Assembly (NCBI RefSeq): GCF_036227605.1 | Contig: NZ_CP109487.1 | Location: forward strand, 8,419,001 to 8,483,000 | Reading direction: 5' to 3' | Origin: Streptomyces sp. NBC_01439 | GTDB lineage: Bacteria > Actinomycetota > Actinomycetes > Streptomycetales > Streptomycetaceae | DNA: 64,000 bases | Shown here: positions 1 to 64,000 of the stretch, one piece after another | Layout of the letters: each line of letters begins with the position of its first letter | Position numbering within the stretch: the stretch's first letter is position 1 | Translations under genes and position numbers: made by a program | The notes under the pieces: model-generated | The model's database searches: none | Seen by the model: the letters and a program-made list of their open reading frames with translations, nothing else | What the model was told of the DNA's origin: nothing

Positions 1-610
1 CGGTCAGCAGCCATCCCGCCAGGACATCGGTGGGCCAGTGCATGCCGAGGTATACACGGCTGGCGCCCACGGCCGCCGCCCACAGCGCCGGTATCACGAG
101 GAGCGTCCGGCGCGCCGGGCCCCGCACCACTCGGTGCACCCCGGCGGTGAGGAGGACCGCCACGGCAACGGAGGTGGTGGTGTGACCCGAGGGCATGGCG
201 TAACCGTCGGCCGACCACGCCCACTCGGCGACCGGCGGTCGGGGCCTGGCGAGCCATGACGCCAAGGCGATGCGCGGCAGTTGCACCGACCCCAGAGCAA
301 GTGCCCCCACCAGCGCCCCGCGCCAACGGTGGGCTCTGACGGTCATGGCCCCGGCGAGCATCGCCAGCAGGTAGGCGGGCACGCCGCTCCCCGTCACGGT
401 GACCGCCACGGCCCATTCGACCGCCCGGCGCGGGCGGTGTTCCAGCACCCAGCGGTGCAGGGCTTCGTCCACTCCGAACGGAGCGCCGTGGGCCGCGCCG
501 GCGGACGCGACCAGCGCCGCCAGCAGCATCGAGCACACCAGCACCGGTACGGCGGGCCACTGCCACGGCTTGCCGGCGGGGCGGGGTGCGGCCGCGGGTA
601 GAGGGAGCAT
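1..610 (-). CDS. PAP2-family membrane phosphatase (C-terminus cut by window edge)
   Basis: The reverse strand is open from an ATG at 610 to the window edge, about 203 residues. The PAP2 (type 2 phosphatidic acid phosphatase) signature is visible: an RPRPP stretch, then PSGH, then SRVYLGMHWPTDV, matching the SRX5HX3D third motif with its catalytic His. Hydrophobic segments surround these motifs, as expected for an integral membrane lipid phosphatase hydrolysing lipid phosphate or pyrophosphate esters. The substrate cannot be told. The stop lies outside the window, so only the extreme C-terminus is missing. It stands upstream of, and in the same direction as, the TetR gene at 712-1299, with no overlap. 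Confidence 0.88.
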   Translation of the reverse strand, partial: MLPLPAAAPRPAGKPWQWPAVPVLVCSMLLAALVASAGAAHGAPFGVDEALHRWVLEHRPRRAVEWAVAVTVTGSGVPAYLLAMLAGAMTVRAHRWRGALVGALALGSVQLPRIALASWLARPRPPVAEWAWSADGYAMPSGHTTTSVAVAVLLTAGVHRVVRGPARRTLLVIPALWAAAVGASRVYLGMHWPTDVLAGWLLT

Positions 611-639
611 CTGCCGTCCTGTCTGAACAGACCGCCACG

Positions 640-672
640 GCGGCGCGGCGGCACGGCGGCACGGCGGCACGG
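640..672. repeat. short GC-rich tandem repeat
   Basis: Three to four copies of an 8-bp unit (GCACGGCG and a variant) lie between the TetR gene and the PAP2 gene, just upstream of the PAP2 start. No function is evident; it could vary in copy number by slippage. Confidence 0.5.
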
Positions 673-711
673 TGGGGAGGGCGTGGGGCGGGGAAGGCGC
701 ACTGCCTTCGG

Positions 712-1299
712 TCAGGGCGGGGCGAGGGCGCCCCACAGGAGCAGCGACACCAGCTCTTCGGTCGGCAGGGTTTCCGCAAGGCCGGGCGGAGCGTCGGACA
801 AGACCATCGACTGGAACACCCGGGCCAGATGCTCCGGGGGCGTTCTGAGGAGCTCGCGCTCCGGTTCGAACAGAGCCGTCAGCGCTTCTCGGAGGGACGC
901 GAGCTCTCCTTCGTATCGGGCGTGCCCGTCGAAGTTCTCCGTGGGCCCGGCGGGCCGGGTGGGCCGGGTGGGCCGGGGCCGGTCCAGGAGCATGGAATCG
1001 GCGAGTAGGAGCAGGCGGGTTGCGTACCTGCGCAGATGTACGGCGGCCGAGGCCAGTCGGGCTTCGAGCGGCACGGTCAGGTTGATCGCGTTGATGGCCG
1101 TCACCACTTCGTCCGCCCTGAGGGCTTCGGCCGCACAGGCGTCGAGCAGGGCGGTCTTGTCGGGGAACGCGGTGAAGACGGCCGCTGTCGGAACTCCCGC
1201 GGCCCGGGCGACCATCGAGGTGGTGACCGAGGTGCCGTGCCTCACGACCAGGGGCAGCGCTGCGGCGACGATCGCCGCGTGACCGGGGTGCTGGGTCAT
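712..1299 (-). CDS. TetR-family transcriptional regulator
   Basis: 195 residues from the ATG at 1299; the open frame extends further upstream but only as a shadow of the DedA gene. The N-terminus has the TetR helix-turn-helix (about residues 8-55), with the typical A-x-x-x-A-G-V-x-x-A-x-x-F-x-x-F-x-D-K pattern followed by L-L-D-A. The C-terminal ligand domain is all-helical, with a low-complexity P-T-R repeat near residue 125. Usually a dimeric repressor of neighbouring genes; the target could be the flanking PAP2 or DedA gene, but no operator was identified. Confidence 0.85.
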   Translation of the reverse strand: MTQHPGHAAIVAAALPLVVRHGTSVTTSMVARAAGVPTAAVFTAFPDKTALLDACAAEALRADEVVTAINAINLTVPLEARLASAAVHLRRYATRLLLLADSMLLDRPRPTRPTRPAGPTENFDGHARYEGELASLREALTALFEPERELLRTPPEHLARVFQSMVLSDAPPGLAETLPTEELVSLLLWGALAPP

Positions 1300-1426
1300 C
1301 TCCCGTCCTGAGGAGTCGGGGGCCAGGGCGAGCCGGCCGGCGAGTGGGGGTGGCGGGTTCCGGTGAACGCCGCCGCCGGCAGGAGCCGCGGCGCCTCTTC
1401 GGCCGGCCCGTCCAGGGCGAACGGGC

Positions 1427-2095
1427 TCACCGCGCACCACCGTCCGGAGTGCGGGGGCCCTGCCTGCGGACCATTTCGACAACCACCGGCGTGAGGGAGA
1501 CGAGGACGACGAGGGCCACGATCGGCAGGAGGTAACGGTCGACGTCGGGCACGGAGGAGCCGAGGGCGTATCCGGCGAGGACGAGGCCCACGGTCCAGAG
1601 GAGCCCGCCCACGACCTGCCACAGGGAGAAGACGCGGGCGGGCACGCCGAGGGCTCCGGCCAGGGGGTTGAGCACGGTGCGCACCACCGGTACGAAGCGG
1701 GCCAGCACCACGGCCTTGGCATGCCCGTAGCGGTGGAGGAGTTCCTCGGCGCGCTCGGCTCCGTCGTGGAGCTTTCGGCTCCGGCTACGGGCGAGCAGAG
1801 CGCGGCCCCCGCGTCGGCCGATCAGGTAGCCCGCGTGCGCTCCCAGGAGCGCGCCGATGATGGCGAAGGCCAGTACCTGGGGCAGCGAGAGGTGGACGGG
1901 GCGGTCCCCGCCCGGCACGCAGAGCAGGCCCGCGGTGAACAGGAGGGAATCGCCGGGCAGGAAGAAGCCGATCAGGAGGCCGGTCTCGGCGAAGAGGACG
2001 ACGGCGATGCCGAGCGCGCCGAATGCGGACAACAGGGATCCGGCGTCGAGCAGGTTCACGGCCTGTGGCACTGCCGTGAGGGCGGATGGGGCCAT
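1427..2095 (-). CDS. DedA-family membrane protein
   Basis: 222 residues from the ATG at 2095 (an in-frame start at 2158 would run through the BlaI operator, so the shorter start is preferred). DedA hallmarks are present: GFFLPGDSLLFTAG near residue 45, a GRR-G-GR-L region, and RFVPVVRTVLNPLAG near residue 130 carrying the conserved R-F-x-P-x-x-R motif. Several hydrophobic helices. The DedA/SNARE-associated family acts in membrane phospholipid flipping and proton-dependent membrane homeostasis. It is divergent to the first BlaI gene and shares its 110-bp promoter region, so it may be controlled by that repressor. Confidence 0.9.
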   Translation of the reverse strand: MAPSALTAVPQAVNLLDAGSLLSAFGALGIAVVLFAETGLLIGFFLPGDSLLFTAGLLCVPGGDRPVHLSLPQVLAFAIIGALLGAHAGYLIGRRGGRALLARSRSRKLHDGAERAEELLHRYGHAKAVVLARFVPVVRTVLNPLAGALGVPARVFSLWQVVGGLLWTVGLVLAGYALGSSVPDVDRYLLPIVALVVLVSLTPVVVEMVRRQGPRTPDGGAR

Positions 2096-2148
2096 GGCGG
2101 ACGGCTCTCCCTGAGGTGAGTGGACCGGGGCGGTGACGACATCGTCGA

Positions 2149-2181
2149 CTACAGTCACGTAGACGGTCTACGTCACTGTAG
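2149..2181. promoter_or_regulatory. double BlaI/MecI-type operator
   Basis: Two 16-bp arms (2149-2164 and 2166-2181) form an inverted repeat around one central base with a single mismatch. It can also be read as two overlapping 18-bp dyads of the form GTCTAC-N6-GTAGAC, the second perfect and the first with one mismatch. The position between DedA and the BlaI-type gene fits an autoregulatory operator; BlaI/MecI/CopY repressors bind TACA/TGTA-type dyads. Binding itself is inferred. Confidence 0.75.
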
Positions 2182-2206
2182 ACGATTGTTGTGTGAGGAG
2201 ATTCCC

Positions 2207-2590
2207 GTGGGGGATGCGCATGCGGAGCGGCGGCCCGCCGGTGAGCTGGGGGCGAGCGTCCTGGCGGTGCTGTGGGCGGCCGGAACCCCGCTGACGCCGG
2301 GGCAGGTTCAGGAGGCGCTCGGCTCCTCCCGTGCCCGTACGACGGTGACGACGATCCTGTCCCGTCTGTACGAGAAGGGCGTGGTCAGTCGTACCCGGTC
2401 CGGCCGCGGGTTCGCCTACGTGCCGACCGAGGACGCGTCTGGGCTGACCGCACGCCGCATGCACGCGGAGCTGGCCGGGACCGAGGACCGCGGGACGGTG
2501 CTGAGCCGCTTCGTCTCGCAACTGAGCGACGAGGACGAGGCGCTGCTGCGCGCCCTGCTGGATGGCGACGGCGCCGGGGGCACCGCGTGA
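2207..2590 (+). CDS. BlaI/MecI/CopY-family repressor (copy 1)
   Basis: 127 residues from the GTG at 2207, chosen because GAGGAG sits 6 nt upstream and because the longer frame (from 2120) would pass through the operator. The winged helix is clear: V-L-A-V-L-W-A-A, then Q-V-x-E-A-L, then A-R-T-T-V-T-T-I-L-S-R-L-Y-E-K-G wing and recognition helix (residues about 15-60), followed by the C-terminal dimerisation helices. Family members are dimeric repressors released when a membrane M56 metallopeptidase is activated. It overlaps the downstream M56 gene by 4 nt (GTGA). Close paralogue of the protein at 3284-3664. Confidence 0.92.
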   Translation: MGDAHAERRPAGELGASVLAVLWAAGTPLTPGQVQEALGSSRARTTVTTILSRLYEKGVVSRTRSGRGFAYVPTEDASGLTARRMHAELAGTEDRGTVLSRFVSQLSDEDEALLRALLDGDGAGGTA

Positions 2591-3144
2591 GCCGGCTGGT
2601 GTCGTTGCCGCTCCTCCTGCCACTCCTGCTGCCCTTCCTCGCCGGTCCGGTGTGCCGCGTGCTGGTCGTGGGCCTCCCGCCGAGGCGGGCCGTCCGGCTG
2701 CTGGTCTGTTCGGCAGTCGGGCTCGCGACGGGCAGGATCGCCACCCTTGCCCTGCTGGCCGCCCACTGCCATCCGGGGCTGCGCGCCGTGCGCGAGCTCC
2801 TCCGCTACGCACTGGAGCGCACCGCGGACGAATGCGCCGCGCAGACGGTGGGCGACCGCCGCCTCACGGCCCGGGCCATCGGCAGGGCCGCTCTGGCCGC
2901 CCGTACGTCCCCCGCTCGGTGCCGGCCCGGCTTCGCGCTGGCCGCCACAACGGGCCCGGTGCCCCTGCGGGTGGCGGCCCTGCTCGTGCATCCGGCACGG
3001 ACGCGTGTCCCTGGAGCCCCGCCCCGCCTGGCGGCGCTGGTGCTGCTGGCCTGTCTGGCCGTGTCGACCGGCGCGTCCTTCCAGGCGGTCGACGACCTGC
3101 ACGCCGGCATCGAGATCGCACAGGGCGAGACCGGCGAGGAGTGA
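2587..3144 (+). pseudogene. M56-family peptidase with internal deletion (no HExxH)
   Basis: 185 codons from a GTG that overlaps the BlaI stop (GTGA). N-terminal hydrophobic helices are followed directly by a segment ending in L-E-R-T-A-D-E-C-A-A-Q-T-V-G-D-R-R-L, which aligns with the post-catalytic part of the 319-residue neighbour at 3661-4620 (L-E-R-W-A-D-E-S-A-A-S-S-V-G-D-R-R-L). Roughly 130 residues in between, including the zinc-binding HExxH, are absent while the frame is kept. It is therefore a catalytically dead or sensor-only derivative, or a pseudogene. The C-terminal membrane helix and tail remain. Confidence 0.7.
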
Positions 3145-3283
3145 CGCGGTCCGATCCGGGCGGGCGGCGTCCGCCGGCGTATGTATGCGGGGCTCGATTC
3201 AGGCCCCGTACAGTGAGATAAGGCAAACCTATTCTTCGATGACCGGGCATGCGAGTCCGGGGCGGCAGCGGGGCGGGAGCAGG

Positions 3284-3664
3284 ATGGTGGAGGACGGCGG
3301 GGACGCGAGGCGCCCGCACGGTGAACTCGTCGCGGACGTGCTGGCGGTCCTGTGGGCGGCCGAGGGACCGTTGACCCCGCAGCAGATCAACGCCGCGCTC
3401 GGTCGGGACCTGGCCAGGACGACGGTGACGACGATCCTCACCCGCCTCTACGAGAAGGGGACGGTCGTGCGCACCCGCGAGGGCAGGGGCTTCACCTACG
3501 CCGCGGCTGATGACGCCGCCGGGCTGGCGGCCGGGCGCATGCGCCGCGAGCTGGAGCGCGAGCCGCAACGCGACCTGGTACTGAAGCGGTTCGTTTTTTC
3601 GCTGTCCGGGGACGACGAGGAAGTGCTGAGGCGTCTGCTCCTGGATTCCGGGGAAGGCGAATGA
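3284..3664 (+). CDS. BlaI/MecI/CopY-family repressor (copy 2)
   Basis: 126 residues from the ATG at 3284 (an in-frame ATG at 3239 is possible). Same winged-helix pattern as copy 1, including the identical T-T-V-T-T-I-L and L-Y-E-K-G stretches and an R-G-F-T-Y wing. It overlaps the next gene by ATGA at 3661-3664, the normal BlaI-M56 operon arrangement. The upstream 140 bp (3145-3283) holds no perfect copy of the double operator seen at 2149-2181; only a weak GTACAG half-site near 3209 was noticed. Confidence 0.9.
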   Translation: MVEDGGDARRPHGELVADVLAVLWAAEGPLTPQQINAALGRDLARTTVTTILTRLYEKGTVVRTREGRGFTYAAADDAAGLAAGRMRRELEREPQRDLVLKRFVFSLSGDDEEVLRRLLLDSGEGE

Positions 3665-4620
3665 CCCTGGTTCTGGCCGTGGTCGCGCTGACTCTGCTGC
3701 TTCCCTGGGCAGCGGTGCCGGCCACGCGCCGGCTGGCCGGTCTCATGCCGCCGAGGGAAGCGTGCGCGGCGCTGACCGGAGCCGCCCTTCTGCTGGCCGG
3801 CGGCACCGTGGCAGCGCTCATCGGCCTGTTCCACGTGCCGTTCCTCGCCGCTTTGGAGCAGATTCCGCTGTCGCAGGCGGCTGCTGAGTGGCCGGCCACC
3901 GTACCGGTGGCCGCGGTCGCCGGTGGGGTGCTGGCCTTCCAGGCGGTGCTGCTGGTCCGCCGTTGGTACGAGCGCCGCTCGCTGCTCGCCCGCAGTTGGG
4001 CGTCCACCAGCGGCGCAGTGCCTGATGGCGATCTCCTGGTCGTACCGGATGCCGAGCCGCAGGCGTTCGCGCTGCCCGGGTGGCGCGGGCGCGGCGGCCG
4101 GGTCGTGGTGACGACGGGCATGCTCAAGACCCTCGGTCCGGCGGAGCGCGAGGTGCTGCTCGGACACGAGCGGGCCCATCTGACGGGCCGCCACCACCTG
4201 TGGTCGGTCACCGCCTACCTGGCGGCCGCGGTGCACCCCGCCCTACGGTCCCTGCGCCCGGCGCTGGACTTCCACCTGGAGCGGTGGGCGGACGAGTCGG
4301 CGGCCTCGTCGGTGGGCGACCGGCGGCTGGCCGCGACCGCGATCGCACGCGCGGCGCTGGCCGTCGCGTCCGCCGAGAAGGCGGGCAAGGGCCGCGGCCC
4401 CTTGCTGTCGGTGAGCACCGGGCCGGTTCCGCAGCGGGTCGAAGCCCTGCTGCGGCCGGTACCGGTCCGGCCACAGGCGCGCAGGACGCAGGCGGCCGCG
4501 GCCGGACTGGTGACAGCGGTGACGGCCTCCGCCCTGCTGGGTCTGGTTCTGGCGTACGGACTCCACGAGTACGTGGAATTCGTGGCCCGGGACCTTCTGG
4601 ATGACCGGGCCGCCGAGTGA
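3661..4620 (+). CDS. M56-family membrane metallopeptidase (BlaR1/MecR1-type)
   Basis: 319 residues, ATG overlapping the preceding stop. Membrane helices at the N-terminus and near residues 30-60 and 75-100, then the zinc motif H169-E-R-A-H173, an R-H-H stretch, a further hydrophobic stretch, and L-E-R-W-A-D-E-S-A-A, whose Glu is expected to help bind zinc, and a final membrane helix. No penicillin-binding sensor domain follows, so it resembles the short actinobacterial M56 proteins rather than BlaR1 itself. Its likely job is cleavage or inactivation of the adjacent BlaI-like repressor in response to an unknown envelope signal. Confidence 0.9.
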   Translation: MTLVLAVVALTLLLPWAAVPATRRLAGLMPPREACAALTGAALLLAGGTVAALIGLFHVPFLAALEQIPLSQAAAEWPATVPVAAVAGGVLAFQAVLLVRRWYERRSLLARSWASTSGAVPDGDLLVVPDAEPQAFALPGWRGRGGRVVVTTGMLKTLGPAEREVLLGHERAHLTGRHHLWSVTAYLAAAVHPALRSLRPALDFHLERWADESAASSVGDRRLAATAIARAALAVASAEKAGKGRGPLLSVSTGPVPQRVEALLRPVPVRPQARRTQAAAAGLVTAVTASALLGLVLAYGLHEYVEFVARDLLDDRAAE

Positions 4621-4757
4621 CGACGTCGATGTAGACCAATCGGCCGGGTGTAAGTAAGCTGAGCCTGGGTTTACTCCACCAGTCCCTCCAGGCCCGGCGT
4701 GCCGGGTGATTCCGGAGCCGACGTGCTCCGTGCCCAGCGCCCGGCGCCCGGCGCGTC

Positions 4758-5297
4758 GTGGGCGATATCGTCCGCGTGTCCTGGGTGGAGGTGACATCCC
4801 CCTCCCCGGCGATTGGATGCGACGTGTACGACAGGGGGAGCGGGTCGTCGAGTCCCTCCGAGCAGACCGTGCACCTCCTGGCTGCGGCGGGCAGGGCCGC
4901 GGACGCGCTGATGACCGAGCGCGTGAGCGCGGGCGGGCCGAGTCCCTTGCACCGGTCGGTCCTCAGGACACTGGCCGAACTGGGGCCACACGCTCGGCGC
5001 GATCTCGCCGAGCAGATGGGCGTTCCACCGGTAGACGTCACGCGGGCGATCCGTGACCTCCTCGCGCAGGGCCTGGTACAGGACATGGTCGTCAACATCG
5101 GCGGTCGCCACGAGGTGGTGACCCTCACCCCGACCGGTGCGACGGCACTGACGACCGTGCAGGACGACATGAACGCGGTGCAGGACGTCCTGCTGGCGTC
5201 CCTCACGAAGGGTGAGCGCACCCAGCTCCACTACCTGCTCCGGCGGGTGTGCGCCACGGCCGCCCGTGCCGGCGCGGTGCGCTCGGCTTCGACCTAG
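4758..5297 (+). CDS. MarR-family transcriptional regulator
   Basis: 179 residues from a GTG at 4758; the start is uncertain because no good ribosome binding site precedes it, and GTG at 4776 or 4824 are alternatives. The core (about residues 60-130) reads H-R-S-V-L-R-T-L-A-E-L-G then R-R-D-L-A-E-Q-M-G-V-P-P and a wing ending V-T-L-T-P-T-G, typical of MarR. It ends 4 nt into the oppositely oriented ABC fragment. The intergenic space 4621-4757 contains a GTAGAC half-site near 4631 resembling the BlaI operator half. Confidence 0.82.
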   Translation: MGDIVRVSWVEVTSPSPAIGCDVYDRGSGSSSPSEQTVHLLAAAGRAADALMTERVSAGGPSPLHRSVLRTLAELGPHARRDLAEQMGVPPVDVTRAIRDLLAQGLVQDMVVNIGGRHEVVTLTPTGATALTTVQDDMNAVQDVLLASLTKGERTQLHYLLRRVCATAARAGAVRSAST

Positions 5298-5935
5298 GTC
5301 GAAGCCGCCTGGTGTTCGGCCGGTACGGCGGTGTCCTGCCCGCCGAGGGTGAGTACCTCGTCGGCGTGGCGCAGCACCAGGGGAAGGTCGTGGCTGACGA
5401 GCACGACGGCCAGGCCCCGGCGCGTGCGCAGGTCGTGGAGGAGCGCCATGACGTCGGATGCGGTATCCGCGTCGAGGGCGGACGTGACCTCGTCGCACAG
5501 CAGGACGTCCGGTTCGGCGGCCAGAGCGCGTGCGATGGACACCCGTTGGCGCTGCCCGCCTGACAGTTCGTGGGGGTAGCGGGAGGCGAAGTCCTCCGGT
5601 AGGCCGACGGCCGTCAGGAGTTCCGCGACCCGGGTCTCTCGCTGGTCGGAGGGCAGCGCGAGGTGGAGCTTGAGGGGGCGGACGAGGGTGGCGCCGACCG
5701 TACGGGCGGGGTTCAGGGCGCCGAGCGGGTTCTGAGGGACGAGCTGGATCCGGCGCAACTGGTCACGGCTGCGCCGGCGATGGGTGCCTGCGAGCGGTGT
5801 GCCGTGGAGGGCGAGTGCGCCGCCTCCGGCCGGGTGCAGCCCCGCGAGGGTGCGCACCAAGGTGGTCTTGCCGCAACCGGACGGGCCGACGACCGCGGTC
5901 AGGGCACCGGGGCGTACGTCGAGGTCGAGCCTGAA
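5294..5935 (-). pseudogene. ABC transporter ATP-binding protein, N-terminally truncated
   Basis: About 213 codons of an oligopeptide/nickel-type (DppD/DppF-like) ATPase. Intact motifs: Walker A G-P-S-G-C-G-K-T-T, Q-loop Q-N-P-L-G-A-L-N-P, signature L-S-G-G-Q-R-Q-R-V, Walker B L-L-C-D-E-V-T-S-A-L-D and H-loop S-H-D. The first strand and A-loop region that should precede L-D-V-R-P-G is missing. At that point (about 5930-5935) the sequence becomes, on the opposite strand, the interior of a MATE gene. The frame stays open to 6007 only by reading antisense MATE sequence. No permease or substrate-binding gene remains nearby. It is a recombination remnant, possibly still translated. Confidence 0.75.
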
Positions 5936-6790
5936 CTGGGTCCTCGTCCACGGCACCTTCGGCATGCCCCGACTCGGTCTCACCGGCGTCGGCGTCGCCA
6001 CCTCCACCGTCTACCTGCTGTCCTTCCTCGCCCTCTACCTCTCCGCGAAGAAGGACGAGGAGCTGGCACCGCTCCTCACCCCGGACATCACCAAGGCCGA
6101 CGCGGCCACCGTCAAGCGCCTCGTCGGCCTCGGTGTCCCGATCGCCGCGACCTACGGCTCCGAGGCCGGTTTCTTCTCGATCACCGCCCTGATGGCGGGC
6201 TCCTTCGGGCCTGACGCGCTCGCCGCACACACGGCCGTCAACCAGCTGGTCTACATCGTCTTCCAGGTCGCCGTCGGCCTCTCCCACGCCGCCTCCATCA
6301 ACGTCAGCCGCGAACTCGCCCTCGGCAACCACGACGACGCCCGCCGCCTCAAGAACACCGCCCTGGCCTGCGCCGCCGCCGTCATGGCCGTCGTCGGACT
6401 GCTCTACCTCACGATCCCCGAGCTGATCCTCGCGCCCTTCCTGAACTCCGGCTCCGCCCAGGCGCTCACCATCGCCACCCATCTCCTGATCGTGACCACC
6501 TTCCTCAGTTCTTCGACTGCGCCCAGAACATCGGCGTCGGACTCCTGCGCGGCCTCGACGACACCAAGAGCGGCTTCCACATCACCCTCATCGGCTACTG
6601 GGCCGTCGGCCTCCCCGCCTCCTGGCTCCTCGCCTATGCCCTGGACCTCGATGCCCTCGGCATCTGGCTCGGCCTCCTCACCGGCCTCGCCACCACTGCC
6701 GTCCTCCTCCTGCGCCGCTACTCCCACTCCCTCACCCGCCACGAGCAGGCTCACGCCACCCCCGCCGTCGCGCAGCCGCTCCCCGAGTGA
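5930..6790 (+). pseudogene. MATE-family efflux transporter, 5'-truncated and frameshifted
   Basis: From about 5930 the plus strand reads L-N-W-V-L-V-H-G-T-F-G-M-P-R-L-G-L-T-G-V-G-V-A-T, a typical NorM/MATE segment, and continues through several hydrophobic helices. Near 6505 the frame breaks: one C appears missing in TTCCTCAGTTC (expected TTCCTCCAGTTC). In the shifted frame the gene resumes with F-F-D-C-A-Q-N-I-G-V-G-L-L-R-G-L-D-D-T and runs to the TGA at 6788-6790. About 150 N-terminal residues are absent. Na+/H+-coupled drug export is the family role; this copy is non-functional. Confidence 0.85.
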
Positions 6791-6913
6791 ATTGGCTTTC
6801 AGCCCGGGGCACTACGGGCCGCCCCCACACCGACGCACCCTGCTCGACCCGTCGTCCGCCGTCGGTCCTGCCCGGGGTGATGTGAGGCGAGGGCAGTCGT
6901 GGACTCCGGCGGC

Positions 6914-8203
6914 TCAGTTGGGTAGTTCGGCGTGGCGGACGTCTGTCGAGAAGATACAGGTCACTGCGCCGAGGCCGGCGATTGCCCCGAACACGGTGAA
7001 GGCCGCGGCCGTTCCGAAGCCTGCCGCCGCAGCGCCGAAGACCGGTAGGGCCAGGGGCCCGACACCAAAGCTCGCAAGGCTCAACAAGGACATCACCCGG
7101 CCCAGATAGCCGGGATGGCAAGCGGATTGCACGAGGGCGTAGGAGATGCCGCCGTTCAGTCCGAGGGCCAGGCCCCCGACGGCTCCGAGGGCAGCCGCGA
7201 TCAGGGGGCTCGGGGCCAGGGCGAGCGAGGCGATCGAGGCCGAACCGGCAGCGAGCGACGCGATGTAGAAAGCACCGGGGCGCGGCAGCCGGCCCCAGGT
7301 CGTGAGCAGCAGCGCGCTCACAGCGGCTCCGATGCTGAACGTGCCGAGGGTCCAGCCGGCACCGGACGCACCCCAGTCCCGGTCACGCGCCAGCAGCACC
7401 ACTCCGATGCTCAAGGGGGCGACGCAGCCGAGTTCGACGACGACCAGGGCAAGGACGAGCATGCGGACGAGTGGCTGTCTGCGCACGTACTGCAGCCCAC
7501 TGGTCATCTCCTGCCACATTCCGGCAGCTTTGCCCCCTCGTGCCCCCTCCGCCTCCCCCTCTGCCGCCGTTTCCGGGTCGGGCTTCTGTACGGGCAGAGC
7601 GCGTATGCGCACGGTGAAGAGCAAGGTCAACGACAGTGCGAAGAGACCGCCGGCGACGGCGAACGCGGCGGCGGGTCCGCTCAGGGCCATCACCAGGCCG
7701 GCGAGCGGCGCCCCCAGACTGTTGCCCAACCTGACCGCCAGGGACCGCATGCCCTGGACTCGCAGGACCTGTTCGGCGTCGGCGAGCCGGGCCGGCAGCG
7801 CGCCCACCGCGGGAAGGAACAGGGCGTCGGCCACCCCGAAGACAAGAGCGACCGCGACGAGCAGCCAAAGACCCGGAGACGCCAGGGCGAGCGCTGCCGC
7901 TGCGGCGAGGATCACCGCGCAGCGCACCATGTCGCTGCCGATGATCACATAGTGGGGGCTGAAACGGTCCGCGATCACTCCGCCGCCCAGCATGAGCACG
8001 GCACGGGGAACGGCGCCGACCGCCATGACGACACTGACTTCCGCTGGTGCGGCAGTCCGGCTCGCCGCCCAGCCGAGAGCCAGGAAGAAGCAGCCGTTGC
8101 CCACGACCGAGGCGGTATAGGCAACCACCCAACGCCATACGTTGGGATCGCGGTGCGCCGGCTTCGCTAACTCGCCCCGCGCCGGGGTTTTGGTCGCTGG
8201 CAT
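6914..8203 (-). CDS. MFS transporter, drug-efflux-like
   Basis: 429 residues with about 12 hydrophobic segments and a long charged central loop (about residues 205-235) rich in E, A and G. The loop between helices 2 and 3 carries G-G-G-V-I-A-D-R-F-S, the MFS motif A region (D-R). It resembles the actinobacterial MFS group distantly related to macrolide exporters. Substrate unknown. The start ATG at 8203 lies about 35 bp beyond the stop of the ArsR-like regulator, giving a regulator-transporter operon on the minus strand. Confidence 0.88.
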   Translation of the reverse strand: MPATKTPARGELAKPAHRDPNVWRWVVAYTASVVGNGCFFLALGWAASRTAAPAEVSVVMAVGAVPRAVLMLGGGVIADRFSPHYVIIGSDMVRCAVILAAAAALALASPGLWLLVAVALVFGVADALFLPAVGALPARLADAEQVLRVQGMRSLAVRLGNSLGAPLAGLVMALSGPAAAFAVAGGLFALSLTLLFTVRIRALPVQKPDPETAAEGEAEGARGGKAAGMWQEMTSGLQYVRRQPLVRMLVLALVVVELGCVAPLSIGVVLLARDRDWGASGAGWTLGTFSIGAAVSALLLTTWGRLPRPGAFYIASLAAGSASIASLALAPSPLIAAALGAVGGLALGLNGGISYALVQSACHPGYLGRVMSLLSLASFGVGPLALPVFGAAAAGFGTAAAFTVFGAIAGLGAVTCIFSTDVRHAELPN

Positions 8204-8238
8204 GCGGTCACTCCGGGTTCAGCGAGTTCATGCGACTG

Positions 8239-8832
8239 TCATGTGGTCGTCCTGCGGTTGCGGAACGCGATGCGCAGCACGGTCACCGGTGCCGCGTCGT
8301 CCGGTCGCAGGCAGGGGTCGTCGAGCCGCTCACCGTAGGAGCCGAGGATCTCCGAGAAGCGCTCGCCCACTTCGGTGAGTTCGGCGGCAGTCAGGTAGAC
8401 GACGTCGTCGCCGAACCACTCCGCCCGGCGCCACTCGCCCGGTAGTTGGTGCCGGGTGTCGATCGCGTGCGTCATGTGCTCGAAGTAGCGCTGGGCCATG
8501 GCCGTGCTGAGTGCCTCGGCCGCCTCGCCTTCGGCGTTCTGCCAGTTGGTGTAGTGGGCCGTGGCGCGCCAGGGCTTCTCCCGGCCCTGACCGCCCTCGG
8601 CGTGTTCGACCAGACCGTACTTCGCGAGCGTCCGCAGGTGATAGGAGCAGCTCGCGACGGACTCGCCGGTGAGCTGCGCGGCGCGGGTCGCCGTGAAGGG
8701 CCCTTCGACCCGCAGCAGTGCGACCAGCTTCATGCGGGTCGGGTGGGCGTAGGCGCGCAGAGCGCGGGGGTCCGTGAGATGGACGGACCGCCGCAACCCC
8801 CCGGCTTCGTCGCCGGGCGTGATCTCAGCCAT
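8239..8832 (-). CDS. ArsR-like winged-helix regulator
   Basis: 197 residues from the ATG at 8832 (an in-frame ATG at 8844 is possible). The N-terminus shows the ArsR-type fold: L-R-A-Y-A-H-P-T-R-M-K-L-V-A-L-L, then T-R-A-A-Q-L-T-G-E-S-V-A-S-C-S-Y-H-L-R-T-L-A-K-Y-G-L-V (residues about 28-80). The C-terminal half is the long actinobacterial extension. No conserved metal-binding cysteine pair is evident, so it probably does not sense metals. It lies directly upstream of the MFS gene in the same direction and likely controls it. The promoter region just upstream (8835-8870) is conspicuously A/T-rich for this genome. Confidence 0.85.
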   Translation of the reverse strand: MAEITPGDEAGGLRRSVHLTDPRALRAYAHPTRMKLVALLRVEGPFTATRAAQLTGESVASCSYHLRTLAKYGLVEHAEGGQGREKPWRATAHYTNWQNAEGEAAEALSTAMAQRYFEHMTHAIDTRHQLPGEWRRAEWFGDDVVYLTAAELTEVGERFSEILGSYGERLDDPCLRPDDAAPVTVLRIAFRNRRTTT

Positions 8833-9009
8833 GCTTCTAAACATATCTTGCTAAAGAACCCTTTACAAGCGCCGCGGAGCCCCCCGAAAGGCCGCTGAGG
8901 TACGCCCGGTCCGGGCCGGTCCGGGCCGGGATGGCGTGGCGTCGCCGATCAGCCGGTGCCCGCTGATCCGGGGCGCCGCGCACCCGCAGAACGGCCCGCA
9001 CGTCGGCCG

Positions 9010-9669
9010 TTACTCGTACCGGTGCTTCAGTGAATCCGCCTCCGCCTCCTCGATGTCGGCGATCGTCAGCTCCGGCATCCGCAGCTGGGCCAACATCACC
9101 TCGGCCGAGGTCGGCTGGGCGTCGGCCGGCAACCACCGTTCCGGCTTCCAGGCCCCGCTGCGCAGGAGCGACTTGGGGCAGTGCGGGTAGACCTCTTCGA
9201 TCCCCAACACCAGGGCACTGGCCGGCGGTTTGCCCACGGCGGTCAGCTGCGACAGCAGTTCCGGGCGGGTGGAGACGCAGGCCCGGCCGTTCACCCTCAG
9301 CGTCGTGGTGCGGCCCGGGATGACGAACAGCAGCCCGGCCCGTCCGGTGGCGACGACGTTCCGCAGGGTGTCCAGACGCTTGTTGCCGGTCGCGTCTGGT
9401 ACTGCCACCGTCCGTGAGTCCAAGACGGCGACGAATCCGGCGGGTCCGCCGCGCGGGGAAACGTCACAGTTGCCCTCGGCGTCCGCGCTGGCGACCAGGA
9501 CCAGTGCGGAGCATTCGATCAACCGCCCTGTCTGTTCGGTGAGTTCGGTCATCTGCTTGCGTAAGGCCGTGTCCTTGGGTAGTTCGTAGACCCGGCGCAA
9601 CGCCTCCTGGTCGGAAAGGGCGTCGAGGCGGAGCGAGTCGAAGGCACTGCTTGCATGGGGCTGTGTCAT
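9010..9669 (-). CDS. PPOX-type FMN-binding flavoprotein (MSMEG_1061/DR5199-like)
   Basis: 219 residues. Recognisable by C-D-V-S-P-R-G-G-P-A-G-F-V, then P-D-A-T-G-N-K-R-L-D-T-L-R-N-V and G-L-L-F-V-I-P-G-R, the pyridoxamine-phosphate-oxidase-like split barrel that binds FMN. Later comes Y-P-H-C-P-K-S-L-L-R-S, a stretch typical of this subgroup. The reaction is unknown; many relatives reduce small molecules. It is the first gene of the stress/dormancy island. The 150 bp upstream (9670-9823) contain GGGACC-type sequences but no perfect copy of the island motif. Confidence 0.88.
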   Translation of the reverse strand: MTQPHASSAFDSLRLDALSDQEALRRVYELPKDTALRKQMTELTEQTGRLIECSALVLVASADAEGNCDVSPRGGPAGFVAVLDSRTVAVPDATGNKRLDTLRNVVATGRAGLLFVIPGRTTTLRVNGRACVSTRPELLSQLTAVGKPPASALVLGIEEVYPHCPKSLLRSGAWKPERWLPADAQPTSAEVMLAQLRMPELTIADIEEAEADSLKHRYE

Positions 9670-9823
9670 GCCCCGACCCTAAGAGGCGGACCTGGGACCG
9701 ATCTCGGCAGGTGAATGCACCACACGAGCGACGTGAGGGTGAGCGCCGGCGGGTCCCTCTGTGGACCGGGCCCGCCGATGAGGTGTTGCGCGTGATCTCC
9801 GTCGGCGTGCCATGAGCGCAGCG

Positions 9824-10485
9824 TCAGGAACCGCTGGCTTCGGCCGGATGGTTGAGCCGGCAGCGGACGTCGACGATGCCCTCGACGGAGCCGGTGAGGC
9901 GTTCGGCCAGGGGGATCAGGTCGGGGTCCGCCACCCCGCCGGTCAGGGTGGCGATCCCTTGGACCACGGTGACCTCGACGGCTTCACGGGAGAGGGGGAA
10001 GAGGCGGTCCACGACGGTGTCGCGGATCTCGGTGGCGAGATCCTCGTCGGTGCGGAGGAAGACCTTGAGGAGGTCGGCCCGGCTGACGATGCCCTTGAGG
10101 GTGCCGTCGGCGTCGACGACCGGGAGGCGCTTGATGTGCCGGTCGGCCATGAGCCGGGCGGCCCGGGGCAAGGTCGCGTCGGGGCGGATCGTGACCGCCG
10201 GGTGGTCATCAGGTCCTCGGCGCGGGTGGAGCCCGCCTTGGCGGTGTCGCCGAGACGGCGCATCTGCTCGATCAGGCCCGGGCGGTGCTCGTGGAACTCC
10301 TCCTTGGGCAGGAGGTCGGCCTCGGAGACCACGCCGACGACGCGGCCCTCGCCCTCGATGACGGGGAGGGCGGTCACCTTCCACCGCTCCATCGCGGCGG
10401 CGATGTCCTTGAAGCCGGTCGAGGGGGTGACGGCGACGACCTTGCCGGTCATGACGTCGGCGACGGTGTACGGGGTGGAGGTCAT
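9824..10485 (-). pseudogene. CBS-pair plus BON domain protein, broken by a 1-nt frameshift
   Basis: Starts at ATG 10485 ([12 protein letters not shown]). The first CBS domain reads normally to E-D-L-M-T-T. Near 10200 the run CCC should be CCCC: adding one C restores P-A-V-T-I-R-P-D-A and continues through the second CBS domain (H-I-K-R-L-P-V-V-D) and a C-terminal BON domain ending at 9824, about 220 residues in all. CBS pairs bind adenine nucleotides; BON domains associate with membranes. The paralogues at 16163-16843 and 20924-21598 are intact. It could be a sequencing error or genuine decay. Confidence 0.85.
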
Positions 10486-10642
10486 GGCAGGGTCCTCAGT
10501 GTCGGTACGGGGGAGCAGGCGAGCGGGACGCCCGCTGTCGTGCGGGGCGGGGTGGGAGTGGGGGCCAGCAGGCCGACAGGGGCATGGCAGCAGCCCTCCT
10601 TTCGGAACGGATGCCGCCTCCACCGTCGCACCGGAGCGCCCC

Positions 10643-10674
10643 CTCTACCGGGGACCGACCGGTCCCCGGTAGAG
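10643..10674. promoter_or_regulatory. perfect 14-bp inverted repeat containing the island motif
   Basis: Arms 10643-10656 and 10661-10674 are perfectly complementary around a 4-nt spacer, and the centre is GGGACCGACCGGTCCC (10651-10666). It sits between the divergent CBS-BON gene and the alcohol dehydrogenase gene. Closely related 15-mers occur at 16933-16947, 21963-21977 and 21984-21998. It resembles the GGGAC...GTCCC ends of the mycobacterial DosR box, so it may bind the NarL-type regulator encoded at 20137-20832. A terminator-like hairpin is the alternative reading. Confidence 0.6.
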
Positions 10675-10765
10675 GCCGACCGGCCCAAGCGGGACGGAGG
10701 GCCACGGGCACAGCCTGGCGGTGACCCCCCCTCCCGCACGGCAGACACAGAGAGAAGGCCGCGCC

Positions 10766-11842
10766 ATGAAGGCTCTCGTCTTCCAGGGGCCCGGGCAGAC
10801 CTCCTGGCATGACGTACCGGACCCTTCCATCAAGGACGCCGCCGACGCGATCGTCCGGGTCGACGCCGTCACCATCTGCGGCACCGACCTGCACATCGTC
10901 AAGGGCGACGTCCCCGACGTCACGCCCGGACGGATCCTGGGCCACGAGGCCGTCGGAACCGTCGTCGAGACGGGCGGCGACGTCCGCAGCGTCCGCCCCG
11001 GCGACCGCGTCCTGATCTCCTGCATCTCGGCTTGCGGCCGCTGCCGCTTCTGCCGGGAAGGGCACTACGGCCAGTGCCGCGGAGGCGGCGGCTGGGTCCT
11101 CGGCCACACCATCGACGGCACCCAGGCCGAGTACGTGCGCGTCCCCTTCGCAGACCTCTCCGTCCACCCGCTGCCCAGCGCCCTGGCCGGCCACGATGCC
11201 GTGCTGCTCGCTGACGTCTTCCCGACCTCCTACGAGGTCGGCGTGCTCAACGGCAACGTGCGCCCGGGCGACACCGTCGTCGTGGTCGGTGTCGGACCCG
11301 TCGGCCTGGCCGCCGTCGCCACGGCCCGGCTCTACAGCCCCGGGCGGATCATTGCCGTCGACCTCGCCGCCGCCCGGCTCGCGGCCGCGCGCGACCTGGG
11401 CGCCGATGCGACCGCGAGTGCGGACGAGGAGCCCGAGCGGCTGGTGGAGGACCTCACCGACGGGCTCGGGGCGGACGTGGTCATCGAGGCCGTCGGCGTG
11501 CCCGAGGCCTTCGAGATGTGCACCCGCATGGTCCGCCCGGGTGGGCGGGTCGCCAACATCGGGGTTCACGGCAAGCCCGCCGTCCTCCACCTCGAAGACC
11601 TGTGGATCAAGGACGTCACCATCACCACCGGCCTCGTCGACACCCGCTCCACCCCCGTGCTGCTGCGCATGATGGCCGCCGGCCGCCTGCCCGGGGCCGC
11701 GATGGTCACCCACCGGTTCGAGCTGGACCAGATGGAAAAGGCGTACGACGTCTTCTCCCGCGCCGGCGAAACCGGCGCCCTCAAAGTCGTGCTCAGCGGA
11801 CCGCAGCACGACGCGGTCGCCGTACCGCCGCAGGAGCAGTGA
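10766..11842 (+). CDS. zinc-dependent alcohol dehydrogenase (MDR family)
   Basis: 358 residues from the ATG at 10766, preceded by AGAGAAGG. Catalytic zinc ligands: C in T-I-C-G-T-D-L-H, and H in L-G-H-E-A-V-G. The structural-zinc cluster reads C-I-S-A-C-G-R-C-R-F-C-R-E-G-H-Y-G-Q-C. The Rossmann motif is V-G-V-G-P-V-G-L-A-A. Very like the Zn-ADHs found beside universal stress and CBS proteins in actinobacterial hypoxia islands; it oxidises alcohols or reduces aldehydes with NAD(P). The stop at 11842 is followed at once by HAD-GH65 debris. Confidence 0.92.
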   Translation: MKALVFQGPGQTSWHDVPDPSIKDAADAIVRVDAVTICGTDLHIVKGDVPDVTPGRILGHEAVGTVVETGGDVRSVRPGDRVLISCISACGRCRFCREGHYGQCRGGGGWVLGHTIDGTQAEYVRVPFADLSVHPLPSALAGHDAVLLADVFPTSYEVGVLNGNVRPGDTVVVVGVGPVGLAAVATARLYSPGRIIAVDLAAARLAAARDLGADATASADEEPERLVEDLTDGLGADVVIEAVGVPEAFEMCTRMVRPGGRVANIGVHGKPAVLHLEDLWIKDVTITTGLVDTRSTPVLLRMMAAGRLPGAAMVTHRFELDQMEKAYDVFSRAGETGALKVVLSGPQHDAVAVPPQEQ

Positions 11843-11849
11843 GTGCATG

Positions 11850-12510
11850 TTCTGCACGTTCGGCACGCGGCGATCCTGCGGACTGAAGGAGTCCGCACCT
11901 TCGACGACGTGCGGCCAGCACTCCGGGCGCTGCGGGAGAAGGCGATCCGGTGCGCAGCCGTCCCGGCTTCCCGGAACGCCCGTTCCCTTCTGGAAGCCGC
12001 AGGACTCATCGGCTACTTCGACGCCCTGGTCGACGGACAGGACGCGGCCGCACTCGCCCTTCCGGGCAAACCCGACCCCGCCCCCTTCCTCGAAGCTGCC
12101 GGCCGGCTCGACGTGAATCCCGCACGCACCGTCGTCGTGGAGGACGCGCTCGCAGGCGTCGACGCGGGGCGCCGAGGCCGCTTCCGCCTGGTGGTGGGGC
12201 TCGACCGCGAGGGCGACCCGCGGATGCGGGACGCCCTGCACAGGTTCGGCGCCCAGCTCGTCCTCCCCGACCTCGGCGGACTGCCCGCCCCCCCCTCGAA
12301 GGGGGCCGCCGCCCGCGAACACCCCCTGGCGCTGGGGGTACCACCGCTACGACCCCAAGACCGGGCGGCTGGTCGATTCTCTGTGCACCCTGGGGAACGG
12401 CCGCTTCGCCACCCGCGGTTCGGCCCCCGAAAGCGTCGCCGACGGCATCCACTACCCCGGCACCTACCTCGCGGGCTGCCGGACGGCGCTCCCGGCCCTG
12501 GTAGCGTCGA
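11850..12510 (+). pseudogene. remnant of a HAD phosphatase-GH65 glycoside phosphorylase fusion
   Basis: From about 11870 one frame reads the cap and C-terminal half of a beta-phosphoglucomutase-like HAD domain (L-P-G-K-P-D-P-A-P-F-L-E-A-A, then V-V-V-E-D-A-L-A-G-V-D-A-G-R-R-G). From about 12310 another frame reads the start of a family-65 enzyme: W-G-Y-H-R-Y-D-P-K-T-G-R, then L-C-T-L-G-N-G-R-F-A-T-R-G and H-Y-P-G-T-Y-L-A-G-C. Fused HAD-GH65 proteins of about 1000 residues are known in streptomycetes. Here the N-terminal DxD nucleophile motif, the linker frame and almost all of GH65 are gone. It is debris and does not encode an enzyme. Confidence 0.75.
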
Positions 12511-12646
12511 AGAGAAGTTTCTGCCGCAGCGGTGCGGGCAGGGCCGCGGTCGGACGGCTGACGCAGACGGTCAACGGGGAGAGGTTGGAGATGGGGTCGA
12601 GCAGGACTGGAGTCAGGCGCGGTCCACCGAGGCAGGCCAGGCCACG

Positions 12647-13727
12647 ATGCGGTTGAACTCGGGTCCTCCACCAGGCCCGTTGTTCCCCGGCGGGAACCAG
12701 GACCTCGCCTCGACGCCCGCGGAGAAGAAGGCCGCGGAGTACAGCGGGGAGCGGACCGGCTGGTTCGCCAACGACCCGATGGACGGGCTGCTCGGCGTGA
12801 TGAGCCGCGACCCGGAGGCGTCCGCGTCCTACCTCAAGGACGAGGACCGCATGAAGCACCTCATGGAGCGCAACTGGGAGGTGGTGCTGGAGGCCAACGA
12901 GCACGGCAACTCCACCCAACTACTCCGCCGCGCTCGACAAGGACGACCGGGCGGGCTTCGCCGCGGCCCTGCAGGCCGGTGCCACCGGCATCGACCCGTC
13001 CGCGGAGAACCCGAAGTTCGTCGAGCACAGCGCCGACAACAAGGCCGTCTTCAAGAACGCGATCGAGCACTTTGCGAAGGCCGGCGACGACCTTCCCGAG
13101 TCGCTGCGCGAGCCGATGGCGAACGTCATGGTCAACCACGCCGGCACGGTGCACGAGGTCACCAGCGCCGTGGACATGCGCAACCTGCCGGTGCCGCAGA
13201 ACGACATGTACGAGGTCATCAAGCAGGTCTCCAAGGACCAGGAGGCCTATGGGTCCCTGAACTACGGGATCAATCAGGCCATGGTCGCCGACATCCACGA
13301 GGCGGGCCAGAAGCACCCGGAGGAGTCGCTGCTGCAGGCCGGGCGCACGGTGGGCTTCCTGGAGCAGGCCCGCACCGAGGCGGTCGGACCTGCCGAGACG
13401 GCCGCCTGGGACGAGAAGTGGATGTTCGACACGGCGATCGGCTACCTGCCCGCCTACGACGCGGAGGTCCAGGCCGGCTTCGACTTCGTGGTCGACAAGT
13501 GGCTGGCGGACGAGCAGAAGCAGATCGACCAGGAGTACTCGGACAAGCGCTACGAGGCGTACGAGAAGCGCAACGGCCAGCTGATGGCGCTGACCGACGA
13601 GTGGATGAAGCAGCACGACAAGGACGGCGGCCAATACGAGTACCAGACCAAGGTCGACGAGGCTGCGGGGGCCGGTGCTGAGCGCGCCAAGGGCGTCACC
13701 ACCCCGCCGAGCGGGGCTGCCGAATGA
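12647..13727 (+). pseudogene. DUF6571-like protein, truncated and frameshifted
   Basis: An open frame beginning with ATG 12647 runs P-M-D-G-L-L-G-V-M-S-R-D-P-E-A-S and reaches E-H-G-N-S-T near 12910. There an extra C (CCC where CC is expected) shifts it. The continuation in the next frame, Y-S-A-A-L-D-K-D-D-R-A-G-F, runs about 270 residues to 13727, mostly helical and acidic. It resembles the C-terminal portion of the large streptomycete DUF6571 proteins (about 700 residues); the N-terminal half is absent. A lipoprotein gene overlaps its stop by ATGA, so the two were probably co-translated. Function unknown. Confidence 0.65.
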
Positions 13728-14275
13728 GGCGGACCGCGGCCGCCGGAGCCGGCGCGCTCACGGCGGTCACGGTCCTCGCGGCCTCGCTCGCCGGGTGCGG
13801 CGGCGGTTCGGAGGAGGACCGGGCGGTCCCGGAGAAGCTCTGCGGCACACCCGTCCCGGCGGGCCTGTCGAAGCCGCTGCTCGAACCCTACGGAAAGATC
13901 ACCGAGTCCAGCCGGGTGGACCGGCAGAAGCCGCAGACGGCGCCGTGCGTGGTGGCGGTGGACGGCGAGCGGGCGCTCGCGTTCCGGTTCGCCTGGCATC
14001 CGGGAGCGCCGGAGGACCTGCTGGCGACGGCCCGGCAGAGCAGTGTGGTGGGGCTGACGGATCCGGCACGGGTGAACCTCGGGTTCGAGGACTCCGTCCT
14101 CGGCAACGAGGGCGCGACCGCCACCACGGCTTGCCGGACGCAGGCCGGAGACCACTTCACCCTCACGGTGATCGTGTCCCGGGCCGCCAAGGACAAGGCC
14201 GACCTGCGGCCCGCCGTGGAGAGGTTCATGCGCACGTACATGGCGGAGACCGTGAAGACCCTGAACTGCGCCTGA
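13724..14275 (+). CDS. putative lipoprotein, partner of the DUF6571 gene
   Basis: 183 residues. The N-terminus M-R-R-T-A-A-A-G-A-G-A-L is followed by a hydrophobic stretch and the lipobox L-A-G-C, with cleavage before Cys26 expected, so it is membrane-anchored and faces outward. The mature part contains several cysteines that could form disulfides. No enzymatic motif seen. The start overlaps the preceding stop by 4 nt. The same lipoprotein-after-large-helical-protein arrangement is common in streptomycetes, but its role is not known. Confidence 0.78.
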   Translation: MRRTAAAGAGALTAVTVLAASLAGCGGGSEEDRAVPEKLCGTPVPAGLSKPLLEPYGKITESSRVDRQKPQTAPCVVAVDGERALAFRFAWHPGAPEDLLATARQSSVVGLTDPARVNLGFEDSVLGNEGATATTACRTQAGDHFTLTVIVSRAAKDKADLRPAVERFMRTYMAETVKTLNCA

Positions 14276-14296
14276 GCCGCCCGGAAGACGGAATGG

Positions 14297-14479
14297 TCCG
14301 ATGAGCGCTACGCGCTCGACACCAGCCGGGCCGAGTGGGAGGGCCCGCCCGGGACCAGCCCCGACGAGGAGCGCATGGGGATCGCGAAGCTGCCGGGCGG
14401 TGTCGTATACCTGAGAGTGATGCTCTGGGGGTCCCGTGGTGGCGCCGGGGCCCGACAGCGTCCTACCCGAAGTACGTGA
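14297..14479 (+). pseudogene. short coding remnant, unidentified
   Basis: The stretch reads S-D-E-R-Y-A-L-D-T-S-R-A-E-W-E-G-P-P-G, then M-G-I-A-K-L-P-G-G-V-V-Y-L-R, with protein-like composition but no start codon in frame. It resembles small regulatory partner proteins of the DUF397 kind only loosely. The rest of the 14276-14795 interval, apart from the fragment listed at 14613-14720, holds nothing recognisable. Confidence 0.3.
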
Positions 14480-14612
14480 CATGGAGGGCAGGGCTGCGGT
14501 GGCGAAGCGCTGGGTCCGGTACGTGATGCGGGTGATGCGGGTGATGGGGCATGAAACCGGCCACCTCGCGTAATCGGCTGTCGCGTATTCCTCAGTTGCT
14601 GAGGGCTTGTGG

Positions 14613-14720
14613 TCACCGTGAGTGGTCGCCGGGGGCGTAGTGGCGCCAGGTTCCTCCGGCCTCTTCGGCGAGGCGGGTCGTGGTGTCGTCGTTGTAGCCG
14701 AGCATCCGGGCGACCACGCC
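14613..14720 (-). pseudogene. possible C-terminal tail of an integrase-like gene
   Basis: On the reverse strand a frame ends V-V-A-R-M-L-G-Y-N-D-D-T-T-T-R-L then A-G-G-T-W-R-H-Y-A-P-G-D-H-S-R-stop. This pattern resembles the end of tyrosine-recombinase-like proteins, but no upstream catalytic domain remains. Identification is weak; it is recorded because it lies at the border of the DUF6571 insertion in the island. Confidence 0.25.
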
Positions 14721-14795
14721 TGCCCGTGGCCCTCGCCGCAGTCCATGCAGCCCGGCCCGGGGCGATCTGCGCCCTGCAGCTCGACGACAACGTTC

Positions 14796-15788
14796 CTACT
14801 CCCGGATTTCCAGTACCTCGGTCACCGGGCGGCGCGGCGTGGCGGGCCCCGCGGGTCCGTAGCCGAGGCGGAGGACCATCTGTACGTGTCCCATGGCCGC
14901 GACCGGGTCGCGGACCGTCCACCGCAGCTCCGGCCATTCCAGGGGCTGGGAAGTCATCGAGGTGGCAAGGCCGTCGGCAGTGGCCTGGAGAAGGACGCGC
15001 TCCATCGCCTGGCCGGCGTGCAGCCAGTCGACCCTCGTGTCCCCCGCGGTGCCGAGCAGGGCCAACTGCGGCCGCTTCTCGAACACGGCCCGGCCACGAT
15101 CCGGCATCGGCCCGGCCCGACCGAAGTCGCGTACGGGGGCGGGGCCTGCGGAACTCTTCGGTCCGAACGCGGTGGCGGGAACGCCGTCGCGGCGCCCGCC
15201 CGTGGCGCCCGGCACGGGGGAGACCCAGGTCGCGGTCTCCGCCCGGACGAGCGGATCGATCTCCTCGCGGTGCTCTGCGTCCCGGACCAGCCCGAGCACG
15301 GTGTCCAGGTGCCACGCGTCCGGGACGGTCAGTCGGCAGCCCTCCAAGCGGGCCGCGGCCACCAGGCCGTCCAGCAGTGCGGTGGGCACCGGCTCGTCGT
15401 CAAAGGGGTACCGGCTGGTGCGGCGACGCCGGACGGCGCCGTGCAAGGAGGCCAACTGGTGCTCCTCACCAGCGGTTCCGTCGACGGCCACCGTGGCGAG
15501 CAGCCACGGTTCGGAGTCGTCCGGCAAGAGTCGTACGCGTACGGGGAGGCCGTTCCAGGCCGCGGACACCCGCAGGTTGAACAGCGCCGCGGCGCAACCG
15601 AGCTGGAGGGCACGGTGATCCGGGTCGGTCCGCGTCATGGCGCGGTCCGGATCGCCGTACAGGGCCAGGGTTCCGCTGCCCGCACGGAACACGAACTTCC
15701 ACGGCTGGGCATTGTGCATGGACGGGGCGGTGACGGCGTCGTCGACGAGTCGGGCCACGGCGGCGGGATCGAGAGGTGCGACGGTCAT
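14796..15788 (-). CDS. Acg-family nitroreductase-fold flavoprotein
   Basis: 330 residues. The N-terminus V-D-D-A-V-T-A-P-S-M-H-N-A-Q-P-W-K-F is the nitroreductase FMN-binding signature (S-M-H-N-x-Q-P-W). The protein has two degenerate nitroreductase halves, as in mycobacterial Acg (Rv2032), a DosR-regulated protein thought to bind or store FMN rather than reduce nitro compounds. Towards the end it reads G-H-V-Q-M-V-L-R-L-G-Y-G-P. It lies just downstream of the short CBS gene and on the same strand, within the stress island. Ribosome binding site AGGA lies about 8 nt upstream of the ATG at 15788. Confidence 0.88.
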   Translation of the reverse strand: MTVAPLDPAAVARLVDDAVTAPSMHNAQPWKFVFRAGSGTLALYGDPDRAMTRTDPDHRALQLGCAAALFNLRVSAAWNGLPVRVRLLPDDSEPWLLATVAVDGTAGEEHQLASLHGAVRRRRTSRYPFDDEPVPTALLDGLVAAARLEGCRLTVPDAWHLDTVLGLVRDAEHREEIDPLVRAETATWVSPVPGATGGRRDGVPATAFGPKSSAGPAPVRDFGRAGPMPDRGRAVFEKRPQLALLGTAGDTRVDWLHAGQAMERVLLQATADGLATSMTSQPLEWPELRWTVRDPVAAMGHVQMVLRLGYGPAGPATPRRPVTEVLEIRE

Positions 15789-15901
15789 GGGACTGGTCCT
15801 GTCTGTACGGCCTCATTCGTGCTGTTCGGCATCGGCATCCGCATCGGCATCCGCGCGGGGTGCGGCACGGTGCTACCGGGGGTCACCGGGCGGGCATCTC
15901 C

Positions 15902-16129
15902 TCATGCGGGTACCGGGGTGGTGAAGTCCGCCTTGACGTCCACAAGGCGCTTGAGGTGTCTGCGGGCCATCGAGCGCGCGCCGGCCACCTTTCCGTCCTG
16001 GTCCAGGACGGGGAGCGCGCTGACGTTCCACATCCGCAGCGCTGCCACGACGTCCTTGAACGCGGTGTTCCGCTCGACGGAGATCGCGGCGCGCGTCATG
16101 ACGTCCTCGACGGTGCGCAGGTGCTTCAT
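15902..16129 (-). pseudogene. CBS-domain protein with internal deletion
   Basis: 75 codons. It starts like its paralogues (T-V-E-D-V-M-T-R-A, then F-K-D-V-V-A-A-L-R-M-W-N-V-S-A-L-P-V-L). After D-G-K-V-A-G-A-R it jumps directly to S-M-A-R-R-H-L-K-R-L-V-D-V, which belongs to the second CBS domain of full-length relatives. The end of CBS1, the linker, most of CBS2 and the BON domain are missing, yet the frame is kept. It could be a residual single-CBS peptide, but it probably cannot form a nucleotide-binding pair. Confidence 0.7.
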
Positions 16130-16162
16130 GGCGTGACTTCTTTCGTGCGGTCCGGGGCCGCC

Positions 16163-16843
16163 TCACCACGGCATCGCGTGGCGGGCGCGGTCGGCGTGAG
16201 CGGTTGCCGTGTCGTCGGTGCGGGCGGTCACCTGGGACGCCACCGCGACGACCCCGTCGAGGCGCTCGACGAGGCCGAGGAGTGCAGCGAGCTGACTCCG
16301 CAGCTCGACACGGCCGTCCAGGGTGACGATGCCGTCGACCACGTGGACCTCGACGTCATCGGCCGGCAGGCCCAGGACCTCCACGAGGACCTCGTCGGTG
16401 ACGCGTCGGCGTATCTCGGAGTCCGGGCGCAGGAACGTGCGGAGCAGGTCACGGCGGGTGACGATGCCGACGAGCCGGTCCTCCACGTCCACGACGGGGA
16501 GACGTTCGATGCTCCGGCGGGTCATCAGCCGCGCGGCGTCAGCCACCGTCTCTTCGGCGTGGACGGTGACCGCGGGCGCGGACATGACGTCGCCCGCGGT
16601 GGGCGGTCCCGTCCCCGAGTCGTCCTGCCGGGAGCCGCGGGGGCCCGTTGTACGGGGGTCCGCCGTGTGGGCCAGCAGGTCCGTTCGGGAAACGACACCC
16701 ACCACGCGGTCCTCGTCGTCCAGGACGGGGACTCCCGAGATGTCGTACTGGGCGAGGAGCTTCGCGACGTCCTTGAAAGCGGTGACCGGGGCCACGGAGA
16801 CGACCTCGTCGGTCATCAGGTCCGCCACTTTGATGCGCTTCAT
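16163..16843 (-). CDS. CBS-pair plus BON domain protein
   Basis: 226 residues from the ATG at 16843 (K-R-I-K-V-A-D-L-M-T). CBS1 spans about residues 8-60 (I-S-G-V-P-V-L-D-D-E-D-R-V-V-G-V-V-S-R-T-D-L-L) and CBS2 about 85-140 (I-E-R-L-P-V-V-D-V-E-D-R-L-V-G-I-V-T-R-R-D-L-L). A BON domain follows to about residue 210. Related to mycobacterial Hrp1, a DosR-regulated CBS protein, but with an added BON domain as usual in streptomycetes. Probable role: energy-state sensing by adenylate binding. It is divergent to the universal stress gene and shares a motif-bearing promoter region with it. Confidence 0.9.
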   Translation of the reverse strand: MKRIKVADLMTDEVVSVAPVTAFKDVAKLLAQYDISGVPVLDDEDRVVGVVSRTDLLAHTADPRTTGPRGSRQDDSGTGPPTAGDVMSAPAVTVHAEETVADAARLMTRRSIERLPVVDVEDRLVGIVTRRDLLRTFLRPDSEIRRRVTDEVLVEVLGLPADDVEVHVVDGIVTLDGRVELRSQLAALLGLVERLDGVVAVASQVTARTDDTATAHADRARHAMPW

Positions 16844-16932
16844 GAGGCCCTCCTGCTCCGCCGCGTCACGCGAGGCCGGTCCCCGGTGTTGGACGTGCCC
16901 CCACCATCCACCGACCCCCGCCCGGTGATCGA

Positions 16933-16968
16933 GGGCCGAACGGTCCCGTCCCGGACCGAAAGGGACCC
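16933..16968. promoter_or_regulatory. island motif pair between CBS-BON and universal stress genes
   Basis: GGGCCGAACGGTCCC at 16933-16947 is followed 5 bp later by GGACCGAAAGGGACCC at 16953-16968. The first matches the core of the inverted repeat at 10651-10666 at nearly every position. The location, roughly 90 bp from the CBS start and 130 bp from the stress-protein start, suits a shared bidirectional operator. Confidence 0.55.
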
Positions 16969-17094
16969 GGAAGACACGGGGGACGATGGGGCCCTTCGGC
17001 CCCCCCTCGGCTGTCCCGGGCGGCCCTCTGCCCGGAGCGCCGACGGTGGCAGCGTGAGGGGTGTCCTTCATCGGATCCTCGGTTGGGAGGAATC

Positions 17095-18003
17095 GTGGAA
17101 AGTACCTTCCGCGCTCCGGACACCAGCTCGGTCATCGTCGGCGTGGACGGCTCGGAGTCGGCGCGCAGCGCCGCCCTGTGGGCTGCCGAGGAGGCGGTGC
17201 GCCGTGACCGTCCCCTCCACGTCGTGTACGGGGCCGACACCGACGGCAGGGGCCTGTACCTGTCGGCGGAAACCGTGGAGATGGTCCGCTTCCGCGGTCG
17301 GGAGTTGCTGGACGACACGGCGAAGGCCGTGGCGGCCGAGTACCCCGACCTGAACGTGACCACCGAGTTCAGCCGGGCTGACGCCGTCACCGCCCTGCAC
17401 CGGGCCGCCGGCCGCCACGGCACGGTCGTGGTGGGCCACCGGGGCCTGGGCGGATTCAACTCCCTCCTGCTCGGATCGGTGGGGCTGGGCACCGCGGCCG
17501 TCGCCATGACCCCCGTCATCGTCGTACGAGGCACCCACGGGGCCGAGGAGACCGGCACGGTCCTCGCCGCCGTGCGCGACGAGCACGACGTCCAGATCGC
17601 CCGGTACGCCGCCCGGGAAGCCGAGTTGCGGGGGGCCTCCCTGCGGCTGCTGCACGTGTGGAACATCCTCCAGTCCGTCGGCGAGGTGGTCAGCATGCTC
17701 GACGGCGTCGTCGAGATCGCGAGCGGCCACGAAGAGACCCTGCGGGCCGCCACGGACGCGATCCGCGGTGAATTCCCCGACCTGGAGATCCAGACCGACG
17801 CGGAGAAGAGCATCTCCGTCGCCGGAGTCCTGGTCGAGGCCTCCCGCCACGCCGACCTGCTCGTCATGGGCGGCCGCCGGGCCCCCGGACCCCTCGGACT
17901 CGCCCCCAACCTGGGCAGGGCCACGCACAGCCTGCTGCACCACGCGCACTGCCCCGTCCTCCTCGTCCCCCGGACCGGCGCCGATTCCGGGAGCCGGGCG
18001 TGA
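17095..18003 (+). CDS. universal stress protein, two USP domains
   Basis: 302 residues from the GTG at 17095, selected because GGAGG lies 4 nt upstream; a TTG at 17083 overlaps that site and is unlikely. Domain 1 starts V-I-V-G-V-D-G-S-E-S-A and ends with the ATP-binding G-H-R-G-L-G-G-F-N-S-L-L-L-G-S-V. Domain 2 ends with M-G-G-R-R-A-P-G-P-L-G-L-A-P-N, a modified G-x2-G-x9-G loop. Tandem USPs of this type are members of the DosR regulon in mycobacteria. Its stop overlaps the next small frame by 4 nt. Confidence 0.92.
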   Translation: MESTFRAPDTSSVIVGVDGSESARSAALWAAEEAVRRDRPLHVVYGADTDGRGLYLSAETVEMVRFRGRELLDDTAKAVAAEYPDLNVTTEFSRADAVTALHRAAGRHGTVVVGHRGLGGFNSLLLGSVGLGTAAVAMTPVIVVRGTHGAEETGTVLAAVRDEHDVQIARYAAREAELRGASLRLLHVWNILQSVGEVVSMLDGVVEIASGHEETLRAATDAIRGEFPDLEIQTDAEKSISVAGVLVEASRHADLLVMGGRRAPGPLGLAPNLGRATHSLLHHAHCPVLLVPRTGADSGSRA

Positions 18004-18263
18004 ACGGCCATCAGCCGGGAAGACACGGCATCGTCGTGGGTATCGACCCGGATCGGGAACGACACCTTCCGCTGGCCTGGGCCGCCGACGAAGCCCACCG
18101 GCGCCGGCTCCCGCTGCGCCTGGTCCTCGCGGTACCACCCCGGCACGACGCCCTCACGTCGACGACGCTCCCGGCCGGAACGACACCCCCGAGGCGAGCG
18201 TCACCGGTGGGCCCGGTGATCACCGGGCCCACCGACCGACCCGGGCCGAGGGCCGACCGCTGA
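18000..18263 (+). pseudogene. N-terminal fragment of a second universal stress protein
   Basis: 87 codons starting with a GTG that overlaps the previous stop. It opens like a USP domain (I-V-V-G-I-D-P-D-R-E-R, then L-A-W-A-A-D-E-A-H-R-R-R-L-P-L-R-L-V-L-A-V-P) but loses similarity after about residue 50 and ends in a low-complexity tail that runs through the palindrome at 18205-18234. Most of domain 1, its ATP loop and all of domain 2 are missing. Likely a deletion remnant of a tandem USP duplicate. Confidence 0.65.
18205..18234. repeat. 30-bp perfect palindrome
   Basis: The 30 bases are exactly self-complementary, centred on GGTGATCACC. It lies after the USP genes and before the sensor kinase. 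As RNA it would form a hairpin with almost no loop, so it could act as a terminator. As DNA it is a strong candidate protein-binding site. Confidence 0.6.
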
Positions 18264-18377
18264 CCGCCGACCGTCGACCGGCCCGTTAGGGCCGCTACGA
18301 GTGGGAAGGCCCTCCGGCCCGGGGATACGGTGGAGGCGACGGCCCCCGTCGCCCTCGTTGCCGGCCGGAGGTGGGGC

Positions 18378-20105
<1,728 letters not shown>

Positions 20106-20136
20106 CCCTACGAGGTGACCGTCGTCAGTGCTCCTC

Positions 20137-20832
20137 CTACTTCGCCGTCCCGGCGTTGTGCTCGTGCACTTGGGCGGCGATGACGGCGGCCTGGACCCGC
20201 CGCTCGACGCCGAGTTTGCCCAGCAGCCGTGAGATGTGGTTCTTGACCGTCTTTTCGGACAAGTAGAGCTGCTTGGCGATCTGCCGGTTGGTGAGGCCGT
20301 CGCCGATGAGTTCGAGGACGGCCCGCTCCCGTTCGGACAGGGCCGCCAGGCGGGCGTCTTCCGGTGGCTTCGCCGCTTCAGGGGCGCGCAGGGAGCGCAT
20401 CAGACGGGCGGTGGTCGCGGGGTCCAGCATCGACTGGCCCGTGGCCACCGTGCGCACGGCCGAGACCAGGTCGGAGCCCTTGATCTGCTTCAGCACGTAG
20501 CCGGCGGCACCCGCCATGATCGCGTCCAGCAGGGCGTCCTCGTCGTCGAACGAGGTCAGCATCAGACAGGCCAGGCCCGGCATGCGCGAGCGGAGCTCGC
20601 GGCAGACGGTGATGCCGTCGCCGTCGGGCAGCCGCACGTCGAGTACGGCGACGTCCGGACGGAGCGCCAGCCCGCGGACCAGTGCCTGCTCGGCGGTGCC
20701 GGCTTCGCCCACGACGACGATGTCCGGCTCTGCGTCCAGGAGGTCTCGCAGCCCGCGCCGGACCACCTCGTGGTCGTCGAGGAGGAACACCTTGACCGGC
20801 GCTTCGGAGGAGGCGTTCGGATCATCGGACAT
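20137..20832 (-). CDS. NarL/DevR-type response regulator
   Basis: 231 residues from the ATG at 20832. Receiver domain: D-D-H-E-V-V-R-R-G-L, phospho-acceptor Asp in A-V-L-D-V-R-L-P-D-G-D-G, T-S-F-D-D-E, and K in V-L-K-Q-I-K-G. LuxR-type HTH at about 165-225: L-S-E-R-E-R-A-V-L-E-L-I-G-D-G-L-T-N-R-Q-I-A, then S-E-K-T-V-K-N-H-I-S-R-L-L. Closest known relatives by pattern are DevR/DosR of mycobacteria and OsdR of S. coelicolor, activators of hypoxia genes. It converges with the kinase (stop-to-stop gap about 30 bp) and is the best candidate for the factor reading the repeated island motif. Confidence 0.92.
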   Translation of the reverse strand: MSDDPNASSEAPVKVFLLDDHEVVRRGLRDLLDAEPDIVVVGEAGTAEQALVRGLALRPDVAVLDVRLPDGDGITVCRELRSRMPGLACLMLTSFDDEDALLDAIMAGAAGYVLKQIKGSDLVSAVRTVATGQSMLDPATTARLMRSLRAPEAAKPPEDARLAALSERERAVLELIGDGLTNRQIAKQLYLSEKTVKNHISRLLGKLGVERRVQAAVIAAQVHEHNAGTAK

Positions 20833-20923
20833 GATCGCCCCTGGTTCGGTCCGTTCCATGCGTTTCCAACGGAATTGTCTCAGGAAGGTGGGCGACGCAC
20901 CTGGCGGCCGGCAGCAAGGCACG

Positions 20924-21598
20924 CTAGCCACGCCGGGCAGAGATGACGGTGTCCGTGCCGTCCGTGCTCGCCTTGCTGTCCAGCTCCATCCGGACGTCCA
21001 CGACGCCCTCGACCGCGCGCACGGCCCGGGCGAGCAGGGGGATCAGGGCCCGGTCCCGCAGTGGGCCGCGCAAGGTGACCACGCCGTCCTGCACGGCGCA
21101 TGCCAAGGCCACCTCGGGCGCCAGGTCGGCGAGCACGCTCTGGCGGATCTCCTCCTCCACCTCCTCGTCGGGCCGCAGGAACACCTTCAGCAGGTCGCTG
21201 CGACTGACCACGCCCTCCAGCGCGCCGAGCGCGTCCACCACGGGCAGGCGCTTGACGTGCTTGCGGGCCATGATCCGGGCGGCTTCGGCGACGGGCGCGT
21301 CGGGGTGCACGGTGATCGCCGGACTCGACATGAGCTCCTCGGCCAGAACCGCGCCGGCCTTCGAAGCCTCCTCCAACTGCTCGGGCAGCGCGGGTTCCGT
21401 ACGCCGGAACTCCTCCTTCGGCAGCAGGTCCGCCTCGGAGACCACGCCGACGACGCGGCCCTCGCCCTCCAGGACGGGGACCGCGCTGACGTTCCACTGG
21501 TGCATCAGCTCGACGATCTCCTTGTACGACGCCTCGCGGCCGATGGCGATGGCGGTGTGCGTCATGACGTCACTGACGGTGTAGCGGGATGCGGGCAT
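20924..21598 (-). CDS. CBS-pair plus BON domain protein
   Basis: 224 residues. CBS1 about residues 8-62 ([29 protein letters not shown]), CBS2 about 92-150 (H-V-K-R-L-P-V-V-D then [13 protein letters not shown]), BON about 150-215. It is closest within the window to the frameshifted protein at 9824-10485, sharing the L-P-K-E-E-F linker. It lies immediately upstream of the response regulator, on the same strand and 90 bp away, so the two may be co-transcribed. Confidence 0.9.
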   Translation of the reverse strand: MPASRYTVSDVMTHTAIAIGREASYKEIVELMHQWNVSAVPVLEGEGRVVGVVSEADLLPKEEFRRTEPALPEQLEEASKAGAVLAEELMSSPAITVHPDAPVAEAARIMARKHVKRLPVVDALGALEGVVSRSDLLKVFLRPDEEVEEEIRQSVLADLAPEVALACAVQDGVVTLRGPLRDRALIPLLARAVRAVEGVVDVRMELDSKASTDGTDTVISARRG

Positions 21599-21640
21599 GA
21601 CCGGCTCCTTCGCCGTGCGGACGATCGGGCGATCGGACCA

Positions 21641-21904
21641 TCAGAGGGAATTGCCGCTGCCGTGAGGTGCGTACAGATCGAGGAGGCGCACGCGGGCGGC
21701 CTGCAGTCGGTGGGCGAGGACCTGCCCGACCCAATGGCCGAGGGCAGAGCCGAAAGCGGTGTCGGCGTCCATCAGCATCCGCACGCGCGCCGCGTAGAGA
21801 CGCGTCCCCTCGGCGAAGTTGACCTCTCTGGCCAGCTCCAGCAGACGGGAACGGCAGTCGGCGGGCAGCGCCGCGGAGAAGCGGGCGGGTGACGGGGTGC
21901 TCAT
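21641..21904 (-). pseudogene. cyclic-nucleotide-binding-like protein with internal deletion
   Basis: 87 codons from ATG 21904. The start (F-S-A-A-L-P-A-D-C-R-S-R-L-L-E-L-A-R-E-V-N-F, then G-T-R-L-Y) matches the first helix and strand of Crp/Fnr-like cNMP-binding domains of streptomycete stress islands. The end (L-G-H-W-V-G-Q-V-L-A-H-R-L, then A-R-V-R-L-L-D-L-Y-A-P-H-G-S-G) matches their C-terminal helix. About 60 residues forming the beta-roll and nucleotide pocket are missing between G-T-R-L-Y and A-R-V-R-M-L, in frame. It is upstream of the CBS-BON gene in the same direction. Confidence 0.65.
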
Positions 21905-21962
21905 GAGCGGCCTCCTGTTCGAGTCCGTCTTCAGTCTCGTCGTTCCCGCCGGTCCCGGGCAT

Positions 21963-21998
21963 GGGCCCACCGGTCCCGGCTGCGGGCCGACCGGTCCA
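21963..21998. promoter_or_regulatory. two copies of the island motif upstream of SulP
   Basis: GGGCCCACCGGTCCC (21963-21977) and GGGCCGACCGGTCCA (21984-21998), start-to-start spacing 21 bp, two helical turns, in the divergent region between the cNMP-type gene and the SulP transporter. Two-turn spacing of paired sites is what a dimeric NarL-type activator binding cooperatively would need. Confidence 0.55.
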
Positions 21999-22133
21999 TG
22001 CCGGGGGCCGGCGCAGCCGGAGATCCTGGCAGCGGACGGCCGGCGGCCGGCGCGCTCGCGCGCTTCACCTGCGTGCAGTCCTCCGCCCGGCACGATGGTG
22101 AGCCGCAGCCCCGCACGGAGTCCCGGAGGTGCC

Positions 22134-23837
22134 ATGCCCCAGCACGGACGGATCGCGGCGGTCCCGCCCGCCTTCCGTGGCTACGGGAGGAACTGGCTAC
22201 GGGGCGACGCCCTGGCCGGGATCACGGTCGCCGCCTACCTGGTTCCCCAGGTCATGGCGTACGCGGGGGTGGCAGGTCTGCCCCCGGTCGTCGGCCTGTG
22301 GGCCGTGCTGCCCGCCATGGCCCTCTACGCCCTGAGCGGTACCTCGCGCCTGCTGTCCGTCGGACCGGAGTCGACCACCGCCCTCATGACCGCCGTGGCC
22401 GTCGGACCGTTGGCAGCGGGCGACCCCGCGCGTTACGCGGTGCTCGCGGCAGCCCTGGCGCTCGTCGTCGGCCTGCTCGCTCTGGTCGCACGGGCCGTCC
22501 GGCTCGGCTTCCTGGCCGATCTCCTCTCCAGGCCCGTGCTCGTCGGCTACCTGGCCGGAGTCGCCTTCATCATGATCGTGGACCAGCTGCCCCGCCTCAC
22601 CGGCACCAGCGGTAGCGGATCGGGATTCTTCCCCCAGCTCTCGTCGTTCCTCCGCCACATCGGCGACCTCCACGGGCCCACGACGCTGATGGCCGCGGGC
22701 TGTCTGCTCCTGCTGTTCACCCTGCCCCTGCTACGGCGGCCCCTGCCCGGACCGCTCGTCGTCCTCGTCCTGTCCACGGTGGTGGTGGCCGTCTTCGCGC
22801 TGGACGCGGACCAGGGGATCGACGTCATCGGCACGGTCCCGACCGGCCTGCCCTCCTTCGCCCTGCCCCGGCCGGCCGACCTCGCCGACCTGGTGCTGCC
22901 GGCCCTCGGCGTGCTCCTGGTCGGCTACACCGACGTCGTCCTCACCGCACGCGCCTTCGCCCGGCACGACGACCCACAGCCCTTGGACGCCAACCGGGAG
23001 CTGCTGGCCCTCGGCGCGGCGAACCTCGGCGCCGGACTCCTCCAGGGCTTCCCGGTCAGCAGCAGTGCCAGCCGCACCGCCCTCGCGGACTCTTCGGGAG
23101 CCCGCACCCAGGCGTACTCCCTCGTGGGCGCCGCCTGCGTGGCCGCCGTCCTCCTCTTCCTCGCCCCGCTGCTCAGCCACACCCCCTCCGCCGCACTCGG
23201 CGCCATCGTCGTCTATGCCGCCGTACGCCTGGTCGAAGTGAGCGAGTTCCGCAGGCTCGCGGCCTTCCGCCGCCGCGAGTTCCTGCTCGCCCTCGGCTGC
23301 GGTCTCGGCGTCCTCGCCTTCGGCATCCTGTACGGCGTGCTCCTCGCCGTGGCGCTGTCCGTCGCCGAACTCCTCACCCGGGTCGCCCGCCCCCACGACG
23401 CGGTCGAGGGGATGGTGCTCGGTCTGGCCGGCATGCACGACATCGACGACTATCCGTCCGCGCGCACCGTGCCCGGTCTCCTCATCTACCGCTACGACTC
23501 ACCGCTGTTCTTCGCCAACGCCGAGGACTTCCGCCGCCGGGCGCTGGCCTCGGTCGCTGCCCAGGAAGACCCCGTCCACTGGTTCGTCCTGAACACCGAG
23601 GCCAACGTCGAGGTCGACATCACCGCCCTCGACGCCGTCGAGGCCCTGCGCTCGGAACTCGCCCGCCGGGACATCGTGTTCGCACTCGCCCGCGTCAAAC
23701 AGGACCTGCGCCGCCCCCTCGACGCCTACGGCCTGACGTCCGCCGTCGGCCCGGAGCGCATCTTCCCCACGCTCCCCACCGCCGTCGCCGCCTACCAGGA
23801 CTGGCGACGCGCCACGGGACACGACCCGGCCCTTTGA
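22134..23837 (+). CDS. SulP-family anion transporter with STAS domain
   Basis: 567 residues from ATG 22134, GGAGGT 4 nt upstream. About 11-12 hydrophobic helices. The family signature near the N-terminus reads D-A-L-A-G-I-T-V-A-A-Y-L-V-P-Q-V-M-A-Y-A, with a second conserved stretch G-F-P-V-S-S-S-A-S-R-T-A. A cytoplasmic STAS domain covers about residues 440-560 (V-P-G-L-L-I-Y-R-Y-D-S-P-L-F-F-A-N-A). SulP proteins move sulfate, bicarbonate or other anions. A SulP gene is common at the border of streptomycete hypoxia islands; its substrate here is unknown. Confidence 0.92.
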   Translation: MPQHGRIAAVPPAFRGYGRNWLRGDALAGITVAAYLVPQVMAYAGVAGLPPVVGLWAVLPAMALYALSGTSRLLSVGPESTTALMTAVAVGPLAAGDPARYAVLAAALALVVGLLALVARAVRLGFLADLLSRPVLVGYLAGVAFIMIVDQLPRLTGTSGSGSGFFPQLSSFLRHIGDLHGPTTLMAAGCLLLLFTLPLLRRPLPGPLVVLVLSTVVVAVFALDADQGIDVIGTVPTGLPSFALPRPADLADLVLPALGVLLVGYTDVVLTARAFARHDDPQPLDANRELLALGAANLGAGLLQGFPVSSSASRTALADSSGARTQAYSLVGAACVAAVLLFLAPLLSHTPSAALGAIVVYAAVRLVEVSEFRRLAAFRRREFLLALGCGLGVLAFGILYGVLLAVALSVAELLTRVARPHDAVEGMVLGLAGMHDIDDYPSARTVPGLLIYRYDSPLFFANAEDFRRRALASVAAQEDPVHWFVLNTEANVEVDITALDAVEALRSELARRDIVFALARVKQDLRRPLDAYGLTSAVGPERIFPTLPTAVAAYQDWRRATGHDPAL

Positions 23838-23843
23838 CGGGGA

Positions 23844-24257
23844 TCAGCCGGGGGCGGGGGCCGCGACGAGTTCGACCTCGAAGCCGTCGTCGTTCTCCAG
23901 GTAGGCGGCGTAGTGCTGGGGGCCGCCGGCGTGCGGATGGCGGTCCGGGAACATCAGGTGCCAGCCGTGCCCGGTCGACTCCTCGGCCAGGCGCTCGACC
24001 GCGGCGGGATCCTCGACGTGGAAGGCCAGGTGGTTCAGGCCCGGCCGGCAGCGGTCGTGCCGGTCCGCGGTGAGGGCCGGGGACTCCTCGACGACCAGGT
24101 AGGTCGGTCCGAGCCGCCAGCTGTGGCCGTTCTCCCAGTGCTGGAAGGGGGAGTGGCCCAGTGTCTCCAGGAGCCAGCCGAGCGAGGCGATCGCGCGGTC
24201 GAGATCCGGCACCCAGAGTTCGACGTGGTGCAGGGTGCCGCTGACCGGCCGGCTCAT
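23844..24257 (-). CDS. VOC-superfamily (glyoxalase-like) protein
   Basis: 137 residues from ATG 24257. Single VOC module pair: H-H-V-E-L-W-V-P-D-L-D-R-A at the start and G-L-N-H-L-A-F-H-V-E-D, with metal-ligand-like H and E, then F-E-V-E-L-V-A at the end. Its ATG overlaps the stop of the MepB gene by 4 nt (ATGA), so the two are translationally coupled. Substrate unknown; such proteins are dioxygenases, isomerases or antibiotic-binding proteins. Confidence 0.85.
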   Translation of the reverse strand: MSRPVSGTLHHVELWVPDLDRAIASLGWLLETLGHSPFQHWENGHSWRLGPTYLVVEESPALTADRHDRCRPGLNHLAFHVEDPAAVERLAEESTGHGWHLMFPDRHPHAGGPQHYAAYLENDDGFEVELVAAPAPG

Positions 24258-24814
24258 CCGTAGAGCTCGCGGGCGCGGGCGAGGTCCACCGGCCCGTCCT
24301 CGGGCAGGTGCAGGAAATGGTCGAGCTGCCACTCCTGGGCCCTGCCCGCCTGGCGGTTGGTGGTGGTCACCCACGGTGGGTAGACGCGGAAGGCGCGCTT
24401 CCCGCCGGAGCCGTCCGTCGACACCACGCCGTGCCGGCGCAGCGCCTCCGTCGGGAGCACGAACTGGCCGAAGTGGTCACCGTCGCGGGTGCTGATGACG
24501 AAGAGGTCCACGGGGTCCGCGGCGTCGAAGGGCTGGATGGGACCGCCCGGGGACCGCTTCCAGACGGTGACGAACTGCCCGACCTTGGTGGGCGTGGTCC
24601 GTGCCGCGCGGAACCGGACGGAGCGGCCGTCCAGGGTGAAGGTGTGGGCGGCGTAGTCCGCGCTCTCCGCTTCGGGGACCGGCTGCGAACAGGTGAATCC
24701 GCAGGGGTCGTAGACGAGCGCCTTCGCCGCGGCGAGGTCCGCGTGGGACGTGACGGTGTCCGACCACGGTACGGGGCTGGGCGGGGGAGATGGCGCGGGG
24801 TGCTTCGTCGTCAT
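24254..24814 (-). CDS. mepB: MepB-family protein
   Basis: 186 residues. Recognisable by Y-D-P-C-G-F-T-C-S-Q-P-V-P-E-A-E-S-A-D-Y, K-V-G-Q-F-V-T-V-W-K-R, F-G-Q-F-V-L-P and F-R-V-Y-P-P-W. MepB proteins are about 150-190 residues and of unknown biochemistry; in Staphylococcus aureus mepB is the third gene of the mepRAB multidrug operon. First gene of a two-gene operon with the VOC protein. Confidence 0.82.
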   Translation of the reverse strand: MTTKHPAPSPPPSPVPWSDTVTSHADLAAAKALVYDPCGFTCSQPVPEAESADYAAHTFTLDGRSVRFRAARTTPTKVGQFVTVWKRSPGGPIQPFDAADPVDLFVISTRDGDHFGQFVLPTEALRRHGVVSTDGSGGKRAFRVYPPWVTTTNRQAGRAQEWQLDHFLHLPEDGPVDLARARELYG

Positions 24815-25056
24815 TGCCCCACCCTGTCACGCCCCGGACGGGCGCCCGTGACCGGGCCCCCGCGCCGTCCGGCGGCGCGCCCTCACGATTTTCGTTACTG
24901 GCGGTAACTCTATTCAAAAATAGGTGAGTTGACTCCGCTTCGAGTGACGGAAATCCAATTGCGTGACTCCTGATGCGTACATACATTCGGGGCGCTCGAA
25001 AAGCAGACCGTCCCCTGTGTGACTCCGTGAACTTCCGACCTGGTGAAGGGTCTTTC
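24815..25056. promoter_or_regulatory. divergent promoter region of mepB and the protease operon
   Basis: This is unusually A/T-rich for the window. It contains a dyad GTTAC-N5-GTAAC at 24894-24908 and a TTGACT at about 24929, which could be a -35 element for the protease operon, although no convincing -10 hexamer was seen. Operator function of the dyad is inferred from its position only. Confidence 0.45.
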
Positions 25057-27693
25057 ATGTTCAGTCGCTCGTACGCGGCACGTCTCTCCCTCGTGGTCCT
25101 ACGGGCCGTGGCGCCCGTTGCCGCGAGCTCCTTCCTCCTGTTGTGGGCACTGCTGGAAGCGGCGCAGGCCGCCGGCGGCCGGGTGGGTGCCCTCGCCGCC
25201 CTGCCCGGCGCATCCGTCCAGGCGGCCGGCGTGACCCTCGGCGCCGCCCTCGGCGCACCCGTGGAATGGAGCCTCGCCGGCGGCGCCGGCGGGCAGGTCC
25301 ACCTCGCCTCCTACGTCGAACGGTGGCCGTGGCTGCTCGTCGGCGCCCTGCTGCCCGTGGCCGTCCTCACCCTGCTCGGCCGCCGGGCCGCCGCCTGGGC
25401 GGACCGCCTCTCGATCTCCCGCCACGTGGCCGCCGCTTCCTCGGCGTCGGCGTTCGCCGCGCTCGCCGGCGGCCTGTGGGTGCTGCTCGCACGCTCGGCC
25501 TCCGAAGGACTCGTCCGCGTCTGGACGCCGCCGCTCGCCGCGACCGTGGTCCTGCTCGCCTGGGCCCTGCCCGTCGCCTTGACCGCGGCCCTCACCCGGC
25601 GCTCCGCCGCGCCCGCCGGCCTCCCGGCCGGGACCCGGGCCGCCCGGGTCCGTACCGCGCGCCGCCGCCGTGCCGTCGTCGCCGGGACGCTCTTCGCCTC
25701 CCTCCTGCCGCTGCCCGCCGCCGTCGCCGCCCCCGGCGACCCGTTGCCCGCGGGCCGTCCCACCGGCGACGACTGGAAGACCCGTAGCGACCGTTCGGAC
25801 CGGGCCCTCGGCCGTCTGCGCGGCGAGAACCCGAAGTCCAAGGTGGTCTCCACGCGGGACACCAAGCGCGGTACCCCCACCTCGGTCGTCCTCGACGCCC
25901 CCGTCTCCGGCAGCGCCCCCCAGTGGCTCGACCGCAACGCGGGACTCCTTGGCGCGAACAGACCGTCCGCCGCCCTCCGGGCGATCCGGACCGAGCCGCA
26001 GCCCGGAGTGAGCGCGGCCACCGCATCGCGGCACCAGTGGTACCAGCAGACCGTCGACGGGGTCCCCGTGCGCGACGCCCGCGTCGGCGTGCACCTCGAC
26101 CCGAGCGGCAGCCGGGTCCGGATGCTCAGCAACGGCTTCCGGCCCGACCTCACCGTGGCCTCCACCCGGCCCGGGGTGACGGCGAAGACCGCCGAGGCCC
26201 AGGCCCGCGCCGCGCTGCCCGGCGCCACCGCCACCGCCGCGCCCACCCTGATGCTGTACCCGGGCGAGCCCGTCAAGGGCCGCTCCGTGCCGGCCGACCT
26301 GGTGTGGGAGGTCCGGCTCGCCAACAGCTCCGGATCCATCGCCAACAGCTACTTCGTCGACGCCGTCGGCGGCACCGGAATCCTCCACGTGCAGAGCAAC
26401 ATCCACGACGCCCTGAACCGCACGGTCTACGACATGGCCGGCTCCAAGACCATGCCCGCCCAGCCGATGATGACCGAGAGCAACCCGGACTACCAGGGCG
26501 TGGAGGACGCCCGCCGGGCCTGGTTCGCCATGGGCCACACGTACACGTACTACAAGGAGCGCTTCAACCGCGACAGTTACGACGGCCAGGGCGCCCCGCT
26601 GAAGATCATCGTGCGGAACGGGAACATCAACAAGAACGCCTACTGGAGCCCCGACCGCAAGGAGATGCTCTTCGCCGAGGACATGGTCGACCTCAGCGTC
26701 TCCGCCCACGAACTGACCCACGCGGTGGACTCGGCCTCCGCCAACCTCGTCTACCAGTACCAGTCCGGGGCGCTCAACGAGAGCTTCTCCGACATCTTCG
26801 GCAAGAGCGTCGACCGCTGGCAGGGCGGCAACAACTGGGAGATCGGCAGCAGCGAGATCGCCACGGGCGTCATCCGCGACATGGCCAACCCCGGCAAGTT
26901 CGGCCAGCCGGCCCACATGCGCGACTTCGAGGTCAAGTGCGGTGACGCCGGCGGGGTCCACCACAACTCCGGCATCCCGAACCGGGCCTACGTCACCGCG
27001 TACGAGAAGCTCGGCGTCAAGGCCGAATACATCTTCTACGAAGCGCTGACCAACTACCTCTTCCCCACGGCCACGTTCGCCGACGCCGTGAACGCCACCC
27101 AAGCGGCCGCCTGGGACCGGTACGGCAAGGAGAGCCCCGAGGCCGCGGCCGTCATCGAGGCCTGGAACTCCGTCGGCGTCACCAGCGAGACCGACGACCC
27201 GCGCGGCGCCAACTGCGTCTGCTCCGCCGGCTCCTCGCTGCGCACCGCCAAGCTGTCCGCCGACGGCCCGCAGGCCGCGCAGATCCGCGCCGCCCTCTAC
27301 CTCGCCCAGGACCTGCTGCCCGAGGCCTCCCCGGCGGTCCGCTACTACGTCGACCTCTACAACCAGGACAACGGCCTGATCCAGCCCCTGATGGCGGAAC
27401 ACCCCGCCCTCAACGGCGAGTTCGCCATGGTGCTCCAGACCCTCACCCCGCTCCTGCTGGACGCCGCGAACGTCGACGGAGCCCCACAGGCGACCGTCAC
27501 CGCCGAGCACATCGCCGCGGTGGACCGGCTCATGGACAACGTGATCGTCGCCGACCAGGGCCGCCCGGGCGGCGGAGCGCTCACCCACTCCATCGCGACG
27601 CAGTGGCGCGCCTCCGACTACCGCTCGATCGGCGGGCTCTCGGCCGACGACGCGATGGCCGCCATGGACGCCTCCGTCAAGGACCGGCTGTGA
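25057..27693 (+). CDS. M4-family (thermolysin-type) metallopeptidase with polytopic membrane N-terminus
   Basis: 878 residues from ATG 25057 (GAAGG 7 nt upstream; ATG at 24973 lacks a ribosome binding site). Residues 1-230 carry about five to six hydrophobic segments, unlike ordinary secreted M4 enzymes with one signal peptide. A propeptide-like region (FTP/PepSY type, about 260-440) follows. The catalytic domain has H551-E-L-T-H555 and the third zinc ligand E575 in G-A-L-N-E-S-F-S-D-I-F-G, exactly 20 residues later as in thermolysin, and G-G-V-H-H-N-S-G-I, the second catalytic His. About 150 further residues end the protein. It overlaps the S8 gene by GTGA. Confidence 0.92.
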   Translation: MFSRSYAARLSLVVLRAVAPVAASSFLLLWALLEAAQAAGGRVGALAALPGASVQAAGVTLGAALGAPVEWSLAGGAGGQVHLASYVERWPWLLVGALLPVAVLTLLGRRAAAWADRLSISRHVAAASSASAFAALAGGLWVLLARSASEGLVRVWTPPLAATVVLLAWALPVALTAALTRRSAAPAGLPAGTRAARVRTARRRRAVVAGTLFASLLPLPAAVAAPGDPLPAGRPTGDDWKTRSDRSDRALGRLRGENPKSKVVSTRDTKRGTPTSVVLDAPVSGSAPQWLDRNAGLLGANRPSAALRAIRTEPQPGVSAATASRHQWYQQTVDGVPVRDARVGVHLDPSGSRVRMLSNGFRPDLTVASTRPGVTAKTAEAQARAALPGATATAAPTLMLYPGEPVKGRSVPADLVWEVRLANSSGSIANSYFVDAVGGTGILHVQSNIHDALNRTVYDMAGSKTMPAQPMMTESNPDYQGVEDARRAWFAMGHTYTYYKERFNRDSYDGQGAPLKIIVRNGNINKNAYWSPDRKEMLFAEDMVDLSVSAHELTHAVDSASANLVYQYQSGALNESFSDIFGKSVDRWQGGNNWEIGSSEIATGVIRDMANPGKFGQPAHMRDFEVKCGDAGGVHHNSGIPNRAYVTAYEKLGVKAEYIFYEALTNYLFPTATFADAVNATQAAAWDRYGKESPEAAAVIEAWNSVGVTSETDDPRGANCVCSAGSSLRTAKLSADGPQAAQIRAALYLAQDLLPEASPAVRYYVDLYNQDNGLIQPLMAEHPALNGEFAMVLQTLTPLLLDAANVDGAPQATVTAEHIAAVDRLMDNVIVADQGRPGGGALTHSIATQWRASDYRSIGGLSADDAMAAMDASVKDRL

Positions 27694-30600
27694 CGGCCCG
27701 CTTCCCCTTCCTGCGGCTGCTGCTCACCGGATCGCTCCTGGTCCTGCTCGGCGCGCTGCCCACGACCACGGGCGGCGCCCCCGCCCGGGCCGCGGTCCCG
27801 CCCGCCGCAGGGGCCAAGGTCGCACCCGAGCTCGCCCGGAAGGTCGCGGGCGGCGGCCGCGCCGACTTCGTGGTGTTCCTGTCGGCCCGCGCCGATCTCG
27901 CGCGGGCCCGCGGGACCACCGACCACGGAGCACGCGTCGCCGCCGGCACGGAGGCCCTCAAGGGCGCCGCGCAGGACAGCCAGAAGGGCCCCTCCGCCGT
28001 GCTCCGCCGGGCCGGGATCCAGCACCAGGGGTTCTGGCTGGTCAATGTGATCGTGGTGGAGAGCGGGGACGAGAAGACCGTACGCACGCTCGCCGAGCAG
28101 CCCGAGGTACGGGAGATCCGCCAGGTGGCGCCCGTCCGGCTGCCCGAACCCCCGTCGGGGGCGAAGGCCACCGCCGACACCCCGGCCGCGCCGCCCGCCG
28201 GGTGGAACATCCCCGCCACGGGCGCCCCGCAGGCCTGGGAGCGCTTCGGAACCCGCGGCGAAGGCGTGGTCATCGCCTCCATCGACACCGGGGTCCAGTT
28301 CGACCACCCCGCCCTCGCGGCCTCGTACCGGGGCAACGCGGGCGGCGGCACCTACAACCACGACTACAACTGGTACGACCCGACCAAACTCTGCGGCAAG
28401 CCGATGCTGACCCCCTGCGACAACAACGGCCACGGCACCCACACCATGGGTACGGCGGCCGGCGGCAACGGGCCGGACGGAGCGCCGATCGGGATGGCCC
28501 CGGGCGCGCGCTGGATCGCCGCCAAGGGGTGCGAGGGCGGCAGCTGCTCCGTCGACAGCCTGCTGCGCGCCGGTGAGTGGCTCGCCGCACCCACCGATCT
28601 GCGCGGCGAGAACCCGCGGCCGGACCTCGCACCCCACGTGGTCAACAACTCCTGGGGAATGTTCGGCAACGACCCCTTCTACACCGAGATGGTGCAGGGG
28701 TGGCGGGACCTCGGGATCTTCCCCGTCTTCGCGGCGGGCAACAGCGGACCGGAGTGCGACACCACCGGTTCGCCCGGCGACTACCCGACCACCTACTCGG
28801 TCGCCGCCTACAGCCCGTCCGGGGAGATCGCGAAGTTCTCCAGCCGCGGGCACCCCGGCCGTCCCGGCAAACCCGACATCACCGCACCGGGCGAGACCAT
28901 CCTCTCCAGCATGCCCGGCGGCAAGTACCAGGTGATGAGCGGGACATCGATGGCCGCGCCCCACGTGGCCGGGGCCGTCGCCCTGCTGTGGTCCGCGTCC
29001 CCCCGGCTCATCGGCGACTTCGCCGCGACTGCCGCACTGCTCGGCTCCACCGCGGTCGACGTCGCCGACGTGACCTGCGGCGGAACCGCGGCGCGCAACG
29101 GCGTCTGGGGCGAAGGCCGGATGGACGTCCTCGCCGCCATGGCGGCCGCCCCGAAGGGCGACATGGGAGCCGTGTCCGTGCGCCTGACCGACGTGGACGA
29201 CGGGCAGCCCGTTGCGGGCGCGCTCGCCAAGGTCACCGGGCAGGGCATGGAACGGGTCGGCGCCACCGCGCCCGACGGCACCCTGCGGCTGGTCCTGCCG
29301 ACCGGCCACTACACCGTTGCCGTCTCGGCCTTCGCCCACCTGCCCGCGTCGAAGACCTTCACGGTCACGGCCGGTCAGACCGCCTCGGTGGCGCTCGCCC
29401 TGCCGGACGCGCCCACCGTGGACCTGACCGGCCCACTGCACGACATCGTCGGCCAGCCGGTCAAGGGGGCGCAGGTCCGCCTGGAGCGGACCCCGCTGCC
29501 GGCCGTCACGAGCGACGCGACGGGCACGTACCGGATCGGCGGAGTGCCTCCCGGTACCTACTGGCTGACGGTCTCCGACGCCGGTTGCGGACTGGGCAGC
29601 CGGCGGGAGGTCACGGTCACCGCCGGAGCGCAGCCCGCACTCGTGATGGGCGTCCGCGACGACGCGGCGGGACACACCTGCCACGGAGTGCCCTACACCC
29701 CGCTCGCCGCGCCCGATCCGATCGCGCTGACCGGCGACGACGCCTTCGTATCGGTACCGCTGCCCTTCCCCGTCGCCCACTACGGGCAGACGTACGGCAC
29801 GGCCTGGGTGAGCACCAACGGCTTCCTCAGTTTCCTGGCCGGCACGAAGATGGCGGCCAACTCGGCCCTGCCGCACGGCGGTCCGCCGAACGCCTCGGTC
29901 ATCCCCTTCTGGGACGACCTGGTCGTCGACGCCTCCGCCTCCGTGCGCAAGGGAGTCTCGGGAGCCGCGCCGCAGCGCCGGTTCGTCATCGAATGGCGCA
30001 ACGTCCTGATCTACGGGACGACCCAGCGCATCACCTTCCAGGCGGTCCTGGAGGAACAGGGGGGCAGCACGCTCCAGTACGTCGACATCCCGGAGGCGGA
30101 CCGGGCGCAGGGCTCCTCGGCGACCGTCGGCATCGACAACGCCGACGGCTCGATCGCCGTGCCGTTCTCCCACAACCGCCCGATCCTCAGTGCGCAGCGG
30201 GCGTACCGCTTCGCGGTCCCGGGCGTGCTCCAGGGCGAGATCCGCGACCTCGACACGGGAGCCCTCCTCGACCAGGCGCTCGTGAAGGTCACCACCCCGA
30301 ACGGGACGGCCTTCGAGGCCCGCACCGATGCCACCGGGCGCTACGCGCTGCGGCTGCCGTACGGCGACCACCAGGTCGCGGCCAGCACACCGCTGCACGC
30401 GCCCACCGTCGCACCCGTGACGGTGACCCCGGCCAAGTCGGTGCTGGCGCACGACTTCCGGCTCGACGCCAACGGCGTACGGGGGGTGGTGCGCACCGAG
30501 GACGGAGCCGCACTACCCGGAGTGAGCGTCACCCTGGACGACGTCACGCCCCCCGTGGTCACCGGGCCGTCGGGGGAGTACCGGTTCGTGGCGGTGCCGG

Positions 30601-31289
30601 CCGGACAGCACCGGGTGACGGCCGTACTGGACGGCTGCCGCGTCACGGGGCAGGCCGTCATGGACATCGAGTCCATGGAGACGCACGACTTCGTCCTGTC
30701 CCGCAAGCGGGACGCCTTCGGGCACCTCTGCACGCGCGCGAGCCAGAGCGTCGCTCCGGTGAACGGCACACCTTTGGCCCTCACCGGGGACGATGCGGAG
30801 GTCGCGGTCGACCTGCCGTTCGCCCTACCGATCTACGGGAAGAGCTACAACCGGGCCTACGTCAGCACCAACGGCGTGCTGTCCTTCAACCGACCGCACT
30901 ACTTGTGGAACCCGGGGGAAATTCCCACGCGGAACGGGACGAACGCTGCACTCTATCCCTTCTGGGACGACCTGAGCATGGACCAGGAGTCTTCGGTGCA
31001 CACGGCGGCGACCGGCACGGCGCCACACCGCAGCTTCACCGTGGAATGGCGCAAGATGCGCTTCCGGGCGGACGGAACGCGCATCACCTTCCAGGCCACG
31101 GTGGAGGAGGGCGGCACGGTCCGGTTCTCCTACCTCGACATCCCCGAGGGGAACGAGCAGGCGGCGGGCTCCCACGCCACCATCGGCATGGAGAACGACG
31201 CGGGTACGGACGCGCTCTCCTACTCCTACCGCCGGCGGTCCGTGCGCTCCGGTGAGGTGGTGACGATCACCGGTCCCGCCTCGCCGTAG
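27690..31289 (+). CDS. secreted S8 subtilisin-like protease with duplicated C-terminal modules
   Basis: 1199 residues from a GTG overlapping the M4 stop. Signal peptide with R-F-P-F-L-R-L-L-L-T-G-S-L-L-V-L-L and cleavage near A-R-A-A. An I9-like propeptide covers about residues 45-150. The catalytic triad is D199 (A-S-I-D-T-G-V), H248 (N-G-H-G-T-H-T-M-G) and S420 (S-G-T-S-M-A-A-P-H-V-A-G). From about residue 490, carboxypeptidase-regulatory-like beta modules alternate with two copies of a domain of about 150 residues, each starting L-T-G-D-D-A and containing Y-V/W-V-S-T-N-G-x-L-S-F, then P-F-W-D-D-L and R-I-T-F-Q-A. Extracellular, and expressed with the M4 peptidase. Confidence 0.93.
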   Translation: MTARFPFLRLLLTGSLLVLLGALPTTTGGAPARAAVPPAAGAKVAPELARKVAGGGRADFVVFLSARADLARARGTTDHGARVAAGTEALKGAAQDSQKGPSAVLRRAGIQHQGFWLVNVIVVESGDEKTVRTLAEQPEVREIRQVAPVRLPEPPSGAKATADTPAAPPAGWNIPATGAPQAWERFGTRGEGVVIASIDTGVQFDHPALAASYRGNAGGGTYNHDYNWYDPTKLCGKPMLTPCDNNGHGTHTMGTAAGGNGPDGAPIGMAPGARWIAAKGCEGGSCSVDSLLRAGEWLAAPTDLRGENPRPDLAPHVVNNSWGMFGNDPFYTEMVQGWRDLGIFPVFAAGNSGPECDTTGSPGDYPTTYSVAAYSPSGEIAKFSSRGHPGRPGKPDITAPGETILSSMPGGKYQVMSGTSMAAPHVAGAVALLWSASPRLIGDFAATAALLGSTAVDVADVTCGGTAARNGVWGEGRMDVLAAMAAAPKGDMGAVSVRLTDVDDGQPVAGALAKVTGQGMERVGATAPDGTLRLVLPTGHYTVAVSAFAHLPASKTFTVTAGQTASVALALPDAPTVDLTGPLHDIVGQPVKGAQVRLERTPLPAVTSDATGTYRIGGVPPGTYWLTVSDAGCGLGSRREVTVTAGAQPALVMGVRDDAAGHTCHGVPYTPLAAPDPIALTGDDAFVSVPLPFPVAHYGQTYGTAWVSTNGFLSFLAGTKMAANSALPHGGPPNASVIPFWDDLVVDASASVRKGVSGAAPQRRFVIEWRNVLIYGTTQRITFQAVLEEQGGSTLQYVDIPEADRAQGSSATVGIDNADGSIAVPFSHNRPILSAQRAYRFAVPGVLQGEIRDLDTGALLDQALVKVTTPNGTAFEARTDATGRYALRLPYGDHQVAASTPLHAPTVAPVTVTPAKSVLAHDFRLDANGVRGVVRTEDGAALPGVSVTLDDVTPPVVTGPSGEYRFVAVPAGQHRVTAVLDGCRVTGQAVMDIESMETHDFVLSRKRDAFGHLCTRASQSVAPVNGTPLALTGDDAEVAVDLPFALPIYGKSYNRAYVSTNGVLSFNRPHYLWNPGEIPTRNGTNAALYPFWDDLSMDQESSVHTAATGTAPHRSFTVEWRKMRFRADGTRITFQATVEEGGTVRFSYLDIPEGNEQAAGSHATIGMENDAGTDALSYSYRRRSVRSGEVVTITGPASP

Positions 31290-31347
31290 GCGGACGGAGG
31301 TCCCGGACGGAGGTCCCGGACACAGGCCCCCACCCCACCGGCCGTCC

Positions 31348-31380
31348 GGCCGGACCGCGCACACCCCGCGCGGTCCGGCC
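31348..31380. terminator. bidirectional hairpin terminator
   Basis: A perfect 13-bp inverted repeat (31348-31360 with 31368-31380) around a 7-nt loop, between the convergent S8 protease and HTH-Mop genes. GC-rich stem without a U tract, as is usual in streptomycetes. Confidence 0.75.
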
Positions 31381-31405
31381 CGGGCGGCCGTGCCGCTTCG
31401 GGCGG

Positions 31406-31798
31406 TCAGTCCAGGTCGATGTGGACGCTGGTGGACTTCACCCGGGCGACGGCCCGTACGCCGACCGCGAGCCCGAGTTCCTCGACCGCCTCACGGGTCA
31501 GCAGGGAGACCACCCGGTGCGGGCCGGACTGGATCTCGACCTGGGCGGCGACCTCGCCGAGCCGCACCGCCGTCACGATCCCGGGCAGTGCGTTGCGGAC
31601 CGAGGTGGCGGACTCGCCCTCGCCGTCGGCGGCCTCCTGGGCGAGCGCCACGCAGAAGGCGGCCAGATGCACCCCCTCGACCATCCGCCGGTTGCCGTCC
31701 CGCAGGGTCGGGAAGCGGCCCGCGTCCGCCCAGCGGCGGGCGGTGTCGGTGCTGACGCGGAGGAGTTGAGCGGCCTCGCCGATCGTGTACAGGTGCAC
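31406..31798 (-). CDS. HTH plus Mop (molybdate-binding TOBE) protein
   Basis: 130 residues. An excisionase/MerR-type helix-turn-helix occupies residues 1-45 (Y-T-I-G-E-A-A-Q-L-L-R-V-S-T-D-T-A-R-R-W-A-D-A-G-R). The Mop/TOBE fold covers about 65-130 (S-V-R-N-A-L-P-G-I-V-T-A-V, then V-V-S-L-L-T-R-E-A-V-E-E-L-G-L, then V-K-S-T-S-V-H-I). Such proteins bind molybdate or tungstate, as storage or as a small regulator. No mod transporter genes accompany it. Confidence 0.88.
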   Translation of the reverse strand: MHLYTIGEAAQLLRVSTDTARRWADAGRFPTLRDGNRRMVEGVHLAAFCVALAQEAADGEGESATSVRNALPGIVTAVRLGEVAAQVEIQSGPHRVVSLLTREAVEELGLAVGVRAVARVKSTSVHIDLD

Positions 31799-31890
31799 GC
31801 CGCAACTCTATGCCCGACGCGGCGGCCCCCGGATCGGTAGGCTGGAGCCGCCGGGCGCCCGCCACGTAGCGGCACGCAGTGGAGGTACGG

Positions 31891-32820
31891 ATGGGGAGCA
31901 CCACGACCGGACCGAGCGAGCCGACCGGACGGACCGCGGGCGGCGGCGCCGACCCGGGACTGTACGGCCCGTCCTCCGTCACCTGGCAGTGCCACGGCGA
32001 CCCGATGATGTGGATCGCCGGACTCCGGGCGCTCTACCTCCAGGCCCTCCACCCGCGCGCCGTCCGCGGAGTCGTGGAGAACTCCGACTTCCGGTCGGAC
32101 GCCTGGGGACGGCTGCTGCGCACCGCCGACTTCGTCGGCACCCTCACCTACGGCACCACCGAGGCCGCCGAGCGCGCCGGCCTCCGCGTCCGCACGATCC
32201 ACCGCAAACTGTCCGCCACCGATCCGGACACCGGCGAACGCTTCCCCGTCGACGACCCCGAGCTGCTGCTGTGGATCCACTGCGCGCAGATCGACAGCTT
32301 CCTGCACGTCCTGCGCCGCTCCGGCGTCCCCCTCACCGCCGCCCAGGCCGACCGCTACGTCGACGAGAACCGCGTGAACGCCCGTCTCGTGGGACTCGAC
32401 CCGGCCGGGGTCCCCGCCGACACCGCCGGGCTCGCCGCGTACTTCGAGCGGATCCGCCCCGAACTCGCCGCCGGCCCCGACGCCCTCGCCGTGGACGACT
32501 TCCTGCGCGGCCCGCCCGTCCCCTCCCTGCTCGTACGTGGCCGAAACCTGCTGTGGCCGCCCGTAGCCGGCCTGGCGTACGGTTCCCTCCCGGGCTGGGC
32601 ACACCAGCTGTACGGGCGGTCCGCACCGGCACCGCGCAGCGTCACCCGGCGCCTGCGCCTCACCGGGCGCGTACTGCGCAGCATTCCCGCAGGTCTACGC
32701 TGGCAGCTGCCTCCAGGTCACATCTTGAAAGCGATGCGCCGCATGGGCCCCGGGAGTCGCCCCTCGCCGTACACACTGCGTACATCAGCGGCCATACTGG
32801 ACCGGCCGGGGAGGGCGTAG
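31891..32820 (+). CDS. MpaB-family oxygenase (DUF2236)
   Basis: 309 residues from ATG 31891, chosen because GGAGGT lies 4 nt upstream (the GTG at 31879 overlaps that site). Family features: an early W-x-x-x-G-D-P region, A-L-Y-L-Q-A-L-H-P-R-A-V-x-G-V, T-L-T-Y-G-T-T-E-A-A, and L-L-W-I-H-C-A-Q-I-D-S-F. The conserved H and R/D residues are those expected to hold haem b in MpaB/latex-clearing-protein relatives. The substrate is unknown; a lipid or terpenoid is plausible. Confidence 0.85.
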   Translation: MGSTTTGPSEPTGRTAGGGADPGLYGPSSVTWQCHGDPMMWIAGLRALYLQALHPRAVRGVVENSDFRSDAWGRLLRTADFVGTLTYGTTEAAERAGLRVRTIHRKLSATDPDTGERFPVDDPELLLWIHCAQIDSFLHVLRRSGVPLTAAQADRYVDENRVNARLVGLDPAGVPADTAGLAAYFERIRPELAAGPDALAVDDFLRGPPVPSLLVRGRNLLWPPVAGLAYGSLPGWAHQLYGRSAPAPRSVTRRLRLTGRVLRSIPAGLRWQLPPGHILKAMRRMGPGSRPSPYTLRTSAAILDRPGRA

Positions 32821-32846
32821 CACGAAATCGGGGGCGGCTTTAAGAC

Positions 32847-34958
32847 ATGGCGGAGTCCAGACTGATCCAGGGCCGTTACCGGTCGCTCGATCTGATCGGG
32901 CGCGGCGGCATGGGCGAGGTGTGGCGCGCCCGGGACGAGTCGCTGGGCCGGCAGGTCGCCGTGAAGTGCCTCAAGCCGATCGGCGCCGAGCAGGACGCCC
33001 ACTTCACCCAGGTGCTCCGCGAGCGGTTCCGGCGCGAGGCGCGCGTGGCCGCGTCCCTCCAGCACCGCGGGGTCACCGTCGTCCACGACTTCGGCGACGA
33101 CAGCGCCGCCGGCGGCCCGCTCTACCTCGTCATGGAACTCCTCGAGGGCCGCAACCTCAGCCAGCTCCTGGAGGACAACGACGCGCGCCCGCTCCCCGTG
33201 GACGTGGTCGTCGACATCGCGGAGCAGATGGCCGCCGCCCTCGGCTACACCCATGACCAGGGCGTCGTCCACCGGGACCTGAAGCCCGCCAACATCATGC
33301 GGCTCACCGACGGCACCGTGAAGATCTGCGACTTCGGCATTGCCCGCCTCGCCCACGACATCGGCTTCACCGCCAAGCTCACCGGCGGCAGCATGGCCAT
33401 GGGAACCCCGCACTACATGTCGCCCGAACAGATCGCGGGCGGCGAGGTCGACCACCGCAGCGACCTCTACTCCTTCGGCTGCGTCCTGTACGAGATCGCC
33501 ACCGGCGCCCCGCCCTTCGACCTGGGCGACTCCTGGTCGGTGCTGGTCGGCCACCGCGACAACGCCCCCGTACCGCTGCGCGAGCACCGCCCCGAGCTGC
33601 CCGGATACTTCGACGAAGTGGTCCTGGACCTGCTCGCCAAGCGCCCGGAGGACCGGCCGGGCGACGCCCGCCACGTGCACCACCGGCTGGTCGAGGCACG
33701 GCTGGGACCGGGCGGGTTGCCCGGCGCCCAGGCCCCGCTCCCGCCCTGGGCCCGCGGCATGACCGCCGGCCGCAAGGCCGGGATCGACGCCCGGCCGGCG
33801 AGCGGCGAGTGGGCCGTGCTCACCGGAGCCTGGACGGCCGCGCGCCCCGCGGGCCGGCAGCCGGTGCCGCGCCCGCGCGGCGCGTACCCCCCGGTCCACC
33901 CCGGCACCACCACCATCATCCGTCCCGCGGCCGAAGAGGACCCGCGGCTCACCGCCGCGTACGGGTTCCCGCGCCCCGCCGGCCCGCGGGGCAACGGCCC
34001 CGACGCGCTCGCCGCCGGCCACGCGCGCGCGTACGCCCTCAGCCGCGCCGGCCGGCCCGACGAGGCCCTCGCCGGGTACACGGCCGTGGCCGAGGGGCGC
34101 ACGCGGGTACTCGGCGCGGACCACGCCGACACCCTCGCGGCGCGCCAGGAGACCGCCTACGAGCTGGGTCGGCTCGGGCGCAACCAGGAGGCGCACGACG
34201 TCTACCGCGCGGTGCTCGTCGCCCGCGAGCGGACCATGGGCCCGCTCCACCCCGACACCCTGCGCTGCCGGCACAACCTGGCCTGCGCGCTCGGTGCGCT
34301 GGGCCGGTACGCGGACGCCCACGCCACCGCGGCCGGGGTCGCCGCCGACCGGGCCGCCGTCCTGGGCGCCGAGCACGCGGACACCTTGCTGACCCGCTAC
34401 GAGGCGGCGTACGCGCTCGGTCGCCTGGAGCGCTGGCAGGAGGCCCTGGTCGCCTTCCACGAGGTCGGCGTCGTACGGGAGCGGGTGCTCGGCCCCGACC
34501 ACCCCGACACCCTGGCCGCCCGCTACGAGGTCGGCATCGCGCTCGGCCGCACCGGCCGCACGCAACAGGCCCTCGACCTGTTCCGGGGCCTGGTCCGCGA
34601 CCGCACCCGCGCCTACGGGGTCACCGACCCCGAGACGCTGCGCGCCCGGCACGTCCTCGGGGTCAACCTGGGCCGGCTGGAGCGCTGGGCGGAAGCGGTG
34701 GCCGAGGCGCGCCAGGTGGGCGCCCTGCGCGCCGAGGTGCTCGGGCCCGAGCACCCGGACACCCTGGTCAGCCGCCGGGAACTGGCCGGAGGGCTGGGCA
34801 GGCTGGGCCGCTGGGACGAGGCGCTGCCCATCTACCGGGACCTCTCCGGCATCCGCGAGCGGTCCCTCGGCGACGAACATCCCGACACGGTCCTGGCCCA
34901 CGCCGACGAGGCCCACTGTCTGGAGCGGCTCGGCCAGGTGTGCTACCAAGAGCCATGA
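32847..34958 (+). CDS. Ser/Thr protein kinase with tetratricopeptide repeats
   Basis: 703 residues. PknB-type kinase at about 10-270: glycine loop I-G-R-G-G-M-G-E-V, K40 in V-A-V-K, H-R-D144-L-K-P-A-N, D162-F-G, A-M-G-T-P-H-Y-M-S-P-E-Q. A proline-rich linker (about 285-385) has no obvious transmembrane helix. Seven or so TPR-like units of about 42 residues follow, each with the pattern V-L-G-x-x-H-x-D-T-L-x-x-R and L-G-R; they are near-identical repeats, typical of TPR_10/TPR_12. Cytoplasmic signalling protein. Its stop overlaps the next gene's ATG, so kinase and oxidoreductase are made together. Confidence 0.93.
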   Translation: MAESRLIQGRYRSLDLIGRGGMGEVWRARDESLGRQVAVKCLKPIGAEQDAHFTQVLRERFRREARVAASLQHRGVTVVHDFGDDSAAGGPLYLVMELLEGRNLSQLLEDNDARPLPVDVVVDIAEQMAAALGYTHDQGVVHRDLKPANIMRLTDGTVKICDFGIARLAHDIGFTAKLTGGSMAMGTPHYMSPEQIAGGEVDHRSDLYSFGCVLYEIATGAPPFDLGDSWSVLVGHRDNAPVPLREHRPELPGYFDEVVLDLLAKRPEDRPGDARHVHHRLVEARLGPGGLPGAQAPLPPWARGMTAGRKAGIDARPASGEWAVLTGAWTAARPAGRQPVPRPRGAYPPVHPGTTTIIRPAAEEDPRLTAAYGFPRPAGPRGNGPDALAAGHARAYALSRAGRPDEALAGYTAVAEGRTRVLGADHADTLAARQETAYELGRLGRNQEAHDVYRAVLVARERTMGPLHPDTLRCRHNLACALGALGRYADAHATAAGVAADRAAVLGAEHADTLLTRYEAAYALGRLERWQEALVAFHEVGVVRERVLGPDHPDTLAARYEVGIALGRTGRTQQALDLFRGLVRDRTRAYGVTDPETLRARHVLGVNLGRLERWAEAVAEARQVGALRAEVLGPEHPDTLVSRRELAGGLGRLGRWDEALPIYRDLSGIRERSLGDEHPDTVLAHADEAHCLERLGQVCYQEP

Positions 34959-36523
34959 CGACCTTCGGGCGGGACGTGTACGACGACGTGATCGTGGGCG
35001 GTGGGCACAACGGCCTGGTGGCCGCCGCGTACCTGGCGCGGGCGGGCCGCTCGGTGCTGGTCCTGGAGCGGCTCGGCAACACGGGCGGGGCGGCGATCTC
35101 CAGCCGCCCCTTCGTGGGCGTCGACGCCAGGCTCTCGCGCTACTCGTACCTCGTCTCCCTGCTCCCGTCGAAGATCGTGCGCGACCTGGACCTGCGGTTC
35201 GAGGTACGCCGCCGCACGATCTCCTCGTACACGCCCACCGAGCGGGGCGGGCGCCCCGGCGGACTGCTCGTCGGCGGCGGAGAACAGCGCACCCGGGAGT
35301 CCTTCGCGCGGCTGACCGGCTCGGACCGGGAGTACGAGAGCTGGCGCGCCTTCTACGGCACCACCGGGCGGGTCGCCGAGAAGGTGTTCCCGACCCTGAC
35401 CGAGCCCCTGCCCACGCGGGCGGAGCTGCGCGCCCGGATCGACGACGAGGCCGCCTGGCGGATGCTCTTCGAGGAGCCCCTCGGGCAGGCCGTGGAGCGG
35501 AACTTCGCCGACGACCTGGTCCGCGGGGTGGTCCTGACGGACGGGTTGATCGGCACCTTCGCGGACGCGCACGACCCCTCCCTCGCGCAGAACCGCTGCT
35601 TCCTCTACCACGTCATCGGCGGCGGGACCGGTGACTGGGACGTGCCCGTGGGCGGCATGGGCGCGCTGACGGACGCCCTCGCGGCGGCGGCCCGGGCGGC
35701 CGGCGCCGAGATCGCGACCGGCCACGAGGTGCTGCGGATCGACACGGACGGGGTCGCCCCGGCCGAGGTGGTGTTCCGCACGGCGACCGGGGAGGGCCGG
35801 GTCGTCGGCCGCACGGTCCTGGTGAACGCCTCGCCGCGGGCCCTGGCCGAACTCCTCGGCGAAGCCCCGCCGGAGGGCGCGGCGCCGGCCCCCGAGGGCG
35901 CCCAGCTCAAGGTCAACATGCTGCTGCGCCGACTGCCCCGGCTGCGGGACACCTCGGTCGACCCGGGCGAGGCCTTCGGCGGCACCTTCCACATCGCCGA
36001 GGGCTATGCCGAGCTGGCCCGGGCCTACGCGGAGGCCGCCTCCGGCGAACTGCCCTCCGTACCGCCCTCGGAGATCTACTGCCACTCCCTGACCGACCCG
36101 ACGATCCTCGGCCCGGAACTGGTGGAGCAGGGCTACCAGACCCTCACCCTCTTCGGCCTGCACGCTCCGGCCCGGCTGTTCGAGCACGACAACCAGCAGG
36201 CCCGCGAGGTCCTGCTGACGGCCACCCTCGCGCAGCTCGATGCGCACCTGGCCGAACCGCTCACCGACTGCCTCGCCTTCGACGCGGACGGACGCCCGTG
36301 CATCGAGGCGAAGACCCCGCAGGACCTGGAGCGCGAACTGCGGCTGCCCGGCGGCCACATCTTCCACCGGGACCTGTCCTGGCCCTACGCCGATCCGGGC
36401 GGCCGGTGGGGCGTGGAGACCGCGCACCGCAACGTCCTGCTGTGCGGGGCGGGCGCGGTCCGCGGCGGCGGAGTCAGCGGGGTCCCCGGACACAACGCGG
36501 CAATGGCGGTACTCGGGCACTAG
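34955..36523 (+). CDS. FAD-dependent phytoene-desaturase-like oxidoreductase
   Basis: 522 residues. Dinucleotide-binding motif V-I-V-G-G-G-H-N-G-L-V-A-A-A-Y-L-A-R-A-G (residues about 11-32), and a C-terminal flavin-contact stretch L-C-G-A-G-A-V-R-G-G-G-V-S-G-V-P-G-H-N-A-A, as in CrtI/NAD(P)-BP families (pyridine nucleotide-disulfide oxidoreductase domain 2, PYROXD2-like). No other carotenoid genes are nearby, so a role in carotenoid synthesis is not supported. ATGA overlap with the kinase gene suggests that the kinase controls or binds it. Confidence 0.88.
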   Translation: MTTFGRDVYDDVIVGGGHNGLVAAAYLARAGRSVLVLERLGNTGGAAISSRPFVGVDARLSRYSYLVSLLPSKIVRDLDLRFEVRRRTISSYTPTERGGRPGGLLVGGGEQRTRESFARLTGSDREYESWRAFYGTTGRVAEKVFPTLTEPLPTRAELRARIDDEAAWRMLFEEPLGQAVERNFADDLVRGVVLTDGLIGTFADAHDPSLAQNRCFLYHVIGGGTGDWDVPVGGMGALTDALAAAARAAGAEIATGHEVLRIDTDGVAPAEVVFRTATGEGRVVGRTVLVNASPRALAELLGEAPPEGAAPAPEGAQLKVNMLLRRLPRLRDTSVDPGEAFGGTFHIAEGYAELARAYAEAASGELPSVPPSEIYCHSLTDPTILGPELVEQGYQTLTLFGLHAPARLFEHDNQQAREVLLTATLAQLDAHLAEPLTDCLAFDADGRPCIEAKTPQDLERELRLPGGHIFHRDLSWPYADPGGRWGVETAHRNVLLCGAGAVRGGGVSGVPGHNAAMAVLGH

Positions 36524-36550
36524 GCCGGACCAGGCCGGACTAGGCCGGAC
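36521..36550. repeat. three 10-bp direct repeats at the stop of the oxidoreductase gene
   Basis: Units (T/C)AGGCCGGAC at 36521-36530, 36531-36540 and 36541-36550; the first includes the TAG stop codon. Probably slippage-derived; no hairpin. Confidence 0.6.
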
Positions 36551-36764
36551 GGGTGGATCATGGGGGCCCCGCCCGGTCGGCGGGCCGGGTGCGCGGCCCG
36601 GTCACGACCCGGAATCGGGGGTGTCCGGGGCCACGGCGCGCGGTGCGGCACGGGGCGACGGAACTTGCCCGGGACGGTGGCGGTTTTGCAGGCTGTCCGT
36701 TGCTGGTCCCCTTCGAGGCCAATCGGCCCGGGGACGGCAGTCAGCCGAGGGAAGGAACCGCTCC

Positions 36765-37172
36765 GTGTCCGCCGAACTCTCCGACGACCTGAAGAAGCTC
36801 ATCGACGACAGCCCGGTCTTCGCCACCGTGGCCACGATCCAGCCGGACGGCAGCCCGCAGCTGTCGGTCACCTGGCTCACCCGGGACGGCGACGACCTGC
36901 TCGTCTCCACGACGGTCGGCCGCCGCAAGGAGAAGAACCTGCGCGCGGACCCGCGGGTCACGGTCATGATCAACCCGGCGGACGCGCCCTACACCTACGC
37001 CGAGGTCCGCGGCACCGCCGAACTGACCACCGAGGGCGGGCAGGAGCTGATCAACGAGCTGTCGCGCAAGTACACGGGCCAGGACTACGCGGACTTCAAC
37101 CCGGCGTCGAAGGACGACGCCGAACGCGTCGTCGTCCGTGTCAGCCCGCGCAAGGTGGTCGGCTCGATCTGA
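36765..37172 (+). CDS. PPOX-class F420/FMN-dependent oxidoreductase
   Basis: 135 residues from GTG 36765 (GGGAAGG upstream). Split-barrel pattern: F-A-T-V-A-T-I-Q-P-D-G-S-P-Q-L-S-V-T-W, R-R-K-E-K-N-L-R-A-D-P-R-V-T-V-M-I, Y-A-E-V-R-G-T-A-E-L, with the final V-R-V-S-P-R-K-V. Typical of small actinobacterial flavin/deazaflavin oxidoreductases with enzyme-specific substrates. It converges with the deazaflavin oxidoreductase at 37220-37669. The preceding 240 bp contain only the repeat and no other recognisable element. Confidence 0.88.
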   Translation: MSAELSDDLKKLIDDSPVFATVATIQPDGSPQLSVTWLTRDGDDLLVSTTVGRRKEKNLRADPRVTVMINPADAPYTYAEVRGTAELTTEGGQELINELSRKYTGQDYADFNPASKDDAERVVVRVSPRKVVGSI

Positions 37173-37185
37173 CGAAGGCCGGACC

Positions 37186-37214
37186 GGCCGGCGGGAGGCG
37201 GGCTCCCGCCGGCC
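37186..37214. terminator. bidirectional hairpin terminator
   Basis: Perfect 12-bp inverted repeat (37186-37197 with 37203-37214) around a 5-nt loop between two convergent genes. Confidence 0.75.
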
Positions 37215-37219
37215 CGTCG

Positions 37220-37669
37220 TCATCCGGTGGGTTCGATGACGACGATCGGGATCTCGCGATCCGTCTTGGCCTGGTACTCGTCGTACGCGGGCCAGTGCCC
37301 GACCATCACCGGCCAGTACGCGGCGCGTTCCTCGGAGGTGGCGGTGCGGGCCGTGCCCTGCATGGTCTTCGGGCCGACCTGGATGCGGACCGCGGGGTGC
37401 TCGGAGAGGTTCCGGTACCACAGCGGGTGCGCGGGGTCGCCGCCCTTGGAGGCGACGACCAGGTAGGCGCCTTCGGCCTCGCCGTAGATGAGCGGGGTCC
37501 GCACGGGCTTGCCGGACACCCGGCCCAGGGTGGTGAGCAGCAGGGTCTGGGTGCCGTTCCAGTACTGGCCTTCGGAGCCGCCCGAGCCCACGTACAGCTT
37601 GACGTGGTCCAGCTGCCAGGATCCCTCCCTGGGGTCGGTCGGGTGGTCCCAGTCGATGTCGGTCGTCAT
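37220..37669 (-). CDS. F420-dependent (Ddn-like) nitroreductase-family oxidoreductase
   Basis: 149 residues. Signature L-T-T-L-G-R-V-S-G-K-P-V-R-T-P-L-I-Y, V-A-S-K-G-G-D-P-A-H-P-L-W-Y-R-N-L, and P-V-M-V-G-H-W-P-A-Y-D-E-Y-Q-A-K-T. This places it in the deazaflavin-dependent nitroreductase (DDN) family, which reduces quinones or nitro compounds with F420H2. About 150 residues is the normal family size. Confidence 0.9.
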   Translation of the reverse strand: MTTDIDWDHPTDPREGSWQLDHVKLYVGSGGSEGQYWNGTQTLLLTTLGRVSGKPVRTPLIYGEAEGAYLVVASKGGDPAHPLWYRNLSEHPAVRIQVGPKTMQGTARTATSEERAAYWPVMVGHWPAYDEYQAKTDREIPIVVIEPTG

Positions 37670-37672
37670 GTG

Positions 37673-38130
37673 ACTCCGCCTGCCTCTGCGTCGGAACGGT
37701 CAGCGAACCTCACCAACGAGCGGCAACGCCCGCAGGCACGGTGTCCATTCCGTGGGCCAGCGCGAATCCCTCGAACAGCGCCATCCCGGCCCGGTGTGCG
37801 ACCCGGTTCGGGGGCCGGGGGCGGCGAGGAGACGGCCGAGGACCGCGCCGTCACCGTGGTGGGCACCTGCGCAGTGGGGGAGGGGCAGGTGCCCACGGGG
37901 GGCGGCCGCGGGCCGCTCGCCGGTTCGGCCGCCGCTCTCCAGCGTAGGACGTTCCGGGCCGGGAGGGGATGGCGAGCTCGGCACCGGGGCCTGATCGGGA
38001 ACTTCCCGTGGTGGTTGACCGTTCATCCATGTGTGGGTCCGGGCAGGGGCTGATGCCCCCGCCCGGTACGCCCCGGTCGGCCTCCCCCCGTTATGTTTTT
38101 CGCGGTCCTGCAATGGGGCCGCTGGCCTCC
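37673..38130. other. gene-poor stretch upstream of the IS110 element
   Basis: No gene is convincing. On the minus strand a short frame ending near 37709 reads V-A-H-R-A-G-M-A-L-F-E-G-F-A-L-A-H-G-M-D-T with protein-like composition but no start codon or known family; it may be the tail of a lost gene disrupted by the insertion. Confidence 0.35.
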
Positions 38131-38134
38131 GGGC

Positions 38135-38345
38135 CCGGTATGACTGTGTCCCCTCTGTCGGACGAATGACCTGGGGGGTGGTGTCGCCGGGCCCGTGGGG
38201 TGCCGTCACAGACGCTGATGAGAGACCCGGCCACCGCCCGGTCCGGCGCAATGCCGGGCAGCGACGTGGGCGGCAGGTCTGCATAACGTGGATGCGCGAG
38301 CACGGTGCCGTTGCCGAGGCCGGCCTGGTCAACGACCCTGAGAGG
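38135..38345 (+). ncRNA. putative IS110 bridge RNA
   Basis: In the IS110 group the left-end non-coding segment specifies a structured bridge RNA whose loops pair with donor and target DNA. The location and length here match that arrangement. Stable hairpins can be drawn, for example CCGGC-GCAAT-GCCGG at 38243-38257. The loop guides were not resolved, and the RNA is inferred from family knowledge. Confidence 0.5.
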
Positions 38346-38350
38346 GTGCG

Positions 38351-39565
38351 ATGTTCGACATCGAAGGCGTGGGCGTCTTCCTCGGGATGGACGTCGGCAA
38401 GACCGCCCACCACGGCCACGGGCTCACCCCGGCCGGGAAGAAGGTTTTCGACAAGCCCATGCCCAACAGCGAACCCAGGCTGCGGGCCGTCTTCGACAAA
38501 CTCAAGGCCAAGTTCGGCACCGTCCTGGTCATCGTCGACCAGCCCGCCTCGATCGGCGCTCTGCCCCTGACCGTCGCCCGGGACGCGGGCTGCGAGGTCG
38601 CCTACCTGCCCGGACTCGCCATGCGGCGGATCGCCGACCTCTACCCGGGCGAGGCGAAAACCGACGCGAAGGACGCGGCGGTCATCGCGGACGCCGCCCG
38701 GACGATGCCTCACACCCTGCGTTCGCTGGAGCTGACCGACGAGATCACCGCCGAGCTCACGGTGCTGACCGGCTTCGACCAGGACCTCGCCGCCGAGGCC
38801 ACCCGCACCAGCAACCGGATACGCGGCCTGCTCACCCAGTTCCACCCGAGCCTCGAGCGCGTGCTCGGGCCCCGGCTGGACCACCCCGCCGTCACCTGGC
38901 TCCTCGAGCGATACGGATCCCCCGCCGCCCTGCGCAAGGCCGGCCGCCGCAGACTCGTCGAGGTGATCCGGCCCAAGGCCCCGCGGATGGCCGCGCGGCT
39001 GATCGACGAGGTCTTCGACGCTCTCGACGAGCAGACCGTCGTGGTCCCGGGAACCGGCACTCTCGACATCGTGATCCCGTCCCTGGCCGCCTCCCTCTCC
39101 GCGGTCCACGACCAGCGCCGGGCCCTGGAGGCGCAGATCAGCACCCTGCTGGAGGCCCACCCTCTTCACCAGGTCCTGACCTCGATGCCCGGAGTCGGCG
39201 TCAGGACCGCCGCCGTCCTGCTGGTCACCGTCGGCGACGGCACCAGCTTCCCCACCGCTGCCCACCTCGCCTCCTACGCCGGCCTCGCCCCGACAACCAG
39301 ATCCTCGGGGACCTCGATCCACGGCGAACACGCGCCACGAGGCGGAAACCGGCAGCTCAAACGCGCCATGTTCCTCTCCGCCTTCGCCTGCATGAACGCC
39401 GACCCCGCCTCACGCGCCTACTACGACCGGCAAAGGGCCCGCGGCAAAACACACACCCAAGCCCTCCTCCGGCTCGCCCGCCAACGCATCAGCGTCCTGT
39501 TCGCCATGCTCCGGGACGGCACCTTCTACGAGTCCAGAACCCCCACCATCACCCTCGCCGCATGA
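38351..39565 (+). CDS. IS110-family transposase (DEDD RuvC-like, bridge-RNA-guided)
   Basis: 404 residues. N-terminal RuvC-like domain with acidic residues D14 (G-M-D-V-G-K), D63 (I-V-D-Q-P, where many relatives have E), D105 and D108 (T-D-A-K-D-A). A helical middle section follows, then the Tnp_20 domain with L-A-S-Y-A-G-L-A-P-T-T-R-S-S-G-T-S and R-G-G-N-R-Q-L-K-R-A (about 305-340), containing the candidate catalytic serine. Full length for the family, no frameshift. Recombination goes through a circular intermediate and leaves no target duplication. Confidence 0.93.
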   Translation: MFDIEGVGVFLGMDVGKTAHHGHGLTPAGKKVFDKPMPNSEPRLRAVFDKLKAKFGTVLVIVDQPASIGALPLTVARDAGCEVAYLPGLAMRRIADLYPGEAKTDAKDAAVIADAARTMPHTLRSLELTDEITAELTVLTGFDQDLAAEATRTSNRIRGLLTQFHPSLERVLGPRLDHPAVTWLLERYGSPAALRKAGRRRLVEVIRPKAPRMAARLIDEVFDALDEQTVVVPGTGTLDIVIPSLAASLSAVHDQRRALEAQISTLLEAHPLHQVLTSMPGVGVRTAAVLLVTVGDGTSFPTAAHLASYAGLAPTTRSSGTSIHGEHAPRGGNRQLKRAMFLSAFACMNADPASRAYYDRQRARGKTHTQALLRLARQRISVLFAMLRDGTFYESRTPTITLAA

Positions 39566-39861
39566 CCACCCCAAACGCCCGCATACCCGGCACCACGTCC
39601 TTGACGAAGGACATAGAGACACCCCCCCGGCCGTCCGGGGCCCGCCCCGATCGGCCTTCCCCCCCCCCCGGCCGGTCGGGGCCCACGTCCCCCGACCGGC
39701 GCAAGCCGGGCGGTGTCCGGAAGCCCGCGCCGACAGGCCCGGGCGGGGGCCCGCGACCTGCCGGTTCCCGGCCGGCCTGGAACCGGGCCGGGTGCCCGGC
39801 GCCGTCCGCTCCGGACGGGATCGGAGGCCGCCGCTCCGGATCGGGGCTACGTTCCGATGGC

Positions 39862-41280
39862 ATGAACCACATATCCGGTGATCGCCGCCCCGGCCCCACC
39901 CGTCGTGCCCTGCTCACCGCAGGGGCGGGCGCCGCCCTCGCGGCGGGTTGCACCCGCGGCGGCGCCCCGGGCGCTCCGGCGGCAGCGTCCAGCGGCTCGG
40001 CCCCGCCCACCGCAGCCGCGACCACAGCGGCCGCGGGCGGCCTCACCCCGGGCGCGATGACGCTCTTCAAGGACCCGGCGTACAACTTCAACGGACTCCT
40101 CGCGCTCGGTGGCTCGGGCGCCGGCGCAGCCGAAGTCGGCGAGGTCCTCACGGCCGTGAACACGATTAACGACGCCGGGCTGACCGCGCAGACGTACGTG
40201 CAGACCTTCCGCGCACTCGGCGACCAGCTCCTGGAGGCACCCCCGGGTGCCCCGGCCGACGGCCAGACCAAGCGGTTCCGGGCGCTGCGCGCCGCCCAGT
40301 ACTACGGGCAGGCGCTGTTCTTCGTCCTCGGCTCGGACGACCCAGCCAGCGAGGAGGCGCTGTACAAGGCGGGGCGCGGGGCCTGGGACACCTTCTGCGG
40401 CCTGTGCGAGCCCGCCCCGGTGAAGGCGAACGTGCCCTACGGCGCCACGCCGCTGCCGGTGTGGTTCTTCCGCCCCGACACCTCCGGCACCCCGCGCCCG
40501 ACGGTGATCCTGACCAACGGCAGCGACGGCCAGAACGTGGACATGTGGACCTACGGGGTCCCCGCCGCGCTCGACCGGGGCTGGAACGCGCTCGTCTACG
40601 ACGGGCCGGGCCAGGGGCAGCTGCTCTTCGTGGACCAGGTCGTCTTCACGCCCACCTGGGAGAAGGTCGTCACGCCCCTCGTCGACTGGCTGACCGCCCG
40701 CTCCGACGTGGACCCGGACAAGATCGCCCTCACGGGTCTGAGCATGGCGGGGGACCTCGCCCCGAGGGCGGCGGCCTTCGAGACCCGGATCGCCGCACTG
40801 GTGGCCATGCCGGGCTGCGTGGAGCCGTGGCTGGGCTTCCCGCCGGAGATCCGGAAGATCCTCACTCCGGACAAGCAGGAGACGAACGACATCTGGAACA
40901 AGGAGGTGGTCCCCGAACTGCCTCCGGACGCGGCCGACGTGATGAAGAAGCGCTTCGAGCCGTTCTCCATCCCCGCGATGCTCGAAGCCCGCAGGGGAAA
41001 GCTGTTCACCGACTTCTACACCCCCGCCACCCGGATCCAGGCGCTGTCGATCACCGATGTCGTCGGCCGCATCAAGGCCCCCACCCTGGTGCTGGACTAC
41101 GAGGGCGAGCAGTTCTACCCCGGCCAGCCGCGCCGCATGTACGACGCCCTCACCTCGCCGAAGGACTACCTGAAACTGACGGCGGCCCAGGGCGCCCAGC
41201 TGCACTGTTCCCCCATGGCCCCGCAGCTGCACTGCGAGGTCGTCTTCGACTGGCTCCAGAAGACGCTCCTGAACCGCTGA
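39862..41280 (+). CDS. Tat-exported lipoprotein of the alpha/beta-hydrolase superfamily
   Basis: 472 residues from ATG 39862. The signal peptide has T-R-R-A-L-L-T-A-G (twin arginine) and a lipobox A-A-G-C near residue 32. An A/P/S/T-rich tether follows, then a helical cap (about 60-180) and an alpha/beta-hydrolase core: T-N-G-S-D-G-Q (oxyanion region), Y-D-G-P-G-Q-G, and the elbow G-L-S-M-A-G. The second Gly of the usual G-x-S-x-G is Ala here. The acid is probably in V-L-D-Y-E-G-E and the His in L-H-C-E near the end. Possibly an extracellular esterase or acyl-peptidase; substrate unknown. Confidence 0.8.
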   Translation: MNHISGDRRPGPTRRALLTAGAGAALAAGCTRGGAPGAPAAASSGSAPPTAAATTAAAGGLTPGAMTLFKDPAYNFNGLLALGGSGAGAAEVGEVLTAVNTINDAGLTAQTYVQTFRALGDQLLEAPPGAPADGQTKRFRALRAAQYYGQALFFVLGSDDPASEEALYKAGRGAWDTFCGLCEPAPVKANVPYGATPLPVWFFRPDTSGTPRPTVILTNGSDGQNVDMWTYGVPAALDRGWNALVYDGPGQGQLLFVDQVVFTPTWEKVVTPLVDWLTARSDVDPDKIALTGLSMAGDLAPRAAAFETRIAALVAMPGCVEPWLGFPPEIRKILTPDKQETNDIWNKEVVPELPPDAADVMKKRFEPFSIPAMLEARRGKLFTDFYTPATRIQALSITDVVGRIKAPTLVLDYEGEQFYPGQPRRMYDALTSPKDYLKLTAAQGAQLHCSPMAPQLHCEVVFDWLQKTLLNR

Positions 41281-41324
41281 CGGCCGGCCCGCACTCCGGG
41301 CCGGCCGTGAGTGCGGGCCGGCCG
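41281..41324. terminator. strong bidirectional hairpin terminator
   Basis: A perfect 16-bp inverted repeat (41281-41296 with 41309-41324) around a 12-nt GC-rich loop, placed immediately after the hydrolase stop and before the convergent eis-like gene. Confidence 0.85.
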
Positions 41325-41360
41325 GGACGGCGGAGCCGGCACCCGACGCGCACCATCTCG

Positions 41361-42665
41361 TCAGAAGCCGAAGGAGTTGTGCGGTTCCGGGTCGGTCCAG
41401 AACATCCGGGCCAGCTGCCCGATCGCACCGTCGGTGTGCGCAGTGATGTGGCCCGCATACGCCAGGTGGTGCGCCGACATGCCCCCGAAGTAAAGCGAGC
41501 TGAGCGCTGCGAGGGTGATGGTCAGGTCCGCCGCCTCGTCGGTGGGAACGCACGTCGCCACGGGGCCGTCCGCTTTCAGGTGCCACGTTCCGTTGTTCGC
41601 CCGGCACATCCGGTCGTCGCCGATCGTGAACCTCAGCTCGCCGGGCGTCGGGTACGAGCGTTGCGTCAGGGCGCGGGGGACGTCGAGGAGGCGCGCCCAG
41701 AGGTTTTCGCTCTGGCGGGTGATGCGCATCGCCCGCGGGTTCCTGAGCATCCACCGCAGGGGTTCGTCGCGCGGACGGGCGGCCGCCACGACGGTCTTGG
41801 TGAGGTCGAAGTCGATCAGTAGTCCCCACAGGGCACGGTAGGCCACCGGGTTCGTCGCCTCCAGGGCTTCCACCACGAGGCTTCCGGCGTGGTCCGTGGT
41901 CCGTGACCACGGCAGTCGGAAGTTGGCGATGCCGTCCACCTCGCCGTGCTGGTCGCGGTGGGTGAGGTAGCGCAGTGGCCCGTTCGTGCCGTCCGCTTCG
42001 TCGGACAGCCCGTCCCACTGTCCGGGGAGAGGCCCGAGTTCTCCGACGCGGTGGGCCCGCACCTGCGCGTGCACCCGGGGCCAGGCCTCCTTCGCCCGTG
42101 CGGCTTCGACCAGCTCCAGCGATCCGGGATCTGGCTCCGCCGGAAGGAGGGCGGCTTCGTGACGGGCCAGCTCCCACCGGGTGCGGTAGGTCGCGGGCGA
42201 GAAGCCGAACCGCCCGTAGATGCCGCCCTCGCTCGCGCTGAGCATCGCGAGCGGCTCGCCCCGCTCCAGGGCCGCGTCGAACATGGCCTGCATCATCTGC
42301 CGCAGGTACCCGCGCCGGCGGTGCGTTGCGATCACCCCGGTGGAAGTGACGCCGGCCATGCGTGTCCTTCCGCCACCGGGAACCGTCACCTCGAAGGAGA
42401 TGGCGCCGGACGCGCCGACGCACCGGCCGTCGACGAACGTCGCGATCGGGTGGAAGGACCCGTCCTCGATGTCGGCCGCGGCGTACTTCTCGAGCTGGTC
42501 CGCGCTCGCAGGCGCGTTCTGCGGGGGCCAGGGCTCCGGGCCGCCGTGCCACGCGGCATCCGCGGGTTCCCAGCTCGGCAATCCGTTCGTGAACGGTAGT
42601 GCCCGGTAGTACGGCGTCATCTCATCGTGTCGCGGCGGGCGGATCTCGGTCACCATGCCCGACAT
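41361..42665 (-). CDS. eis: Eis-like GNAT N-acetyltransferase
   Basis: 434 residues if started at ATG 42665; GTG 42677 and ATG 42656 are alternatives. GNAT core: G-V-T-S-T-G-V-I-A-T-H-R-R-R-G-Y-L-R-Q-M-M, the acetyl-CoA loop R/Q-x-x-G-x-G/A variant. A second GNAT-like half and a C-terminal SCP2-like domain end in N-S-F-G-F, the free Phe carboxylate that serves as catalytic base in Eis. Eis proteins acetylate lysine side chains or aminoglycosides at several positions; the family is widespread in streptomycetes without proven resistance. Confidence 0.88.
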   Translation of the reverse strand: MSGMVTEIRPPRHDEMTPYYRALPFTNGLPSWEPADAAWHGGPEPWPPQNAPASADQLEKYAAADIEDGSFHPIATFVDGRCVGASGAISFEVTVPGGGRTRMAGVTSTGVIATHRRRGYLRQMMQAMFDAALERGEPLAMLSASEGGIYGRFGFSPATYRTRWELARHEAALLPAEPDPGSLELVEAARAKEAWPRVHAQVRAHRVGELGPLPGQWDGLSDEADGTNGPLRYLTHRDQHGEVDGIANFRLPWSRTTDHAGSLVVEALEATNPVAYRALWGLLIDFDLTKTVVAAARPRDEPLRWMLRNPRAMRITRQSENLWARLLDVPRALTQRSYPTPGELRFTIGDDRMCRANNGTWHLKADGPVATCVPTDEAADLTITLAALSSLYFGGMSAHHLAYAGHITAHTDGAIGQLARMFWTDPEPHNSFGF

Positions 42666-42838
42666 TGCATCCGTCACCTTCTCGATCTTGCAACGGAATA
42701 TCCGCTCCGGGCTCGCGCGTCCGTTCGAATGCCTCCCGAGGGCCCGTTCCGCGGCCGGGGCCGTCCCGACCCCGCATGATGGGGGCGTCGCCGCTCGGCG
42801 GCCTCGACGACGGTCCTTCGATGTGGAGCAGGGGTGCC

Positions 42839-43363
42839 ATGGCGACCATTGCGGTGACCGGCCACGCGAACCTCACCGGGGCGAGCCTCCCCCTGATCGC
42901 AGGGGCGCTGGCCCCGCTGCTCGCCCGCTACCCGGCCGCGGAGCTCACCGGAATCTCGTGCCTGGCCGCCGGCGCGGACACGGTCTTCGCGGACGCCGTC
43001 CTCGCGCGGGGCGGGCGGCTGGTGGCGGTGCTCCCCTCGGCCGACTACCGCGCACGCGTGCCGGACGGACCGCAGGCCGCCGCATTCGACCGCCTCCTGC
43101 GAGCAGCCGCCGAGGTCAAGGTCATGCCGTACCGAAGGGCGGGTGCTGTTGCCTACGCCGCCGCCAACCGACTGCTGCTCGGCCGGGCCGAGCTCCTGGT
43201 CGCGGTCTGGGACGGCGCTCCGGGCGGCCGGCAGGGCGGGACGGGCGACGCCGTGGCGATGGCCCGCGCACAGGGGACGCCGGTGGAGGTCGTCTGGCCG
43301 GCCGGTGCCGCTCGGCGGCCCCTGATCCGTCCCGATCGACGAGGCGCCCCGCTGCGGCCGTGA
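42839..43363 (+). CDS. Rossmann-fold protein of SLOG/DprA-like type
   Basis: 174 residues from ATG 42839. It starts I-A-V-T-G-H-A-N-L-T, continues G-I-S-C-L-A-A-G-A-D-T-V-F-A-D-A-V-L, and has A-A-N-R-L-L-L-G-R-A-E-L-L-V-A-V-W-D-G near residue 125. This strand-turn pattern (V-T-G-H, G-x-A-x-G-A-D, V-A-V-W-D-G) is that of DprA/SLOG-fold nucleotide- or NAD-derivative-binding proteins. No partner effector gene is adjacent. The first 35 residues of a longer frame (from 42821) are possible. Confidence 0.65.
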   Translation: MATIAVTGHANLTGASLPLIAGALAPLLARYPAAELTGISCLAAGADTVFADAVLARGGRLVAVLPSADYRARVPDGPQAAAFDRLLRAAAEVKVMPYRRAGAVAYAAANRLLLGRAELLVAVWDGAPGGRQGGTGDAVAMARAQGTPVEVVWPAGAARRPLIRPDRRGAPLRP

Positions 43364-43377
43364 CCTAGGATCCGGCC

Positions 43378-43752
43378 ATGATCGCCGAACTGCAATGCGT
43401 GGTCCTCGACTGTCCCGAGCCGCAGTCGCTCGCCGAGTTCTACCGGTCCCTGCTGGGCGGGAACGTCAACCAGCCGGACCGTCGCTGGGCGCTCGACGAG
43501 AGCTGGGCGACGCTCCACACTCCCTCGGGCCCGGTCCTCGCCTTCCAGCAGGCCCTGGACCATGTGCCGCCGCGCTGGCCCGACCCCACCCGCCCCCAGC
43601 AGTTCCACCTGGACCTCGGCGTCCCGGACCTGGACCGGGCACAGGAGGAGGTGCTGGCGGCCGGTGGGACGCTGCTCGACGGCTCGGACGGGCGCGGCTG
43701 GCGGATCTACGCGGACCCGGCGGGGCATCCCTTCTGCCTCGTACGGGACTGA
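43378..43752 (+). CDS. VOC-superfamily protein
   Basis: 124 residues. Typical modules V-V-L-D-C-P-E-P-Q-S-L-A-E-F-Y-R-S-L-L-G-G and Q-Q-F-H-L-D-L-G-V-P-D-L-D-R-A, ending D-P-A-G-H-P-F-C-L-V. Metal-ligand-like H and E at the usual places. It lies 14 bp after the SLOG-like gene, so probably in the same operon. Substrate unknown. Confidence 0.85.
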   Translation: MIAELQCVVLDCPEPQSLAEFYRSLLGGNVNQPDRRWALDESWATLHTPSGPVLAFQQALDHVPPRWPDPTRPQQFHLDLGVPDLDRAQEEVLAAGGTLLDGSDGRGWRIYADPAGHPFCLVRD

Positions 43753-43774
43753 GCCGCGGCGGCGGTGGGCGAGG

Positions 43775-45862
43775 TCAGTCCGCCGACCGGGTCCAGCCGA
43801 TGGCCTCGATGCGGTCGGCGTCGGCGGGGCGGTCCTCCGCGAAGAGCAGGCGGCCCGGTTCCGCCACGCGGACCACGTCCACGTAGGCCCCGCGCCCCAC
43901 GTAGCGGCCGGTCGCGGTGTGGCGCAAGCGCAGCCGTACCTCGCGCCCGGCCCAGGCGGCCGTGAGGGGGGCTTCGAGACGGTGCCAGACGCGGCCCGAC
44001 CAGCCGCTCACGGAGCCCCGCGGCCACTGCTCGGGTGTGCCACCGGTGGACCGCAGCGTGCTGAAGGGCAGCGCCTCCCAATGTTCCCCGTCGGCGGAGG
44101 CCTCCAGGTGCAGGGCGCCCTCGCCGGGCACGGTGTCCCACCACACGGCGCAGCGCAGCCGGGCGGCGGCCGTGGCCGGGCGGAGCGGCGGCAACGTGAG
44201 GGTGCCCGAGGCGCCCGCCCGGATGCCGGAGAACCAGGCCGCGCCGCCGTGCCGGGTGCGGACCGGAACGGCGCGGGCGAAGCGGTTGCCGACCGCGACC
44301 CGGGGCGCGCTACCGGCCCGCCAGGTCCGCACGGGGTGGACGGAGTTGCCGAGCAGGACGAGGAACGAGTCGGTGGAGGGGTCCAGGACCAGGGAGGTGC
44401 CGGTGAAGCCGGTGTGACCGGCGGAGTGCGGGGTGGCCATGGCGCCCATGTACCAGTGCTGGTAGAGCTCGAAGCCGAGACCGTGGTCGTCGCCGGGGAA
44501 GGCCGTGTTGTAGTCGGTGAAGAGCAGCTCGACCGAGGCGGGGCGCAGGATGCGCTTGCCCGCGTAGACCCCGCCGTCGAGGAGGGCGCGGGCGAGGACG
44601 GCCAGGTCCCAGGCGGTGCCGAAGACCCCGGCGTGGCCCGCGACGCCGCCGAGCGCGTACGCGTTCTCGTCGTGCACCTCCCCCCACACCAGCCCGCGGT
44701 CCAGGCCGGACCAGGGCGGGCGCTGCACCTCGGTGGCGGCGATGACCCGGCGCCAGGAGCGCGGCGGGTTGTACCGCGTGCGGTGCATCCCGAGCGGAGC
44801 GGTGACCTCGTCGCGGAGCAGGGCGTCCAGGGCGCGACCGGTGATGCGTTCCAGGAGCAGTTGCAGCGCGATGAGGTTGAGGTCGGAGTACCGGTAGACG
44901 GTGCCGGGGGTCTCCTGCGGCCTGACCGACCACAGGAGCCTCAGCCGCCCCTCCCGCGTGGCTTCTTGGTAGAAGGGCGCCCAGGAGCGCAAGCCCGAGG
45001 TGTGCGTCAGCAGCTGACGGACCGTGATGATCTCCTTGCCGCCCCCGGTGAACTCCGGCAGGTACCGGCACACCGGCGCCTCCAGTTCCAGGCGCCCGCG
45101 CTCCATCTGCTGGACCGCCAGGACGGAGGTGAACAGCTTGGTCAGCGAGGCCAGGTCGAAGACCGTGTCCTCGGTCATCGCGATCCGTTCGGCTGCCGGG
45201 AACTCCCTGACCCGGTCGGTCCGTCCGTCGTAGTCCGCGTACCGGACGGCGTACCCCATGGCGCGGTGCAGGGCGATGGTGCGGCCCCGGCCGGCGAGGA
45301 CCACCGCTCCCGCGTAGTAGGGGTGTTCGGGGGAGGGGCCCAGGAAGCGCCGGGCTTCGTCCGCCACCCCCTCCAGGTGCTTCTCCAGCAACCCGGCCTG
45401 GCGGGCGGATCCGTACCGCAGCCGCAGGCCCTGGAGCGCGCGCCGCTCGGCCGGGCCGCCCGCGGCACCCGCGGAGCCGGGGAGCGCGGCGTGCAGGACG
45501 AGCACCCCGCCCAGGGCGAGCAGTCGCGCCCCGAGCCGTCGCCGCGTCAACGCGCGGCCCGGTTCGTCCACGCCCGCGTGCCCCTGCCCGGGTGCCCGCT
45601 CCGGCTGCCGCCCGCGGTCCTGTTGGTGCGGGACCTCCGATGCGTCCCCGTTCGCGTGCCCCGTACCGGGCGGCTGCTCGCGCTCCGGCTCCGGCTCCGG
45701 CTCCGGCCCGCGGCCGTGCCGGGGCCCGACCGCCGGTCCGCCGCTGCCGCCACCTGCGCGGTCCCGCCCGTGCTGCGGCTCGCGCGGCTGTTCACGGCCG
45801 GGGCCGTCCGGCCGTGCCGTGCCGATGTCCGCCGCCGCCCCGGCCCCCGTGTCCGCTGCCAT
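43775..45862 (-). CDS. exported serine hydrolase of the beta-lactamase (class C / D-aminopeptidase) fold
   Basis: 695 residues if started at ATG 45862. The first 150 are low-complexity (E-P, G-R, P-rich) and may be partly non-coding; a later start close to the hydrophobic stretch L-L-A-L-G-G-V-L-V-L-H would give an ordinary signal peptide. Catalytic motifs: S239-L-T-K (S-x-x-K), Y-R-Y-S-D-L-N (Y-x-N region), H-T-G (K-T-G equivalent). The C-terminal 170 residues form a beta-sandwich-like module (L-R-L-R-H-T-A-T-G). Probable role: cell-wall peptide or ester hydrolysis outside the cell. Confidence 0.82.
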   Translation of the reverse strand: MAADTGAGAAADIGTARPDGPGREQPREPQHGRDRAGGGSGGPAVGPRHGRGPEPEPEPEREQPPGTGHANGDASEVPHQQDRGRQPERAPGQGHAGVDEPGRALTRRRLGARLLALGGVLVLHAALPGSAGAAGGPAERRALQGLRLRYGSARQAGLLEKHLEGVADEARRFLGPSPEHPYYAGAVVLAGRGRTIALHRAMGYAVRYADYDGRTDRVREFPAAERIAMTEDTVFDLASLTKLFTSVLAVQQMERGRLELEAPVCRYLPEFTGGGKEIITVRQLLTHTSGLRSWAPFYQEATREGRLRLLWSVRPQETPGTVYRYSDLNLIALQLLLERITGRALDALLRDEVTAPLGMHRTRYNPPRSWRRVIAATEVQRPPWSGLDRGLVWGEVHDENAYALGGVAGHAGVFGTAWDLAVLARALLDGGVYAGKRILRPASVELLFTDYNTAFPGDDHGLGFELYQHWYMGAMATPHSAGHTGFTGTSLVLDPSTDSFLVLLGNSVHPVRTWRAGSAPRVAVGNRFARAVPVRTRHGGAAWFSGIRAGASGTLTLPPLRPATAAARLRCAVWWDTVPGEGALHLEASADGEHWEALPFSTLRSTGGTPEQWPRGSVSGWSGRVWHRLEAPLTAAWAGREVRLRLRHTATGRYVGRGAYVDVVRVAEPGRLLFAEDRPADADRIEAIGWTRSAD

Positions 45863-46199
45863 GTCCGGCCCTCCTAGTCCACAACCAGAACCCCGCTGCC
45901 CGCACCTGCCGTCCGCGCCCGCCGTCCGTACCCGCCGTCCGCACCCGCGTCTGTCGCCGACGGTGTGCCGTCCTGCCGCGTGCCGTGCCGAGCCGCGCCG
46001 CGGTCGGGGCCGCGGTTCCGGAGCGCCCGCCGCCCGGGCCGGAGCCCGGAATCCGCCGAGCGCGCCGCAGGCGATCCGCACGGTAGTGGGTATCTGCCCG
46101 CCCACCGGGCACCCTCCGCACCGACCGACCCGTAAAGAATCTGACACTGCATCAGAAAATCTCTTCCCTCGACCGCCGGGCTGCGGCATCCTGCCGCCC

Positions 46200-47315
46200 A
46201 TGGAGACGGAGCTGAGCAAGAAACTGGGAGTCGAGCACGCCATCTTCGGCTTCACGCCCTTCCCGGCCGTCGCTGCCGCCATCACCCGCGCGGGCGGTTT
46301 CGGGGTGCTCGGCGCGGTCCGCTACACGGCCCCCGACGACCTGAAGCGCGACCTCGACTGGATGCAGGCGCACACCGACGGCAAGCCCTACGGCCTCGAC
46401 GTCGTCATGCCCGCCAAGAAGGCCGTCGACGGCATCGGCGAAGCCGACATCGAGGCGATGATTCCGGCCGCGCACCGCGCCTTCGTCCGTGACACCCTCG
46501 CCAAGCACCACGTGCCCGAGCTCAGCGAGGGCGAGGCCTCCGGCTGGCGGATCACCGGCTGGATGGAGCAGGTCGCCCGGAGCCAGCTCGACGTCGCCTT
46601 CGACTACCCCATCAAACTCCTGGCGAACGCCCTCGGTTCCCCGCCCGCCGACGTCATCGCGCGCGCCCACGAACACGGTGTCCTCGTCGCCGCCCTCGCC
46701 GGCAGCGCCAAGCACGCCCGCCGCCACGCCGAAGCCGGCATCGACATCGTCGTCGCCCAGGGCTACGAGGCCGGCGGCCACACCGGTGACATCGCCACCA
46801 TGGTCCTGGTACCCGAGATCGTCGATGCCGTCGCCCCCCTCCCGGTCCTCGCCGCCGGCGGCATCGGCAGCGGCGAGCAGATCGCCGCCGGCCTCGCCCT
46901 CGGTGCGCAGGGCGCCTGGCTCGGCTCGCTCTGGCTCACCACCACCGAAGCCGACCTCCACTCGCGCGCCCTCACCGAGAAGCTGCTCGCCGCCGGCTCC
47001 GGCGACACCGTCCGCTCGCGCGCCCTCACCGGCAAGCCCGCCCGCCAGTTGCGCACCGAATGGACCGACGCCTGGGACGACCCGGCGGGCCCGGGTGCGC
47101 TCCCCATGCCGCTCCAGGGCCTGCTCGTCGCCGAAGCCGTCTCCCGGATCCAGAAGTACGAGGTCCGGCCCCTGCTCGGCACCCCCGTCGGTCAGATCGT
47201 CGGGCGGATGACCGAGGAACGCAGCGTCCGGGCCGTCTTCGACGACCTCACCAGTGGGTTCGAGAGGGCGATCGACCGCATCAACCGCATCGCCGGCCGA
47301 GTCCGAGAGGCGTGA
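46200..47315 (+). CDS. nitronate monooxygenase (2-nitropropane dioxygenase family)
   Basis: 371 residues from ATG 46200. FMN TIM-barrel pattern: V-L-V-A-A-L-A-G-S-A-K-H-A-R-R, V-V-A-Q-G-Y-E-A-G-G-H-T-G (with the general-base H), V-L-A-A-G-G-I-G-S-G-E-Q and G-A-Q-G-A-W-L-G-S-L. Closely resembles NPD-type enzymes paired with acyl-CoA synthetases in actinobacterial catabolic operons, where they may act as enoyl reductases or dehydrogenases. GTGA overlap with the next gene. Upstream 46087-46199 is intergenic and divergent to the hydrolase. Confidence 0.9.
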   Translation: METELSKKLGVEHAIFGFTPFPAVAAAITRAGGFGVLGAVRYTAPDDLKRDLDWMQAHTDGKPYGLDVVMPAKKAVDGIGEADIEAMIPAAHRAFVRDTLAKHHVPELSEGEASGWRITGWMEQVARSQLDVAFDYPIKLLANALGSPPADVIARAHEHGVLVAALAGSAKHARRHAEAGIDIVVAQGYEAGGHTGDIATMVLVPEIVDAVAPLPVLAAGGIGSGEQIAAGLALGAQGAWLGSLWLTTTEADLHSRALTEKLLAAGSGDTVRSRALTGKPARQLRTEWTDAWDDPAGPGALPMPLQGLLVAEAVSRIQKYEVRPLLGTPVGQIVGRMTEERSVRAVFDDLTSGFERAIDRINRIAGRVREA

Positions 47316-48904
47316 CCGACATGACCGCGACGACGTCCACGACCCCCACCGCCGACCAGCAGCCGCCCAACGGCTTCTGGGCCCAGGCCGCCGCCGACCC
47401 CGGGCGCGCCGTCCTTGTGACCCCCGAGGGCGAGGAATGGAGCGCCGGCCGGCTGCACGCCGATGTCAACCGCCTCGTCCACGGCCTGCGCGCCGCCGGC
47501 CTGGAGGAGGGCGACGTCTTCGCCGTCGTCCTCCCCAACGGCGTCGAGTTCCTCACCGCCTACCTGGCCGCCTCCCAAGCGGGCTTCTACCTCGTCCCCG
47601 TCAACCACCACCTCGTCGGCCCCGAGATCGCCTGGATCGTCTCCGACTCCGGAGCCAAGGTCCTCATCGCCCACGAGCGCTTCGCCGACGCCGCGACCGC
47701 CGCGGCCGACGAGGCCGCCCTGCCCGCGAGCCACCGCTACGCCGTCGGATCGGTCGCGGGCTTCCGGCCGTACGCGCAGCTCCTCGAAGGGCAGCCCGCG
47801 ACCACCCCCGAGGGACGCACGCTCGGCTGGGTCATGAACTACACCTCCGGCACCACCGGCCGTCCGCGCGGCATCCGCCGCCCGCTGCCCGGCAAGCTCC
47901 CGGAAGAGACGTACCTGGGCGGCTTCCTCGGCATCTTCGGCATCCGGCCCTTCGACGGCAACGTCCACCTGGTCTGTTCGCCGCTCTACCACACCGCCGT
48001 CCTCCAATTCGCGGGCGCCGCCCTGCACATCGGGCACCCGCTGGTCCTGATGGACAAGTGGACGCCGCAGGAGATGCTCCGCCTGATCGACGCCCGCGCC
48101 TGTACGCACACCCACATGGTGCCGACCCAGTTCCACCGCCTCCTCGCGCTCCCGCAGGAGACGAAGGATGCGTACGACGTCTCCTCGATGCGGCACGCCA
48201 TACACGGCGCCGCGCCCTGCCCCGACCACGTCAAGCGGGCGATGATCGACTGGTGGGGCGGCTGCGTGGAGGAGTACTACGCGGCCAGCGAGGGCGGGGG
48301 CGCCTTCGCGACCGCCGAGGACTGGCTGAAGAAGCCGGGAACCGTCGGCAAGGCCTGGCCGATCAGCGAACTCGCCATCTTCGACGACGACGGCAACCGG
48401 CTGCCCCCCGGGGAACTGGGCACCGTCTACCTCAAGATGAACACCGGCGGCTTCAGCTACCACAAGGACGAGGGCAAGACGAGGAAGAACCGGATCGGCG
48501 ACTTCTTCACGGTCGGCGACCTCGGGCTGATGGACGAGGAGGGCTACCTCTTCCTCCGCGACCGCAAGATCGACATGATCATCTCGGGCGGGGTCAACAT
48601 TTATCCGGCCGAGATCGAATCGGCCCTGCTCACCCACCCGGCCGTGGCGGACGCCGCCGCCTTCGGCATCCCGCACGCCGACTGGGGCGAGCAGGTCAAG
48701 GCGGTGGTCGAACCGGCCGAGGGCTTCGTCGCGGGCGACGCCCTGGCCGCGGAGATCCTGCACCACTGCGAGGGGCAGCTCGCCAGCTACAAGCGCCCCA
48801 AGACGGTCGACTTCATCGAGACGATGCCGCGCGACCCGAACGGCAAGCTCTACAAGCGGCGGCTGCGCGATCCGTACTGGGAGGGTCACGAGCGCGCGAT
48901 GTGA
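47312..48904 (+). CDS. acyl-CoA synthetase (ANL superfamily)
   Basis: 530 residues from the overlapping GTG 47312 (ATG at 47321 is an alternative). AMP-binding motif Y-T-S-G-T-T-G-R-P-R-G, A5 region Y-Y-A-A-S-E-G-G, A7 T-V-G-D-L-G-L-M-D-E-E-G-Y, A8 hinge D-R-K-I-D-M-I-I-S-G-G-V-N-I-Y-P-A-E-I-E and A10 P-x-G-K-L-Y-K-R catalytic lysine. Typical of FadD-like enzymes activating fatty, aromatic or sterol side-chain acids. Coupled translation with the nitronate monooxygenase implies a joint catabolic function. Confidence 0.92.
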   Translation: MTDMTATTSTTPTADQQPPNGFWAQAAADPGRAVLVTPEGEEWSAGRLHADVNRLVHGLRAAGLEEGDVFAVVLPNGVEFLTAYLAASQAGFYLVPVNHHLVGPEIAWIVSDSGAKVLIAHERFADAATAAADEAALPASHRYAVGSVAGFRPYAQLLEGQPATTPEGRTLGWVMNYTSGTTGRPRGIRRPLPGKLPEETYLGGFLGIFGIRPFDGNVHLVCSPLYHTAVLQFAGAALHIGHPLVLMDKWTPQEMLRLIDARACTHTHMVPTQFHRLLALPQETKDAYDVSSMRHAIHGAAPCPDHVKRAMIDWWGGCVEEYYAASEGGGAFATAEDWLKKPGTVGKAWPISELAIFDDDGNRLPPGELGTVYLKMNTGGFSYHKDEGKTRKNRIGDFFTVGDLGLMDEEGYLFLRDRKIDMIISGGVNIYPAEIESALLTHPAVADAAAFGIPHADWGEQVKAVVEPAEGFVAGDALAAEILHHCEGQLASYKRPKTVDFIETMPRDPNGKLYKRRLRDPYWEGHERAM

Positions 48905-49524
48905 GCAGCTCGTGCTGCGGTCCGGACTCCGGGGGCACGGAGCACGGGCTCCATACGGAGACGGCGACGTGCAGCGCGCTGCTGCGGCCGTACGCGGGAT
49001 CCTCCCCGAAGCGCACGGCTTCGGCGCCGGCGTCGACGACGGGGATGCCCGGGCCCGTCCCGGAAGGCCGGCTCCGGTCCCGGCCCGGCGGCGAGCCGCC
49101 GCAGCCCCCCTCGAACGCCGGACACGGGACCTCGGCGCGTACGCATCGACCAGGGGCAGGTCGTAGGCGACCGACGTGTCCAGATCGCGGCCGTCCCGCA
49201 GGACCACACGGGTGAGCCCCGGCCGGGCGGTTGCAGCACCCCGCGCACCGGCCGTCCCGCGCCCGGCCGCCCGCCCCCCGAGGGGCGGGGGAGACGCGGC
49301 GCGGCAACGCCCACGGCACGGCGCGGTGCAGGTCGGTCAGTTCGTCCTCGGTCCAGTTCGACCGCGCGTCCGCCGAGGTCGCGCCCCGTCCTCGGGCTCC
49401 CCATCATCCGGCCCGGGCGATCGGAACCCGCCACGCCAGGAGAATCCGCGAGAAAAGCCACGTCAGGGCCCCGGAGGCGCGCCTTGCCACGCACTTGGGG
49501 GACGCATCTGGCAAGTTGGAATAT
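48905..49524. other. 620-bp stretch without an intact gene
   Basis: On the minus strand two protein-like pieces in different frames (S-A-D-A-R-S-N-W-T-E-D-E-L-T-D-L-H-R-A-V-P-W near 49330-49395, and V-V-L-R-D-G-R-D-L-D-T-S-V-A-Y-D-L-P-L-V-D near 49150-49215) suggest a decayed gene I cannot identify. The last 30 bp are the promoter-proximal leader of the antiporter gene. Confidence 0.4.
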
Positions 49525-50628
49525 ATGGGTACGACTAAGCGCAGATCCTTCCTGACCGACTGGACCGTCGTGGTCCCCGTGGTGGCGCTGGTCGCGCTCG
49601 TCTTCAGCTGGGGGCGGGACCTGCCCGGTTTCCTGGTGGCGCTCGTCGCCCTCTGCCTGGCCGGCGCGGTCCTCGCCGCGGTGCACCATGCCGAGGTCGT
49701 CGCCCACCGGGTCGGCGAACCCTTCGGCTCCCTCGTCCTCGCCGTGGCGGTCACCGTCATCGAAGTGGCGCTCATCGTCACCCTGATGGTCGACGGCGGC
49801 GACAAGACCGCCTCGCTCGCCCGGGACACGGTCTTCGCCGCCGTCATGATCACGTGCAACGGGATCGTCGGCCTGTCGCTGCTCGTCGGTGCCCTGCGCA
49901 ACCGGATCGCCGTCTTCAACCCCGAAGGGTCCGGCGCCGCCCTCGCCACCGTCGCAACGCTCGCCACCCTCAGCCTGGTCCTGCCGACCTTCACCACCAG
50001 CAAGCCCGGCCCCGAGTTCTCGGCCGCACAGCTCATCTTCGCCGCCGTCGCCTCGCTCGCCCTGTACGGACTCTTCGTCGCCGTCCAGACGGTCCGCCAC
50101 CGCAGCTACTTCCTGCCCGTGGACACCGGATCGGGTTCCGGCGATGCCGACGGTCACGCCGAGCCGCCCACCCTCCGCACCGCCCTCATCAGCCTCGGCC
50201 TCCTACTGGTCGCGCTGGTCGCGGTCGTCGGCGACGCCAAGGCCGTCTCCCCGACCATCGAGCGGGCCGTCGCGGCCGCCGGCCTGCCGCAGGCGGTCGT
50301 CGGTGTGATCATCGCTCTTCTCGTCCTGCTGCCCGAGACCCTCGCCGCCGTTCGCGCCGCCCGCCGCGACCGCGTGCAGACCAGCCTCAACCTCGCCTAC
50401 GGATCCGCCATCGCCAGCATCGGCCTGACCATCCCGGCCATCGCACTCGCCTCGATCTGGCTCTCCGGCCCGCTCCTGCTCGGCCTCGGCCCGATCCACA
50501 TGGTGCTGCTCGCGCTGACCGTCGTGGTCAGCGCCCTCACCATCGTCCCCGGGCGCGCCACGCTCCTCCAGGGCGGCGTACACATCGTGCTGTTGGCCGC
50601 GTACCTCTTCCTGGCCGTCAGCCCATGA
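49525..50628 (+). CDS. ChaA-like ion/proton antiporter
   Basis: 367 residues, about 11 hydrophobic helices. Cation/H+ exchanger (CaCA) alpha-repeat signatures: G-E-P-F-G-S-L-V-L-A-V-A-V-T-V-I-E-V-A-L-I-V in the first half and V-V-G-V-I-I-A-L-L-V-L-L-P-E-T-L-A-A-V-R-A-A in the second, each containing the conserved E expected to bind the cation. Family members exchange Ca2+ or Na+/K+ for protons. It ends 48 bp before the penicillin-acylase remnant. Confidence 0.88.
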   Translation: MGTTKRRSFLTDWTVVVPVVALVALVFSWGRDLPGFLVALVALCLAGAVLAAVHHAEVVAHRVGEPFGSLVLAVAVTVIEVALIVTLMVDGGDKTASLARDTVFAAVMITCNGIVGLSLLVGALRNRIAVFNPEGSGAALATVATLATLSLVLPTFTTSKPGPEFSAAQLIFAAVASLALYGLFVAVQTVRHRSYFLPVDTGSGSGDADGHAEPPTLRTALISLGLLLVALVAVVGDAKAVSPTIERAVAAAGLPQAVVGVIIALLVLLPETLAAVRAARRDRVQTSLNLAYGSAIASIGLTIPAIALASIWLSGPLLLGLGPIHMVLLALTVVVSALTIVPGRATLLQGGVHIVLLAAYLFLAVSP

Positions 50629-50657
50629 GGGGACCGGGACCGGGACCGGGCCGGGGG
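50629..50657. repeat. GGGACC tandem repeat after the antiporter gene
   Basis: Three to four copies of a 6-bp GGGACC/GGGCC unit directly behind the stop codon. No hairpin; probably slippage. Confidence 0.5.
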
Positions 50658-50676
50658 GAGGAACGCGGGCCGCGCA

Positions 50677-51150
50677 TCACCGCCGTTCGCTGGCCAGGAG
50701 CACCTTCAGCTTCGGCGACGCGAGGACGTCCCGCTCGCAGAAGCGTGCCGTGTCCCAGCGCTCCTCGGAGTACATCCGGGTTCGGTCGGCGCAGTAGGGC
50801 GAGGGCGGGTCCGAGGACCGGCTGTACGTCAGCAGGGTGCGGGCCACGGGACAGCGGCCGCCGTCCCAGCCGACCGCCTGGATGCGGCTGGACCCGTGCG
50901 TGACTTCCGGGTGGCCGCAGGCCGCCGCGCTCCACGGCGCCTCGATCCAGTTCCGGACGCCGAGCGCCTTTGTACCGTCGCCCACCGGGAGCTCGTGTTC
51001 GCCCCGGACCACGAACTGGTGCTCGCCCAGCGGGGCGTCCGGCGCGATCCCGGCCGCCTTCAACTCCGCCACCGCGTCCGCGAGTGCCCGCCCGATGCCG
51101 GGCGCCGTCCGGTTGAGGGTACGGGGGGTGCGTACGGGGTCGGCCGCTGC
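50677..51150 (-). pseudogene. C-terminal remnant of a penicillin-acylase-family protein
   Basis: About 155 codons matching the end of actinobacterial penicillin acylase/AHL acylase beta chains: D-P-V-R-T-P-R-T-L-N, then A-P-L-G-E-H-Q-F-V-V-R-G, then H-G-S-S-R-I-Q-A-V-G-W-D-G-G-R-C-P-V-A-R-T-L-L-T-Y-S, and finally R-F-C-E-R-D-V-L-A-S-P-K-L-K-V. The alpha chain, the autocatalytic N-terminal Ser of the beta chain and most of the barrel are missing. Upstream of about 51150 the frame runs antisense through another gene remnant. Non-functional. Confidence 0.75.
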
Positions 51151-51159
51151 CAGATCACC

Positions 51160-51390
51160 GGCCGGCACCTGGTTCCCGAACTGCTGCTCTTGCAGGCCGC
51201 CCGCGGCGAGTCCCCCACCCGCTACCTCGGCGACATCGCCTGACGCCATGGGGAGTATCGACGGCCGCGTCCCCGAAGGCGCCACCCCACCCGGCGCGGC
51301 TACCTCCACGACCGCCTGAACCTCTACACGGCCCCAGCACCCATCTCGCTGCCCCCGCAGCAGCCCTCCGCCGAGACCTCGACCGAGTGA
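51160..51390 (+). pseudogene. C-terminal remnant of an unidentified gene, interrupted by a stop
   Basis: Plus-strand frame H-L-V-P-E-L-L-L-L-Q-A-A-R-G-E-S-P-T-R-Y-L-G-D-I-A, then TGA at 51241, then in the same frame R-H-G-E-Y-R-R-P-R-P and R-G-Y-L-H-D-R-L-N-L-Y-T-A-P to a TGA at about 51390. The composition is protein-like on both sides of the stop, so a TGG-to-TGA change is plausible. It overlaps and abuts the penicillin-acylase remnant, marking a rearrangement point. Family unknown. The gap to the NACHT gene (51391-51492) holds nothing recognisable. Confidence 0.4.
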
Positions 51391-51492
51391 ACCTCAATAC
51401 TGAACCACGGCTGCTCCACCACGACCTCCAGCCCGGACACTTCGTCCCGCACCGCTCGTGTTGGGTGGCACAAGAAGAACCGCCGACCCGGT

Positions 51493-53991
51493 CTATTCGC
51501 CCGGCTGGCTCCAGTACTTCCGCGTCAGTGCAGCCAGCATGGCCGCGTCCCACCCTTTTTCCGGCAAGTGAACATTCGAGGCTTCAGTGAGTGGATTGCG
51601 CGCGCCCTCCCCCCGGTCTACTGCTTGCTGTGAATCTATCGGTGCAAAGACCTGATTCGCCGGCGCTTCGACTAAACCGCTTACGGGAACATTGAGCCGG
51701 CTCTCCGTGGTGGCCTGGGTTAGCTTGGCTACCCTTTGGGCAATCGAGGATGCGAACTCTTGGGCGTCATGCCGCGCTTTCCCGGACTGGGATATTCGCT
51801 GTAGGAGTTCGAATGTAACATCGGGATCCAGATGCCCGAGAGCTTGGATTGCTGTCGTGAACTCTACAGGGGTGTACTTCGCGGTCGACGCCATTTCGGA
51901 GAAGGCTTCCAGCATTCTGACGGCGACACCTCGCAGCTCGTCCACGTTGGCCAGCGCTTCCATGGCCTGGACTCGTGCACCGAACTCGGCCTTGCGGTCT
52001 GTGGCCAGGTGGTACAGCGCCACCGTGCCGTCAGGGGTGCCCAGTCGGACCAGGGCGCGGGCTGCGGTCAGACGCTCGCCATCATCAAGCGAACGATCTC
52101 TGACGCGGCCGTTCAGATGTTGGATCTGCTCGCGATCCTGCGCTTCGTTGAGTAGCCACTGTTGGAGCGCCCGGTGCCGAAACTGGTAGGTGCGTCCTGT
52201 CGTGCGCAGCAGCCCTGCGCGATGGGCCCAAGCAAGGAAGTGAGCCAGGCGGAGGGGCACCATGCCCCGATGAACGCCTACAGCAATGGATGCCAAGTAC
52301 CGCATCCATGCCCGGCCGACAACGTACGGCAGTACCGCCAGGGCCAAAATCCAGGCGACTTCGACCCAGAGCAGCGCACACGAGCCGACAACGCTGATGA
52401 TCAGCACGCTGACGAGCGCGTCCTGCCGCAGTGGGGCGCTCGGCCTCAGTACCGGCTCCGTGTCAGCCTCGACGATGGGGGTCGGAATGAACTGAATTGC
52501 CACCGCGGAGGCCGCCACCAACAGGTAGCCGACCAGGATGAGCGCGTTCATTCCCAGACTGACCAATGCTGCTTGGCCCCAGCTGCGGGACGGGAACAGC
52601 AATTTGTGGAGCAACGTAGCGCCAACCAGAATGGCAAGCGCTCCCCATCCGACCCAGGGCAGGATCTGTCGACTTAATGAACCCTTCAGCTGGAACTTCC
52701 AACCCTCCCGATCGACTCGATGCATGACATCCCAGAAGGGTTCGCCTGCGTGGTGTTTTCTTGGCCTCAGGCGGATGAGTCGGATCGGCTCGCTGGAATG
52801 CCCTATGCCCGCAAGCGCGAGTCCCAGGATCCAGGCCAGGCGGGAGAAATCTTCGGGTGACGTGAGGGGGAGCAGCCCGCTGAAAACCAGAAAAAATACG
52901 ACCCCGTGAAGCGCCACCACGCGCTTACGCCCGACGACGGACTCAAGCCGATGCAGCATGATGTCTACGGCGGGGCCGCTGCGGTCATTGTTGTTCGGGT
53001 GCGCTGCGTGGACGGCGAACGAAGTGAGCCACCGTTTCGTCCGGACGGCATCGTAGCGCGGGTGCGGTGAGGTACCGACGGCGACGGGTATGAGCCTCTC
53101 CAGGAGGAGGCGGTCGATGTCTCCCGGAGCAGTGAGAGTCAGCAAGTCTCGTGGGTCTCGCCCTCCGGAATAGACGGTCGTGGCCAAATAGAGCTGCCAC
53201 GGAGTGCACAGGGCCCCGGCAGGGAGCTGGTGCAGATTGTCGATGACCTCAGCCCACGCGCGTCTTTCACCCTCGGAGCGTGCGGCGAGGGCCTGCTCGA
53301 GGTAACAGCGGACCTGCTCGGTGTCGAGTTCTTCGACTTTGGCCACGGCTGCTGAGGCAAGTCCTCCGTGATCGCGGCTTAGCCGCTCGTATGTCGTGGG
53401 GCGGCAGGTCACCACGAGTGGCGCAACGCCTCGCGGACCGTGGTAGCGGTTGATCTGATCCAGGCCGCGCGCCGCTCGCATGGAGGAGCCGGCCTCGCCA
53501 TCCATCTCATCGAGGCCGTCGAGGACGGGCAGAATCAGACGTTGGGCCACCAACGCCTCTGCCAGGCGCGGGCGGACGCTGTACGTGTCGCTGATCTGCC
53601 GCACCAGCCAGTGTTCCAGCGGTGTGTCAGGGTCCCACTCGGCGAGGGAGAGCCGAACGGGGACCGGTTGTTCAGGGCGTCGCCGCTCAAGTAGCAACAG
53701 CACGAGTTCGAGTGCCAGTACGGTCTTTCCTGCGCCAGCGGCCCCTGTGATGACCAGCCGTCCCTCAGGCAGGGCCGCATAAGCGTTGACCAGTTCGTTC
53801 AGCGTTCCTGTCACCGGATCGCCAGGACCTCGAAGGAGAGTCACCCTGACGGTAAACGGAACGTCCGCTGCGGTCGCTGCAGGTCCCAGCAAGCTGCTGC
53901 GCGCGGTGCGTTCCACCACCACGACCTTCTGGGAGAGCCGGGTCGCTTGCCTCATCAGCGCCACTGCTGCCGGCTCGGCGTAGTAAGCCAC
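51493..53991 (-). CDS. NACHT-type STAND NTPase with membrane helices
   Basis: 832 residues from GTG 53991, and probably longer: the frame continues upstream without stop to a CTG at 54087 that overlaps the stop of the preceding gene (CTGA). Walker A G83-A-A-G-A-G-K-T90, Walker B L-I-L-P-V-L-D-G-L-D-E-M (about 152-163), and sensor-type V-V-T-C-R-P-T-T-Y, as in NACHT domains. About five to six transmembrane helices lie around residues 345-590, then R-F-R-H-R-A-L-Q-Q-W-L and helical repeats with HEAT-like spacing to the end. Such proteins are candidate signal-transduction or anti-phage ATPases. The region is less GC-biased at third positions than its neighbours. Confidence 0.85.
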   Translation of the reverse strand: MAYYAEPAAVALMRQATRLSQKVVVVERTARSSLLGPAATAADVPFTVRVTLLRGPGDPVTGTLNELVNAYAALPEGRLVITGAAGAGKTVLALELVLLLLERRRPEQPVPVRLSLAEWDPDTPLEHWLVRQISDTYSVRPRLAEALVAQRLILPVLDGLDEMDGEAGSSMRAARGLDQINRYHGPRGVAPLVVTCRPTTYERLSRDHGGLASAAVAKVEELDTEQVRCYLEQALAARSEGERRAWAEVIDNLHQLPAGALCTPWQLYLATTVYSGGRDPRDLLTLTAPGDIDRLLLERLIPVAVGTSPHPRYDAVRTKRWLTSFAVHAAHPNNNDRSGPAVDIMLHRLESVVGRKRVVALHGVVFFLVFSGLLPLTSPEDFSRLAWILGLALAGIGHSSEPIRLIRLRPRKHHAGEPFWDVMHRVDREGWKFQLKGSLSRQILPWVGWGALAILVGATLLHKLLFPSRSWGQAALVSLGMNALILVGYLLVAASAVAIQFIPTPIVEADTEPVLRPSAPLRQDALVSVLIISVVGSCALLWVEVAWILALAVLPYVVGRAWMRYLASIAVGVHRGMVPLRLAHFLAWAHRAGLLRTTGRTYQFRHRALQQWLLNEAQDREQIQHLNGRVRDRSLDDGERLTAARALVRLGTPDGTVALYHLATDRKAEFGARVQAMEALANVDELRGVAVRMLEAFSEMASTAKYTPVEFTTAIQALGHLDPDVTFELLQRISQSGKARHDAQEFASSIAQRVAKLTQATTESRLNVPVSGLVEAPANQVFAPIDSQQAVDRGEGARNPLTEASNVHLPEKGWDAAMLAALTRKYWSQPGE

Positions 53992-54083
53992 GCTGGCGGC
54001 CTGGCCGACAGCAAGCCCACCGTGAGTGGCAGTGATGGCAGTGCGGGAATGGATGTGAGGGGCGTGGGTGTCGCCGGACGCGC

Positions 54084-54554
54084 TCAGCCCTGATGCGGGC
54101 CCGGCAACGGAGGGTTACCCAGAGTCACATCCCTCATCTGTAACGCCGCCACTCCATGGTCGACATGGATACTCACATCGCCGCCAACAGCAAGGCCGCC
54201 GTCTCCCGCAGATACCGTGCGGGGAGCGTCTCGTGCATTCAGGATGGCCCGCAGAGCACGGGCTGCCACCTCCCGCTCCTGGTCATCAAGGCTCTCAAGT
54301 GCCGTTTCGAACCGTGCTTGCCAAACAGCCTGCTCACCGAGCCGGACCCGCGCGATGTCTTCGTCACCTGCGGCATCGAGCGCTGCCGCGCTCTGCCCCA
54401 GGCGTTCCAGCACGGCGCGTTCTCGTGACTCTTGCCCGCGGCCGAACCAGCGAGCGACTTCCTGCTGAAGGCCCTGCCACAAGCTGCTTCCCGCAGCTTG
54501 CACCACGGCGGTTCCGCCGGCCGCTGCCAACGCCGTAAGTGCTTCTCCCAGCAT
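54084..54554 (-). CDS. small conserved partner of the NACHT protein
   Basis: 156 residues from ATG 54554. The N-terminus is a small-residue-rich helix (L-G-E-A-L-T-A-L-A-A-A-G-G-T-A-V-V-Q-A-A-G) followed by L-W-Q-G-L-Q-Q-E-V-A-R-W-F-G-R-G. The centre is a coiled-coil-like helical stretch, and the end is a short beta segment G-G-L-A-V-G-G-D-V-S-I-H-V-D-H-G. The G-G-L-A-V-G element recurs in the stretch upstream of the annotated NACHT start, linking the two proteins. Translationally coupled to the NACHT frame. Function unknown; a sensor or effector-adaptor is an inference. Confidence 0.7.
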   Translation of the reverse strand: MLGEALTALAAAGGTAVVQAAGSSLWQGLQQEVARWFGRGQESRERAVLERLGQSAAALDAAGDEDIARVRLGEQAVWQARFETALESLDDQEREVAARALRAILNARDAPRTVSAGDGGLAVGGDVSIHVDHGVAALQMRDVTLGNPPLPGPHQG

Positions 54555-54896
54555 TCACTGCCCCGTTCGTCAGACGCGTGACAGTCGTGACCGTAGCGCT
54601 ACACGCTGTTCACCGACAGCGCTTCCACCAGAAGTGCCATCAGGCGAGGGCGCCTACCATGCACTCCACCAGCCGCGATCAGACTCGCAACAGCTGCGCA
54701 CATGAGCACGAGCTGAGGAGACGCGTCACCTGAGCCCGAGTCAGAGGCGAGCCGATCAATCATCTTCGGAGGCCAGCACTCCGAGACTGGTGAGCTTCCC
54801 GCCGGGAGGGGGACCGCGCGAGGGCGGGGCGCAGCGCGCACGATTGCGGGGCGGAGCCGTTGCACACCGAAGCCTGGTTTGCGCAATCACTGCGCA
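54555..54896. promoter_or_regulatory. promoter region of the NACHT pair
   Basis: 340 bp with no gene. It contains the 10-bp palindrome GTAGCGCTAC near 54592 and three TGCGCA/TTCGCA-like words spaced about 12 bp between 54872 and 54904. No clear -10/-35 pair. A 95-codon reverse frame here is not convincing. Confidence 0.35.
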
Positions 54897-55179
54897 TCAT
54901 TCGCAGACATGGCGCATCGATCCGCAGGTCCTAGATCGGGCCAGCTGTCGAATGAGGTGCTGGGCCCGCAGTTCGAGGTCGCTCCTCAGCTCGGGATGGT
55001 GGCCGCGGGCGGCGACTTGGAGCAACTGCGCGAGCGCGACGAGTTCACCGATCCGGCCGTGGGGGGTGTCGAGGACGTGAGCGAACTCCTTCCGGATCCG
55101 TGCGGCCGTGCGTGGTGCGGCCAGGCCGTAGGCGTGGAGGAGCCCCTCGTCGTAGCCGCGGGGAACGGCGCCGCCGGGT
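54897..55179 (-). pseudogene. aminoglycoside-phosphotransferase-like gene, 3' part (after the intron)
   Basis: Reads G-A-V-P-R-G-Y-D-E-G-L-L-H-A-Y-G-L-A-A-P, then helices to R-A-Q-H-L-I-R-Q-L-A-R and a stop at 54897. In APH-fold kinases this segment directly follows the D-W-E-x-W metal-binding loop that ends the other part of the gene at about 57677. The two parts are separated by a group II intron in sense orientation, so splicing could restore a continuous reading frame of about 290 codons. The exact join could not be fixed. Confidence 0.7.
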
Positions 55180-55213
55180 AACCCCGGCGCATTGCTGCGC
55201 CGGGGTCCCCTCA

Positions 55214-55248
55214 GAACCGTGCGTGCACCTCGTCGATGCACACGGCTC
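55214..55248 (-). ncRNA. group II intron domain V
   Basis: On the reverse strand the sequence starts GAGCCGTGTGCATCGA and ends GTGCACGCACGGTTC, which folds into the 34-nt domain V hairpin with its catalytic AGC triad (here within GAGCCG) and a two-base bulge. This is the most conserved part of the ribozyme and confirms the intron. Confidence 0.85.
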
Positions 55249-55267
55249 AAGCAAGCCACGAGGGCGT

Positions 55268-56995
55268 TCAGGTGGTGCTGTTCCGAATACGAGCGGCGTG
55301 TCGCCGTGCGCATTCAGCGTGTACCAAGCGGGTTTGATCGCCTTGCGGCGTCATCCTCCCCGTGTGCCGAAGGTAATCGACAGAGATCGCCTTGCGGGCG
55401 ATCACTTTCCACCAGCGTTCCCATTCCAACGGGGATTGCGGTGGCTGGTGGGGAGTCAGGACATTTTCCCCGCACAGCGGGCAGCGTCCCTCCTGCCGGT
55501 CGAGCAGGCGGAGGTTGTAGCTGTCGAGTGCGGGCTTGACCCTGCGACGACGCTTGACCCAGTACTCAGTCAGGGCGGGGTCGTCTGGTGACGCCGCGCC
55601 CTTGACCAGGGTGTGTCGGACGATCTGCGTCCAGGACGACTTGACCAGGAAGGTGCCGCTGTCGCGGTCACCGAAGACCCAGTGGTCGTTCCTGAACTTG
55701 TTGTACTTGCCGAAGTACCGTCCGGAGATCCAGTGCTTCGACTTCTTGGGGTGCTGGTAGCAGGCCCACTTGTAGGTCAGCTTCCACATGTGGATGTCGA
55801 TGTCCTTGAAGACCTCGGCAGCCACCACCCCTCGGTAGTAGGCAGCCCAGCCCCGGATGATGGGGTTGAGTTTGACGATGACCGCCTTCTCGTTGGATCC
55901 GCGCAAGTCGCGCATCACTTCCGAGAGCCGTTCCCGATGCCGCTTGACGGCGGCCTTGCTCGGCTTAATCAGCAGCTTGCCCACCGGATAGCGGCGGATG
56001 TTGAAGCCCAGAAAGTCAAAGCCGTCTTCGAGGTGGACAACCCGCGTCTTCTCCTCGTTGAAGGCCAGGCCCCTCGGCTTCAGCCACTCGGCAAGCTGTG
56101 CCTTGACCTCGTGCACCTGCTGCTCGGTGAAGCAGCACACGACGAAGTCGTCTGCGTATCTGACCAGCACCGCAGAATCCGGGCGCGTCTTTCCCGTCGC
56201 CTTGTGGGACGGGGCAGTTGCGAGTCGGACTCCAGCCGCCTCCTCCAAGCCGTTCAGCGCGACGTTCAACAGCAGAGGACTGATCACACCCCCCTGCGGG
56301 GTGCCCTCCTTCGTCGGAGAGAACCCCATACCGGGCTCGAACACCCCGGCCCTCAACCATTGCCCGATCTGCCTCCGGCCCGGGAACATCCCAAGCGCGG
56401 AGAGCAACCGGTCATGGTCGATCCTGTCGAACGCCGCAGACAGGTCTGCATCCAGAATCCACACCCGCGTTGAGCCCTTGCGGAGCGTGGTGAAGAGCAT
56501 CTCGATCGCGTCCTGGCAGCCTCGGCCCGGACGAAACCCGTAGGAACGGGATTCGAACCTGGCCTCCCACTCGGGCTCCAGGGCATTGCGTACCCGGCCC
56601 TGATGGCACCGGTCGACAATGACTGGAATTCCCAGTGGGCGCTGCTTTCCGTTGGCCTTGGGGATATACACCCGCTTCACAGGCAGGGGCTTCCAGGTGC
56701 CACGGCCTTGGTGCACCTGCACCGCGACCTTGGCCCGATCCTCGGAGGTCAGAGCAACCACCCCGTCCACCCCGGCCGTGACGCGGCCAGCATTACGCTG
56801 CGTCGCCTGCCGCACACTCAACAACGTGTTCGACCGACTCCGCAGCATCAACCTTTGCAGGTTCCGGACTCGCGCCCAGTCCTGCTCCTGAGTCGCCTTG
56901 AAGATCCTCTGCCGCAGTCGCTGTACTTTGAGCTCGCAGGCACGCCAATCCATCGCGTCCCAGTCGATCCCATCGTCCTCGGGTCCGTTCACCAT
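55268..56995 (-). CDS. ltrA: group II intron reverse transcriptase/maturase (LtrA-type)
   Basis: 575 residues. Reverse-transcriptase blocks: R-P-L-G-I-P (RT2), F-R-P-G-R-G-C-Q-D-A-I (RT2a/3), D-A-D-L-S-A-A-F-D-R-I-D-H (RT3), G-T-P-Q-G-G-V-I-S-P-L-L-L-N (RT4), R-Y-A-D-D-F-V-V (RT5 catalytic YADD), G-L-A-F-N-E-E-K-T-R (RT6) and F-L-G-F-N (RT7). Maturase domain X contains R-G-W-A-A-Y-Y-R. The C-terminal HNH endonuclease has C-P-L-C-G-E and a later H-A-E-C. Full length, with no frameshift. It binds the intron RNA for splicing and mobility. Confidence 0.95.
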   Translation of the reverse strand: MVNGPEDDGIDWDAMDWRACELKVQRLRQRIFKATQEQDWARVRNLQRLMLRSRSNTLLSVRQATQRNAGRVTAGVDGVVALTSEDRAKVAVQVHQGRGTWKPLPVKRVYIPKANGKQRPLGIPVIVDRCHQGRVRNALEPEWEARFESRSYGFRPGRGCQDAIEMLFTTLRKGSTRVWILDADLSAAFDRIDHDRLLSALGMFPGRRQIGQWLRAGVFEPGMGFSPTKEGTPQGGVISPLLLNVALNGLEEAAGVRLATAPSHKATGKTRPDSAVLVRYADDFVVCCFTEQQVHEVKAQLAEWLKPRGLAFNEEKTRVVHLEDGFDFLGFNIRRYPVGKLLIKPSKAAVKRHRERLSEVMRDLRGSNEKAVIVKLNPIIRGWAAYYRGVVAAEVFKDIDIHMWKLTYKWACYQHPKKSKHWISGRYFGKYNKFRNDHWVFGDRDSGTFLVKSSWTQIVRHTLVKGAASPDDPALTEYWVKRRRRVKPALDSYNLRLLDRQEGRCPLCGENVLTPHQPPQSPLEWERWWKVIARKAISVDYLRHTGRMTPQGDQTRLVHAECARRHAARIRNSTT

Positions 56996-57676
56996 AGGTG
57001 CCTAACTTGTCCCTCAGTTCCAGTGCCATGACACAAAATCATCAAAGGCTCACCTGTCCACGTCAGCCCGCTTTCACGTCCGGGCGCCAGGCCCGGTATC
57101 CGACCGGTTATCCACGGCAGCCGGCGGAGGACCGACTCTATTGCCGCAGTTTCCCGTCTCCTTTCGGCAGTCGGCATTCGCTTCTTGGACATCCTGTTCC
57201 CACCCGGGAGTTCAGCTCTCCTCGCGGTCGGCCTACCGCCGCTAGCCATCAGCGACGGACCCGGATGGGGTTTCCACGTTCCGCACACATGAGATGCGAC
57301 CGGGTTCGGGTGCCCTCTGTACCCCGAGGTCAGCGGTACTCTCGCAACCGGCAAATGGTCACCGGTCGCCGCCTGCCGCTCCTCCACGGCATAGACCCTG
57401 CACCCCGGAATCACTTCCATCCATCCGAGGTTTCTGGGTAACGAGGCATCATCGAGGGTTCACTGGTGTTCACCCACCCGGCCTTCCCCTACTCCGCGCC
57501 GCGGATGGATCGAGGCACGGTTCGCATGTTCCCTGAGCTTCGAACCCCGGGATTACTCCCAGCGCACGTCAGGGCGGGGACGGGCATCGAGTACTAGCCC
57601 GAGATCACGGAGCAGGCATACGCCCACCCTCCTCTCCCGTGATCCGCTCATATTGTGCGACCTCGTGTCGCAACCA

Positions 57677-58276
57677 GGACTCCCAGTCGAAGATCACCAG
57701 GTGGTCGGCGGACAGGTTTGCCCAGTGGAGGTCCGCGTGGCCGGTCACCCATGCGGTGATCCGGACGGGGGGAATGCCGAGGTAGGTGGGGAAGTTCCGG
57801 TCGATCCAGTCCTGGCGGACCGCGACGCGGTGGGTGGAGACACCTGCCAGGGCGGTCAGGGCGCCTCGCAGCTCGGCCCACCACACGTCGGGGAGGCCGG
57901 CTTCGTGTTCCAGGACGGGGCCGCCGTGCTGGAGGACCGGCCAGGGGACGAGTTCGGACACCTCGGCCCGGTAGCGGTGTTCGCCCGCATTCCAGTCCAT
58001 CACGTCCACAAGTCGCGGGCGGGGGATCGCCCGTGGGAGGGCCGCGTCGGCGGCCGCCGCGCCGTCCCACAACCTGCTGACGGGTTTGGCCGAGGGCTGG
58101 GAGACCACGCGCAGCCACCGGTTGCCGACGCGGCGGCCGAGGGTGCGTCCCTGCCACCCCCAGGACTCGGGCCCTTGGGCTGCGGGCAGCAGGAGCGCCC
58201 GCGCGGCGGCCTGGTGCGCCTGCCTCATCCGCTGCTGCTCCACCGGCGTGCGGGGCGGCGAGAAGAGTTGATCCAT
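57677..58276 (-). pseudogene. aminoglycoside-phosphotransferase-like gene, 5' part (before the intron)
   Basis: About 200 codons from ATG 58276, preceded by GGAGAAGG (the ATG at 58288 has no such site). The phosphotransferase catalytic loop is visible near the end: G-H-A-D-L-H-W-A-N-L (Brenner motif H-x-D-x-x-x-x-N), followed by H-L-V-I-F-D-W-E-S-W, where the Asp binds Mg. The coding sequence is cut directly after this loop by the intron; an in-frame read into intron sequence gives an artefactual stop at 57605. Substrate unknown. An unspliced transcript would yield an inactive protein. Confidence 0.75.
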
Positions 58277-58356
58277 CACCTTCTCCATCGGGAAAGAGGG
58301 AAAGCAAGTAGGGGCGGAGCCCGGAGGAACGCATCCCTCGCCTGCTCGTACGCGGC

Positions 58357-58836
58357 CTATTCGGGGCCGCCGGCGGGGTCGAGGACCTCGGAGGCCCGGT
58401 CGGTGAAGCCGAGGCGTTGTGGGCCCGCGAGCGCCGCGATCATCACGTCGGCCCCGAGCTCGCCCGCGTCCAGACGGACGAGGCGGGAGTCGGCGTTCCC
58501 GCGGATCGGCACCGGCGTCAGCTTCGGGTACAGGGCGCGCAGGAGTGCCGTACGGCGGGGTGCGCCGGTGCCGACCCTGGTGCCGGGCGGCAGGTCGGTG
58601 AGGGTGGCGGGCGGATGGCCGGCCGGTAGGACGAGGACGTCGCGGGCGTCCTCGCGGGGCAGGACGGCGCCGACGGTGATGCCCGGTGCCCGGTCGTGCG
58701 CGCCGGGCAGGTCCTTGGCGCAGGCGATGGTCGCTGAGACGCGGCCGACGAGGAGGGCGAGAGCGGCCTGGAAGGTCTGACCGGGGTCAGGGTCGACTTT
58801 CCCGGCCCCGAACGGGCCGTTGATCCAGATGATCAC
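58357..58836 (-). pseudogene. chimera: P-loop kinase start fused to a porphobilinogen deaminase fragment
   Basis: 159 codons. Residues 1-13 (M-I-I-W-I-N-G-P-F-G-A-G-K) are the start and Walker A of a small P-loop nucleoside-type kinase. At residue 14 the sequence switches to HemC-like protein: R-V-G-T-G-A-P-R-R-T-A-L-L-R-A, then P-I-R-G-N-A-D-S-R-L-V-R-L-D-A-G-E-L, then R-L-G-F-T-D-R-A-S-E-V-L. The HemC N-terminal domain and the cofactor-binding Cys domain are missing. Neither enzyme can work. The ATG overlaps the stop of the large methyltransferase fusion by 4 nt, so it was originally the start of an operon gene. Confidence 0.75.
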
Positions 58837-61169
58837 CGCGGCTCCTCGAGCACGGAGGCGATCACCGGCGGGCGGACGGTTTCGTGTCCGGGCCAGGCGA
58901 AGACCAGCCTCGCCGAGGGCTTGTCGAGTACGGCACCGTCCGGCAGGAGATCGTCAGGGGTGCCGGCCGGGTGGACGGTCATCGACGGGTAGCCGCTCTC
59001 GCGGACCTCGGTGTCCCACGTGCGCACGCAGTCGGCGAACCGCCCGGCGAGTTCGTCGGCGGACGGCCCGTAGGCGTGGATGAAGAACTCGCTGCGACGG
59101 TCGGCGGCCGTCGGGGCGTCCTTGACGGTGCGGTAGGTCAGGTAGGCCAGGGACCTGTCCGCCACGATCGCGGCCGCGTCCGGCTGCGTGACCAGGGCGG
59201 ATCCCCTCCGTGCGGACAGACGGCAGAATCCGGTCAGCACGGTCGCGGCGTAGATCTGCAGGGTCTCGAAGTTGAAGTTCCCCCGGACGACGAGGCCGGT
59301 GGGCCGCTCGTGCCGGGGGCCGCGCAGGGCCTCGTCGAGGCCGTCGGCGTCGCCGGGTCCGCCGTCCTCCCACCGAACGGTGACCTCGCCGTCGGCCAGA
59401 GCGATGCGCGGGGTGGTGCGGCCGGCGGCCCCGCGGTCCCGGACGAAACCGCAATGCGTCCAGTGCTCGCAGTGCAGGACGTCGCCACGACGCTCCAGGG
59501 CCAGGGAGCGGGTGTAGCCGCCGATTTCCAGCGGCACCACGAGCCGGGCACCTTGGGCGAGTTGCTCCCGCCAGGCGGGGGCGATGTCGGAGGCGTTGTG
59601 GGTGATCATGATGCCGTCGAATCCGCGGGCGGGAACGTGGTCCGGGGCGCCGAGGCCGCCGTCACCCAGGATCGCCGTGACGCGGCCGCTGCCGGCCTCG
59701 GCCCCCAGGCGCCGGGTGCGGTGGACCACGTACGGGTCCACGTCCACCGTGACCACGCGCCCCCGGGGGCCCAAGACGTGGGCGATGAGTTCCGCGTTGT
59801 AGCCGCCCGACCCGACTTCCAGCACCGTCGTCCGGCTCCCGGCCGGGGCCGTTGGCGTCTGCTGGAGGCGGAGTCGTTCGATCATGTCGGCCTGCAGCCA
59901 GGCCGCAGAGACGGAGCTGACCGCGGTCCGGGACTCCTCGCGGACCGTGACCACGGCCAAGTCGGCGTGGTACGCGGTGGCCGGGGGCACCTCGGGCAGG
60001 AACCGGTGGCGCGGTACCTCCCGCAGCGCGGCCCGCACCTGCGGGGAGTGGGTCCAGCCCTGCGCGATCACGGTGTCGGCCATCCGCTCGCGCAGCCGCA
60101 CCGCCTCGGCCGGCTCACCGGCAACCGGCCCGGCAAGGTCCGCACCCGGGTAGGAGTGGACCGGCGCGAGGTCCGGCAGGACCCCCGGCCATACCGCGAC
60201 CAGGGCGGCAGCCGTCGGAGCGAAGACGGTCCCGAGGCTGGCCAGTTGGTGCAGGTCATGGAACTCCCAGCGGACGAAGCGGTCGGGTTCGGGGAGGCCG
60301 AGTTCACCGTCCCAGGAGGTGATGCGGACAACGGCGGTGACGCGGCGCACGTCCGCGCGGTCGTCGTGGAGGATGGTGAGGAGGTGGGCGTCCTCCACCC
60401 GTGCCGTGAGCCCGCTTTCCTCCTCGAGCTCGCGCACGGCCGCGGCGGGTGCGGATTCGCCGCTGTCGATCCGGCCTCCGGGTAGCTCCCACATACCGCG
60501 TGTGGAGCGGCCCAGCAGCACCCGGCCCGACGGGTCGGTGACCACCGCCGCCGCCCCGAACACGGCCTGCGGCTCCGGCCGACCCTTCTCCTCCGACCGG
60601 AACACCCCCGGCCCGCGCAGCACCACCACTGCGAGACCCTCCGTGTCGGAACGCGTCACCTCCTCGAACCCGGCGGTGAGCGCGTCGAGCTCGGCGTCGT
60701 CCAGGGCGACGTGGCGCCGCTCGACACCGGAGTGCTCGGCGTGCGGGGTGATCACGATGAGCCGCCCGCCCTCGCGCAGGCGCGCGCACAGCAGACGAAG
60801 GACCCGGGCCCGGTCCCGGATGAAGGCGATCGACAGACGCAGCACGACCAGGTCGTAGCCGTCCTCGGCCAGGTCGGCGAGGTCGTCGTGCTCGACGTCC
60901 AGGCACAGCCAGCGCACCTTCTTCGCATCGGGGTGCTCCGCACGGGCCCGCTCCAGCGCACCCTCGGCGTAGTCCACCGCGTCGACGGCGTATCCGAGGC
61001 CGGTGAGGTGGACGGCCATCTCGCCGGTGCCGCAGCCGACGTCGAGCGCGCGTCCGCCGTCGGGTGCCGGGGCGTGTTCGGCGAGCAGGACCTTCTCCTC
61101 CTCCCCGAGTCGCCGGAAGTTCTGTCCGCCGCCGTAGTGCTCGGACCAGTCGGTCCGGGTGAATCCCAC
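58833..61169 (-). CDS. three-domain protein: SAM methyltransferase, Nudix, FxLD-type isoaspartyl methyltransferase
   Basis: 778 residues. Domain 1 (about 20-190): class I SAM methyltransferase with A-L-D-V-G-C-G-T-G-E-M-A. Domain 2 (about 205-340): Nudix with box G-G-R-I-D-S-G-E-S-A-P-A-A-A-V-R-E-L-E-E-E-S-G. Domain 3 (about 360-760): protein-L-isoaspartate-methyltransferase-like, V-P-R-H-R-F-L-P-E, T-V-L-E-V-G-S-G-G-Y-N-A-E-L-I-A-H, and the C-terminal extension typical of the methyltransferase of FxLD lanthipeptide systems (F-F-I-H-A-Y-G-P, then T-W-D-T-E-V-R). No FxLD precursor peptide or dehydratase was found nearby. Domains 1+2 are a known combination; fusion with domain 3 is unusual. Confidence 0.8.
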   Translation of the reverse strand: MGFTRTDWSEHYGGGQNFRRLGEEEKVLLAEHAPAPDGGRALDVGCGTGEMAVHLTGLGYAVDAVDYAEGALERARAEHPDAKKVRWLCLDVEHDDLADLAEDGYDLVVLRLSIAFIRDRARVLRLLCARLREGGRLIVITPHAEHSGVERRHVALDDAELDALTAGFEEVTRSDTEGLAVVVLRGPGVFRSEEKGRPEPQAVFGAAAVVTDPSGRVLLGRSTRGMWELPGGRIDSGESAPAAAVRELEEESGLTARVEDAHLLTILHDDRADVRRVTAVVRITSWDGELGLPEPDRFVRWEFHDLHQLASLGTVFAPTAAALVAVWPGVLPDLAPVHSYPGADLAGPVAGEPAEAVRLRERMADTVIAQGWTHSPQVRAALREVPRHRFLPEVPPATAYHADLAVVTVREESRTAVSSVSAAWLQADMIERLRLQQTPTAPAGSRTTVLEVGSGGYNAELIAHVLGPRGRVVTVDVDPYVVHRTRRLGAEAGSGRVTAILGDGGLGAPDHVPARGFDGIMITHNASDIAPAWREQLAQGARLVVPLEIGGYTRSLALERRGDVLHCEHWTHCGFVRDRGAAGRTTPRIALADGEVTVRWEDGGPGDADGLDEALRGPRHERPTGLVVRGNFNFETLQIYAATVLTGFCRLSARRGSALVTQPDAAAIVADRSLAYLTYRTVKDAPTAADRRSEFFIHAYGPSADELAGRFADCVRTWDTEVRESGYPSMTVHPAGTPDDLLPDGAVLDKPSARLVFAWPGHETVRPPVIASVLEEPR

Positions 61170-61208
61170 AGATCGCTCCTCGTTCGTGAAAGGCCGGGTG
61201 GCCGGTGT

Positions 61209-61576
61209 TCAGGTCAGTTCGACGGGTCGGTACAGGTCGGCCGGCTGCCCGGTCTGCAGCGCCCAGGAGCGATCCCCGTGAGACCGGTGCCACCACTCGG
61301 TCCCGGAGTCGATCAAGCCCGCTGCGGACGGGGCGCCGCTGAAGGTGGCGCGGTTCGTGCGGGCTCGGTCGCCGAGGTCGGGTGCATCGGTGTAACGGGC
61401 GCCGCCGGATTCCTCGGGGCTGGCGTCGACACGGGTGCCCATGTCGAGCTCGTGGCCGAGGCGGTCGATCGGTGTCACGTCGACGGCCGCGTCGGCGGAG
61501 TGGCCTCGCCGCACTCGTGGACGGGGATCGCGGCGACCCTCCGGTCGGACGACAAGACGATGCTGCTGGCGGTCAT
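61209..61576 (-). pseudogene. VanX-like D-Ala-D-Ala dipeptidase (M15) with internal deletion
   Basis: Begins at ATG 61576 (overlapping the GNAT-Nudix stop) with T-A-S-S-I-V-L-S-S-D-R-R-V-A-A-I-P-V-H-E-C-G-E, the conserved start of actinobacterial VanX-like peptidases. After that, in another frame, come H-S-A-D-A-A-V-D-V-T, then L-D-M-G-T-R-V-D-A-S-P-E-E-S-G-G and S-G-T-E-W-W-H-R-S, i.e. the zinc site and E-W-W-H catalytic motif. About 60-70 residues between the two parts are deleted with a frame change, and the usual S-x-H-x-x-G-x-A-x-D has G changed to D. Not a working enzyme. Confidence 0.75.
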
Positions 61577-62610
61577 GCGTCCCCCCAGGTGTCGACGTAC
61601 GCGGCCACCCCGGTCCGGCGGGCCTCCGCCACGGCGCTCAGCCGTACGAAATCGCGGGCCGGCATCAGCGCCCGCCACTGCGCAAGCGGCAGGACGCGGG
61701 CCTCGTCGTGCTCGTGCGGGTTGAGGGTGAGGCCGCGGATCTGGGCGCCGGTGAGGCGCCCCCCGTCGAAGACGAGCTGCAGGGTGCTGTACGGACGCTG
61801 GGCCCGGGGCTGCCCGTACACCGTGGCCAGCAGCCGGGGCGGACCCGCGGCGGTCATCCCGGTCTCCTCCCGGCACTCGCGCAGCAGGCCGTCCCAGGGA
61901 CGCTCGCCGAACTCCAGAGCGCCGCCGATCATGTGCCAGGGGTGGCTCGGGGAGTAAACGGAGTGCAGTTGCAGCGGCTGGTCGTCCTCGTCGGTGACGT
62001 AGAGGCACACGTAGGCGGTCGCCCGCGGCAGCGAGTCGGCGTACTGCCGCGGCGGCACCCACGTCGAATCGGGCTGCGCACCGGCCGCTGCGGTGGATCG
62101 GCCGTGGCGGGTCATCCGCATGAGCGCCGGACTGCCGGCGAAGCCGAACTCCCGGTACAGGGGTGCGGCCTGCGAGCTGGTGTGCAGCTCGAACAGGGTG
62201 ACTTCCTCGGTGTCGGCGAGGTGGTCGAGCAGGGCGCCGACCACGGCCCGGGCGTAGCCACGGCGCCGGTGGTCCGGGTGGGTGGCGACCACGTGGACGC
62301 GGGCGGCCAGGCCGTGGGGGTACGACGGTGCCGGGAGCACGGGGGCGATCAGGCCGAGGGCGCAGGCGGCCATCGTGCCGTCCGGCGCATCGATGACGAA
62401 CGCGCGTGCGTCTCCCGCAGGCGTCAGCCGGGGAACCAGCTCGTCCGTGGTCCGTCGGACCCACTCCTCGGTCAGTGGCCGCGACAGGACGTGCTCGGAG
62501 CGCATTCGGGTGATCGCTTCGGCGTCGGCGGGTGTGGCCGCGCGGACCGCCGGCCGTGCGGCGGTGTCGGGCGGTTCGGCGATTCGGATCGGTGTGGTGT
62601 CGGGGTTCAC
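61573..62610 (-). CDS. bifunctional GNAT acetyltransferase / Nudix hydrolase
   Basis: 345 residues from GTG 62610, preceded by AGGAGAAG. GNAT domain about 20-180: V-H-V-V-A-T-H-P-D-H-R-R-R-G-Y-A-R-A-V-V (acetyl-CoA loop R-R-x-G-Y-A) and Y-R-E-F-G-F. Nudix domain about 195-335: G-G-A-L-E-F-G-E-R-P-W-D-G-L-L-R-E-C-R-E-E-T-G-M, a full Nudix box. The combination is common in streptomycetes; the physiological substrate is unknown. Overlaps the VanX remnant by 4 nt. Confidence 0.88.
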   Translation of the reverse strand: MNPDTTPIRIAEPPDTAARPAVRAATPADAEAITRMRSEHVLSRPLTEEWVRRTTDELVPRLTPAGDARAFVIDAPDGTMAACALGLIAPVLPAPSYPHGLAARVHVVATHPDHRRRGYARAVVGALLDHLADTEEVTLFELHTSSQAAPLYREFGFAGSPALMRMTRHGRSTAAAGAQPDSTWVPPRQYADSLPRATAYVCLYVTDEDDQPLQLHSVYSPSHPWHMIGGALEFGERPWDGLLRECREETGMTAAGPPRLLATVYGQPRAQRPYSTLQLVFDGGRLTGAQIRGLTLNPHEHDEARVLPLAQWRALMPARDFVRLSAVAEARRTGVAAYVDTWGDA

Positions 62611-62756
62611 CGGGCTTCTCCTGTCGATGAGGGGAGCGCGTCGTGCTCGGCGCGCAGCCGGGCCGGCGTCCGCAGGCCGTGTTCGACCAGTACCAACGTG
62701 TCTTTCCGATCGACAGGGCGTGCGGAATGCGGGGGCGGACGCTGCCGGGCCGGGTG

Positions 62757-63179
62757 TCAGCGGGTGCGGGTGTCGGTGCGGGTGCCGGTGTCGGGCACGC
62801 AGGGCAGCCAGGGCACCGCGCTCTCGCGGTAGCTCTGGTTGACAGGGATCAGGTCGGCCGGATTCCCCAGGGCCGACAGGGTGATCGCGATGCTGTCCGC
62901 CCCGTCGTCCAGCGCGCACAGCTGGCTCCCGCATTTCGGACAGAAGCCCCGGCGGGAGTCCGGCCACGTGTAGTGCCAGCGCGGCTCGCCTCCGGCGCCC
63001 GTCCACCTCAACGTGTCCAGGGGGAAGGAGACCCAGGACATCACCGGGCCGCCGGACAAAGCCTGGCAGTGCCCACAGCTGCACAGATGGGGGTAGTCGG
63101 CTTCGCCACTGACCTCGAACCGGGCCTCCCCGCACTGACAGCGTCCCGTACGTGACGTGGTGCTGGATGACGTGGCCAT
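62757..63179 (-). CDS. GFA-family (glutathione-dependent formaldehyde-activating-like) zinc protein
   Basis: 140 residues. Zinc-binding cysteines: C-Q-C-G-E-A near residue 14, C-S-C-G-H-C at about 33 and C-P-K-C-G-S-Q-L at about 80, the S-adenosyl/CENP-V-like fold of the GFA family. Function unknown in most members. The interval 62611-62756 between it and the GNAT-Nudix gene holds a short leader with no recognisable feature. Confidence 0.87.
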   Translation of the reverse strand: MATSSSTTSRTGRCQCGEARFEVSGEADYPHLCSCGHCQALSGGPVMSWVSFPLDTLRWTGAGGEPRWHYTWPDSRRGFCPKCGSQLCALDDGADSIAITLSALGNPADLIPVNQSYRESAVPWLPCVPDTGTRTDTRTR

Positions 63180-63229
63180 GGGGCAACTCCTCGTGTCGAG
63201 CGCTGGGCTGATCGGGCGGGGGCCGGCGT

Positions 63230-63460
63230 GGTCGGGTGGCCGGGCCGGCGAGAAGCAGGCGGAGGCGGGGCGGCGTCGCGCTGGAGCTGGTCCTCGTCCT
63301 TCACGGCCTTCGTCGAGGACCGTGAAGGGGAGGGGTTCGCCCGGGGCCGATTCGGCTCCCGCCTCCGCCGAGCGAACACGTGGCTGTGCAGGTTCGGGAT
63401 CTTGTTGCCCAAAGTCAGGTAGTTGATCTTCACGGGCTGGTAATGGGCCTCACCAGCCGA
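63230..63460 (-). pseudogene. HIT-family hydrolase remnant
   Basis: On the minus strand the stretch A-H-Y-Q-P-V-K-I-N-Y-L-T-L-G-N-K-I-P-N-L-H-S-H-V contains the histidine-triad motif and the segment preceding it. Afterwards frame changes are needed to follow the family (P-G-E-P-L-P-F-T-V-L-D-E-G in one frame, K-D-E-D-Q-L-Q-R-D-A-A in another). No start; the upstream half is missing. HIT proteins hydrolyse nucleotide conjugates; this copy is debris between two Nudix/GFA genes. Confidence 0.65.
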
Positions 63461-63488
63461 ACGGATGCGCCGGGTGTGGTGGCCGCCC

Positions 63489-64000
63489 TCACCAGCCCAT
63501 CTCCGTATACGGACGCCCGGCCGCGATCCCCTCGATGGCTGCCCGGGCGTAGGCGGCGATCGGCTCAGGAAGCTCGTCCGGATGCCACCACTGCCAGGCC
63601 AGGCACTTCTCGGGCTCGCGGACCTCCGGGACGCCCGTCCACCGGCGAGCCCGGAACACGAGGCCGATGCGCGGCCCGGCACCGGGCGGATCGACCAGGT
63701 GGACCGTATGCGCGTACTCGACGTCCACGGGGTCGATGACCAGACCGGTCTCTTCGAGGGTCTCCCGGAGGAGGCACGCGATCGCCGGCTCCTGCGCACA
63801 ATGGCTTGCGGGAAAGTGCCATGTGTCCCCGGCGAAGGCGGAGCCCGGATGGCGCAGCCCGAGCAGGACGCGGCCCTGATCGTCCTCCAGGTAGAGATGG
63901 ACGCCCAGGACGATCGGAACAGCCCCGTGCGAAGCGGGCGCCGGGCACGGGCCGGCGGCTGCCTCGCGGGCCGCGTGGCGGAGGATGAGCGCGCTCGTGG
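63489..64000 (-). CDS. Nudix hydrolase (N-terminus cut by window edge)
   Basis: At least 170 residues, open to the edge. The core H-L-Y-L-E-D-D-Q-G-R-V-L-L-G-L-R-H-P-G is followed by P-A-S-H-C-A-Q-E-P and L-L-R-E-T-L-E-E-T-G-L. The catalytic R-E-x-x-E-E-x-G part of the Nudix box is intact, but the usual leading G-G is P-A-S here, as in a group of streptomycete Nudix proteins with altered loop. Substrate unknown. Confidence 0.82.
   Translation of the reverse strand, partial: TSALILRHAAREAAAGPCPAPASHGAVPIVLGVHLYLEDDQGRVLLGLRHPGSAFAGDTWHFPASHCAQEPAIACLLRETLEETGLVIDPVDVEYAHTVHLVDPPGAGPRIGLVFRARRWTGVPEVREPEKCLAWQWWHPDELPEPIAAYARAAIEGIAAGRPYTEMGW

What the first reader, a model, noticed from the sequence alone, without database searches (positions are those of the whole stretch)
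51493..54554. Two-gene NACHT system coupled through a possible CTG start
A small helical protein and a membrane-associated NACHT ATPase with a repeat-rich C-terminus overlap by CTGA. The stretch upstream of the annotated GTG contains G-G-L-A-V-G, also present in the partner, so the NACHT protein probably starts at the CTG at 54087. The codon bias is weaker than in neighbours, suggesting horizontal transfer. Membrane-associated NACHT systems with this partner are a plausible defence or cell-death module.
Basis: partly seen in the sequence, partly recalled or inferred. Interest (0 to 1): 0.75.

Follow-up and report, generated by a model that had tools for sequence, protein, structure and literature searches.

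The report
Immune-sensor gene pair with CTG-start hairpin
Two overlapping Streptomyces genes look like a bacterial cell-death or immunity pair (a sensor and its executioner) that share a short matching motif, and the sensor seems to start at an unusual CTG codon inside a conserved RNA hairpin, which would hide the motif from gene annotation.

Summary
The 156-aa protein (54554-54084, -) is a five-helix domain plus a disordered tail. The downstream NACHT protein (54087-51493, -) overlaps it by CTGA. The tail of one and the head of the other carry related motifs. This is the architecture published for bacterial NLR/effector pairs proposed to signal by amyloid templating (Bell domain + BASS motif). 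The match to numbered BASS families could not be tested.

New here: among 81 non-duplicate loci with this motif class, the overlap codon is CTG in 73. In a sister class it is ATG or GTG in 19 of 20. The effector's last glycine codon is GGC in 60 of 61, against 18-64% at seven other conserved glycines of the same genes, so CTG is being kept. The stop and CTG sit in the loop of a hairpin with compensatory changes, not found in the sister class or in one natural fusion. RefSeq starts the sensor 14-84 residues downstream of the CTG in 6 of 6 annotated plasmid pairs examined.

Best reading: hairpin-controlled, weak CTG reinitiation couples scarce sensor to abundant effector. Six loci with CTA or TTA at the overlap leave -1 recoding open. 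The function (defence, cell death) is inferred only.

The parts
54084..54554 (-). small effector-like protein P0002 (156 aa, ATG): helical domain residues 1-109, disordered tail 110-156
   Evidence: 527 homologues
54114..54218 (-). C-terminal motif of the effector (residues 113-147, RTVSAGDGGLAVGGDVSIHVDHGVAALQMRDVTLGNP)
   Evidence: conserved in alignment A1; class-A tail profile matches class-A NLR head profile, E 2.2e-5
54073..54105 (-). conserved hairpin: 5' arm 54105-54095, loop with stop and CTG 54094-54084, 3' arm 54083-54073
   Evidence: covariation; window fold -24.3 kcal/mol, z -2.97, 3 of 200 dinucleotide shuffles as good; best R1 match of the genome, 46.6 bits, next 29.2 (this locus is in the training alignment)
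54084..54087 (-). CTGA: CTG (54087-54085) overlapping the effector's TGA stop (54086-54084)
51493..54087 (-). NACHT NLR-like protein P0001 read from the CTG (864 aa)
53974..54045 (-). N-terminal motif of the NLR (residues 15-38, RTAITATHGGLAVGQAASVAYYAE), cut by a start at GTG 53991
53284..53757 (-). NACHT domain (residues 111-268)
   Evidence: PF05729 46 bits
52363..52920 (-). hydrophobic region with predicted membrane segments (residues 390-575)
   Evidence: Kyte-Doolittle

Best explanation
This is a two-gene NLR/effector signalling pair of the bacterial amyloid-signalling (Bell + BASS) type. Shown by sequence: a small helical protein with a C-terminal motif overlaps an NLR (NACHT or NB-ARC) gene whose N-terminus, read from a CTG in the overlap, carries a related motif; CTG is kept by selection; a covarying hairpin encloses the stop and the CTG. 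Inferred: ribosomes ending the effector open the hairpin and a small fraction restart at CTG, so the sensor is made only together with the effector and in low amount. An unknown trigger makes the NLR oligomerise, its clustered head motifs seed an ordered (probably amyloid) form, and the tails of effectors copy it. The effector domain, with its Gly/Ala-rich first helix, then damages the membrane and kills or stops the cell, as a defence or cell-death module.
For: Most partner genes scanned are NLRs. Head and tail motifs match within a class (class A E 2.2e-5; class B E 9e-15) and not across classes (E 0.67 and 0.44). CTG 73 of 81 in class A against ATG/GTG 19 of 20 in class B. GGC 60 of 61 at the last Gly against 0.18-0.64 at seven other conserved Gly columns. 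Effector stop non-TGA 6 of 81 against 14 of 54 for NLR stops, p 0.005. Hairpin: PGP subclass 8 of 11 pairs with two-sided changes, covariation 0.240 against 0.113 shuffled and at most 0.084 slid. Folding z (mononucleotide shuffles) dips at the junction in class A (-1.69) and not in class B (-0.13). 8 of 8 plasmid loci outside the model have CTGA and an R1 match. A natural fusion (L112) with both motifs in one frame has no R1 match. A second effector family with class-A-like tails also shows CTG: 7 of 9, with 1 GTG and 1 CTA.
Against: L014, L043, L058, L171 and L203 have CTA and L136 has TTA at the overlap; the first five keep the hairpin, and L171 has no ATG/GTG/TTG before the motif. A codon-substitution test over the motif alone does not single out the NLR frame (0.82 against 0.81 and 1.17). 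Single-pair head-tail similarity in class A is weak (17 of 81 pairs at the 1% level). Covariation in the bulged hairpin subclass is barely above slid controls (0.083 against up to 0.081). The excess of G-U pairs over A-C mismatches, expected of an RNA stem, is not significant once loci are chosen without counting G-U (15 to 7, p 0.07; all loci and columns 22 to 21). P0002 has no window of high hydropathy. Amyloid formation, killing and phage defence are untested.
Confidence: 0.6

Rival explanations
1. The hairpin programmes a -1 recoding event at the effector's stop, so the NLR is made mainly or partly as an effector-NLR fusion and CTG is read as leucine, not as a start.
For: CTA or TTA at the overlap with the frame open in L014, L043, L058, L136, L171 and L203, five of them with the hairpin kept; the natural in-frame fusion L112 shows that a fusion is tolerated.
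Against: The last effector codon varies (GGC, GAC, GCC, CCC, CGC, AAC, AGC), so no common slippery codon. The sister class uses ATG or GTG at the same place. In L077 the effector ends 7 codons before the usual stop, with CTG and hairpin sequence still there. In 5 of 6 loci without NTG at the overlap another start lies before the motif, against 28 of 76 CTG loci, p 0.036. The hairpin lies around, not downstream of, the shift site.
Confidence: 0.15
2. The shared motif is an ordinary protein-protein adaptor (for example a beta-strand or coil docking element) and not an amyloid template; the rest of the pathway is as above.
For: No amyloid predictor or experiment was run here; class-A head-tail similarity is modest.
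Against: Position (NLR N-terminus, effector C-terminus), overlapping genes and short shared motif match the published amyloid pairs (passages of PMC7889193); the tail is predicted disordered.
Confidence: 0.2
3. The inverted repeat acts at DNA level (recombination site for swapping NLR and effector modules, or a protein-binding site), not in RNA.
For: The same kind of tail, repeat and head occur behind two effector domains with no detected relation, so modules have been exchanged near here. G-U pairs do not clearly exceed A-C mismatches (all loci 22 to 21).
Against: Both arms change together rather than keeping fixed half-sites. The repeat is centred on the stop/start, and R1 finds it neither in the one fused gene nor at class-B junctions.
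Confidence: 0.1
4. The NACHT gene starts at the GTG at 53991 and the upstream frame is not translated.
For: It is the first ATG/GTG/TTG in the frame; the motif-only substitution test is not decisive.
Against: The upstream 32 codons align as protein with relatives (tblastn hits of P0001 residues 1-38, 1-36 and 8-50 to L031, L034 and L004); CTG is conserved; 48 of 76 CTG loci have the motif upstream of any ATG/GTG/TTG.
Confidence: 0.05

Closest known systems
Bell domain + BASS amyloid-signalling NLR pairs of multicellular bacteria (Dyrka et al. 2020; not held, seen only through passages of PMC7889193, PMC8086366 and PMC12261475)
   Same: adjacent or overlapping genes; motif at the C-terminus of a small helical effector and at the N-terminus of an NLR; actinobacteria
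   Different: the numbered BASS family was not testable; the conserved CTG start and the stop/start hairpin are not mentioned in the passages read
Fungal HET-S/NWD2, HELLF/FNT1 and HELLP/PNT1 pairs (passages of PMC7885112)
   Same: two-gene effector/NLR cluster with a shared short motif, NLR with NACHT+WD or NB-ARC+TPR
   Different: no sequence relation tested; the fungal genes are adjacent with intergenic distances, not overlapping
Translationally coupled NTGA gene pairs (review PMC12548453, passages)
   Same: -4 nt spacing, stop and start overlapping; structure around the downstream start known in some pairs
   Different: a family-wide conserved CTG and a covarying hairpin enclosing the overlap; 'CUG' does not occur in that review's main text
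bNACHT anti-phage proteins (PMC12169576, listing and abstract start only)
   Same: NACHT domain
   Different: here a separate effector gene and a membrane-spanning region; no phage test; no PADLOC model matches convincingly

Membership tests
Bell/BASS amyloid-signalling pair | NLR (NACHT or NB-ARC) gene adjacent to or overlapping a small effector gene | tested here: met
   relatives
Bell/BASS amyloid-signalling pair | similar short motif at effector C-terminus and NLR N-terminus | tested here: met
   14 of 5000 shuffles for the window's pair; class-specific profile match
[quoted passage not shown]
   five helices predicted, first helix residues 2-20 Gly/Ala-rich, but no 19-residue window of P0002 reaches 1.6 on the Kyte-Doolittle scale
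Bell/BASS amyloid-signalling pair | match to a BASS1-10 profile | not testable with these tools
   profiles and the source paper are not held
Bell/BASS amyloid-signalling pair | motif forms and templates amyloid | not testable with these tools
   needs peptides
Translationally coupled overlapping pair | NTGA stop/start overlap | tested here: met
   CTGA at 54087-54084
Translationally coupled overlapping pair | downstream synthesis depends on upstream translation | not testable with these tools
   needs reporters
Known anti-phage system (PADLOC) | match to a system model | tested here: not met
   only two weak ATPase-region hits for P0001, E 0.0026 and 0.042; none for P0002
Rfam RNA family | match at the junction | tested here: not met
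   no match with E up to 1 at 54073-54105 (window 51000-57600)

The most novel reading that the evidence does not exclude
A new class of translation-control RNA element: a hairpin around an effector's stop codon that forces very weak non-AUG (CUG) reinitiation, or -1 recoding, on the next gene, and so sets the sensor-to-effector ratio in a widespread family of bacterial prion-like immune pairs. It travels with the signalling motif rather than with the effector domain, and it has kept the sensor's amyloid-type head out of gene annotation.
Probability: 0.45. Interest if true: 0.82.

Novelty: new variant of a known kind. Interest (0 to 1): 0.66.

Why it matters
If CTG initiation inside a hairpin is real, a whole family of bacterial NLR proteins is misannotated at the N-terminus, just where the signalling motif lies. 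That could help explain why published motif sets hold more effector-side than receptor-side sequences (994 against 181, PMC12261475 passages; the sets were built differently, so this is suggestive only). It would also be a rare case of selection holding a poor start codon where one silent change would give ATG or GTG. And it gives a simple handle (CTG to ATG, stem swaps) to test whether prion-like immune pairs need a scarce sensor.

Tried and rejected

Codon-substitution test: over codons 6 to motif+14, pN/pS is 0.72 in the NLR frame against 0.97 and 1.24 (100 pairs), but over the motif alone it does not discriminate (0.82, 0.81, 1.17; 362 pairs). A class-wide search of 296 genomes with the hairpin model gave 5 matches at E<=0.01, of which 2 (L176, L222) are not at such junctions. 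The strand test (G-U against A-C) first looked positive (15 to 5), but that choice of loci counted G-U as pairs; chosen without it the excess is 15 to 7 (p 0.07), and over all loci and columns 22 to 21, so I dropped it as support and raised the DNA-level rival from 0.08 to 0.10.

A single slippery codon for -1 recoding was looked for and not found. A ribosome hop to a matching Gly codon was considered and dropped, because the third NLR residue is not always Gly.

Dropped rows: of 131 non-duplicate loci, 30 were left out of classes A and B by hand (no effector-NLR frame, masked bases, broken genes, other tails; listed). Among those 30, L015, L035, L038, L047 and L069 have class-A-like tails and CTG; L007 and L064 have class-A-like tails and ATG, with only 15 and 11 open codons after it. 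Five of 89 heads without a recognisable motif were left out of the start-codon count; 12 class-A loci were left out of the profile comparison. Classes A and B, in the second effector family too, were assigned by eye from printed tails; PDP/PGP subclasses by which register pairs better, so percent paired is partly circular and the shuffles and slides carry the weight. A GC3 value for the Na/Ca exchanger was out of frame and is replaced.
Full report
What is there. On the minus strand, a 156-aa protein (P0002, 54554-54084) is followed by a NACHT protein whose open frame runs to 51493. The two overlap by CTGA. In the NLR frame the CTG (54087-54085) is the only ATG/GTG/TTG/CTG between the frame's upstream stop and the GTG at 53991. 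Read from the CTG the NLR has 864 residues, with a NACHT domain at 111-268 (46 bits) and four hydrophobic segments between 390 and 575. HEAT-like repeats at the C-terminus are below significance. AlphaFold2 gives P0002 five confident helices (2-109) and a disordered tail (110-156).

Shared motif. The tail of P0002 (RTVSAGDGGLAVGGDVSIHVDHG...) and the head of the NLR (RTAITATHGGLAVGQAASVAYYAE) are similar; 14 of 5000 tail shuffles score as well. Across relatives the similarity of single pairs is weak in this motif class (17 of 81 pairs at the 1% level) and strong in a second class (20 of 20). Profiles of 69 tails and 69 heads of the window's class (A) match at E 2.2e-5. The second class (B), with another motif (GNTFHGPTAVQVGDHN), matches at E 9e-15 (20 tails, 20 heads), and tails of one class do not match heads of the other (E 0.67 and 0.44). 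So the motif goes in cognate pairs. This is the arrangement described for bacterial amyloid signalosomes: a motif at the N-terminus of an NLR and at the C-terminus of a small helical Bell protein, in adjacent or overlapping genes, mainly in actinobacteria and cyanobacteria (passages of PMC7889193; PMC8086366). The amyloid step is inferred from that resemblance, and the assignment to BASS1-10 could not be tested.

Distribution and partner genes. P0002 has 527 homologues at E<=0.001 and a match in 125 of 295 Streptomyces genomes, the window's own included. It occurs in 47 of 72,556 plasmid records and in no phage record at E 1e-5. Of 53 NLR partners scanned with Pfam (the window's and the 52 of 81 class-A loci with a complete frame of 300 codons or more), 37 match NB-ARC, 10 NACHT and 37 TPR_12. 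The window's NACHT-with-membrane-segments form is thus a minority receptor on a common effector.

The CTG. I collected 150 loci. 149 had an effector match and 131 were non-duplicate. 81 fall in the window's motif class (A), 20 in class B, and 30 were left out by hand. The codon overlapping the effector stop is CTG in 73 of 81 class-A loci (CTA 3, GTA 2, TTG 1, TTA 1, GTG 1). In class B it is ATG 13, GTG 6 and CTG 1, the last followed at once by ATG. The base that decides this is the third base of the effector's last codon. Where that codon is Gly it is GGC in 60 of 61 loci, while seven other conserved Gly columns of the same genes have GGC at 0.18-0.64. One silent change would give ATG, GTG or TTG, so CTG is being held. 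Effector stops are non-TGA in 6 of 81 loci against 14 of 54 for the NLR stops (p 0.005), as expected if NTG-A is needed. With 8 further loci added and 5 heads without a motif left out, 48 of 76 CTG loci offer no ATG, GTG or TTG between the CTG and the motif. These counts treat loci as independent; no tree was made.

The hairpin. The stop/start overlap lies in the loop of a hairpin with stem -19..-9 with +3..+13 around the stop (window 54105-54095 with 54083-54073). In the window it folds at -24.3 kcal/mol, z -2.97, with 3 of 200 dinucleotide shuffles as good; two plasmid loci folded beside it reach only z -1.05 and -0.93. Two forms exist: with and without a bulge at -14, each with the matching shift of the 3' arm; 68 of 81 loci have 8 or more pairs. 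In the bulge-free form (39 loci) 84.2% of cells pair, 8 of 11 pairs show changes on both sides, and the covariation score is 0.240 against 0.113 for shuffles and 0.084 or less when slid. In the bulged form (42 loci) 89.7% pair and covariation is 0.083 against 0.059 shuffled (4 of 500 reach it) and up to 0.081 when slid, so that subclass alone is weak on covariation. Folding z-scores along the genes (mononucleotide shuffles) dip at the junction in class A (mean -1.69; the 16 other offsets between -0.46 and +0.30). Class B shows no dip there (-0.13). G-U pairs do not significantly exceed A-C mismatches (15 to 7 in 72-73 well-paired loci without two weak columns, p 0.07; 22 to 21 over all 81 loci and columns), so the strand that acts is not settled by this. 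Rfam has no match at the junction.

Tests outside the training set. A covariance model (R1) from the 39 bulge-free loci was searched in 197 genomes of the order at E<=0.1: 40 matches in 36 genomes. Of 30 hit loci fetched, 17 lie at effector/NLR junctions, including 15 of the 16 with at least 38.9 bits; of the 14 weaker ones, 2 do. Six of those 16 carry the same hairpin sequence as training loci; among the other 10, 9 are at junctions. 8 of 8 plasmid loci taken (8 of the 9 best of 47 records) have CTGA and an R1 match of 32.8-55.7 bits at the junction. 0 of 20 class-B loci have an R1 match at the junction with E up to 0.5. A natural fusion (L112), where effector domain, both motifs and the NLR lie in one frame, has no R1 match either. 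A second effector family, with no detected relation in its N-terminal domain, was met through the hairpin (L169, L171-L175). Searched on its own (19 of 295 genomes, 23 loci), its 9 class-A-like loci have CTG in 7, GTG in 1 and CTA in 1; 6 of the 9 match R1 at E<=0.05. Two of these nine (L192, L193) are the same places as L148 and L146 in the set of 81. Its other-motif loci use ATG or GTG, or CTA followed by GTG (L198, L199, L202, L210, L211). So CTG and hairpin follow the motif, not the effector domain.

Annotation. In the 6 of 8 plasmid loci with an annotated in-frame NLR, RefSeq starts it 14-84 residues after the CTG, as the GTG at 53991 does by 32 residues here, which removes most of the head motif.

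How it probably works. The mechanism is inferred. A hairpin over the overlap would stop independent initiation, and ribosomes finishing the effector open it. Reinitiation at a poor start codon with no good Shine-Dalgarno match (mean match 3.2 nt, against 4.1 before the effector and 2.0 before class-B NLR starts) would make little sensor per effector. RNA unfolding and ribosome scanning are the two proposed models of coupling, and NTGA is the commonest spacing (passages of PMC12548453). In signalling, NLR oligomers would seed the effectors' tails, as proposed for HET-S/NWD2 (passages of PMC7885112), and freed effector domains would damage the membrane. The last steps rest on analogy alone.

Against this reading. 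L014, L043, L058, L171 and L203 have CTA, and L136 TTA, at the overlap because the effector ends in TAA or TAG. The first five keep the hairpin, and L171 has no other start before the motif. L014, L043, L058, L136 and L124 have a GTG before the motif, so 5 of 6 loci without NTG in the set have an alternative, against 28 of 76 CTG loci (p 0.036). A -1 recoding event would explain CTA, but the last codon is too variable for a common slip site, and class B and L146 put ATG or GTG exactly there.

Print. In the held library, searches (listings only) showed no title on a conserved CTG start or a stop/start hairpin in such pairs; Dyrka et al. 2020, the source paper, was not available. The main text of the conserved-frame-transition survey PMC3711429 does not contain the words NB-ARC or CTG.

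Noticed in passing
window 55173-57574, - strand: A group II intron (reverse transcriptase/maturase ORF 55268-56995; Rfam RF00029 at 55173-55250 and a weaker group-II match at 57532-57574) lies about 600 bp upstream of the effector gene.
   Followed up: partly
L112: Natural in-frame fusion of effector domain, both motif copies and an NLR in one frame (951 aa), without an R1 hairpin match.
   Followed up: yes
L171, L203, L014, L043, L058: CTA instead of CTG at the overlap (effector stop TAA or TAG) with the hairpin kept; how the NLR is translated there is unexplained.
   Followed up: partly
L009 (L189): Effector gene with an in-frame TGA at codon 35, yet the junction hairpin and CTG are intact.
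   Followed up: no
L169, L171-L175, L191-L213: A second small effector family carries the same kind of tail, hairpin and CTG, suggesting exchange of the effector domain upstream of a fixed signalling module.
   Followed up: partly
L138, L139: Class-B-like pairs share S[VI]QxGDHN in the effector and SVQIGNDN in the NLR, a pattern that recalls RHIM (recalled resemblance, not tested).
   Followed up: no
L110: Two effector-like genes in opposite orientation in one locus.
   Followed up: no
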